A stretch of 38,319 nt of DNA, taken from IMG/VR virus record IMGVR_UViG_3300030110_005318, positions 1-38,319 of that record; one strand, 5' to 3'. The notes under the pieces were generated by a model that was not told the origin of the DNA, ran no database searches, and saw only the letters and a list, made by a program, of their open reading frames with translations. Positions 1 through 38,319 of this stretch are shown piece by piece. Position 1 is the stretch's first letter. Every line of letters begins with the position of its first letter. The translations under genes were made by a program, and so were the position numbers. This DNA comes from a virus.

Positions 1-42
1 CATTGCTTTAACTGCTTGCTCTTGATGTGGTCTTAGTTGCAT
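1..42 (-). CDS. Superfamily II helicase-like protein, N-terminal fragment
   Basis: Only the first 14 codons lie in the window; the gene runs off the left edge. The visible peptide is MQLRPHQEQAVKAM. LRPHQ-x-x-A is the usual opening of many SF2 DNA helicases and translocases (DEAD/DEAH, Type I/III restriction-type and SNF2-like), where it sits just before Walker A. An AGGAAA Shine-Dalgarno sequence lies a few bases before the ATG, and a TGCTATAAT promoter overlaps the end of the preceding gene. It follows the methyltransferase-like gene on the same strand after 22 bases, so it may belong to the same modification cassette. The motor motifs are outside the window, so the exact helicase family is unknown. 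The fibre and tail genes nearby give no hint of function. Confidence 0.55.
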   Translation of the reverse strand, partial: MQLRPHQEQAVKAM

Positions 43-63
43 AGATTTCCTGTTGATATACTT

Positions 64-91
64 ATTATAGCAAACGTGTGAGTGGTGTGTC
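64..91 (-). promoter_or_regulatory. Putative extended -10 promoter for the helicase-like gene
   Basis: On the minus strand TGCTATAAT (TATAAT at 64-69) forms a textbook extended -10 element 21 bases before the helicase ATG. No good -35 box is visible at 86-91. The promoter overlaps the stop codon of the methyltransferase-like gene. The 11-mer TTATTATAGCA (plus strand) is identical to that in the promoter at 1244, and the decamer ACACACCACT lies upstream in both. Read by eye only; activity is inferred. Confidence 0.5.
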
Positions 92-619
92 TATGTCCTG
101 TGACACATTTTTAATTGTCACATCACTATATGACATTGTGATACCACCACCCCAATTACGTTGTGTATGAACTGCTGCAAGTTGAAATCCAAGTGGTGGC
201 CAAGGTTTTGGTGGTGTGTCTACACAATAAAACTCTTTCATTCCAAACCCATACTCTCTCATATCTCTAATTCTTTTCTTTGTGGTGTAATGATTAATTG
301 TAGTTAGATATACTATATTATCTGCAATCTTCATACCATGTTCCAAAAACTTCTGCATCTTTGACCATGGTGGATTTGTGATAATCCAATCAACTTTTCT
401 ATGATATGTAAAGAAGTCTCTACCTTCTCCTATCTCACACCAATCTTTTGTATGTGGATAAACTGCATCAAAATTATCATAAAACACACCTCCACCCCTT
501 GATGGGTCAAGTATCACTCCTGTAGGATTATAATGGTTGATTATATCTTTGGCAAGATACTGTGGTGTCATTACCAAATCTTTCTCTGGTGTGTTCTTAG
601 GTGGGCAAAATGCTCTCAT
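65..619 (-). CDS. DNA N6-adenine methyltransferase-like protein (NPPW type)
   Basis: A 184-residue protein with class I SAM-dependent methyltransferase motifs. These are MTPQYLAKDIINH at 17-29 (motif X-like), LDPSRGGGVFYD at 37-48 (motif I, DPxxGxG form), GRDFF at 66-70, and NPPW at 82-85 (motif IV, the catalytic signature of N6-adenine and some N4-cytosine DNA methyltransferases). It is short for a stand-alone methylase and shows no obvious target-recognition domain after motif IV, so specificity may come from a partner or from the compact C-terminus. The start codon overlaps the stop of the upstream nuclease-like gene as ATGA, which indicates translational coupling. It could protect phage DNA, modify host DNA or serve a phage restriction-modification system. 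The fold is well supported; substrate and role are inferred. Confidence 0.75.
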   Translation of the reverse strand: MRAFCPPKNTPEKDLVMTPQYLAKDIINHYNPTGVILDPSRGGGVFYDNFDAVYPHTKDWCEIGEGRDFFTYHRKVDWIITNPPWSKMQKFLEHGMKIADNIVYLTTINHYTTKKRIRDMREYGFGMKEFYCVDTPPKPWPPLGFQLAAVHTQRNWGGGITMSYSDVTIKNVSQDIDTPLTRLL

Positions 620-1221
620 TTATTGAATGTTCTGGTCTTTGATGCTACTGTAAGTTTAATAGTCTTTGCTTCATATTCTACACCAGAATCTACAAGTTTG
701 TCAATATTGAATGAACATTGCACTCTACGTTGTTTCTTACTGTCAACTTTAGGATGTATAGACATCAATGCGTTACTATCCTCAACAATATTCTTTAATA
801 TTTGTCTCTCTACCTTTGTCTCTTGCTGTCCTTCTAGTCCTACAGGAATACTCTTGATGTATGAGTCAAACTCTCTAAGTTTTTCGTATGTCATCTTACC
901 CCATAGTAATGATTCATGCTCTGGTTTGATGTGGAATGTATATTCTGTGTGGAATACCTTGTTGTCTCCTACCTGTTTCCACTGTCCTATAACTATGTCA
1001 TACTCTAACTCTGCACGTCTTCTGAGTATATCTCCACAATCTACCTTTCTACCTTTTGCAGTTTTGATACTGACATCTATATCTGAGAGTAAACCTTTAA
1101 CGATGTCCATAGATGATGTGTAACCATTGGACTTACGTTTATCATATTCCTTTTTACTGAGTCCAGTAATCTCACGAGTCTTGATGTCTTCAAAAAGATT
1201 ACCATGTGCTTGGACTTCCAT
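616..1221 (-). CDS. Putative PD-(D/E)XK restriction-endonuclease-like protein
   Basis: A 201-residue soluble protein of uncertain family. HGNLFED (6-12) resembles the first helix of PD-(D/E)XK nucleases, where a conserved Glu (E11) sits in a GxxFE context. MDIVKG (D39) followed by DVSIKTAK (K53) and VDCGDILRR (60-68) resembles the active-site strand pair and following helix seen in some phage and Type II restriction enzymes. ELEYDIVIGQWKQ (71-83) looks like the next core strand. The acidic residue two before K53 is replaced by Ser, so an active centre is not certain. It has its own TGCTATAAT promoter and overlaps the methyltransferase-like gene by ATGA, a typical restriction-modification arrangement. 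Start chosen at the ATG 22 bases downstream of the -10 box. A hypothetical protein with another DNA-related role remains possible. Confidence 0.5.
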   Translation of the reverse strand: MEVQAHGNLFEDIKTREITGLSKKEYDKRKSNGYTSSMDIVKGLLSDIDVSIKTAKGRKVDCGDILRRRAELEYDIVIGQWKQVGDNKVFHTEYTFHIKPEHESLLWGKMTYEKLREFDSYIKSIPVGLEGQQETKVERQILKNIVEDSNALMSIHPKVDSKKQRRVQCSFNIDKLVDSGVEYEAKTIKLTVASKTRTFNK

Positions 1222-1243
1222 ATTCTTTGTTGTATATACTATT

Positions 1244-1271
1244 ATTATAGCACTTTATGTTAAATATTCAA
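1244..1271 (-). promoter_or_regulatory. Putative sigma70-type promoter of the nuclease/methylase cassette
   Basis: On the minus strand TTGAAT (1266-1271) and TATAAT (1244-1249) are separated by 16 bases, and the -10 is extended (TGCTATAAT). It lies 22 bases upstream of the ATG at 1221. AAAGTGCTATAA is also shared with the late-type promoter of gp26 (35971-35982), so phage-stage timing is ambiguous. Confidence 0.6.
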
Positions 1272-1285
1272 GTGGTGTGTGCCAG

Positions 1286-1302
1286 CATGGTAACTGACCA
1301 TG
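1286..1302. other. Small perfect stem-loop CATGGT/ACCATG
   Basis: Six-base perfect inverted repeat (1286-1291 with 1297-1302, five-base loop) between the terminator-like hairpin and the promoter of the nuclease-like gene. It could be an operator or part of a compound terminator; the sequence gives no further clue. Confidence 0.3.
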
Positions 1303-1334
1303 TGTGAAAATGTCTTACTTTGATACAAGTAAGA
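1303..1334 (-). terminator. Weak rho-independent terminator after the oxygenase genes
   Basis: On the minus strand TCTTACTT and AAGTAAGA (1327-1334 with 1313-1320) form a perfect 8-bp stem with a 6-base loop, followed by CATTTT. It lies 36 bases beyond the stop codon of the 230-residue oxygenase gene and before the promoter at 1244. The stem is AT-rich and the T run short, so termination may be partial. It would separate the fibre/oxygenase transcript from the nuclease/methylase cassette. The 148-base gap 1222-1369 otherwise holds only the small stem-loop and the promoter. Confidence 0.45.
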
Positions 1335-1369
1335 ATCCTATAATTCTACAACAGTTCATGACCTCTGGT

Positions 1370-2062
1370 TCAATATTTTTTCCAATACTTATCTGATATA
1401 TACCCAACAGAATAACCAAACTCATTGTCCTTCAGTATTGTAGTTACATCACCCACTATAGCAAGTCTCTCACCTGTGAAACTACAACCTGTGAATCGTG
1501 TGCTGTGGCACAAATTACTCGGAAACAATGCGATAGAACCCTCTGGTGGATGAACAAAGAAAGTTTGTGCATTAAGTTCATTATATTTGTTTACTATTGT
1601 TCTCTCTTCATTATCGTCTTCAACATTCATTGCACCAAATAATATATTTTTACTATAATTATTTTCAAATTCAAGACAATGTGCATTATCAGGCATATTT
1701 AAATAATATGCAAATGACACATGACTTGTTGAATGTATATGCCATCTTATCTGGTCTTCAGGTTTTCTTGCTCTTGATAACCAAGATTTTGTAATTGCAT
1801 AATCAAATATATCTCGATATTGTAAAACATCACATACATAAGTTTTTACATGAGATACCACCTCTTTGAATAAATCATCCAGACTATCCTCTAGATGAAT
1901 GAGTGGTTTAACAATATTCTCACTTACAGTATTATCAATACTACTCTCGTCATAATCAAATTTTGGATATAACTTATAAAAGTCATTCTTATATTTCTCG
2001 TGGTTATTCATCTGACCCACATATATTGTGGTGGGAAATATATTAAATATTTCAAATTTCAT
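1370..2062 (-). CDS. Putative 2OG-Fe(II) oxygenase (TIGR02466/PF13759-like)
   Basis: A 230-residue protein whose layout fits the phage/bacterial putative 2OG-Fe(II) oxygenase family. It has FPTTIY near the N-terminus (9-14), a central RWHIHSTSHVSFAYYLN (106-122) that matches the family W-x-H-x-H...SxxYYL segment, and EGSIALFPSNLCHST (174-188) matching G-x-L-x-LFPS-x-L-x-H, followed by GERLAI with R199. H108, H110 and H186 are the likely iron ligands and R199 the likely 2-oxoglutarate partner. The family forms a double-stranded beta-helix that couples oxidation of a substrate to 2OG decarboxylation. The substrate is unknown; protein, nucleotide or sugar hydroxylation are all possible. It is the last gene of the fibre-end operon, six bases after the next oxygenase-like gene and just before a terminator-like hairpin. 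Confidence 0.7.
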   Translation of the reverse strand: MKFEIFNIFPTTIYVGQMNNHEKYKNDFYKLYPKFDYDESSIDNTVSENIVKPLIHLEDSLDDLFKEVVSHVKTYVCDVLQYRDIFDYAITKSWLSRARKPEDQIRWHIHSTSHVSFAYYLNMPDNAHCLEFENNYSKNILFGAMNVEDDNEERTIVNKYNELNAQTFFVHPPEGSIALFPSNLCHSTRFTGCSFTGERLAIVGDVTTILKDNEFGYSVGYISDKYWKKY

Positions 2063-2068
2063 AATGAT

Positions 2069-2560
2069 TTACAATTTAACCTCTGCATCACGATTTACAT
2101 CAACAAATAATATTTCTAGTGGTTTGTCAGAATAATTATATGCCTGATGTGTATAGTTCATAACATCACAAATCTGTGGTTTTCCCTCCCTCCACTTAAC
2201 AACTCCATCTTTTATGTTTATCCAATCCATATAACATTTATCACTATCAGGAACAGTAAGTGGTATTTGAATTCTTTTGTATGGGTATCGTAGAATATTA
2301 GGATCTTTGTGTGGTTTTAGTATGGTATTGGGGTAAAAAATAGTATAGTTTGAGAATAATATATCTTCGTTTTGATAGATTTCACGCACCTCATCAGTCA
2401 TTAATTTATCTCGTATTATTGTCGTTTTCTTTACTGATTTAATCCAATAATAATCTATATCTTTATTTGAATAACCATCTATCGTAGGAGCTTTTTTAAC
2501 TGGAAACTCAACTTCTTTTGCCCAATTATATAATGTTTCTAGATCATTCTTTGTTATCAT
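2069..2560 (-). CDS. Aspartyl/asparaginyl hydroxylase-like 2OG-Fe(II) oxygenase
   Basis: A 163-residue single-domain protein. LKPHKDPN (81-88) supplies an H-x-D metal motif (H84, D86), KRIQIPL (95-101) matches the R-x-x-x-PL strand of aspartyl/asparaginyl beta-hydroxylase-like proteins, and DVMNYTHQAYNYSDKP (132-147) supplies the distal His (H138) and the H-x-x-x-N-x-S pattern of that family. The C-terminal strand ILFVDV (150-155) corresponds to the usual RxxLxxDV. The Arg of that strand is not visible, so 2OG binding may rely on R96 or K147. Its ATG overlaps the stop of the upstream gene by one base (TAATG), so it is co-translated with the two unknown genes upstream. Substrate unknown; the position at the end of the fibre operon makes modification of a virion protein conceivable, but that is inference. 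Confidence 0.65.
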   Translation of the reverse strand: MITKNDLETLYNWAKEVEFPVKKAPTIDGYSNKDIDYYWIKSVKKTTIIRDKLMTDEVREIYQNEDILFSNYTIFYPNTILKPHKDPNILRYPYKRIQIPLTVPDSDKCYMDWINIKDGVVKWREGKPQICDVMNYTHQAYNYSDKPLEILFVDVNRDAEVKL

Positions 2561-3060
2561 TAATTTTGAAAGAAAATTCCCAACACACCTTGATTTAATT
2601 CTACACTATATTCCTTACTACTGTCAAGTTGAGCATATTCATATCTTTTCATAGTTTTATCATTTACTATAGGTTTCCCATTCAAACACACAAGAAAAGA
2701 GGGTTTCTTTAAATCTCGTATGAGTTTTAAATCTAATATTAATTCATCCTGTCGCACAAGTCTTCCTTCCCAATTCTGTTGTTTGTCAAGAGTGTTAAAA
2801 CCAACTAAATGAAAATCCTCTTGAGCATGAAACATTCTAAACTTATGCAAATAATCTCGAACATCTACAAAATCACCTTCATTCACCATTACATAATCCT
2901 CAGAGAACATAGTTCCTAACTTACCAATACCTTTGATACCATAATAATATATTGTATTTGAATCAACTGGATGCTCTGCTAGAACATAATCCTTTTTTCC
3001 AATATTAACACATAATGAAAAATCATTCCCTACTCTATAAAATCTTCTACATGTTGTCAT
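2560..3060 (-). CDS. Unknown 166-residue phage protein
   Basis: I do not recognise this protein. It starts MTTCRRFYRVGND and alternates short hydrophobic and charged segments (for example FSLCVNIGKKDYVLAEHP and VELNQGVLGIFFQN), which suggests a mostly beta-strand fold. There is no signal peptide or membrane segment. It overlaps the upstream gene by ATGA (3057-3060) and the downstream oxygenase gene by TAATG, so the three genes form a translationally coupled trio. That coupling hints at a partner role for the oxygenase, or at being a cofactor or tail-accessory protein, but nothing in the sequence fixes a function. Confidence 0.8.
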   Translation of the reverse strand: MTTCRRFYRVGNDFSLCVNIGKKDYVLAEHPVDSNTIYYYGIKGIGKLGTMFSEDYVMVNEGDFVDVRDYLHKFRMFHAQEDFHLVGFNTLDKQQNWEGRLVRQDELILDLKLIRDLKKPSFLVCLNGKPIVNDKTMKRYEYAQLDSSKEYSVELNQGVLGIFFQN

Positions 3061-3401
3061 AAATCAATTTTTTGTAATTCATTATCAAATCCAAACGGAA
3101 CTGAAATAACTTCCCCAATCAAGTCATCCAAATCTAGTGACTCAATTTCAGAGTTAGATTCATTTTCTGGTATTATACTCTCATTTTGCAAATCAGACAA
3201 TACCTTGTAAGAAACTATGGTTCGCAAACTCTCTTCTAAATTATCTACACTACTAAAATCTAGACGATCATATGGCACTACAAGAGCAGCAACCTCATCA
3301 ATTGGTTTATGTAAATTTTGACGACACATTCTTATATGAACTTGTCTCTGTTCAGGGTCGTTTTTAGTCACTTTAAAAATAATATTGATAGGAACATTCA
3401 T
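3057..3401 (-). CDS. Unknown 114-residue acidic phage protein
   Basis: Not recognised. The N-terminal half (MNVPINIIFKVTKNDPEQRQVHIRMC) looks like two beta strands. The C-terminal third is very acidic (ESNSEIESLDLDDLIGEVI). The start codon lies immediately after the stop of the glycine-rich fibre gene with no spacer, and its stop overlaps the next gene as ATGA. Being right behind a glycine-rich adhesin, it could be a fibre-assembly or accessory protein, as small genes often follow fibre genes in T4-like phages. That is inference from position only. No cysteine clusters, membrane segments or known motifs are seen. Confidence 0.75.
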   Translation of the reverse strand: MNVPINIIFKVTKNDPEQRQVHIRMCRQNLHKPIDEVAALVVPYDRLDFSSVDNLEESLRTIVSYKVLSDLQNESIIPENESNSEIESLDLDDLIGEVISVPFGFDNELQKIDL

Positions 3402-4475
3402 TCAATTATCTATATTACTTTGATTCACAGCAGTCGTTCCAGTTCTAGTTCCTGATCCTGTTATTGTGGGAATTGTTGCTTTTACTGTAACAATAGAATG
3501 TCCATGTAATCCTCCAAGTCCACCTGCTCCACCAGCAGCAGTTCCACTAGGTGCTCTTCCTGCAGCACCTATACCTTGAGCAGTGTTGTCACCACCATGA
3601 CCACCAGCACCAGATGAATCGTTAGGTACTCCTCCATTACCTCCTACAAAGAAACTCTCCGCATCTCCTCCACTACCACCTGCTCTTGGGGCAGGACCTC
3701 CACTCTTTCCTGATCCAATAGGAACACCAGCACCACCGCCACCTCCTCCACCACTAGAGGTTACATATGTTGAACTTTTTTTACCTGACGATCTATTTTC
3801 ACCTTTACCACTTCCACCACCACCACCACCAAATCCAGACCTTATCTGACCATCATTGATAATAGAAACAATAGTATCAGATTTAGTTATTCCAATCGCA
3901 GAAGTTCCGTCATCAGCAGCTCCACCAGCAATATTTCCACTTCCACCACCTTTTCCACCATCACCACCAGAACCTGAAACTAATCCATTTGTTCCAATCT
4001 TAATTACCACCTCTTGGTTTGCCGCCCAATTACCAGTGATTAATGCACTAGTGTTTATATTAATCGTCTCTGGTGTGAATAATTTTTTTCTCGCACCTAT
4101 ATTTTTGTTAATATCTGCTATAATTTTTGCCCCAACAATATTACTAGTATTTGGTATATCTTCCTGAAAACCACCAATACTTGTAACAACTCCCGACCCT
4201 TGTTTAAATCTTGTTTTAATATTTTGTCCAGTTTTCCCATCTACTCTATCTTGATCATAAAAATTAACCACTACATTGAGTTTCTTACCAATAAAATCAC
4301 TAAACCTTATCTGTCCAGACTGAGGTATTCCAGTATCTAATGGTTGATTACTTAAAGATCCACCATCAGCAGTATTACTCCACTGCACTCGATAAGCACC
4401 AAATGATGAAGTATTACCAAATTCATTTTGAATTTCTAAAAAACTTATTGAGTTTCCTGCACCAGGTAATGCCAT
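3402..4475 (-). CDS. Glycine-rich tail fibre tip / adhesin-like protein
   Basis: A 357-residue virion protein. The N-terminus (ISFLEIQNEFG at 10-20 and IPQSGQIRFSDFIGKKL at 50-66) matches a module common at the start of phage fibre proteins (SFSDIQxEFG...IPxSGxIxxSDFxGK). Residues about 165-325 are dominated by glycine-rich runs, such as GSGGDGGKGGGSG (168-180), FGGGGGGSGKG (215-225), GGGGGGGAG (242-250), GGAGGLGGLHGHS (315-327), with short variable segments between them. This is the composition expected of a polyglycine-II sandwich, the receptor-binding fold of the gp38 adhesin of T2/S16-type phages. The variable loops would then determine host range. It is the last fibre gene of the block, followed without a gap by a small acidic protein. 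A glycine-rich fibre shaft rather than a tip is the alternative. Confidence 0.65.
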   Translation of the reverse strand: MALPGAGNSISFLEIQNEFGNTSSFGAYRVQWSNTADGGSLSNQPLDTGIPQSGQIRFSDFIGKKLNVVVNFYDQDRVDGKTGQNIKTRFKQGSGVVTSIGGFQEDIPNTSNIVGAKIIADINKNIGARKKLFTPETININTSALITGNWAANQEVVIKIGTNGLVSGSGGDGGKGGGSGNIAGGAADDGTSAIGITKSDTIVSIINDGQIRSGFGGGGGGSGKGENRSSGKKSSTYVTSSGGGGGGGAGVPIGSGKSGGPAPRAGGSGGDAESFFVGGNGGVPNDSSGAGGHGGDNTAQGIGAAGRAPSGTAAGGAGGLGGLHGHSIVTVKATIPTITGSGTRTGTTAVNQSNIDN

Positions 4476-4487
4476 AATTTTTCTTAG

Positions 4488-6467
4488 TTAAACGTTTGCC
4501 CAAGCAGATCCATTATAAAATTTAAGATTTTCTGATTCAATGTTAAACACCAGAGCTCCCACTCTCATTCCAACCAATGCTGCTTCTTGACTGTTATTAA
4601 CTGTTGGTAAATAAGCATACATTCGATTCGCAGAAGCACCAGTTGCACCTTGACCAGCAGCACTGAAGTCCACAACAGCTTGAGGATTTGTTGTTCCAAC
4701 ACCAACTGAACCAAGTGTTACTTTTGATTGTAGTGCATTTATATTGACAGTATCATCAATTCTAGTGGTTCCAATACCAATACTTCCATTATTAGATACA
4801 AATACTTTTGAAGATTCTTCACCACCTCCTCCAATAATATCAACTATATTTCCTGAATCAGGATTCTTATTAACTCCAAAACCATCAAATTGTGTATTTG
4901 TTTTATCTGTTACACTTATTGATGTGAAAGTTGAGATACCTGCCGTTGCGTTAACTAATCCAGTTACATTACCACTGACTAATCCAGTTAAATTTCCAGA
5001 TATTTCTGATGATGCCCCTGTCATTTCAAGATTACCCTTGACAGATAATTTACCAGCGACGAAAGAATCTGATGTTGTTGTTACAATACCTGCAACATGT
5101 AGTTTTTCTGTTGGGTCAGTTTTTCCGATTCCTAAATTACCTGTGTTACCCACCAAAGTCATTTTTGGAGCAGTTCCTTTAAACCATCTGAAATCACCAG
5201 CAGGTCCAGATATATTGTTTAAGTTAAGATAAAAATTAACGTTACCAGTGTCTGTGTTAATTAAATCTAATGACCTTCTCGTGCTATATCCAAATGAAGC
5301 ATTTTCATTACCATATCTAACAGATCCAAAGTGTGTTGATAATGTAGAAGCTCCACCATTCAAACTTGCAATATTTAATTGACCGTAAACTGATGCTCCG
5401 ACACTAATTGTTTCAAATTTCTTTACATTATCATTATATAATTCAACAGACCCATCATCTGTTCCCTTGAACATTGTCTCAGATGCAGACTTACTACTTT
5501 TTATTTCAACAGGATTTCCTTTAAGTGTAAGAGAATCAGAAGTTCCACCAGATGTTATTTCTCCTACAGTTGTAACTCCAGAAATACGAACATCATCTAA
5601 TTCAGTATGTCCGTCTACATCTAAATTACCATCTATCTCTACACCGTTATTAAAAGTGACAAAACCAACGAAATTTGCTTGTCCACCTGATTCAATTGTG
5701 ACACCAGTTCCAACTACAATTCCCTCTGTGAAAGTTGCTGCTGTTCCAGTAGGACCTGAAAAACTCTTAGCAGTGAGAATACCAGATACATTTACTTGAT
5801 CATCAATAACTACTGTTCCACCAGCAGAATCAATTGTTAGATTACCTGTAGAGGTGTCAATTTCATTATCACCTGTGATTCCAATTTGTATATTGTCAAC
5901 AGTTGCACCACCATTTGCATCAATCGCACCCGTAAATGTGGATGTTGATGATACAAATAAAGTTGACAATGATGTTAGACCAACAAATGTGCTGACACCA
6001 CTGACAGACAACTGATTTGCAAATAGTGTCCCAACACTTGTTGTAATTCCACTTAGTGTCGTAAATCCTACAAGTTTACTGTCACCCAACACCTCAAATT
6101 GTGATATGGGTGATAAAGTTCCGACACCAACTTTCGCAGTGGTTGATAATGATCCTGTATTTGCAATCCAACCATCGGTTGCAATCGCAACTATATTTGT
6201 CAAACCCGATGCATCACCAACAAATCTAGTCGCAGTCAAAACTCCTGAGACTGCATCAATTTTTATGTTTCCTGCAGTAATGACCCCAGTGACAACTGAT
6301 CCTGTTAAACTTGTGATTCCTGTTATACTTGCATTACCTCGAACGTCTAGCAATTTTTCTGGTTTGGTAGTTCCGATACCAACCAGACCAGCAGCATTGA
6401 CAACGAAATTATCATCATCAACCTGAACTCCATTTCTAAAATTAAATGACTTTGTATAGTTAGACAT
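4488..6467 (-). CDS. Tail fibre protein, 659 residues
   Basis: Opens with MSNYTKSFNFRNGVQVDDDNF and VGIGTTKPEKLLDVRG, a leader typical of marine T4-like phage fibre proteins. It continues with repetitive beta-strand units (ATxF-GxxSGLTN; GITTxxGTLFANQLSVSGVSTF around 145-165; SVELYNDNVKKFETISVGASVYG). Such units probably form a trimeric beta-rich shaft. The C-terminus (VGALVFNIESENLKFYNGSA, followed by W and V near the end) resembles the small tip motif that closes many fibre proteins; there is no S74 chaperone. Genes on both sides are 10-12 bases away on the same strand. Exact fibre (long, short or whisker-like) cannot be told. Low-complexity Thr/Ser/Gly composition is normal for this class. 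Confidence 0.75.
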   Translation of the reverse strand: MSNYTKSFNFRNGVQVDDDNFVVNAAGLVGIGTTKPEKLLDVRGNASITGITSLTGSVVTGVITAGNIKIDAVSGVLTATRFVGDASGLTNIVAIATDGWIANTGSLSTTAKVGVGTLSPISQFEVLGDSKLVGFTTLSGITTSVGTLFANQLSVSGVSTFVGLTSLSTLFVSSTSTFTGAIDANGGATVDNIQIGITGDNEIDTSTGNLTIDSAGGTVVIDDQVNVSGILTAKSFSGPTGTAATFTEGIVVGTGVTIESGGQANFVGFVTFNNGVEIDGNLDVDGHTELDDVRISGVTTVGEITSGGTSDSLTLKGNPVEIKSSKSASETMFKGTDDGSVELYNDNVKKFETISVGASVYGQLNIASLNGGASTLSTHFGSVRYGNENASFGYSTRRSLDLINTDTGNVNFYLNLNNISGPAGDFRWFKGTAPKMTLVGNTGNLGIGKTDPTEKLHVAGIVTTTSDSFVAGKLSVKGNLEMTGASSEISGNLTGLVSGNVTGLVNATAGISTFTSISVTDKTNTQFDGFGVNKNPDSGNIVDIIGGGGEESSKVFVSNNGSIGIGTTRIDDTVNINALQSKVTLGSVGVGTTNPQAVVDFSAAGQGATGASANRMYAYLPTVNNSQEAALVGMRVGALVFNIESENLKFYNGSAWANV

Positions 6468-6477
6468 TATTTCTTTT

Positions 6478-9400
6478 TTAGTTATTTATTTGATTTTCAA
6501 GAGCATCGACCTTCGCAGATAATTCTTTGACAGCCTCAATTAAAAGTGGCACCAGTTTTTCATATTGAACTGTTAAGTAATCATTGTTACTAGGTGCAGG
6601 TTTGACTGCTTCTGGTAATACTTTTTGAACATCTTGAGCAGAGACACCAGCGTATGTTTGATCTCCTGTGTCTATGTCACATTTAAGTTTTGCAATTTCA
6701 TTATGTTTGTAAGTGAATCCACTTAATGAATTAACTTTTTCTAGTGCCTTTGCTATTGGTGATATTTCATGTTTGAGTCGAATATCAGATGTGAGTGCTG
6801 TAATGTCACCAGTGACTTCTAAGGCACCAGTAACTTTAGCACCACCTCTTCTAACTCTAAACCTCTCCTCTACAGTAGCAGAACCTAAATTACCAGAGGT
6901 AGGTACTCTAAATATTAGTTCACCATCAGTTGCTCCTGTTCCACCACCTGTAACAATCATCTGTATTCTTGCATCACCATCTCCACCATCTCTTTTGAAA
7001 TCAATATAAGGTCCATTGTTACCATCAGATCTTTGAAGTTCAAGACCACCATCACCAGTAAGCTGAGATAAATTTGTTCCATTTAATACATTTATATTAG
7101 CATTGGAAGTAGTAATACCAGTAATTATCACTCCACTGTTAACTGCTTGTACTCTTGCTACATTATTAGAATCAAATAGTGTGCTATCATTAATATCTGT
7201 TAAATCTGCACCAGATCCAGAGAAATTAGTGGCAAACATGGTTCCAGTAACAGTGGCACCAACACCAAGAGTTTCAAATTTTGTGGAGTTACTATGTTTT
7301 AAGGTAACTCCAGCTCCTATATTAAATACAGCACTTTCGGAAGCAGCATTAATATTGGAAATTATAATCCTATTTTCACCCTGTATATTAAATCCTTGCG
7401 TTGAAGTTGATCTGATAACGTTTTGATTTGGTTCATGTACAATTGCCAAATCTCCATCATTACCAAATTTCAGAGCAGCATTGTCTGCAAAGTTTGCTGT
7501 TTTTGCAAATCCAACACCACCAGAAATCACAAGTGCTCCACTATTAGGTGAAGTTGAATCAGTCGATGTTTTTACCCTAACACTATTTTTAAATTGAGTT
7601 TCATTATTAAATGTAACTGGACCATCAAATTCTGATAGTGAAGTGTTAGATTTTCCACCCTCAACAACTAATCTCTCTTTGATTGTTACCTCATCAAACA
7701 CCACACTCAAACCACCAGGTTCTTCACCAGCAACTGATGGTATTGGAGTATCAAATGTTGTTTCCTCACCTGTCAGAGAAGATTTTTTCTGGTTTCCAAT
7801 GTAGAAGTCACCTTTATTATTCATTCCAGTATAAACAACCGCACCAGCACCTCTTTCTTGAGATTGTGACAAGAACTCTTCCTTCTCAGAAATTGTCTTG
7901 AGTTGGACTTGAGGTAATGCAGTGGAGTAGTTACCAGGACCATAACCAAGATATTCAAATGTATGACCTGATGCTCTTAAAATTGAAGGTCTATGGAACT
8001 CAATTGGGAATGGTTTAATTCTTTTAACTAATGATCCTGTTACGTGTGCAGAAGTTAATGTTCCAAAAACACCACGTATTACAGTTAGAACATTTTTTGA
8101 CCCACCTGATGCTGTACTCTTTGAGACTCTGACAATTTCATCATCAATTAACAAATATCCCTTATAAGGGAATCTTTGTAAAATATTATGAGTATTAGTA
8201 GGGTCTATTGTCATTGTAAGGTCAGTAATACCCATGGCAAGACCTAATTTTCCATTTTCAACATCAAATAATTCAACACCTCTTGCTGAAAGATTTTCAT
8301 TTCCCTTTTCAGATACTGCATCATTGGCAGATAAACCATGTTTAATAATATATCCATTCGCAACTGCTGTGTCTGAACTAACCTCAAATGTGAATGATGT
8401 AACACTAACTTTTTCTTTTACAATAAATGATCCTTGATTTAAATTAGATGCATTATTTAATTGGAATCTATTACCTGCGACAAGTCCGTGAGGGGAATCT
8501 GTTACAACTGTCTGGATACCACCAGAGAATGCTTTTGATGATATTTTAGATGTTGGACTTACTAAGAATCCATACTGTCCTACTTGTGGCAAAATTCCAT
8601 TTGTGGTATCCGCACTAGATTTTGCGATTGTAACTTTCTTCTTATCATTTACTGATGTAATTCTAAAATAACCATCAGATGTAACACCAATACCTGTGGT
8701 TTGAATAACTAAATCACTTGAAATACCTATGTTACCTACTGTTAATCCAGCACCAGCAATATTACCAGTTAAGAAGTTATTGTTACCCCCTGCAATAATA
8801 CTTGTGTCAAAATATCCTTTATTACCTACCTGCCATCCAGATCCTGCATTGGTTATCTCAACGGATGTAACTTCAGCACCAGAAACTACAACTTTTGCTA
8901 AAGTTCCATTCCAAGATGCATCATTTTGTGTTGTGCTATTAAAAACTTTAACATTAAAATGTGTTCCATTCACATAACTATTACTACCACCACCATCACC
9001 TATATTTGCAGTGACAATACCAGCAAGATTATGCTCTCTAGTGAAAGATACAATACCTGTTGTTGTGTTATCTGTAAAGAAAGATATTGACGCTCCAACA
9101 CCAATATTAGGCAACAATTTATCTATTGTTTCTCTCGTGATACTTTTTAAAGGATCACTTGTTGTAACTTTTCCAAGTGGTTGTCTTGATGCAAATGTCC
9201 TTGATGACTGTGGATTTTCATTAACATTATCCCTATCAAGTTGTGGATATAAATCAACAACATTTTGACTATAATTTAACGAATTGTATTCTAAAGGAAT
9301 ATAGTTACTTGCATTCAATAAGAAAGATTGATATATGCCATCCTGAGTATCCTTAATATATTCAGATAAAATGGTATTTCTGAATATGTAAATATTAGAT

Positions 9401-12207
9401 TTAAGATCAGTTTTTTCAAATCTTGGATAGTTTACAGAATCGGCACTTGTTTTATCATTAAAATTGTTTGAGGCAACAGCACCCAAACCACTTTTTGTAG
9501 TTTTATATTTAAACGTAAGACTATTTTCTATAGCGTCCACCGTAAATTCACCATTATAACCTTTATTAAATTCACCTGTTGAACTACCACCAGCACCAGC
9601 GTCCTTAATATTTCTAACTTTTATTAAATCACCTACATTCAAGTTATGTGGTTTCTCTGCAGTTACCTGTATTGTATCTCCACTAAAGGTGCAACTACTA
9701 ATAAATCTTGGGTTCCTATCTAGTAGAAAATCTTTTCTTGTAAGATCTGTTGTTCTTGTAAAATCTGTAGATGCAGTAACACCTGTGCTTGAAGATTCCT
9801 GAATTACAAATCCATTTTCAGGATTCTTAGAGTTATCAATTTCTTTTGGAATTGTAAATCTTAATTTATAAAGTCTATCATCTAAATTTCTTATATCAGA
9901 ATTTCTTATTACAAATGATGGTTCGGTTCTTTCAGCAGCATTTGAAAGATTTGAGGATATTGTATTCCCAGTTGGATCTACGTTTATATACCACTTACTT
10001 TTTGTCGAATCAAATTGAATTGGATGTCCAACATCACCACTATTTTTATCAGTAACTCTACTAAAAACTTTTAAATTTGCTCCATCATCATATGCACTGA
10101 TAAATTGACCATTTTCTGCATTTGATTTTGTAGATGCTACTCTAAATGAAGTATTGTTTACCTTATCAACAAAATAAACTGTTTTTTCTTCAATATTTTC
10201 AGGTAAATCTCCAGTGTCACTTATTATAATAATTTTTTCACCTGTATTTAAAGAATGATTTACTCCTACTTCAAACAATCCACCTGACTGAGTGCAAGTT
10301 AATTCCTTAACACCACTTGAGGATGGAGTAGTTGTACCATCATCCATTAAAATTTTTGCTTCACGAGTAATTCCATCAATAATTACAAATAACTTATCAT
10401 CTGTTTTTGCACCAATTCTAAATCCTTGAGTTAGTGAAGGTGGTTTTGAATCTTCGGATGTAAAACCAAATAGATATAATCTTTTAGAACTGGTATCAGC
10501 AGCATTTTCTTCTTGGTCTATCGAAACCCAATCAATATTTTCGTTTTCTGTAGTTATTGCTTTTGGGGGTATGATATGTGTAATAAATGCACGATCATCT
10601 TTTGCAAAAGCATCTTTTTTAAATCCATCTGAAACAAGAGCTAGTTGCCCAAAGTTAGAGTTAGAGTTAGTAATTGAAGCATCAGCACCAGACTTTGCTT
10701 CAAAATGTGTGTTATATCCAATCGCAAATACAGATACAATTTGTAAAATTGCATCGTTTGATATGTTAACATGTCTTGTTTCCCAACCACTTCGATAAAT
10801 TGCATTCGAATCTAAGTGGTACACTTCATCAGAACTTGCTGCTGAAGACTGACCTGATAATTCTCCACCAGTTACTTTGAGTTGACTTAAAGAATTAAAT
10901 TTTCTACTTACTTTATCATACTTTACAAATGCCCTATCATCTTTTTGTAGTGAAACCCCTGTAAACTGAGCAACAACCATCGAACGGAAACCAGTTGCCT
11001 TCGCACCATCAGCGTGCATACCATTCATACCAAACACTGAACGTAATGATATGTTAAAGATATATGGTGAAGCACCATTTACAGTATCAGTCTCAACAAT
11101 TACCTGTGCACCATCAACCGAAGGATTGGTCACTATAGTTCTATCAAATGCGTCAAGTGTGTATCTAAAAACTTTTGAATTTGATGGTACAATACCTGAG
11201 ACTGTGGTTGATACATTATAATTAGAATCACTCACACCCTTTATACGAATTGGAGTACCAATGTCTAAACCATGATCTTCTTCGGTTGTCACAGTAATCA
11301 ATGGACTTGCTACACCTGATTCCCCCGATTCAATTGCTGAAATTGTGAGTGGATCTGAAGCAAAAGCACCAACAATTTCAAATTCAGGTCTCTTTGAAAC
11401 AAATCCCTCTGTGCTAGATGGGAATTTTTCAGAAATATTTCTATCACCAGTCGCAGGACCATAAGCTATTGATAACTTATAGTAATACATATTGAGATCT
11501 GTTAAATCAGTATTAGCATCTTTGTTTACACCATCAGCATATTCAAAACAGGTTAATTTGTGATGTGAGAAAGATGGTTTTACAAAGTTGACAGCATCAA
11601 AGTTATCAGGATCTGTATAAACTTTCTCTGACAGTTTACCGTCAAATATTGAAAATTGCCAGAAATAACATGCACCAGTAATTCTGAATATAGCAGAAGA
11701 TGCGACATCACTATCTGTTGGGTTTGGAATATATTTTGGTCTTACCTTTGTCTTTCTTAAATCTAATCCTACGATTGAAGTTCCACGAGGAACTATGACT
11801 CCACCATTTATACTATTAAATTTACGTAGAATATTATCCTCTTGATTTAAATCAAAATTAGATTCTAGATTAAGTTTAATTTGATCTTCTGTGACGACAC
11901 CATTAGCTCGTGTCAAAACTTGTAAATTTCCACCATTATTTTTTACTTTATATCCTGGTCTGTTATCAATTAAGTGTTCACCAGGCATCAATAATATCGT
12001 GGTCTTCTCTGTTATATCATTATTATTTCCTGGCACATATGAAAATCTTGCTGCTTCTATCAGTGCCCTTTGTATCGTTTTAAAAGGTGTTGTTTGCGAA
12101 TTACCTTGATTCGACATCGCATCTGATGCGTCCAAATCACTTGGACTTACATAAAGTATGCGACCTTCGACATTTTTGAGGAAATTATCTAACTTATTCA
12201 GTGGCAT
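6478..12207 (-). CDS. Giant tail fibre/spike with C-terminal S74 endosialidase-type chaperone
   Basis: A 1,909-residue protein. The N-terminal part (LYVSPSDLDASDAM, TPFKTIQRALIEAARF, ILLMPGEHLI) is the entry to a pectate-lyase-like right-handed beta-helix, continued by SITNSNSNFGQLALVSDGF near residue 510. A conserved segment around 1415-1475 (HTFEYLGYGPGNYSTALPQ, NNKGDFYIG) recurs in the 1,449-residue protein. Residues 1807-1909 are an S74 intramolecular chaperone. SDIRLKHEI starts the domain with the catalytic Ser, followed by YAGVSAQDVQKVLPEAV, YEKLVPLLIEAVKEL and a heptad-like tail. In this family the domain assists trimer folding and then cuts itself off before the Ser, so a mature protein of about 1,806 residues is expected. 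A late promoter motif lies 31 bases before the ATG. No depolymerase active site is visible by eye. Confidence 0.8.
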   Translation of the reverse strand: MPLNKLDNFLKNVEGRILYVSPSDLDASDAMSNQGNSQTTPFKTIQRALIEAARFSYVPGNNNDITEKTTILLMPGEHLIDNRPGYKVKNNGGNLQVLTRANGVVTEDQIKLNLESNFDLNQEDNILRKFNSINGGVIVPRGTSIVGLDLRKTKVRPKYIPNPTDSDVASSAIFRITGACYFWQFSIFDGKLSEKVYTDPDNFDAVNFVKPSFSHHKLTCFEYADGVNKDANTDLTDLNMYYYKLSIAYGPATGDRNISEKFPSSTEGFVSKRPEFEIVGAFASDPLTISAIESGESGVASPLITVTTEEDHGLDIGTPIRIKGVSDSNYNVSTTVSGIVPSNSKVFRYTLDAFDRTIVTNPSVDGAQVIVETDTVNGASPYIFNISLRSVFGMNGMHADGAKATGFRSMVVAQFTGVSLQKDDRAFVKYDKVSRKFNSLSQLKVTGGELSGQSSAASSDEVYHLDSNAIYRSGWETRHVNISNDAILQIVSVFAIGYNTHFEAKSGADASITNSNSNFGQLALVSDGFKKDAFAKDDRAFITHIIPPKAITTENENIDWVSIDQEENAADTSSKRLYLFGFTSEDSKPPSLTQGFRIGAKTDDKLFVIIDGITREAKILMDDGTTTPSSSGVKELTCTQSGGLFEVGVNHSLNTGEKIIIISDTGDLPENIEEKTVYFVDKVNNTSFRVASTKSNAENGQFISAYDDGANLKVFSRVTDKNSGDVGHPIQFDSTKSKWYINVDPTGNTISSNLSNAAERTEPSFVIRNSDIRNLDDRLYKLRFTIPKEIDNSKNPENGFVIQESSSTGVTASTDFTRTTDLTRKDFLLDRNPRFISSCTFSGDTIQVTAEKPHNLNVGDLIKVRNIKDAGAGGSSTGEFNKGYNGEFTVDAIENSLTFKYKTTKSGLGAVASNNFNDKTSADSVNYPRFEKTDLKSNIYIFRNTILSEYIKDTQDGIYQSFLLNASNYIPLEYNSLNYSQNVVDLYPQLDRDNVNENPQSSRTFASRQPLGKVTTSDPLKSITRETIDKLLPNIGVGASISFFTDNTTTGIVSFTREHNLAGIVTANIGDGGGSNSYVNGTHFNVKVFNSTTQNDASWNGTLAKVVVSGAEVTSVEITNAGSGWQVGNKGYFDTSIIAGGNNNFLTGNIAGAGLTVGNIGISSDLVIQTTGIGVTSDGYFRITSVNDKKKVTIAKSSADTTNGILPQVGQYGFLVSPTSKISSKAFSGGIQTVVTDSPHGLVAGNRFQLNNASNLNQGSFIVKEKVSVTSFTFEVSSDTAVANGYIIKHGLSANDAVSEKGNENLSARGVELFDVENGKLGLAMGITDLTMTIDPTNTHNILQRFPYKGYLLIDDEIVRVSKSTASGGSKNVLTVIRGVFGTLTSAHVTGSLVKRIKPFPIEFHRPSILRASGHTFEYLGYGPGNYSTALPQVQLKTISEKEEFLSQSQERGAGAVVYTGMNNKGDFYIGNQKKSSLTGEETTFDTPIPSVAGEEPGGLSVVFDEVTIKERLVVEGGKSNTSLSEFDGPVTFNNETQFKNSVRVKTSTDSTSPNSGALVISGGVGFAKTANFADNAALKFGNDGDLAIVHEPNQNVIRSTSTQGFNIQGENRIIISNINAASESAVFNIGAGVTLKHSNSTKFETLGVGATVTGTMFATNFSGSGADLTDINDSTLFDSNNVARVQAVNSGVIITGITTSNANINVLNGTNLSQLTGDGGLELQRSDGNNGPYIDFKRDGGDGDARIQMIVTGGGTGATDGELIFRVPTSGNLGSATVEERFRVRRGGAKVTGALEVTGDITALTSDIRLKHEISPIAKALEKVNSLSGFTYKHNEIAKLKCDIDTGDQTYAGVSAQDVQKVLPEAVKPAPSNNDYLTVQYEKLVPLLIEAVKELSAKVDALENQINN

Positions 12208-12238
12208 GACACAATAATTCTACTATGATTCTATGTTC

Positions 12239-12245
12239 TATTTAG
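12239..12245 (-). promoter_or_regulatory. Putative late promoter CTAAATA
   Basis: CTAAATA on the minus strand, 31 bases before the ATG at 12207, at the same distance class as the copies before gp54 and gp4 (28 bases) and CTATAAATA before gp26 (25 bases). T4-type late promoters consist only of a -10 box of this kind. It would start the transcript for the distal fibre genes. An AT-only inverted repeat (AAAAATT/AATTTTT, 12252-12270) lies just upstream. Confidence 0.5.
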
Positions 12246-12313
12246 TTGGTCAAAAATTGTTATAATTTTTATTGCCTATTGGTTCCTTTAAAATATTAAA
12301 GAGTCTCGCTTAC

Positions 12314-12326
12314 AAACCCTACAGAG
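12314..12326 (-). repeat. Conserved intergenic motif CTCTGTAGGGTTT, copy 1
   Basis: A 13-bp sequence identical to 35987-35999, both on the minus strand and both between the stop codon of one gene and a late promoter of the next. Here it lies 13 bases after the stop of the 536-residue fibre gene, in the 132-base gap 12208-12339, which holds no gene. Role unknown: terminator part, RNA processing site or regulator site are possible. Confidence 0.5.
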
Positions 12327-12339
12327 TTAGTTATAAAAA

Positions 12340-13950
12340 TTAGATGTTCTCCGTTGTAACTTGTCTCCACGAACCCGACACACGTACTTCTATTCTATTT
12401 TCGGTGGTATTATAAATCACCGAACCATCAACCAAATTACTTAAAGAACTCTTTCCACTAGTAGTAACTCGTGGTAATCCAAAATATGCTGTTGATGAAC
12501 TACATAATATATTTCCAGTTGCGTCGATGCGAAGTCTTTCTGTTAAATTAGTATTTGTTCCTCTATTTGCATATGGTTGATGGTTTATTGCAAAATAATG
12601 TCCAGTAGTTAATTGAAATCCTGCCCCACTACCACCAGCATCCATCTGAATGTGTTTTGAATTATTATAATTTGATATGATTGCTGGTACACCATTCTTT
12701 TGAACTTCAAGCATTCCAGATGGGTTAGCAATTCCGATACCAATATTACCATCTGCTGTGATTTTAAGTCTTTCAGCACTGTTTCCAAAACAAAGTGTGT
12801 GACCGTTTGCTTGATTTCCCAAACCATCACCAAATCGAATGTAACCAAAATTAGTATTATCAACTTGTCTTTGTATAACCATTGCGGTGTTTTCCCAACT
12901 AGTGGCCGCAACTCTTCTTACATTGTAAATTAATAATTTACTTTGATTTGAACCCGTATTACTATTAAAATTCGCAATATTAACAGTAGCATCAAGAGTG
13001 ACTGGTGGTTGAGTTGCAGGAATATTTACTTGAAGACCTGTGGTAAAAACAGAACCACTGGGAGTGCCCTTGGAAGTCCAAGAAACAGAATTACCTTTAC
13101 CATTACTTGTTAAAACCTCACCTACATTTCCATATTTTTGTGCATCAGTTCTATTATTGGCCACATCTCCATTCCCTATCTTAGGACCAGCTAATATTCC
13201 AATCTCTCCTGCCTTTCCAATACGTAATCTTTCTATTACTCTTCCATTTGGATTAGTTGGATTGGACGTACTATAATATCCTTTACCACCAGTTTGAAAG
13301 GTGATTGCAGAATAATCAGCACTATCTGTATTAATTGATCCACTCTCAAGAGTATAATCCATTTGGATGCGAGAATCAAAATCCACCACCTGCCCAGACT
13401 TAAAATCTATATACGGACCACCAATAGGATCTACAACTCTACGTCTCATCAATTCCAATCCACCATCTGCAGTTATAGTTGCTCTGTTGTAAGGATCATT
13501 ATCACTAGCATCGTTTGTTTGTGCCGAGATACGTCCTCCACCGTAAGTGGTAGATTCACTAGAACTAGGTTTAAGTATTAATATCGGAAAACCTGTTGTG
13601 CTTGTATATTTTTCAAATTCTAATCCATTTGCACCAGCAAGAGTGCTACCACCATCATTAAACTGAACTTGCTTATCACTTCCCGCTGCACCACTTGCAC
13701 CTGCACCTTGAACATCTATTGTGAGTTTACCATCATCATTTCTATTCACACTACAATTGGTTCCACCAGTTATCTGAATAGAATCATCATTTCCAGAAGA
13801 AGCATCTAAAAATAGATATGGATCAGCATCAGTTCCAGTAGATCCACCATCAGAATCTTTTGTGCATTTTAATTGATAAGTTGTTCCTTCGAATCCTCCA
13901 CCAGAACCAAATTCTACCCATTGACCATTATGATAAAGTTTAATTCCCAT
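12340..13950 (-). CDS. Tail fibre protein, 536 residues
   Basis: Begins MGIKLYHNGQWVEFGSGGG, a leader found in fibre proteins of marine T4-like phages, then short beta-rich units (DKQVQFNDGGSTLAGANGLEF; GGLELMRRR; ERLRIGKAGEIGI; ERLKITADGNIGIG; TERLRIDATGNI). The repeated ERLRI-GxIGIG unit is shared with the 1,749-residue neighbour. The C-terminus VDGSVIYNTTENRIEVRVSG plus SWRQV is a typical closing tip motif. A clear Shine-Dalgarno (GAGGTGA) lies inside the last codons of the upstream gene, and the stop-to-start gap is one base. No enzyme or chaperone domain was seen. Probably a structural shaft/tip component; which fibre is unknown. Confidence 0.75.
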   Translation of the reverse strand: MGIKLYHNGQWVEFGSGGGFEGTTYQLKCTKDSDGGSTGTDADPYLFLDASSGNDDSIQITGGTNCSVNRNDDGKLTIDVQGAGASGAAGSDKQVQFNDGGSTLAGANGLEFEKYTSTTGFPILILKPSSSESTTYGGGRISAQTNDASDNDPYNRATITADGGLELMRRRVVDPIGGPYIDFKSGQVVDFDSRIQMDYTLESGSINTDSADYSAITFQTGGKGYYSTSNPTNPNGRVIERLRIGKAGEIGILAGPKIGNGDVANNRTDAQKYGNVGEVLTSNGKGNSVSWTSKGTPSGSVFTTGLQVNIPATQPPVTLDATVNIANFNSNTGSNQSKLLIYNVRRVAATSWENTAMVIQRQVDNTNFGYIRFGDGLGNQANGHTLCFGNSAERLKITADGNIGIGIANPSGMLEVQKNGVPAIISNYNNSKHIQMDAGGSGAGFQLTTGHYFAINHQPYANRGTNTNLTERLRIDATGNILCSSSTAYFGLPRVTTSGKSSLSNLVDGSVIYNTTENRIEVRVSGSWRQVTTENI

Positions 13951-13951
13951 T

Positions 13952-16900
13952 TTAAGTCACCTCTGTCATGTTTATTTTATACTTCTTACCAGTGATTTTA
14001 TTTATTAGGAACAGGTTATCTGCTCCTTCTTGTATTTTCCAAGAACCAGTTGTTCCGTCAACATCATTTCCTCCCTCTCGTCCGTCATTACTTAAGTGCA
14101 AGTCACCAGTATGAACATTTCTCCATCTTCGATTAGGTATACCACTTGAAGCTGTTTGCCCTAGATCATATGCATCGTCAGCACCTGGCACAAGATGACC
14201 AGATGTGTTGATGCGAAGTCTTTCTGTTCTTCTTCCATTTGGAGTTGAACTATCTTTTCCGACAAAGAATACTAAATTTGCATTACTTTGTATCTCCATA
14301 CATCCATTACTGACACCTAAACCATACACATTGTTTATTGTAGCATTATCATCTCCCGTGGTAGCCTTGTATAGATGAAGTTTTACAGCTCTCCAATCTC
14401 CACTACCTACAGTAAAATCACTACCAGCGGAAGTAGTATAATAGGAAGTTCCCATATTAATCACACCTGTTACAGGACCACCAGAAGTTGCAACTCCACC
14501 ACCACCCATTAGAACAAAGTTATCAGAATTAGCAAAAGTAGTGCCTGTAGCACCTTTGATGCGAAGTTTTTCAGTTGCGGTGTCTCCACCCTTTCCACGA
14601 ATAATTAATTCTCCATCATTGGCACCGTCACGAAGATCTACAAATAAATCACCAGCATTGTGTATTAATTGCGTCTTTGTATTTCCAGTGGAATCATCAG
14701 TGTCAATAAGTTGTATTTGTGGTTCATTTTTTCTTATTTCTAATGTTCCACTATCTGTGATTCGTAATCTTTCTGTTCCCTCTGTTTTTACTAAGAAGTG
14801 TCCGTTACCGTTAGTATCAATTACTTCTGCAGATGTGTTTCCCTCTTCTATTTTGTCTGAAACTAAATCACCAGCTCCATCTTTAACAGCGGTTGCTAAA
14901 TCTGTAATTTTAACTGTTGTGTAAATCTCATCACCTTCAACACCTGTATATGGAGTGAAAGATCGACCAGCATCAACACCAAAACCAAGGTTACCAGCAT
15001 CAACACTAGAGTCTAAAGGAGGTCTTGTGCCATAATGTTCTATTTTAAAATATGTTGTAGCAGTTAATTCTAATGTTGTTTTACCAGTAGAGGAGTAATT
15101 ATCATAATAATCAGTCCCATCAGAAGGATCAACTTGTGTATCAGGATTTTGACCACTAGTGCCATCTTTAGCAGAACCCGAATAACCAGAAGCACTGTAT
15201 GCATACGATGCTGATGAGAAATTTGAGGCAGTTGAATAAGTTAATCGAGACCTGTTTCGACCTACTCTATAACAAGGAGCACTCCATTCAATCTCATATG
15301 TTCCTGCTGCTAAAGTCCATGTGCCAGGTGTGGTTCCATCACTTTCTGAACTAACCGAACCTCCAGCAGTAAAATTAACAAAATTTTGTGGATCAATTTC
15401 TTCAGTTAAATCTCTTCCTTTCCAAGCATCTTGATCAAATCTTCCACCTGCTATCGAATTATTTTTCTTATCTCTTAATATCGCAACCCTAGTTTTGCCT
15501 GTAGAAGATGCTCCACTCACACCAGTTGCATTGATTATATAAGCAAGAGCATAATATGGTGGGAGGTTGTTATGTGCTTGTCCACCACCTTGAGATGCTA
15601 CTGATTGAAATCTTGACATTTCATAATCTGATCCACTAAAACTAAAATCATTAGTAACACTGGCATCATCAGTCCAATATCTATCATCAGTGTGTGGGTG
15701 ATTATGACTCGGCATTTCATCAATTGTTAATGTATGCGTAGCAGCACCACCAGTTGCACTTGGTTTTACTTGTGGATATGTCGTATCACTACCATCAGAA
15801 TATGCTCCAACAATAAATTTATCTCTTAAATCTGGTATGTTAAAATTATCTCCACTTCCACCATGAATATAGCCCGTAATAGCAAATAAAGCATCGTATG
15901 TATTTTTGTTTAATGACCGTCCATCACATAAGAAGAATCCATTAGGTATATCAGAATCTGTCATTAAACCTGACCATGCAACAATTTCTCCTGCAATTCC
16001 ACCACCACCAGAAATTGAAATTGTTTTATCTGCTCCTGTTCCACTTGCCACAACACCATTTCCAACAAAATTAAGAGTTGTTGCAGTAGTTGGTAGTGCA
16101 GTGCCTTCATCCTTAATTGTTATACCACCACCATCTTTAAGCGCAGTTGCTAAGTCTTCAATTCTTACTTGAGTATGGATGTTAGGTCCAAAACCACTAC
16201 TGCCTGAGAACCTACTTCCAAATCCAGTGTTGAGTTGTGTTGTATTACAATAATGTAAAATTTTAAACCAAGTGGTCTGCGTAAGAGTTATAATCTTGAA
16301 TCCAACTGACACTGTTTCAATTGGATTGTTACTAGACACATCTGAACTATTTGCAGTTGAACCTTCGACAATTGATGCTGATGCATTAAGTCCAGCAGTT
16401 GAAATATGTGATTGTGTGGTGCTATAAACTAATCTAGATTTATGTCGATTGACATCATTTGCAGGAGCAGACCAGTCTATTCTGTAGGTTCCTGCTGGTA
16501 GTGACCAATAACCTGGTGTATTTCCAGCACTCATTGAAGACTGTGATCCACCTGCAGTAAAATCGACAAAATCTGATGGATCTTCTTCTACGGTTAAATC
16601 TCTATCTCTCCATCCATCTTTATCAAATGTTCCAGAATATTGTGTATCGTCTTTCTGATCTTTTAATATCGCAACTTTGGTTTTGCCTGTGTCTTGTGAT
16701 TTAACTGCAGTTGCTAAATCCTCAATTTTTATCTGAGTATAAACCTCAGTCGGACTTGCAAGTGGATTAAGCCTAACGTTTGTGTTAGAATCACGATTTA
16801 TCGCAACACCAAGTGCTGAATCTCTAAAGTCTGTTCCACCACCGTAGTATATCTCAGTATAAATCCACTGTTCAATTTTGAAATATGTGGTTGTAGCTAT

Positions 16901-19201
16901 TGTAATTACAAATTCTCCTTCCGACTCATCCTCAGAGTTAGAATAATTACCACCACTTGGCAAATTGGGGTCACTACCAGAATATTGACTTGATCCATAA
17001 AAGTAAGTTGTAACTCCAGTAAAATTAGGATTTGTATTATATGCCAATCTACTCTGAAATCTATCAACATGATGAGCTGGAACTCTCCAATTTATCTTAT
17101 AAGATCCTGATTCTAGTCCAAAAGTGCCTGTTGATCCTACACCAACAACAGAAACAAAATTATGTGAATCATACTTTGTGTTTATGTTTCTTGGAAACCA
17201 TGAGTCTGCAACAAATTCATTAACACCATCATGCATGTAAGCAGCACGATAATTAGCATATTCTCCTGCTCCTGGTCTACCTCCATATTCACCTCCAGCT
17301 TTTTCATCTCTAAGCACTGCAACTTTAGATGAACCCAAATTAGTAGTAGAAATATCAAACCAAATGTCACCCTCACAAACACCTGTAGATGGTGCTGTAT
17401 CTTGTATATAACGTCTACCATATGCATTACTTGTTGATCCAATTCCAATTGTTGCACCGATACCAGAAACGTTTACCTCTATCGGATTGGGACATGTGCG
17501 TTCTGTCTTTGGTGTGGTTGTGTGATTTGAAAATTGTTTAACATCAATATCTGAGAGTGATCCACCACCAGTAGCATTAATTGTAAAACCACCTGCAGCA
17601 ACAGGGTCAAGAGTAATACCAGTTCCTGCTGTTATAAGAACATCATCATTTGTAGTTCCATCACTTAATCTTAACTTTACATCGTCAGTAGAATCAACAG
17701 CTTCTAATGTATATGTTTTACCTGCATCACTGTTAGCAGTTATAGTCGTTCCATTTATTGTTAAACCAGTCCCTGCAGTTAAGTAAGTTAATTTACTTTC
17801 ACTATCATCCCAGAATACAATTTTATCAGAACCAGCATCATCACCTGCAATTTGACCATTGGTAACACTTAAGATATCATCAGCGGATGCTGCCACACCT
17901 AATCCAGCAGAGCCAGTAGCAGCAATGGTAAATCCACCTGCAGCAACAGGGTCAAGAGTAATACCAGTTCCTGCTGTTATAAGAACATCATCATTTGTAG
18001 TTCCATCACTTAATCTTAACTTTACATCGTCAGTAGAATCAACAGCTTCTAATGTATATGTTTTACCTGCATCTGATGCAGTCATAAATTCTAATCCATT
18101 TGCTCCACTATTAACTCTAACAAGTTTACCACCTGCACTAGTATAATTTGCTGGTGTATCATCTAAGTCTGTAAAATTAAGAGTTCCAATATTTCCTGGT
18201 TCAACCAGACCCCAGTCCCATCCTCCTGAACCATCTGCCTTAATTACATAGTTTGCTGTGCCAGAACCACCACTGGCATTTATAATTCCTGCTGGTTTAA
18301 TTTTTGAAACTGTTAATTGGTCAGTGTTTGGATTATAAGTTATACTACCATCAGTATACATTGATTCAGCAGTCGCACTTACATTATTACTATCAACAAA
18401 TGTCAAATAATGTTCGGCAGATGTGTTTCTTGCTATCGTCTTTACAGTATCTGCTACAAGACTTACACCTCCGTCTATAGTTCCATAAAAAGTTCCACCT
18501 CGAAACTCCTTGGCATAAACAGCATTAAACCGATTACTATCACTCTCACCTATATTGTAGTCCTCATGAGCAAGTGGGTAAATGTGAGCACCAAAAGAAG
18601 ATATACCAGCGTTTACGATCAATCCACCAGTTGTTATTCTTACTCCTGTTCTTGCTGTAACTAGTCCGATTGAATCTACATTAGTTACATCTTCATATGT
18701 AAGAGTTCCTGCGATTCCAACATCACCATCAATACTCAGTCTTGAAGATCCACCATTACCATAGAAATCTGGATTATATCTAATTCCCGTATGAACTTTT
18801 ACATCTTCATAACCACTCGTAGAATCTACAAATGTTAGGTATTGTGATACATTACTCGAATCTGTTTGAATCTTAATTTTTTCAGCATTTTCAAGAGTGA
18901 CACCAGAATCAATACTACCTTTGAATACTCCATGATACTCTAATGCGTCTACTCTTCCCCTATAACTGACTGTGAATGTTGATGATTCACTATTGTTAAA
19001 AATAGATATTGCTTTATTTACATCATCACCTTGTATACTTGTGGCACTAACCGCAATACCAATGGGGATATCTGTTCCATACTGGTTGCTATGAATTTCT
19101 AGGTCATACCTTGGGGTGGTTTGACCAATTCCTATCTTATCTGCATTTACTATGACTCTACTATCATCAATGATAGTATTGCCAGATAATTTAATTGCCA
19201 T
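13952..19201 (-). CDS. Giant tail fibre with tail-collar domain and three jelly-roll-like modules
   Basis: A 1,749-residue protein. The N-terminus (GNTIIDDSRVIVNADKIGIG) is followed by fibre repeats. Residues about 380-550 contain two copies of a 115-codon unit. Around 624-835, 840-1024 and 1233-1440 there are three related modules. Each opens with K-x-x-VA-ILRDxK, has an AGxYxIxWxxPxxxVxRxxSRLxY core and ends with IxDLATA-K; they look like C1q/TNF-type jelly rolls. Between the second and third sits a Phage Tail Collar domain (about 1070-1224: GEIVAWSG, PNGFFLCDGRSLN, FNIPDLRDKFIVGA, MPSHNHPH, NNLPPYYALAYIINA). The C-terminus has ERLRI-type repeats and ends in SWKIQEGADNLFLINKITG. Likely a receptor-facing fibre. 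GATAAATA 30-40 bases upstream is a weak late-promoter candidate. Confidence 0.8.
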   Translation of the reverse strand: MAIKLSGNTIIDDSRVIVNADKIGIGQTTPRYDLEIHSNQYGTDIPIGIAVSATSIQGDDVNKAISIFNNSESSTFTVSYRGRVDALEYHGVFKGSIDSGVTLENAEKIKIQTDSSNVSQYLTFVDSTSGYEDVKVHTGIRYNPDFYGNGGSSRLSIDGDVGIAGTLTYEDVTNVDSIGLVTARTGVRITTGGLIVNAGISSFGAHIYPLAHEDYNIGESDSNRFNAVYAKEFRGGTFYGTIDGGVSLVADTVKTIARNTSAEHYLTFVDSNNVSATAESMYTDGSITYNPNTDQLTVSKIKPAGIINASGGSGTANYVIKADGSGGWDWGLVEPGNIGTLNFTDLDDTPANYTSAGGKLVRVNSGANGLEFMTASDAGKTYTLEAVDSTDDVKLRLSDGTTNDDVLITAGTGITLDPVAAGGFTIAATGSAGLGVAASADDILSVTNGQIAGDDAGSDKIVFWDDSESKLTYLTAGTGLTINGTTITANSDAGKTYTLEAVDSTDDVKLRLSDGTTNDDVLITAGTGITLDPVAAGGFTINATGGGSLSDIDVKQFSNHTTTPKTERTCPNPIEVNVSGIGATIGIGSTSNAYGRRYIQDTAPSTGVCEGDIWFDISTTNLGSSKVAVLRDEKAGGEYGGRPGAGEYANYRAAYMHDGVNEFVADSWFPRNINTKYDSHNFVSVVGVGSTGTFGLESGSYKINWRVPAHHVDRFQSRLAYNTNPNFTGVTTYFYGSSQYSGSDPNLPSGGNYSNSEDESEGEFVITIATTTYFKIEQWIYTEIYYGGGTDFRDSALGVAINRDSNTNVRLNPLASPTEVYTQIKIEDLATAVKSQDTGKTKVAILKDQKDDTQYSGTFDKDGWRDRDLTVEEDPSDFVDFTAGGSQSSMSAGNTPGYWSLPAGTYRIDWSAPANDVNRHKSRLVYSTTQSHISTAGLNASASIVEGSTANSSDVSSNNPIETVSVGFKIITLTQTTWFKILHYCNTTQLNTGFGSRFSGSSGFGPNIHTQVRIEDLATALKDGGGITIKDEGTALPTTATTLNFVGNGVVASGTGADKTISISGGGGIAGEIVAWSGLMTDSDIPNGFFLCDGRSLNKNTYDALFAITGYIHGGSGDNFNIPDLRDKFIVGAYSDGSDTTYPQVKPSATGGAATHTLTIDEMPSHNHPHTDDRYWTDDASVTNDFSFSGSDYEMSRFQSVASQGGGQAHNNLPPYYALAYIINATGVSGASSTGKTRVAILRDKKNNSIAGGRFDQDAWKGRDLTEEIDPQNFVNFTAGGSVSSESDGTTPGTWTLAAGTYEIEWSAPCYRVGRNRSRLTYSTASNFSSASYAYSASGYSGSAKDGTSGQNPDTQVDPSDGTDYYDNYSSTGKTTLELTATTYFKIEHYGTRPPLDSSVDAGNLGFGVDAGRSFTPYTGVEGDEIYTTVKITDLATAVKDGAGDLVSDKIEEGNTSAEVIDTNGNGHFLVKTEGTERLRITDSGTLEIRKNEPQIQLIDTDDSTGNTKTQLIHNAGDLFVDLRDGANDGELIIRGKGGDTATEKLRIKGATGTTFANSDNFVLMGGGGVATSGGPVTGVINMGTSYYTTSAGSDFTVGSGDWRAVKLHLYKATTGDDNATINNVYGLGVSNGCMEIQSNANLVFFVGKDSSTPNGRRTERLRINTSGHLVPGADDAYDLGQTASSGIPNRRWRNVHTGDLHLSNDGREGGNDVDGTTGSWKIQEGADNLFLINKITGKKYKINMTEVT
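17589..17728 (-). repeat. 140-bp exact direct repeat, copy A
   Basis: Identical base for base to 17934-18073. It lies in frame inside the 1,749-residue fibre gene, with copies offset by 345 bases (115 codons), and encodes part of a TYTLEAVDSTDDVKLRLSDG...TGITLDPVAAGG unit. Exact identity including third positions points to recent duplication or gene conversion. Confidence 0.9.
17934..18073 (-). repeat. 140-bp exact direct repeat, copy B
   Basis: Second copy of the repeat at 17589-17728. Recombination between copies would remove or add exactly 115 codons and keep the reading frame. Confidence 0.9.
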
Positions 19202-19235
19202 CTACCGTCTTCGTGTTTCCACTGGGTAATTTCTT

Positions 19236-22200
19236 TTATTTATCAAGAAGACCTCTTAATTCATTAATTTGATTTTGTTGATTTTTTACGACCTCAATAA
19301 GTAATCCAACTAAACCATTATAATTTACGGATTTTGGATCACTATCACTCACAATATCAGGTATAATATCCTGAACATTATCAGCGATTACACCAAGTGA
19401 TGGTTTATTTGTTGCCTTCCAATTAAATGATACACCATCAATCTTCATGATCTTCTCAATCGGATTATCAATTACCTGAATATTTGTTTTTAAAACACGG
19501 TCTGATAATGAATCAAAGTCAGTTGCGGTGACTATTCCAGATGCTTTAATATTTTTTACATGCAAGTCATCAAATATAGTTACACCAAATCCAAGAGTTT
19601 GAAATTTTCTGGAATCGTCATGAAATAATTCGACAGATCCATTTTGATTGAAGTTTGCGAGACTTTCACTTGCATTACCATTCTTTAAGTTAATTACATT
19701 TGATCTTATGGATAATGTTCCACTCGCATCTTGAATAACACTACCACCAGCAGTCTTAACATTTATAGTGTTAAAGAATGTGGAAACACCAGCGTTGCTA
19801 ATCTGTTTTGAAAATAAGGTGCTCTTTTGAGTTGTTATACCGACAAATGTTGATATTCCACTGACAAATAAATCAGTTGCAGTTGCAATACCAAGAGTAG
19901 AAATACCAGAACTTATTTTGTTAGCAACTAAAACTTTATCTTGATATTTTAATCCAGTGCTATCAACTTCTACAGCATCATAATTATCTGTTGTCGCATC
20001 ATCTCCAAAATGTATATAATGAATACCATCTGCTGATGTATCATCAGTAATTTTAACAGTGTCTGCTCGATCAACTGGAATATTAGGACCTATTGATCCT
20101 TTAAATACTCCATAATATTCTGCAGCATAAACTTTATTCCATCGTAAAGTTGAATCTTTTCCAAGATTATATTGTTCATTTTGGGAGGGATAAACATGTC
20201 CACCAATGGTTGATACTCCTACAGAAGTAATAAGACTACCTGTAACAGAGATACCAGATGGATTTGTTGCTAATTTTGCTGCGTTTGCATAATATAATTC
20301 AACTTTATCATTGGCAACGGCTGAGAGATAAACCCCAGTGTTTGTTCCATTTTTTAAATTTAATGTATTAGATCTGATATCAAGTGTTCCAGATGAATCT
20401 TGAATAATACTTGTTCCACCAGAATGATTTAAAAATACAGTATTAAAAAATGTAGATAATCCAGAGACACTTAATTGATTTGCAAATAGTGTGCTTTGCT
20501 GAGTCGTGATGCCAACAAAAGTAGAGACACCTGTTACATTTAAAGTTTGAGTTTCGGTATTTCCAAAGACTGTAATTCCTATACCTGTAGTCGATAATCT
20601 CTTATTCGGTGAATGATATATGTCAACAGAACCTGCAGGATTGATAGTAACACCACTACCAACGTTTACAATGTTTAACTTTCCAGTGGATACACCATCA
20701 GCACAAGCTTTTAAGTTAAGATTAGATGATCCTGATGCATTCACATTTAAGTCTGTACCATCTGCAAAAATTCTTCTATTAGCGTCACCAAATCGAAGTC
20801 TTTTTTGTTCTTCAACTAAAATAGTATTACGGAATGTTGAAAATCCAGCAACATCTAATTGATTGGTAAAAAATGTTCCAGTGACTGTGGCTCCAAGAGC
20901 AACAGTTTCAAAAGTTTTTGTATTATTATGATATAATTCTGCAGAACCACCATTACTAAATTTGGCAAAAGTTGCATTGCCAGCAGCATTTTTTAAACTA
21001 ACTATATTTGCTCTCAGATCAAGAGTTCCACTTGCATCCTGTATAACACTTCCACCAGCAGTCTTAACGTTTACAGTATTCAGAAATGTTGAGACTCCAA
21101 CATTACTAATTTGATTTGTAAATAAGGTGCTCTGCTGAGTCGTGATACCAACAAAGGTAGAGATACCTGTTACATATAAATTGTAAACATCTAAATCTTT
21201 AATTGTTGCAATGCCAGTTACATTTAAATTTTTAGTTGTGGTAATACCCAATACATTCAAATCACCAGTAACAATAATATCTTGAATAACAACAAAATTA
21301 GACGCATACACGTTATTCCATCTTTTGGTTTCAGATCCAAGATTATGAATAGCATCAAGATCAGGAACTAAGTCTGATACCACATATTGTCTAACTTCTA
21401 AATCTGTAGTGCTTGTGATACCTGTTACTGATACCCCTAAACCAGTCGTTTGAAATTTTTCTGCATTATTAAAAAATAAATTTATAGAGTCACCATTCTT
21501 AAATTCTGCATATTTTTTACTCGCACCTAAAGAACTGTTTTTAAATATTATATCTGATCCTAATATGTTTAAATTTCCAAGTCCATTTTCTCTTATTACA
21601 GTTTCACCACCTTTTTGATGAGATAATTCTAATTCATCACTATCTCCAAGTTTAATTATAGCATCATCAGGAAAAGTAGCATGAGTTCCAAATCCAACCT
21701 GTCCAGTCAATGTAGAGGTGGAAGATACGGATAATGTTCCTGTTATATCAATACCTGTTGAAGTCGTTTCAAATTTCTTACTCGTATCATAGTAGAGCTC
21801 AACGCCCCCATTTTGTATCGCTTTAAGAGAAGTTTCAGTATTGTTTGTTCTTATATAAACGTCTCCAGTATTTTGTATATAACTATTTCCTTTTGTATTC
21901 TCAATATAAAAATCCGTATCGTTGTGGTATATTGATGCATCTCCATCACTACCAAACTTTGCTTTAACATTATCACCAAATATTAAACTGTTATCTGATT
22001 TATCAAAAAGAATATTATTTGTATTATTAGTGACGAAGGTTACGTCATCAGTAAAAGTTGTGATTCCTGTAAATCTTGAGTTGCCAAGAACATCTAATAA
22101 TCTATCAGGTTGTGTTGATCCAATACCAATACGATTATTAGTAAAATCAAATACAAAATTATCCGCACCACCAACCAGTCCAGTTGAATCATGAAACTGA

Positions 22201-22877
22201 ACTTGTGTTATAGTTCCACCAGCACCAGCTTGTATTGAATTTCCAGATGCATATTTAAGACCACCGTTTGCTGTCTTTATAAGTAGATCACCAGTGCTAC
22301 CTGATCCATTTTCCTCATCAAAAAATATTCCTTCTAATCTAAAGTTTCCAACTACATGTAAATTTTGAGTTGGTGATGTAGTTCCAATACCGACAGATCC
22401 AATACCAACAGAATTATCAAAAGTAAAAAATGGTGAAGTATCAAACTCACCATCATTATTAAATAATACTCCATGATTATCACCAGGTGGAGATATGGTA
22501 ACTGTGACTGCGGTGCCAGCATCTCCATCAGGTTTTATGAAACCAACAACATTAACAGCAGCTCCTACAAAGTTCACGTCCGTGATACTGCTTATTCCCA
22601 AATTTGGTTCGGCATCTGTTCTTGGAACAACAAGACCCTCATCCCTTACTGTAATAGTTCCTGGTATGAGTCCACCACCAATCTCTTGCCAGAATCTCTC
22701 ACCTGGTCGATCTATAAGTGATACTATTTGATATTTCGTTCCTGAAGGAATCGCATCTAATTCTGGTGGATCTCCTAAGTTAGGTTCTGCTTGATCTAAT
22801 CCAAGATACTGATATCTATCTGTCGTTAATGAACCTTGTGGAGTTCTTTTAACTCTACCACTTAAATACTTTGGCAT
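19236..22877 (-). CDS. Tail fibre with three GITTQ modules and C-terminal S74 chaperone
   Basis: A 1,213-residue protein. It opens MPKYLSGRVKRTPQGSLT and has fibre strands such as NNRIGIGSTQPDRLLDVLG. Three repeats start with STFVGITTQQSTLF-NQ-S-VGVSTF at about residues 580, 791 and 1014. Each continues into VIQDASGTLxIRSN-xxLKN and ELYHxxxKxFxTxxxGxTV. Residues 1125-1213 form a compact S74 intramolecular chaperone. It has SDRVLKTNI with the cleavage Ser, then FNWKATNKPSLGVIADNVQD, IIPDIV, VNYNGLVGLLIEVV and a coiled-coil-like end. Self-cleavage would leave about 1,124 residues. The start overlaps neither neighbour except for one base at 22877, where its ATG meets the stop of the 331-residue gene upstream. 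Confidence 0.8.
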   Translation of the reverse strand: MPKYLSGRVKRTPQGSLTTDRYQYLGLDQAEPNLGDPPELDAIPSGTKYQIVSLIDRPGERFWQEIGGGLIPGTITVRDEGLVVPRTDAEPNLGISSITDVNFVGAAVNVVGFIKPDGDAGTAVTVTISPPGDNHGVLFNNDGEFDTSPFFTFDNSVGIGSVGIGTTSPTQNLHVVGNFRLEGIFFDEENGSGSTGDLLIKTANGGLKYASGNSIQAGAGGTITQVQFHDSTGLVGGADNFVFDFTNNRIGIGSTQPDRLLDVLGNSRFTGITTFTDDVTFVTNNTNNILFDKSDNSLIFGDNVKAKFGSDGDASIYHNDTDFYIENTKGNSYIQNTGDVYIRTNNTETSLKAIQNGGVELYYDTSKKFETTSTGIDITGTLSVSSTSTLTGQVGFGTHATFPDDAIIKLGDSDELELSHQKGGETVIRENGLGNLNILGSDIIFKNSSLGASKKYAEFKNGDSINLFFNNAEKFQTTGLGVSVTGITSTTDLEVRQYVVSDLVPDLDAIHNLGSETKRWNNVYASNFVVIQDIIVTGDLNVLGITTTKNLNVTGIATIKDLDVYNLYVTGISTFVGITTQQSTLFTNQISNVGVSTFLNTVNVKTAGGSVIQDASGTLDLRANIVSLKNAAGNATFAKFSNGGSAELYHNNTKTFETVALGATVTGTFFTNQLDVAGFSTFRNTILVEEQKRLRFGDANRRIFADGTDLNVNASGSSNLNLKACADGVSTGKLNIVNVGSGVTINPAGSVDIYHSPNKRLSTTGIGITVFGNTETQTLNVTGVSTFVGITTQQSTLFANQLSVSGLSTFFNTVFLNHSGGTSIIQDSSGTLDIRSNTLNLKNGTNTGVYLSAVANDKVELYYANAAKLATNPSGISVTGSLITSVGVSTIGGHVYPSQNEQYNLGKDSTLRWNKVYAAEYYGVFKGSIGPNIPVDRADTVKITDDTSADGIHYIHFGDDATTDNYDAVEVDSTGLKYQDKVLVANKISSGISTLGIATATDLFVSGISTFVGITTQKSTLFSKQISNAGVSTFFNTINVKTAGGSVIQDASGTLSIRSNVINLKNGNASESLANFNQNGSVELFHDDSRKFQTLGFGVTIFDDLHVKNIKASGIVTATDFDSLSDRVLKTNIQVIDNPIEKIMKIDGVSFNWKATNKPSLGVIADNVQDIIPDIVSDSDPKSVNYNGLVGLLIEVVKNQQNQINELRGLLDK

Positions 22878-23872
22878 TATGACGTACTGTTCTCTAGAAT
22901 ACTACAAATAAATTCCATTTGAAGTGGTCCGACTAATCCACCTGTGGTTGTCACTCCTACGTTAACAGTAAAGGTATTTGCAATTCCAACAAAAGTTGAA
23001 ATTGCTACATTGACACCATTTCTAGCTGGATCAGTGCTTCGAGGATATTTTTTCTCTTGAAAAAAATTGTCTTGCGAACATTTGAAAACTAAAGACTCAT
23101 TGGTAAATTGAATTGTATTACCACTTGTAAGATTATGAGGTGCAGCCGATGTAACTGAAAGAATTCCTGTCACAGAATCATACGTTGTTCCTTTTATAAC
23201 TTGTATTTTATTTCCATTTTGAGTTCCACTTGTAACACTGATTGCATCTTTATCTGCACGAATAAAGTTATGAAGTGATGGTGTAAAAGTGTGTGGAAGA
23301 GTTTTTACAATACCTGTATTTGTTTCAAAATTGGTATTACCAGCACCAACTTTATTAACTGTAAACGCAACTTGTGGTGCAGGGAATATCGAACTTGTAA
23401 TTCCTGCTGTTGATGGACAAGTAAAAGCAATCCCTGCCATCGTAATTTCATCATTAACACTGAAATTATGTGGATCCTGAGTTGTTACTGTTGTTACACC
23501 TGTGACATTATCATACTTTACATCATTAATTGTGGTGATACCAGTTTGTCCCCCAGTTATTATTATTGAATCAGATGCCAGTGCAGTTCTCTCTAATACT
23601 AATCTACCATCAACCAAAATAAGAGAATCATTTGGAGGAATTTCTCCATCTTTAATAATTCTGTTATTTCGAATATTTCCTGCAGTTCTTGTTGCAACAC
23701 TTGTTCTACGATGTGTAAAAGTTACAGTTGGATAGGTATTCACACCAACGTTTGCCACCTGTGCATATAATACAATCGCAGATGTTCCCACTGGAGCTTT
23801 ATATATTGTCTGTTCACCTGGTGCAACGGGAACAGCAATTGTCAAAAATTTATTTAGTGGTGCGACTGCCAT
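22877..23872 (-). CDS. Virion structural protein, 331 residues (marine T4-like family)
   Basis: The N-terminal 100 residues (FLTIAVPVAPGEQTIYKAP, SAIVLYAQVANVG, VTFTHRRTS) form a beta-rich domain of a kind common in marine T4-like phage structural proteins. Two related units follow: YDNVTGVTTVTTQDPHNFSV...ITMAGIAFTC (about 119-155) and YDSVTGILSVTSAAPHNLTS...LVFKC, ending in a K-YPRSTDP motif (about 230-280). The same unit, with YPRSKDP, is found in the 1,449-residue protein next door. Probably a beta-sandwich connector or fibre-attachment protein. It is located between two fibre genes with a 1-base overlap on one side and a 1-base gap on the other. No enzyme motifs. Precise virion position unknown. 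Confidence 0.65.
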   Translation of the reverse strand: MAVAPLNKFLTIAVPVAPGEQTIYKAPVGTSAIVLYAQVANVGVNTYPTVTFTHRRTSVATRTAGNIRNNRIIKDGEIPPNDSLILVDGRLVLERTALASDSIIITGGQTGITTINDVKYDNVTGVTTVTTQDPHNFSVNDEITMAGIAFTCPSTAGITSSIFPAPQVAFTVNKVGAGNTNFETNTGIVKTLPHTFTPSLHNFIRADKDAISVTSGTQNGNKIQVIKGTTYDSVTGILSVTSAAPHNLTSGNTIQFTNESLVFKCSQDNFFQEKKYPRSTDPARNGVNVAISTFVGIANTFTVNVGVTTTGGLVGPLQMEFICSILENSTS

Positions 23873-23873
23873 A

Positions 23874-26800
23874 TTATCTCAATGCTAGTATTAATGGTGT
23901 AACTTCTGCCTGAATTGATCTACTAAAATCTCTTCCAGAAATTGTTGAAGTTGTTTGATTAATTTGTAAACCTTCACCAATATCAAAATTACCTTTTTGA
24001 TCTGTTGACGTAAACGGAATTTGTGCCCCATCTTTAGCTACAACTTCGTTAGCTTTTATCGGAATTGCGCCTTGTAGAGGTGTCGCTATATTTATATCTG
24101 TTCCTGTGCCAACATATTCAAAAGAATGTGAACTTGTTAGTATTCTACTGATTCTTTGTAAGGCAAAAGGATCATCAGGAAATAATTCGTAAGGAATAAA
24201 TTCATTAAATGTAATTGTTGAAATACCAGCTGGTGATGGTGTTGGATTAGTAGCAGTATCTACAGTAAAATATATTGGTTCCATGATTGCATCTGCAAGT
24301 GTTCTATCTCCTTCAATATCAACAACTAAATTTTGACCTGCAAGATAATTTCTTCCCTGTGCAACCACATTTATTTCAGTCAACACACCTGCAGGACTTA
24401 CAGTTCCAGTAGCCTCCGCAACAATTCCCTGAGGTCCTTTAGGTTCTAATGTATTATCATCAGCATCTATAATTAATACACTTGGTGGGTCTATCGGACT
24501 AAATCCACTTAAATCTACATTTCTTAATTTAACAGATGATAACCTCTCTAAAGGTGCAGTAATCCTACCATCTGCATCAATATTTGAGTTACCAGTCGCA
24601 TTCACATCTGGATAATTATTTGTATTAATTTTAAAATACAATGCTTGTCCATCAAAAGCTCTTCTCACGTTATTATCTGCATCAGTTACGCCAACAGCAA
24701 CTACAGTGTCTTGTTGTTCAGGGTTTGTATTTCCAATAAGTTCTCCTGCAGTATTTGTATTACTTACAATACCTGTATACTGTGTTAATCCCAATCCAAC
24801 TGCAACTAAACCAAAATTACCAAATGATGAGTTAGAGTTTGTTAAATCACATTGTGCTCCTGTTGATGCGTAAATTGCAATATCTGTATTAATTGTGAAT
24901 ATAGAAACTAACTGAGCATATCCATTATTAGTCAGTGAAACACCAATACCATTTTCGTTGTATTGAGTAAATGAATCACATACCATAGATTTTAAATCAG
25001 CACCAACTGAATTGATTCCTGTAAAAGCACCATCTGCATTGTTACCATCAATTTTCATTCCAATACTACTGGTCATAAAGTTAGTGCAGTTTCTTACATA
25101 AGGTGATCTCCATCTTCCACTTGGACCTTCATTTGCAGGACCAGGAGCAGTGTATCCACTTACCGCACTCTCAGATCCAGCAGGAGTTGGGAATGCCACA
25201 CACGCAGATCCATCATAACCAACTCCAACATTTGATCCACCAAAGTTTAAGTTCTCAATTAAACATCCTCTTCTGACATGGAAGACATCTTTATCTTTAT
25301 TTTTTGGTTTGATGATACATAATCGAAGATCCTCACCTGTCACCGAAACATCTGTTCTTAAACCGATTGGATTATTTTCTTCATAAACTCCTGGTCTTAC
25401 TTTGATAGTATCAGTTTCAACTGCAACAGCAGCTGCACCACCAATTGTTGCTTTTGAATCACCTTCAAGTAATCCACTATTACTATCGGATCCACTCTTA
25501 GATACCCATATGGTTCTTTTTGTTTGAACACCAGATGGTCTCCATGAAACACCTGTTCCAACTGATGCTAAACGATAGTCTTCTTTGATATATTGTCCTG
25601 AAGAATGTATTACACCACCAGTAGCAGATACAAATGAATGTGCTACTCCAGCGGAGAGTCCACCATCACCAACGTTTACTTCAAAAGTATTTGTGGTTTT
25701 ATTTGATATAACTAACCACTTACCACTATTAGGATCTTTTGATCTTGGATACAATTGACTAATTGTTGATCCCTTGTAAGTGCAACTGAATGATATTGTT
25801 CCATCTGGAATCTTAATCGAATCACCATTTACAAAACCATGATTGGCAATGGTCAAAACCATCACACCAGTTGTTGAGTTATAAGTCGCATTCGTGATGT
25901 CTGCAGATAAAGATGCAGCAACTGATGTTCCAGTGTCATCATTCTGATCTTTTATATCAGCATCTACATCAATTGTATTCTTAAATGTTGCAACTCCAAC
26001 TGCACTTGATTGATTTGTAAACAGTGTGCTTTGTTGAGTCGTGATACCAATGAATGTGGAGAATCCAACAACACTTAATTGATTTGCAAATAACGTGCTC
26101 TTTTGAGTCGTGATACCCGTAAATGTTGAAATTCCTTGAACATCCAGCATCGCATTCGCATCAATATTAGCATTGAATGTTGCGAGTTCATCAACAGTCA
26201 GTTTATCTAATGTTGAATCTCCATCTACATCAAAATTAAGTCCAACAAATAATGATTTTACAATACCAACACCACCATCAATTTGAACAGAACTAGATGA
26301 AGTAGGACTAGTTGCATCTGTAACGTTATTAAATGTTGTTTTACCATCAACATCAAGTGTGTTATTAAGTGTTGTAGCACCATCTACATCAAGTGTGTTA
26401 TTAAGTGTTGTAGCACCATCAACATCTAAAGTCTGATTAAGAGTTGTATCACCATCAACATTTAAAGTTCCTTTAATATCTGTATTACCATTATCAGTAT
26501 CAACTGAAAATTTAGTAGTTGAAGCATTATTTTGAATTAAAAATTCTCTATTGTCAGCATTAATAATTACATTATGTTGGAAAGTCGCTTCATTTTCAAC
26601 ATTTAATTTCTGATTGAGTTGAGTATCGTCATCAACTTCTAATTTTGCTCCAACATTTAAATTCTTTACAACACCTAATCCACCTTTAATTTGGACTGCT
26701 CCCTGTGTAGGTTCTCCTTGAGATGAATCTGTTGGATTATAAAAAGTTGATATTCCACTCGAACTTAATTGATTAGTAAATAATGTGCTTTCCTGTGTTG

Positions 26801-28223
26801 TGATACCAACAAAAGTGGATAGACCAGTTACTCTTAGATTATTCAGTAAAGTTCCATCAACCACTTCTAGGTCATGAGTTGGTTTTTCAGTTCCAATACC
26901 GACAGAACCGAAACCTGTTATGACTGCTGATTGAGTATTGATTCCAACTTGAAAATCTTCATTTGGTTGAGTTGTTCCAATTCCAACATTTGTCATTCTA
27001 TAAATGGAGGCATTAGCACCAGTGCCATCATATCCCCACAAATCATTCGTAAATATTGTTGCTAAACCTGTAGGATTAGTAGGATTTTGAGCAGTGGCAA
27101 CTAACGTATCCGTTCCTAAACCAAGACTATTTGCCTGAACAAAATTAAGAGTTGTAAAAGTTTGTGCAAGACCGACGGGAACATCCTCTCCCTCATTTTG
27201 AAGCAATATTCCTTGTAATCCTGCGCCAGGTGGAACAGCAGCCCATCGAATACCAAGTTCATCTCTTCTTAAATAATAATTATTAATTCCTGCGGATCCA
27301 AATCTATCGTAAATATTTCTTACTGCTAGAGCACCTCCATTTATATCTAATCTAAGAGGTCCGTTATCACTTTCGTTTAAATTTATTATGGATGTTTGAT
27401 CAGCAGGTGTTAATGTTCCCAACCCAACTCTTGATGTTCGAATACCAACATCAGGAACAATTACATCACCCAAAATGGATACGCCAATTCCAGTGGTCTC
27501 AAATTTTTTAATATTATCATGGTATAATTCAACGGCTCCATCTTCAATAAACCTAGCTATATTTTCAGTATTATTGGGATTGTTAATACTTAATAATGAA
27601 CTCATCATTATTAAATTTCCAGTTCCAGAATCTTGAATAATACTATGATCCCCATCATGATATATTGCTAGATCAAAAGAATCACCTGCATCATTTAATC
27701 CAAATGTTGCCTTGGATCCATTTAAAAACTCTAAATTATTAACAGAGGAATCAAATCTAATCGATGTTACTCCACTATCACCATGGAATTCAACATCATC
27801 TTTAAATGTCGATATTCCTGTTACTAAAAGATTACGTAGTTCTAAATCTAATATTTTTGCCTTTCCAAATACGTCTAATAACTCTGTTGGTAGTGTGGTT
27901 CCAATTCCAACTTTACCAGGATTTAAAAATGAATTTGCTGTAAGAACTGTTCCACCAACTCCAACATCTAATCGATCTCTAATTTCTAAAAGTGGAAATG
28001 ATAGTGAGTCCTGAAAATTAACCTTGTCTAAAAATGTAGTCTCACCAGATATCGTCAGTTCTGGAGCACCAGAAATTAATGGAACTGTTAATTTTGATAA
28101 AATTAATTCTTGATCGGGAATTAATAAAGTTCCTTTAATTTCAATGTCTTTAAGAAAAGTTACCTTTTCATTAAATTGTGCCTCATTACCAGTAACATTG
28201 ATATTTGGTGTTACTCCTGACAT
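23874..28223 (-). CDS. Large beta-helix tail fibre/spike protein, 1,449 residues
   Basis: Starts MSGVTPNINVTGNEAQFNEKV after a good GGAGG ribosome site. Parts in order: fibre strands with VGIGTTLPTELLDVFG; GITTQ-STLF units at about 470-485 and 690-725; a run of DVDGATTLNNT repeats; a YPRSKDP-type unit at about 785-830; and a pectate-lyase-like right-handed beta-helix at about 900-1130 (IWVSKSGSDSNSG, TIKVRPGVYEENNPI, LENLNFGG-like turns, CDLTNSNSSFGNFGLVAVG). A C-terminal region at about 1358-1415 (SHSFEYVGTG, DQKGNFDIGEGLQI) is also found in the 1,909-residue protein. No S74 domain. First fibre gene after the spike genes, so possibly the fibre or baseplate-periphery protein nearest the hub; this is inference from order. 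Confidence 0.75.
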   Translation of the reverse strand: MSGVTPNINVTGNEAQFNEKVTFLKDIEIKGTLLIPDQELILSKLTVPLISGAPELTISGETTFLDKVNFQDSLSFPLLEIRDRLDVGVGGTVLTANSFLNPGKVGIGTTLPTELLDVFGKAKILDLELRNLLVTGISTFKDDVEFHGDSGVTSIRFDSSVNNLEFLNGSKATFGLNDAGDSFDLAIYHDGDHSIIQDSGTGNLIMMSSLLSINNPNNTENIARFIEDGAVELYHDNIKKFETTGIGVSILGDVIVPDVGIRTSRVGLGTLTPADQTSIINLNESDNGPLRLDINGGALAVRNIYDRFGSAGINNYYLRRDELGIRWAAVPPGAGLQGILLQNEGEDVPVGLAQTFTTLNFVQANSLGLGTDTLVATAQNPTNPTGLATIFTNDLWGYDGTGANASIYRMTNVGIGTTQPNEDFQVGINTQSAVITGFGSVGIGTEKPTHDLEVVDGTLLNNLRVTGLSTFVGITTQESTLFTNQLSSSGISTFYNPTDSSQGEPTQGAVQIKGGLGVVKNLNVGAKLEVDDDTQLNQKLNVENEATFQHNVIINADNREFLIQNNASTTKFSVDTDNGNTDIKGTLNVDGDTTLNQTLDVDGATTLNNTLDVDGATTLNNTLDVDGKTTFNNVTDATSPTSSSSVQIDGGVGIVKSLFVGLNFDVDGDSTLDKLTVDELATFNANIDANAMLDVQGISTFTGITTQKSTLFANQLSVVGFSTFIGITTQQSTLFTNQSSAVGVATFKNTIDVDADIKDQNDDTGTSVAASLSADITNATYNSTTGVMVLTIANHGFVNGDSIKIPDGTISFSCTYKGSTISQLYPRSKDPNSGKWLVISNKTTNTFEVNVGDGGLSAGVAHSFVSATGGVIHSSGQYIKEDYRLASVGTGVSWRPSGVQTKRTIWVSKSGSDSNSGLLEGDSKATIGGAAAVAVETDTIKVRPGVYEENNPIGLRTDVSVTGEDLRLCIIKPKNKDKDVFHVRRGCLIENLNFGGSNVGVGYDGSACVAFPTPAGSESAVSGYTAPGPANEGPSGRWRSPYVRNCTNFMTSSIGMKIDGNNADGAFTGINSVGADLKSMVCDSFTQYNENGIGVSLTNNGYAQLVSIFTINTDIAIYASTGAQCDLTNSNSSFGNFGLVAVGLGLTQYTGIVSNTNTAGELIGNTNPEQQDTVVAVGVTDADNNVRRAFDGQALYFKINTNNYPDVNATGNSNIDADGRITAPLERLSSVKLRNVDLSGFSPIDPPSVLIIDADDNTLEPKGPQGIVAEATGTVSPAGVLTEINVVAQGRNYLAGQNLVVDIEGDRTLADAIMEPIYFTVDTATNPTPSPAGISTITFNEFIPYELFPDDPFALQRISRILTSSHSFEYVGTGTDINIATPLQGAIPIKANEVVAKDGAQIPFTSTDQKGNFDIGEGLQINQTTSTISGRDFSRSIQAEVTPLILALR
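26351..26458 (-). repeat. 36-bp in-frame tandem repeat, three units
   Basis: Units at 26351-26386 and 26387-26422 differ only at the last bases; the third (26423-26458) is degenerate. Each encodes the 12-residue unit DVDGATTLNNTL. Slippage or recombination here would change the shaft length of the 1,449-residue fibre without breaking the frame. Confidence 0.85.
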
Positions 28224-28226
28224 ATT

Positions 28227-28793
28227 TTAATCCTCCACCACTGGTTTCGATAAAAATTTATCATCTTTAGGTGGATTACTAAGATAATCACTTCCTATCA
28301 TAGTTGGTTTAATTATTTTTTCCAACCATGTTCCTCCATTATGCACCAAGTTTCCTAAAAGAGCATTTGCTTGAGCTTTGAGTCCTCGGAGTAATACTCT
28401 TGATCCTGCAGTTAATGTGATGTTTCTTCCAGCTTTTAAATCAATATCCTGATCTGCTTGAATAGTTACACTATTACCTGATATTCTTACACTTCCATTT
28501 TTTACTACGGTAATTGTAATATCTCCTTTTACTGAACTAATCTTTACACCAACATCACTTGGACTATTTTTTGATCCTGAAACAACTTCAATTGTTCTTT
28601 CATTATGAAGTCGATATGTTCCAGATTCACTTAGTGCTGAAAATTGTTTTTCTTTATTATCTGTGACAGCATACATCAAATACACATTTGCACCATCAGC
28701 ACCCATCTGAGGATTATTAACATCAAGTCGAAACTTAGGTCCTCTACTATCGACTACTCTTTGTTCCCAATTTTGATTCGGTTTTTCCGCCAT
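28227..28793 (-). CDS. Separate gp5C-like spike (beta-helix needle) protein
   Basis: A 188-residue protein. Residues about 75-140 carry evenly spaced strand-turn units (VKISSVKGDITITVV, GSVRISGNSVTIQA, DQDIDLKAGRNITLTAG, SRVLLRGL). They resemble the G-containing octad repeats of the T4 gp5 C-terminal needle and of VgrG/gpV spikes. The remainder has no lysozyme or metal-tip motif; the end is LSKPVVED. Its ATG overlaps the stop of the gp5-like gene by one base, with a strong GGAGGAGG site in the gp5 3' end. In T4 the OB fold, lysozyme and needle are one chain; here the needle appears to be its own gene. A PAAR-like tip or a hub chaperone are alternatives. Confidence 0.55.
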   Translation of the reverse strand: MAEKPNQNWEQRVVDSRGPKFRLDVNNPQMGADGANVYLMYAVTDNKEKQFSALSESGTYRLHNERTIEVVSGSKNSPSDVGVKISSVKGDITITVVKNGSVRISGNSVTIQADQDIDLKAGRNITLTAGSRVLLRGLKAQANALLGNLVHNGGTWLEKIIKPTMIGSDYLSNPPKDDKFLSKPVVED

Positions 28794-31051
28794 TAGTATC
28801 CTCCTCCATATCCACCACCACCTGAAGGTGGAGCACTTGGTGGTGGTGTTGTTGGTGGTGGTGTGTTATTTGTCATTGTTGATGTAGGTGTTATAGTTGG
28901 TTGATCTGAGGTTGGTTCCTGAGTTACAGTTGAAGCAACACTAACTATGGATGGAGCAAAACTTTGCTCTGGTGTATCATATATGATATCATGTGGTGTA
29001 GATGTATGTGCAATACCTACCATTTTGACACCTTTTGTAGGGTGTATATGATAAGGTCCATAATATGGTTGACCGTTTACATATCCAACTAAATTGTTTG
29101 TCTCAGGTCCTACACAATCTATCACCTGAATTACCTCTCCTTGTGGAGTAAGTGGTAGTCTACCAATAATTGGTTTAATCAATGCACCTACACCAGTAGA
29201 TGAAGATACAACAATGGTAGGTATCTCGGTAATACTAATATTATTTATCGGTGTTGCAGATATTATTTTTCCATTATCAATAGTTAAATTATACCCATCT
29301 GCAAAAGCATCAACATATCCTTGTCCACCATCTGTTACTTTAGTGCCAATAACACCAACAGGAATTTCTTCTGAATTTATAACATCATCTGTATCTGCAC
29401 TTGGATAATTTTCACCATCAGAAATGATATCAACACCAGTGATCTGACCATAAGTTGTTGAATTTGGATCAAGATCAACTATAGCTCTACCAATCGCACC
29501 ATACCCCTTCCTACATGGATCCTCAAAACTGACAACGGGTGGAGATGAAAAATATGCAGAACCAGGATCTGTGATTTCAACACCAATGATACTCGCAGTT
29601 CGACTTAAATCTGCAGTCACATCTGACAAACCTTCCGTGTTATCTACAACACCGCCTAATATAGCTCTACCAAATCCACCAATACCATCACCTCCAAAGA
29701 AACTCACGACAGGAGGTCCGCAAAATGTTTTGGATGCACAATCTGGTTTTGTAATAGGACCACTGTCGGCACCGAGTGTATCTGCAATGTTCATATTTTT
29801 AAGAACATTATCATAAGTATCCTTTAAATCAAATGATCGAGAAGGTCCGTATCCAATACTAAATTTTTTAATTTGCCCAACACACTGACCACCAGATTGA
29901 TTACAATCTAAAACTTCACCAAGAGATTGAAACATGCTTGAGGAACTTCGAAGAAGATCTTGAACTTTAAAACTTTTTGGAATAATATCTTTCAATCCTT
30001 CAAGAGGTTCATCTAACGCTGAAGCAATATCGTTTGTAATACCATTTAATAAGGATCCAACAAGTTGTTCTGTGATACAAGTTCCAGTATCAACTACTTC
30101 AAAGATCGCAGATTCGATCATTCCTCGGATTGTTTTTCCTAGTCCATCCACAATTTTACCTGACAAACAATCAAGATTACCTTGAAGTAATGCTAACTTT
30201 GGAACTTGAGCTTTTTGTGCTTCAACTGCTGCCAATGGTCCTTCTAGTTCTAGAACTTCATCATATAAAGATAGCAACCCACCCTGAAATGTTGGAATTA
30301 ACTCCGTATACAGAGATTCTGTCATGGTTGAAACTGCACCAGTTGATAAATTTTGTATTTCTTTCGTAACACTCGCAACATCAGACAAGAAATCCGTTCC
30401 TTCTCCTACACCTGATAATAAATTATCTAAACTTGCAGATACCTTTCCAACAAAATTATCTGCACAAGCGTCGGCAGCAACTTCCGATACTCCAAAAGTA
30501 GACGAAGCAGATATTTTATCCTCACCAGGTGCCACTTTTCTTGTAACAGGAGATTCTTGTGCCTCAGATGTATTTTCACCTGATTCGTTTGGTTTTAGTG
30601 TTCCACTTGGTGGAGCAATCTTATCTGTATATCCAGTGAATGGCACAAATCCAATAGAATCAGAGGGTAAATCTTGTAGAACTTCACTTGTTCTTGAGAA
30701 AGCACCCATTATTATGGGTTGTTGTGCTGTTTCACCATCAAGAAAAAATCCAATTACTACATCACCTGGTCTTAACATAACAGATTTTGAGAAATTTGAT
30801 GCACCAGTTCCTGACGTAGAAGGAATCATTATATTTGCCCAAGGCAAATCTTCATCTGGTAGGTCTGCTTTTGAGAAAGGATGGTATCCCATGATGCGAA
30901 CTTTTAAACGATTACCCCAATTTTCAACTTCCTTATTTTTTGTCGGTGCAAGTTGCTCACCCTGAACATTCGCAGGTGCGATTTGACCTACCCACCAACG
31001 GAAACCATCTTTTCCTACAAAATTCGTTTTTAGTAATGCTTCATCTATCAT
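28793..31051 (-). CDS. gp5: gp5-like baseplate hub protein (OB domain, no lysozyme seen)
   Basis: A 752-residue protein. Residues about 15-125 fit the OB-fold of gp5/VgrG hub proteins: FRWWVGQIAP, NRLKVRIMGYHPF, LPWANIMIPSTSGTG, MLRPGDVVIGFFLDG, QPIIMGAFSRT. There is no recognisable T4 lysozyme domain. The middle is helical and Ser/Leu-rich. Residues about 440-650 carry VVSF-x-GYGAIGRA and VDIISDG-NYPSA type repeats, followed by a conserved YGPYHIHPTKGVKMVG (H-x-H, possibly metal-binding) and a Pro/Gly-rich tail (PPPTTPPPSAPPSGGGGYG). Nine cysteines are spread through it (DC, GTC, GGQC, DPC), unusual for a cytoplasmic phage protein. It lies between gp27 and the spike-like gene, as expected for the hub. 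Strong GGAGG site before the ATG. Confidence 0.75.
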   Translation of the reverse strand: MIDEALLKTNFVGKDGFRWWVGQIAPANVQGEQLAPTKNKEVENWGNRLKVRIMGYHPFSKADLPDEDLPWANIMIPSTSGTGASNFSKSVMLRPGDVVIGFFLDGETAQQPIIMGAFSRTSEVLQDLPSDSIGFVPFTGYTDKIAPPSGTLKPNESGENTSEAQESPVTRKVAPGEDKISASSTFGVSEVAADACADNFVGKVSASLDNLLSGVGEGTDFLSDVASVTKEIQNLSTGAVSTMTESLYTELIPTFQGGLLSLYDEVLELEGPLAAVEAQKAQVPKLALLQGNLDCLSGKIVDGLGKTIRGMIESAIFEVVDTGTCITEQLVGSLLNGITNDIASALDEPLEGLKDIIPKSFKVQDLLRSSSSMFQSLGEVLDCNQSGGQCVGQIKKFSIGYGPSRSFDLKDTYDNVLKNMNIADTLGADSGPITKPDCASKTFCGPPVVSFFGGDGIGGFGRAILGGVVDNTEGLSDVTADLSRTASIIGVEITDPGSAYFSSPPVVSFEDPCRKGYGAIGRAIVDLDPNSTTYGQITGVDIISDGENYPSADTDDVINSEEIPVGVIGTKVTDGGQGYVDAFADGYNLTIDNGKIISATPINNISITEIPTIVVSSSTGVGALIKPIIGRLPLTPQGEVIQVIDCVGPETNNLVGYVNGQPYYGPYHIHPTKGVKMVGIAHTSTPHDIIYDTPEQSFAPSIVSVASTVTQEPTSDQPTITPTSTMTNNTPPPTTPPPSAPPSGGGGYGGGY

Positions 31052-32404
31052 TTAACCACCTCCATATAATCCAAATGTATCTCTAACTAATGTCATAGAG
31101 GTAAATGATCTTTTTGCCTCAAAGTGATGACATAACTCTTTAATTAAATATTTACCACTTGTTTCAGTATCTATTTCGTTTTTATCTCCTCTTGATATTT
31201 TTGGAAACTCACAAGTAATAACATCACCAGCTCTTAAATCTGTATTACAAGGAACCATCATACTCACACTCTGTGTCATTAGAAGATTATATCTCACAAT
31301 ATTTTGTCCTTGAAACTTACTTGGATTGTAATTATCATTTTTACTCTCTTTTGTTGATGCTCCAACATCTAAGATTTGAGATACGGCTCTTGTAGGAAGA
31401 TCATCTAATGTTCTATCAGACTCATCGGATATTTTTGGTAATTCTAAATCTCTACCTAAATTAGAAATCTTTTTACTCTTACCTGTATTTTTTGTCCCAT
31501 ATTTAAAAACATCTTGCGTAAAACCAAGTGTTAAAGGATTAAAGGCTAACCTAACAAAAGAATATGTTCCCATTCTTAAATTTTCAATCAAATTTTGATT
31601 TTTATCAGTATTATACTGTAAGATATTAAAATCATTACTTTTAGTTGTCGAACTTTGATTTACTTCGGTATATTTATAAGTAGCTTTTGATCTTCCATCT
31701 ATTAAACTATCTATCGAAGTAAATTGAAATCCATCCTGTGTTTGAAAAAATACAAATCCAGCTGTTGCATCTTTTGATTTATTCGGAATTGACTTAGATG
31801 CTAATGAAATAAGAGTGGCAAATGGTTTTCTTAAATTTCCTATAAATTCGTAAGGAAATAATGTTCTCTCTATCTTAAATCTAGATTTATCTACCTTTAA
31901 AACATTTTTAAGTATTTTTTCTACTGTATCACTTATAGTTCCTTTATACCTTTTCATGACTCTGGTAGTTTCATTCGTAATTGCCTCTCTTGAGACTAAA
32001 TTAAGTAAAAAACTTTCTCTTTGTGTTTCTTGAAGAATCTGAGTAATACTCGATACAAACAAATATTTTTTGGGGTCAGTTGAAAAATCAAGTCCTTTTT
32101 TCTCTTCTCCCTTCCCAGTTTTTCCCTGATCTAAAATTTTCATAACCAATCTTTCACCACCTCTTAATGGTAATCCATTATAAATTGACTGTCGAGGACC
32201 ATCAGTTTTCTTTGGATCATTAGGATCTTTTTGTGCAATACTATCACCAGTGTTTATTACTCTCACTTTTGCAGTGACAGTTGGTGATAAAATATCCTCA
32301 TAATAATCAATCGAAACTACACCTGATTTTAAATCAGCTGTTCTCAGCTGATCATTTGATTCAAGGAATAATTCTTCGAAAGTGGATGCTTCTGATGCTG
32401 ACAT
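31052..32404 (-). CDS. gp27: gp27-like baseplate hub protein
   Basis: A 450-residue protein whose N-terminal part (STFEELFLESNDQ, VVSIDYYEDILSPTVTAKVRV, GERLVMKILDQG) and C-terminal part (SGKYLIKELCHHFEAKRSFTSMTLVRDTFG) match the gp27/gpD class of hub proteins. These form a trimeric pseudo-six-fold ring that binds the gp5 OB domain. T4 gp27 is 391 residues. FLFVSSITQ-type strands (YLFVSSITQILQETQRESFLL) and MMVPCNTDLRAGDVITCEFP are typical tail-hub strands. The gp5-like ATG starts one base after its stop, consistent with the known gp27-gp5 complex. Identified by motif pattern and gene order. Confidence 0.8.
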   Translation of the reverse strand: MSASEASTFEELFLESNDQLRTADLKSGVVSIDYYEDILSPTVTAKVRVINTGDSIAQKDPNDPKKTDGPRQSIYNGLPLRGGERLVMKILDQGKTGKGEEKKGLDFSTDPKKYLFVSSITQILQETQRESFLLNLVSREAITNETTRVMKRYKGTISDTVEKILKNVLKVDKSRFKIERTLFPYEFIGNLRKPFATLISLASKSIPNKSKDATAGFVFFQTQDGFQFTSIDSLIDGRSKATYKYTEVNQSSTTKSNDFNILQYNTDKNQNLIENLRMGTYSFVRLAFNPLTLGFTQDVFKYGTKNTGKSKKISNLGRDLELPKISDESDRTLDDLPTRAVSQILDVGASTKESKNDNYNPSKFQGQNIVRYNLLMTQSVSMMVPCNTDLRAGDVITCEFPKISRGDKNEIDTETSGKYLIKELCHHFEAKRSFTSMTLVRDTFGLYGGG

Positions 32405-32407
32405 ATT

Positions 32408-33577
32408 TTAATACATAGCTGCTGTGAATTGATCTCGGAGAGAATTATTTTTCCCCTTGATGATTAAAACATCTTGTGAAGATGTTTGTCCTCCAGGTGA
32501 CATTTGAGTATTGTTACCACCACCAACAACCATAACTGTATTTTTAGGTTTTCTATCTGGTGTTATTGTAGAGGTATTTACTTTCTTTTTAGGTTTACTA
32601 ATATTTAACTTATCACCAACCTGTGGTGCAGTCTTATTTATTGTAGGATCTGATGTTCCTCCCGATTCAGGTTTATTTACATCATTGACAGATTTTGTAG
32701 GTGATAGATCAGGTTTCATATTACCATCACTTTGATCCTTTTTCTTAATATCACCACTATCTCCTATACTACCGCCATCAACTTTATCTAATGAATTTGA
32801 ATTTTCTGCCCCAATTATACCTGCACCCGTTCCTTCTTTTTCAATTGTTTTTAAACTATCATTGAAACTATTGGTTTGTGCTGATAATGTTTTTTGAGCA
32901 TCTCCTACACTTGTTTTTAATTTATCGTCTTCAGTATTATCAGTTTCTTCATCAGCAAATTCTTGTTCCTCTTTTTTTCCTATACCAAGAACAGATTTTA
33001 CACCATCTAAAAATCCTCCTGTCAAATCACCAAGAGCACCTACCAAACCTTGAAGTGATTCATTCATTCTATCTTTCAGACCTCCAAGATCTATTGATTT
33101 AATAAAATTAAATACTTTTCCAACAACTTTTCCGATTGATTTAAAAAACCCAACCACACCATCAAAAAATGCTTTAAACTTATCAACAATACTACGAATT
33201 GTTTTAATTACTTTTTTAATTGTTTCAATTATTTGTGGTAATTTATTTACTATAAAACCAACCACAACTATTTGAACTAAGGATATAAGTCTTTCTAATA
33301 AAGTTTTTCCAGCTGCTTTGATTCTGTTAGTTGGTGTTTTTCTTTGAGATTTCTGTTGTTCTAATTGTGCTTCCTCTTCCTCTCTTTTCTTCTTCTCTCT
33401 TCTTCTCTTCATATACTTCATCTCTGCAATTCTAAGTCTTTGTTTTATTCTCAACCCTTTTTTTACAGATTTATCAAATTTTTTATTACTTTTAGCAACA
33501 CCTTTCATTGTTCCAGAAGATTTTTTGGAAATCTTAAGTCCTAATTTTAACACTGATGCGATTGTTCCTGCTGCCAT
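32408..33577 (-). CDS. Basic tail protein with hydrophobic segment, possible tape-measure partner
   Basis: A 389-residue protein. Residues 1-90 are strongly basic, with a charged helix (MKRRREKKKREEEEAQLEQQK at 56-76). Residues 94-116 are hydrophobic and end in GFIVNK (107-112). Residues 113-165 form amphipathic Lys/Phe-rich helices (IIETIKKVIKTIRSIV, FFDGVVGFFKSIGKVV). The rest is low complexity, closing with SSQDVLIIKGKNNSLRDQFTAAMY. Its architecture mirrors the next gene upstream (basic coil, hydrophobic span, GF-x-NK), so the two look paralogous. Their place between gp51 and gp27 fits the tape-measure/gp29 region of T4-like phages. A structural or ejection role is inferred. A GGAG site precedes the ATG. 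Confidence 0.55.
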   Translation of the reverse strand: MAAGTIASVLKLGLKISKKSSGTMKGVAKSNKKFDKSVKKGLRIKQRLRIAEMKYMKRRREKKKREEEEAQLEQQKSQRKTPTNRIKAAGKTLLERLISLVQIVVVGFIVNKLPQIIETIKKVIKTIRSIVDKFKAFFDGVVGFFKSIGKVVGKVFNFIKSIDLGGLKDRMNESLQGLVGALGDLTGGFLDGVKSVLGIGKKEEQEFADEETDNTEDDKLKTSVGDAQKTLSAQTNSFNDSLKTIEKEGTGAGIIGAENSNSLDKVDGGSIGDSGDIKKKDQSDGNMKPDLSPTKSVNDVNKPESGGTSDPTINKTAPQVGDKLNISKPKKKVNTSTITPDRKPKNTVMVVGGGNNTQMSPGGQTSSQDVLIIKGKNNSLRDQFTAAMY

Positions 33578-33578
33578 G

Positions 33579-35051
33579 TTATACTCCTATCAAATTATAC
33601 TGTGTTTGAGAATAAACTACATGTGTATTGTCAGAATTTGAAGAGGATACATTTGGTAGTCCTGTAGCAGCACCTGATTTACCTTGCACTTGTTGATTTG
33701 ATCCATTTCCCTTTGTAGTCATATCAATTATATTTGGTTTTTGATCCTCTAATGTTGATATATCAGTTTTTGCAGGAGGAGGTGTTATATTTTTATCTTT
33801 TTTGTCAAAGGCTCCAACATCTTTTGCAATTAAGGCTGCATCAATCGCAATCGAAGCAGCAGTTCCAAGACCAGGAACAGTTGATGCTGCACCAGAAGCT
33901 AACTCCATGGCAGCACCTGCAAAATCTCCTGACATTGCTCTTTGTGCTGCAAACACGGCACCAAGTCCAAGTCCTAAAAGAGGTATTTTTTTAGCGACTG
34001 CCTTTCCTAAACCTTTTTTAGCAGCTTTTTTTATTCCTGTTTTTGCAATTTGTTTACCTACTTTTTCAGCACCTTCTTTGGCAATTTTCTCAGCACCTTC
34101 TTTACCAATCTTTTTCGTGAGGATTTTAGCACCTTTTTTACCACCAACAGCTATAGTTGCTCTCTTTGCTGCACCACCTAATCCTTTTTTAAAAATTGAT
34201 TTTAATGTTTTGACAGCACCAAACAATTTTCTCACAGCACGAATAGATCCAAATATCAAATCTGGAATTATCATAAAACCACGACTCATAATAAGAAATA
34301 TGCCACCAAGAATACCAAGTCCTTTAAACATTTCATTTCTCATCTGTTTAAAAGTTTCAGTATCACCAGACATTTTTGCCTGAATCATTCTAATTGCCTT
34401 ATTTGCTACAAATCCAGCAAAAATTGCTAAAAGTGCATTACCCAATTGCTTGAATATATTTTTTGCTGCTTTTGCTACTTTTTGAACAGGTTTAAGTAGA
34501 GTTTTACCTACTGATTTACCAACACCTTCTAAAAGTCCTTCCTTTTTCTTTTTCTTATCAGTATCATCTTGTAATTGTTGTTGTCTTAAATCGTCTCTTT
34601 GATCCTTCTTCTTTTTTTCTGCGTCACCTATTAAGAAATTAGATACTTTTTCAATATTTGATTTAACTATATTCTTTAAAGTAGTGATTTCACTTGAATT
34701 ATTTTGCACCTGTTTAAATAAGGTGGATACTAACTTGTTTTTTTCTTTCTCCTTCTTTAATTTTGCTTGAGACTTTTGAAATTCTTTAAGATTAATATCT
34801 GCCTGAACTTCTGCAAGTGATGATAAGTTTTTTGGTCTTCCTCTTCTACCTGAAACATTACCTCCTTTTGATAGATTCGGACTTGTTTTACCAAATACTT
34901 TACCTGCATTTATTTTCCTTTTCTTAAAAACACCAACTCTCTCTTTCTTAGATAACAATTTACCTGTAGATGGATCAACACCAGTATCCGCAGCATCCAA
35001 ATTTGGATTACTTAACATATTTGACGGAATTTTAGAGATGTTAGATGCCAC
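33579..35051 (-). CDS. Putative tail tape-measure protein, 490 residues, GTG start
   Basis: The start codon is GTG (35049-35051), which overlaps the end of gp51 by 11 bases, so coupling is likely; the next ATG is codon 12. Residues 65-80 include GRRGRPKNLSS, an AT-hook-like RGRP core. Residues 90-175 are charged coiled-coil (KKEKEKNK, AEKKKKDQRDDLRQQQLQDD). Residues 203-232 and 245-275 are hydrophobic (NALLAIFAGFVANK, GIFLIMSRGFMIIPDLIF), then a basic Gly/Ala stretch, and a third Ala/Gly-rich hydrophobic region at 356-410 ending in TVPGLGTAASIAIDA. T4 gp29 is 590 residues. The position directly after gp26-gp51 and the membrane-active segments both suit a tape measure that also acts in DNA ejection. 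No hydrolase motif seen. Confidence 0.6.
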   Translation of the reverse strand: MASNISKIPSNMLSNPNLDAADTGVDPSTGKLLSKKERVGVFKKRKINAGKVFGKTSPNLSKGGNVSGRRGRPKNLSSLAEVQADINLKEFQKSQAKLKKEKEKNKLVSTLFKQVQNNSSEITTLKNIVKSNIEKVSNFLIGDAEKKKKDQRDDLRQQQLQDDTDKKKKKEGLLEGVGKSVGKTLLKPVQKVAKAAKNIFKQLGNALLAIFAGFVANKAIRMIQAKMSGDTETFKQMRNEMFKGLGILGGIFLIMSRGFMIIPDLIFGSIRAVRKLFGAVKTLKSIFKKGLGGAAKRATIAVGGKKGAKILTKKIGKEGAEKIAKEGAEKVGKQIAKTGIKKAAKKGLGKAVAKKIPLLGLGLGAVFAAQRAMSGDFAGAAMELASGAASTVPGLGTAASIAIDAALIAKDVGAFDKKDKNITPPPAKTDISTLEDQKPNIIDMTTKGNGSNQQVQGKSGAATGLPNVSSSNSDNTHVVYSQTQYNLIGV

Positions 35052-35220
35052 TATTTTGTTTGTTCTTTAAATTTTCTTCTTCAATATACTGTTCCAAGAG
35101 AGTGACATATACGTCTTTTTCCCATGGAATCATATTTTCAATCTCAGTCAAAGAGTATTTATGGTGCTGCATCAACGCAAAAGTTATTTTAAAGTATGAC
35201 TCTAAACTAGTATGAGCCAT
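35041..35220 (-). CDS. gp51: gp51-like hub assembly catalyst / tail chaperone C-part
   Basis: A 59-residue ORF starting MAHTSLESYF. The stretch MIPWEKDVYVTLLEQYIEEEN resembles the small gp51 proteins annotated in marine T4-like phages (pattern PWE-x-x-x-YV-x-LL-x-x-YI-x-EEN). In T4, gp51 acts catalytically in hub assembly and is not in the virion. The ATG follows the gp26 stop by two bases, and no convincing Shine-Dalgarno is close enough. The ORF is in the -1 frame of gp26 and stays open back through a T TTT TTC site, so it can be reached by frameshifting as a gp26-gp51 fusion. Its stop overlaps the GTG of the tape-measure-like gene. ORF and reading are certain; name is by resemblance and position. 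Confidence 0.65.
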   Translation of the reverse strand: MAHTSLESYFKITFALMQHHKYSLTEIENMIPWEKDVYVTLLEQYIEEENLKNKQNSGI

Positions 35221-35222
35221 AC

Positions 35223-35942
35223 CTACTCGAAAAAAGATGATAACCCTTCTAAGAGAACTTCATTTTTAACTTTAGTCTTTGGATTTGTCACCTTAATTGT
35301 ATGTGACAATTTAGGCATGGTATCAAAAAACTTTTCAACTTCTTTGAATTGTTTAGAACTTAATTGCTCCAAAAAGTCAGTCATTTCCTTTTTCGTGCAA
35401 TCAGATGCATTCCAAGATTCCTCTTCATTAAATATTTGATCAATACATGAAATAATTAAATCAAAAGATTGATCTACGGTAATTTCATCATCTGAATCAA
35501 AATTTGTTTTTACAAATTCCGATAATGATGGATATCTCATTCTCATTACTAAATTATCATCCAATTTAATATCTTTATTGTGATCAGGATTTATATTTAT
35601 TTTTATTTCATCCAAAGGAATAATTACAGAAACCTCTGTTTCATTATCATCTGGACATGTGACAACGACTTCTACATTTTCACCAACAGACTTTCCTCTT
35701 ATATTTAAAAAGAGATACTCAATATCAAACGTAGATAATTTATCTACCTTGATACCTCTTGAAAGTATACAATTATTAATAACTGATTTAATAGCATTCG
35801 TTATCTGCTTCTGATCTTCAGACTCCATCGCTATGATTAAAATTTTCTCTTCTTTTACTAAAAATGGTCGATATTTTATTTTTCGATCAGAAGAAGGTAG
35901 AACCAACTCATATGTTGGTGTTGCAATTTTTGGTAATGGCAT
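35223..35942 (-). CDS. gp26: gp26-like baseplate hub / tail assembly protein
   Basis: A 239-residue protein starting MPLPKIATPTYELVLPSS and REKIKYRPFLVKEEKILI-like text (RKIKYRPFLVKEEKILIIAM at 20-39). This opening, together with RMRYPSLSEF (133-142) and an acidic helical C-half, is the familiar gp26-type T4 baseplate protein pattern; T4 gp26 is 208 residues. The last codons (LLEGLSSFFE, stop) contain a -1 slippery heptamer. The late promoter CTATAAATA is 25 bases upstream, no Shine-Dalgarno is visible, and a second GTGCTATAAA copy abuts the ATG. Gene order gp26-gp51-tape measure parallels G-T-H of lambda. The gp26 label is by pattern; a tail-assembly chaperone role is my inference. Confidence 0.75.
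   Translation of the reverse strand: MPLPKIATPTYELVLPSSDRKIKYRPFLVKEEKILIIAMESEDQKQITNAIKSVINNCILSRGIKVDKLSTFDIEYLFLNIRGKSVGENVEVVVTCPDDNETEVSVIIPLDEIKININPDHNKDIKLDDNLVMRMRYPSLSEFVKTNFDSDDEITVDQSFDLIISCIDQIFNEEESWNASDCTKKEMTDFLEQLSSKQFKEVEKFFDTMPKLSHTIKVTNPKTKVKNEVLLEGLSSFFE
35229..35250 (-). promoter_or_regulatory. Candidate programmed -1 frameshift signal (gp26 to gp51)
   Basis: On the minus strand AGAAGGG (35244-35250), eight bases, then T TTT TTC (35229-35235) in the gp26 zero frame (codons TCT TTT TTC GAG TAG). X-XXY-YYZ is fully satisfied. After a -1 slip, reading continues CGA GTA GGT ATG into gp51 with no stop. The fusion would be 238 + 62 = 300 residues. The purine-rich stretch resembles the Shine-Dalgarno-type stimulator upstream of the dnaX frameshift site. 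No downstream hairpin or pseudoknot was identified by eye. Confidence 0.6.
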
Positions 35943-35967
35943 AATGTTTATAGCACTTCATTATTTT

Positions 35968-35976
35968 TATTTATAG
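35968..35976 (-). promoter_or_regulatory. T4-type late promoter CTATAAATA of gp26
   Basis: Exact CTATAAATA on the minus strand, 25 bases before the gp26 ATG. The 12-mer AAGTGCTATAAA occurs here (35970-35981) and again at 35947-35958, next to the ATG. The gap 35943-36057 (115 bases) holds no gene, only this promoter and the motif at 35985-36015. Confidence 0.7.
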
Positions 35977-35984
35977 CACTTTTT

Positions 35985-36015
35985 AAAAACCCTACAGAGC
36001 AAAAATTTTACGGAG
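35985..36015 (-). repeat. Conserved intergenic motif, copy 2, as imperfect tandem pair
   Basis: 35987-35999 is identical to 12314-12326 (CTCTGTAGGGTTT on the minus strand). A second, degenerate unit follows upstream: 36001-36015 reads CTCCGTAAAATTTTT against CTCTGTAGGGTTTTT at 35985-35999, 11 of 15 matching, period 16. Both lie between the gp54 stop and the gp26 late promoter. Confidence 0.5.
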
Positions 36016-36057
36016 TTTTTTTTGCCCGATTTTTGGAATTAAAGATTGATTTTTGTT

Positions 36058-36774
36058 TTAAGTAAATTCTAAAATTGAACCTCTTCCACCCACAGTTCTA
36101 CCTGATGCAAGGGCACTACGAAGGTTTTCACTCTTACCACTATTAAATGATAAACTTGTTTCTTTACCTGCAATATACCTTTCATAACTGAACGTTATAT
36201 TTGCTCTCAAAACATCAGAACTACCATATTGAACTGATGTTGATGAAAAATTAATTGGAAATAGTCCAAAGAAAGTATACTCGATTTCTGATCTGTAGTC
36301 AACATTAAACTTTACAATTTTAGTTTTATCACACTTATAACCAGTATCTCCACGAGGATATCTCATACGATAAAAATAACCTAAGTCAGCTTTATTAAAA
36401 GATGAATTTTGTTTTTTCTCTGATCCACTTGCAATGTAGTCTATCCAATGTTCAAATAATTTAATCATCTTATAATCCTTATCAACATAAAATTCTAATG
36501 ATAATTCAGTGAATATTCTTGAGTGTGCAAATTTTTCCTGAACACCTGTAAAATTACCAAATATATCAGTTGTTCCCAAAGTGCTACCTGGTATAGATGC
36601 CTGACTACATAACAATCCTGCATTCTCTGTGATAAATCTTTTATTAACTCCTTTAGATCCAAGAAACTTAAAAAGATCTGGTGACAAACCATCAAAAAAC
36701 ACCTGATAATGAGATGTTTGTGCCACATTTGTCAGTATTGGTTTTATATCAGCTATTTTCTTAGGACGAACCAT
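36058..36774 (-). CDS. gp54: gp54-like baseplate tail-tube initiator
   Basis: A 238-residue protein opening MVRPKKIADIKPILTNVAQTSHYQVFFDGL. Segments such as RFITENAGLLCSQASIPGS, FGNFTGVQEKFAHSRIFTELSLEFYVD, KLFEHWIDYIASGS, YRMRYPRGD and VDYRSEIEYTFFGLFPINFSSTSV follow the tail-tube-like fold of marine T4-like gp54 proteins. gp54 sits on gp48 on the baseplate and nucleates tube polymerisation. T4 gp54 is 320 residues, so this is a shorter version, as is usual for marine relatives. A CTAAATA late box lies 28 bases upstream in a shared divergent region with gp4. In T4, 48 and 54 are adjacent on one strand; here gp48 lies 0.9 kb away on the other strand. Confidence 0.75.
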   Translation of the reverse strand: MVRPKKIADIKPILTNVAQTSHYQVFFDGLSPDLFKFLGSKGVNKRFITENAGLLCSQASIPGSTLGTTDIFGNFTGVQEKFAHSRIFTELSLEFYVDKDYKMIKLFEHWIDYIASGSEKKQNSSFNKADLGYFYRMRYPRGDTGYKCDKTKIVKFNVDYRSEIEYTFFGLFPINFSSTSVQYGSSDVLRANITFSYERYIAGKETSLSFNSGKSENLRSALASGRTVGGRGSILEFT

Positions 36775-36781
36775 CTAAATA
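36775..36781 (+). promoter_or_regulatory. Putative late promoter CTAAATA of gp4
   Basis: CTAAATA on the plus strand, 28 bases before the gp4 ATG; mirror image of the gp54 promoter. Spacing is the same as for gp54 and close to that of the gp26 and 12207 genes. Confidence 0.5.
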
Positions 36782-36802
36782 CTTTATATTTTATCTTATA
36801 TC

Positions 36803-36809
36803 TATTTAG
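36803..36809 (-). promoter_or_regulatory. Putative late promoter CTAAATA of gp54
   Basis: CTAAATA on the minus strand, 28 bases before the gp54 ATG. The extended 9-mer CTAAATAGA is shared with the promoter at 12239. Confidence 0.5.
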
Positions 36810-37250
36810 ATGTCATATAAGGGAAGATATAGACCATCCAATCCAAAAAAGTATAAGGGTAACCCATCAAACATAGTTTATCGGTCACTCTGGGAAAGAA
36901 AGTTCATGGTCTATTGTGATAATCATACTAAAATACTTGAGTGGGGAAGTGAGGAAATCATGTTACCCTATCGATCTCCAATTGATAATAAAATACATCG
37001 TTATTTTCCTGACTTTTATATAAAGGTGAAGGAATCAAATGGTAAAATAAAAAGATATATTATTGAGATCAAACCAAAAAAACAAACAATAGAACCAAAG
37101 GTAAAGAAAAGAAAGACAAAAGGATATATCTATGAAGTATATGAGTATGCAAAGAATCAAGCAAAATGGAAGGCAGCAGAGGAATTTTGTAAAGATCGTA
37201 TGTGGGAGTTTAAAGTATTGACAGAAGACGAACTAGGTATTAAGAAATGA
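36810..37250 (+). CDS. gp4: gp4-like head completion protein with PD-(D/E)XK core
   Basis: A 146-residue protein, about the length of T4 gp4 (150). It has the typical marine start MSYKGRYRPSNPKKYKG and YRSLWERKFMVYCD. Residues 63-90 read HRYFPDFYIKV and YIIEIKPK, with PD at 67-68 and E86-x-K88. With E29 these make a complete PD-(D/E)XK nuclease-like active centre, as known for the gp4/gp50 head-completion family. In T4 the protein acts on filled heads before tail joining. The ATG is at the end of the divergent inverted repeat with no Shine-Dalgarno; its stop overlaps gp53 as ATGA. The 4-53 neighbourhood is conserved with T4. Confident in family; catalytic activity in this role is inferred. 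Confidence 0.85.
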   Translation: MSYKGRYRPSNPKKYKGNPSNIVYRSLWERKFMVYCDNHTKILEWGSEEIMLPYRSPIDNKIHRYFPDFYIKVKESNGKIKRYIIEIKPKKQTIEPKVKKRKTKGYIYEVYEYAKNQAKWKAAEEFCKDRMWEFKVLTEDELGIKK

Positions 37251-37624
37251 ATAGTTATCCAACCGATGATAATTCTAACCGTGTAAGATCCGTGGTTGAT
37301 GGTCTCATCGGAACAGAGGGAGCTGATGATATCATGATAGAATTGATGGATAATTTAGGCACAACGGTTACATCATCTCCAAGTGCTGGAAAATATTATG
37401 TGTTTGTATATAGTGCCAAAACTCCTAACATACAATATGACTCTAATCCATTAGTTGCGGTGACTGATGTTTTTGAATGGGGTTTCCGTGGTATCAATCT
37501 ACACGTCGGTCAATATCGAAATTACACCTACAATGAACTGGTAGGACAACTATACGAAGTCAACTCCGATGAACTCTCAGATGTAAGAGAGTTACCTTTT
37601 GTAAATATCATGCTAAATAACTAA
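37247..37624 (+). CDS. gp53: gp53-like baseplate wedge protein
   Basis: A 125-residue protein, MNSYPTDDNSNRVRSVVDGLIG, with AGKYYVFVYSAKTPNIQYD, PLVAVTDVFEWGFRGINLHVG and the ending LPFVNIMLNN. This matches the small wedge-protein pattern found next to gp4 in marine T4-like phages. T4 gp53 is 196 residues, so this is a short version. In T4 it joins the wedges, the last step before hub attachment. Its start overlaps gp4 by four bases (ATGA) and the next gene starts nine bases after its stop. Named mainly from the conserved 4-53 gene pair and the cited strands; the 125-residue length makes an unrelated small wedge component the main alternative. Confidence 0.65.
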   Translation: MNSYPTDDNSNRVRSVVDGLIGTEGADDIMIELMDNLGTTVTSSPSAGKYYVFVYSAKTPNIQYDSNPLVAVTDVFEWGFRGINLHVGQYRNYTYNELVGQLYEVNSDELSDVRELPFVNIMLNN

Positions 37625-37633
37625 AAAACAATA

Positions 37634-38319
37634 ATGGCAAAGGGAAACAAGAGAAAATTTGGTAGTTTCAGATATCCGATAGCAAGATTGGAAAATGATA
37701 GTGACTACCTTGAAATCAAAGTTGTTGAATACCAAGCGCCAGGATTTGAGACTGGTGGTGACGGACAAGCTCTTCGATTACAGACAAGTTCAGAATCACT
37801 CAAGAAAAACAAAGAAGATATATTAGGAACAATTTTTCTCCCAGTTCCAGAAGCAGTTACAGACTCAAACGGTGTTTCATGGGGTGAAAATACTTTAAAT
37901 GGATTAGAAGCTGCTGGTCTCGGAATAGTTACTGGTATGATAACAGCAGATACAGCTGGAGGTGCATTAAAAGAAGGAGGAGAAAAAGCAAGTGAAACTA
38001 TAAAACAATTAACAGGTGACAAAGGATCAATATCTGCGATCAATTCAATTTTTGCATCTGCAGCAGTCGGAGCATTAGGTGGAACTTCATCACCAGAAAG
38101 TATTCTGGCAAGACAAAGTGGATCAATATTAAATCCAAACATGGAATTGTTATTTAATGGAGTTCAATTAAGAAGTTTCAGTTTTGATTTTGATTTTGCA
38201 CCTAGAGATGAAAACGAAAGTACAGAAATTAAAAAAATTATTCGTGCTTTTAAGACAAGTATGAATGCAAAAAATGGATCAGGAGGAGATGATCAAACTA
38301 GCGGATTGTTTGTAAAATC
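37634..38319 (+). CDS. gp48: gp48-like baseplate tail-tube cap protein, 3'-truncated by window
   Basis: Begins ATG GCA AAG nine bases after the gp53 stop, and 228 codons are visible before the window ends. It reads MAKGNKRKFGSFRYPIARL, then DYLEIKVVEYQAPGFE, LGTIFLPVPEAV, and NPNMELLFNGVQLRSFSFDF, DFAPRDENEST. The NPN-MELLFNGVQLRSF-x-FDF-x-F-x-PRDE block is the hallmark of the tube-like fold in marine T4-like gp48 proteins. A low-complexity Ala/Gly insert (about 95-150) precedes it. gp48 caps the hub and supports gp54 and the tube. T4 gp48 is 364 residues, so roughly a third may be missing here. A 145-codon reading frame on the other strand is a shadow of this gene. Confidence 0.8.
   Translation, partial: MAKGNKRKFGSFRYPIARLENDSDYLEIKVVEYQAPGFETGGDGQALRLQTSSESLKKNKEDILGTIFLPVPEAVTDSNGVSWGENTLNGLEAAGLGIVTGMITADTAGGALKEGGEKASETIKQLTGDKGSISAINSIFASAAVGALGGTSSPESILARQSGSILNPNMELLFNGVQLRSFSFDFDFAPRDENESTEIKKIIRAFKTSMNAKNGSGGDDQTSGLFVK

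What the first reader, a model, noticed from the sequence alone, without database searches (positions are those of the whole stretch)
1..1221. Compact nuclease-like / methyltransferase / helicase cassette beside the fibre genes
Three co-directional genes with coupled ATGA junctions: a PD-(D/E)XK-like protein, an NPPW methyltransferase-like protein with no visible recognition domain, and an SF2 helicase starting LRPHQ. This is the composition of a restriction-modification or anti-host DNA system, but with an unusually small methylase and its own promoters. It might degrade host DNA while protecting phage DNA, or act against other phages.
Basis: partly seen in the sequence, partly recalled or inferred. 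Interest (0 to 1): 0.65.

Follow-up and report, generated by a model that had tools for sequence, protein, structure and literature searches.

The report
Cyanophage restriction–modification pair probably targeting GTAC
A marine cyanobacterial virus carries a DNA-cutting enzyme and a DNA-marking enzyme as a linked pair; related viruses that keep the cutter but have lost the marker contain not one GTAC in their whole genomes, which points to GTAC as the site cut and to a viral weapon against unmarked DNA.

Summary
The 201-residue gene (616-1221, minus strand; PHROG 6892, no functional name in the records seen) is very probably a type II restriction endonuclease. AlphaFold gives a confident model (pLDDT 93) whose structural matches are mostly PD-(D/E)XK restriction enzymes. 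48 of 49 relatives match PADLOC's type II restriction enzyme model PDLC03460. E11, D39, S51, K53 and D64 are invariant. It overlaps the small NPPW methyltransferase gene by exactly ATGA; this pair is conserved in 54 of 70 distinct relatives, 48 with the same 4-base overlap. Both genes are under strong purifying selection.

The decisive finding is a site taboo. Complete genomes with the nuclease but without this methyltransferase (S-SM1, Syn1, S-RIM44) contain zero GTAC where about 490-610 are expected. Genomes with both genes, or without the nuclease, contain GTAC. In 137 kb of aligned DNA, S-SM1 has 0 and S-SSM5 (both genes) has 247; most other palindromic tetramers are about equal. ACG-2014f is an exception (nuclease, no such methyltransferase, 480 GTAC).

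The helicase is not part of the module: it occurs in 418 cyanophage records, against 28 with the nuclease, and it is not UvsW. The best reading is a virus-encoded GTAC restriction-modification system, like chlorovirus CviQI, that cuts host or rival DNA. The biochemistry is untested.

The parts
616..1221 (-). 201-aa nuclease (N201; PHROG 6892; cyanophage T4-like GC 495), predicted type II restriction endonuclease, predicted target GTAC
   Evidence: GTAC taboo
1189..1191 (-). codon of invariant E11, helix 1, possible metal-binding glutamate
   Evidence: invariant in 49 relatives; helix 5-19 in model; role inferred
1105..1107 (-). codon of invariant D39, proposed catalytic aspartate
   Evidence: role inferred
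1063..1071 (-). codons S51-I52-K53: S51 and K53 invariant (I52 in over 90%), proposed SxK form of (D/E)xK, on strand 50-56
   Evidence: role inferred
1030..1032 (-). codon of invariant D64, 11 residues after K53; possible displaced catalytic acid (as in Cfr10I/NgoMIV, recalled from general knowledge)
   Evidence: role inferred
65..619 (-). 184-aa N6-adenine DNA methyltransferase core (M467; PHROG 799; T4-like GC 467), proposed cognate GTAC methyltransferase
365..376 (-). NPPW motif (residues 82-85) of the methyltransferase
   Evidence: invariant in 26 relatives
616..619 (-). 4-base ATGA overlap coupling nuclease stop and methyltransferase start
   Evidence: same overlap in 48 of 70 distinct relatives
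1243..1251 (-). promoter-like GCTATAATA upstream of the nuclease
63..71 (-). promoter-like GCTATAATA upstream of the helicase, separate from the pair
1..42 (-). first 14 codons of an SF2 (ResIII/DEAH) helicase; neighbour, not judged part of the module

Best explanation
The pair is a virus-encoded type II restriction-modification system. N201 is a PD-(D/E)XK endonuclease that cuts unmethylated GTAC. M467 is its partner adenine methyltransferase, making GTm6AC in phage DNA. During infection N201 would cut host (or rival phage) DNA, whose GTAC sites are unmarked, while phage DNA is safe because it is methylated or, in lineages without M467, because every GTAC has been removed by selection. Supported by computation: the fold and restriction-enzyme homology, the pairing, and the GTAC taboo tied to nuclease-plus, methyltransferase-minus genomes. 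Inferred: that N201 itself is the enzyme imposing the taboo, that M467 rather than another phage methyltransferase protects GTAC, and that the biological purpose is attack on host DNA.
For: Fold: pLDDT 93, pTM 0.87; VIA-align rows are dominated by PD-(D/E)XK enzymes: Eco15I N-domain Z 8.6, DpnI, NhoI and SfiI 7.7, PvuII 6.5, MutH 6.3, MvaI 6.2, BglI 6.1, then EcoRV and HincII. Sequence: PADLOC REase_II PDLC03460 matches 48 of 49 relatives, best 4.5e-18, and 0 of 14 control genomes. Catalytic-type residues invariant. Pairing: 54 of 70 distinct sequences, 48 with identical overlap; every cyanophage record with close M467 also has N201. Taboo: GTAC 0 (491, 574 and 609 expected) in S-SM1, Syn1, S-RIM44 (N201+, M467-), against O/E 0.07-0.50 in six N201+ M467+ genomes and 0.28-0.72 in ten N201- genomes; of all 256 tetramers only GTAC behaves so. 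Aligned DNA: S-SM1 0 against S-SSM5 247 in 137,432 bp; P-HM1 (both genes) 156 against P-HM2 (no nuclease) 393 in 155,924 bp. Two more N201 lineages with no M467 in the contig held have zero GTAC: G002 0/204, G003 0/41; these are fragments. The M467-less lineages are scattered on the N201 tree. Precedent: chlorovirus NY-2A M.CviQI makes GTm6AC (PMC4357717), and chlorovirus restriction enzymes are packaged and thought to degrade host DNA (PMC7019647).
Against: ACG-2014f isolates C16 and C24 carry N201 with no M467-type methyltransferase, and C16 has 480 GTAC sites (O/E 0.54); they may be protected by another methyltransferase (all six isolates searched, with and without N201, have two D12 enzymes) or their N201 may differ in specificity. 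The zero-GTAC complete genomes lack the N6_N4 methyltransferase DAM38 as well as M467, so the identity of the protector is partly confounded; the 159-kb contig G014 has M467, no DAM38 match and 50 GTAC, which favours M467, but it and S-WAM2 each have two D12 enzymes. Fragment L005 has N201 without adjacent M467 and 9 GTAC; G008 (L006) has 1. Only two complete-genome lineages show the taboo. Foldseek in PDB gave no significant match. No activity has been measured.
Confidence: 0.75

Rival explanations
1. The GTAC taboo comes from host restriction enzymes, M467 is an anti-restriction methyltransferase, and N201 does something else (for example resolves junctions).
For: Site avoidance against host restriction is described as widespread in phages (title of Rusinov 2018, PMC6286503). 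CCGG is absent from 17 of 20 cyanophage genome samples whatever their N201 status, so other forces do impose taboos here. Phage-encoded adenine methyltransferases are common (general knowledge).
Against: N201-free cyanophages, also without M467, keep GTAC (O/E 0.28-0.72); total absence tracks N201-plus, M467-minus genomes isolated on different hosts. N201 is homologous to type II restriction enzymes, and the pair is coupled.
Confidence: 0.12
2. The nuclease cuts GTAC but its protector is another phage methyltransferase (DAM38 or a second D12 enzyme), with M467 serving another site.
For: The zero-GTAC complete genomes lack DAM38 as well as M467; ACG-2014f tolerates GTAC with N201 and no M467 but two D12 enzymes; S-WAM2 and G014, M467-positive and DAM38-negative, have low GTAC and two D12 enzymes.
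Against: M467, not DAM38, is the gene coupled to N201. DAM38 cannot be the sole protector, since S-WAM2 (43 GTAC) and G014 (50 GTAC) have no DAM38 match.
Confidence: 0.2
3. The pair is an anti-rival weapon (superinfection exclusion), not a host-DNA degrader.
For: Marseillevirus R-M enzymes could degrade DNA of other marseilleviruses while host DNA is not degraded in infection (PMC7253447). The nuclease is patchily distributed: 28 records, against 418 with the common helicase, and only two ACG-2014f isolates.
Against: For chloroviruses, host degradation is the favoured role and the enzymes were not responsible for mutual exclusion (PMC7019647). Not testable here.
Confidence: 0.35
4. A three-part nuclease-methyltransferase-helicase defence-like system, as first proposed.
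For: Helicase directly follows the pair in several loci (L002, L007, L009, L011, L024, L039-L042), and in the window it shares a promoter-like motif with the nuclease.
Against: Helicase in 418 records against 28 with N201; absent from P-HM1 and MED4-213, which have both N201 and M467; often separated from the pair or on its other side.
Confidence: 0.05

Closest known systems
Chlorovirus CviQI restriction-modification (virus NY-2A, GTAC)
   Same: Virus-encoded nuclease and m6A methyltransferase; the inferred target GTAC is the CviQI site (M.CviQI makes GTm6AC, PMC4357717). The only significant BFVD structural match is A7RBT9 (E 4e-16, TM 0.81, 298 aa, 24% identity), from its accession probably chlorovirus AR158 (recalled, not checked).
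   Different: Found in tailed phages of marine cyanobacteria; nuclease short (201 aa); methyltransferase lacks a recognition domain; some lineages lack the methyltransferase and have purged the site. The sequence of R.CviQI itself was not available to compare.
PADLOC REase_II model PDLC03460 (type II restriction enzyme)
   Same: Sequence-level match in 48 of 49 relatives
   Different: Match covers residues 49-182 against profile 129-266 of 298; about 100 N-terminal profile positions are not represented. Which characterised enzymes the model comes from is not known here.
MvaI/BcnI restriction family (PF15515)
   Same: In L097 such an enzyme directly follows M467, which lacks N201 upstream there
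   Different: Different sequence family; N201 itself has no Pfam match
M.TaqI catalytic domain (N6-adenine DNA methyltransferase)
   Same: Fold and NPPW-type motif; Z 14.8 over 148 residues
   Different: M467 is 166-184 aa with no target-recognition domain; an RNA methyltransferase (PH1948, Z 16.2) ranks above it, so the fold alone does not prove a DNA substrate
UvsW helicase of T4
   Same: Helicase is SF2/ResIII
   Different: Each of the 10 N201 genomes searched has another, longer ResIII helicase elsewhere, taken to be UvsW; this one is the separate GC 36 helicase

Membership tests
PD-(D/E)XK nuclease superfamily | Core fold with mixed sheet flanked by helices | tested here: met
   AlphaFold model pLDDT 93; VIA-align rows dominated by PD-(D/E)XK enzymes, best Z 8.6. 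Foldseek alone was not significant.
PD-(D/E)XK nuclease superfamily | Catalytic Asp and (D/E/S)xK at the expected strands | tested here: met
   D39, S51, K53, E11 invariant in 49 relatives; K53 on strand 50-56. Serine replaces the usual acid; D64 may supply it (inference). No superposition of the residues was made.
Type II restriction endonuclease | Sequence homology to known type II enzymes | tested here: met
   PADLOC PDLC03460, 48 of 49 relatives, best 4.5e-18
Type II restriction endonuclease | Cuts a defined short unmethylated site | not testable with these tools
   Indirect only: GTAC taboo
Type II restriction-modification system | Nuclease gene linked to a methyltransferase gene | tested here: met
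   54 of 70 distinct relatives adjacent, 48 with ATGA overlap; P-HM1 and MED4-213 have both but about 9 kb apart; 15 not adjacent
Type II restriction-modification system | Methyltransferase protects the same site as the nuclease cuts | tested here: inconclusive
   GTAC is tolerated in genomes with M467 and absent in three of four complete genomes without it; ACG-2014f is an exception and DAM38/D12 enzymes are partly confounded
N6-adenine DNA methyltransferase (gamma-like order) | Motif I DPxxGxG before motif IV NPPW, class I fold | tested here: met
   DNA rather than RNA substrate not tested
N6-adenine DNA methyltransferase (gamma-like order) | Target-recognition domain | tested here: not met
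   166-184 aa, alignment to M.TaqI ends at its catalytic domain
Chlorovirus CviQI system | GTAC specificity, nuclease packaged in virion | not testable with these tools
   Specificity inferred only; no proteomics available
UvsW (helicase) | Being the genome's UvsW orthologue | tested here: not met
   Second, longer ResIII helicase at a separate place in each of 10 genomes
Three-gene nuclease-methyltransferase-helicase system | Helicase obligately linked to the pair | tested here: not met

The most novel reading that the evidence does not exclude
Marine cyanophages carry a family of 4-base-specific restriction nucleases used against host or rival DNA, in two interchangeable states of self-protection: a partner methyltransferase, or complete removal of the target from the phage genome. 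GTAC (N201) is the first case, and the unexplained CCGG, GCGC and CTAG absences in cyanophage genomes may mark further phage nucleases.
Probability: 0.35. Interest if true: 0.85.

Novelty: new variant of a known kind. Interest (0 to 1): 0.72.

Why it matters
It gives a function and an exact predicted target to a protein family annotated as unknown in marine phages, and shows that the target of a phage nuclease can be read from what the genome never contains. It would be a lytic tailed-phage counterpart of chlorovirus restriction-modification, and it makes the question of how cyanophages attack host DNA, or exclude rivals, directly testable with one purified protein. It also suggests self-protection switching between methylation and genome-wide site loss, a clean case for the evolution of selfish restriction genes.

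Tried and rejected
Pfam and NCBIfam: no family for the 201-aa protein. PDB by sequence profile: none. Bacterial and archaeal genome contigs with the N201 profile: none; plasmids: none. Foldseek PDB top rows (CheA kinase, azurin) have low probability and high rmsd and were dismissed. Published M.CviQI primer sequence in IMG/VR: absent, so the chlorovirus enzyme could not be compared. Gene-content search for a CCGG nuclease (present in CCGG-free genomes, absent in ACG-2014f and S-SM2): no convincing candidate. Helicase as a third component: rejected. UvsW identity: rejected. CCGG as the N201 target: rejected, since it is missing in N201-free genomes too.

Full report
WHAT IS THERE. The window is bases 1-38319 of a 55,570-base virus record, a T4-like marine myovirus segment with baseplate and fibre genes. 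On the minus strand at its left end lie a 201-aa ORF (N201, 616-1221), a 184-aa ORF (M467, 65-619) and the first 14 codons of a helicase (1-42). GCTATAATA occurs only twice in the window, just upstream of N201 and of the helicase.

IDENTITY OF THE PARTS. N201 is PHROG 6892, unknown function (E 5e-87), T4-like gene cluster 495, in 28 cyanophage records, none with a functional name for it. It has no Pfam or NCBIfam match. M467 is PHROG 799 DNA methyltransferase. The helicase, read in relatives, is a 397-aa ResIII/DEAD protein.

N201 IS A RESTRICTION-TYPE NUCLEASE. An alignment of 49 viral relatives gave an AlphaFold model with pLDDT 93 and pTM 0.87. Its VIA-align rows are dominated by PD-(D/E)XK enzymes: Eco15I N-domain Z 8.6 (rmsd 2.8, 108 aligned), DpnI, NhoI and SfiI 7.7, PvuII 6.5, MutH 6.3, MvaI 6.2, BglI 6.1, then EcoRV, HincII, Sau3AI and Hjc. 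Each Z is middling on its own; the consistency is the argument. Foldseek in PDB was not significant. Independently, PADLOC's REase_II model PDLC03460 matches the window protein at 4.5e-11 and 48 of 49 relatives, best 4.5e-18, and no control genome. E11, D39, S51, K53 and D64 are invariant; S51 replaces the usual acid, and D64 may act in its place as in the Cfr10I/NgoMIV arrangement (general knowledge; not tested). The only strong viral structural relative is A7RBT9, which I believe from its accession to be a chlorovirus AR158 protein; this is recalled, not verified.

M467 IS A MINIMAL ADENINE METHYLTRANSFERASE. Motif I precedes NPPW; NPPW and the DPxRGxG core are invariant in 26 relatives. The model is moderate (pLDDT 72) and matches class I adenine methyltransferases, among DNA enzymes best M.TaqI (Z 14.8), but an RNA enzyme ranks first. 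There is no recognition domain; how it would find GTAC is open.

THE PAIR IS CONSERVED, THE HELICASE IS NOT PART OF IT. Of 70 distinct N201 sequences 54 have M467 adjacent, 48 with exactly the ATGA overlap, 15 do not and one is cut by a contig end. In P-HM1 and MED4-213 both genes are present but about 9 kb apart. All cyanophage records with close M467 also have N201. dN/dS is 0.05-0.23 for N201 and 0.05-0.09 for M467. The helicase occurs in 418 cyanophage records, is missing from P-HM1 and MED4-213, and is not UvsW, which is a separate gene in each of 10 genomes.

THE TARGET: A GTAC TABOO. Observed and expected (Markov) counts of all tetramers were compared in 20 cyanomyovirus genomes or 60-kb samples (first seen). 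GTAC is completely absent in S-SM1 (491 expected), Syn1 (574) and S-RIM44 (609): N201 present, M467 absent. In six genomes with both genes O/E is 0.07-0.50; in ten without N201 it is 0.28-0.72. One-base neighbours of GTAC are not depleted in S-SM1 and Syn1. In 137,432 aligned bp S-SM1 has 0 GTAC and S-SSM5 (both genes) 247, while most other palindromes are near parity; P-HM1 (both) has 156 against 393 in P-HM2 (no N201) over 155,924 bp; contig G002 (N201; M467 not in the 45.8 kb held) has 0 against 121 in P-HM2. Among N201 contigs with no M467 in the part held, the Vellamovirus-type contigs, G002 (0 of 204) and G003 (0 of 41) lack GTAC; G004, S-SM1-type, has six, all in its first 2.5 kb. These are fragments, so absence of M467 from the genome is not shown. 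On the N201 tree the M467-less lineages are scattered, which suggests repeated loss or gain (quick tree with some long branches). Counting independent complete-genome lineages with zero GTAC gives two (S-SM1; Syn1 with S-RIM44).

EXCEPTIONS AND CONFOUNDERS. ACG-2014f isolates C16 and C24 have N201 as a single inserted gene where the relatives examined have none; they have no PHROG 799 match, yet C16 has 480 GTAC. All six isolates searched have two D12 methyltransferases, one of which might protect GTAC. The zero-GTAC complete genomes also lack DAM38. S-WAM2 and the 159-kb contig G014 have M467, no DAM38 match, and 43 and 50 GTAC; both have two D12 enzymes. So M467 is the likeliest protector, chiefly because it is coupled to N201, but not proven. 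Fragment L005 (9 GTAC) and G008/L006 (1 GTAC) have N201 without adjacent M467; their genomes are incomplete.

HOW IT PROBABLY WORKS. N201 cuts unmethylated GTAC; M467 marks the phage's own sites; phages that lose M467 survive only after purging GTAC, or purge first and then lose it. The victim is host DNA or rival phage DNA. Precedents: chlorovirus restriction enzymes are packaged in virions and thought to start host DNA degradation within minutes (PMC7019647); marseillevirus enzymes instead appear aimed at rivals (PMC7253447); NY-2A M.CviQI makes GTm6AC (PMC4357717). No paper found in the held library describes this for cyanophages; absence there is weak evidence.

NOVELTY. The parts belong to known kinds (type II restriction enzyme, adenine methyltransferase). 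New here, as far as could be checked, are the assignment for this family, the predicted GTAC target, and the two alternative self-protection states. I rate it a new variant of a known kind.

Noticed in passing
20 cyanomyovirus genomes/samples (e.g. L156-L234, L249-L275): CCGG is absent in 17 of 20 samples regardless of N201, but present in ACG-2014f and S-SM2; near-complete Syn9 has one CCGG in 160 kb. Cause unknown; no nuclease candidate from gene content.
   Followed up: partly
S-SM2, NC_015279 (L273-L275, L314-L320): CTAG is absent from the whole 190,789-base genome (0; 95 expected in the 60 kb sampled) while other cyanophages have hundreds; it may encode a CTAG-specific nuclease.
   Followed up: no
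P-HM1, P-HM2, MED4-213, P-SSM2, P-SSM4 samples: GCGC is absent in these Prochlorococcus phage genomes or samples.
   Followed up: no
L097:3818-4495 (and AG-345-L05, MH319755 8207-8884): A MvaI/BcnI-family restriction enzyme (PF15515, E 1e-37) follows M467 by ATGA-type overlap with no N201 upstream; a 51% relative lies beside the helicase in AG-345-L05.
   Followed up: partly
L321 (Klebsiella phage vB_KleM_KB2, 16566-22009): Helicase, N6_N4 methyltransferase, a 157-aa 'nuclease' and an M467 homologue (37%) lie in a coupled row, a similar gene set in a distant phage.
   Followed up: partly
L017 and L239 against L235-L238 (ACG-2014f): N201 is present in only two ACG-2014f isolates, as a clean single-gene insertion.
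   Followed up: partly
L291 (contig G004) 1-2528: All six GTAC of this 25.7-kb contig lie in its first 2.5 kb; possible foreign or misjoined end.
   Followed up: no
window 1370-2560: Two neighbouring oxygenase-type genes (2OG-Fe(II) oxygenase PF13759; Asp/Arg hydroxylase PF05118) beside the pair; 2OG oxygenases recur near N201 in relatives.
   Followed up: no
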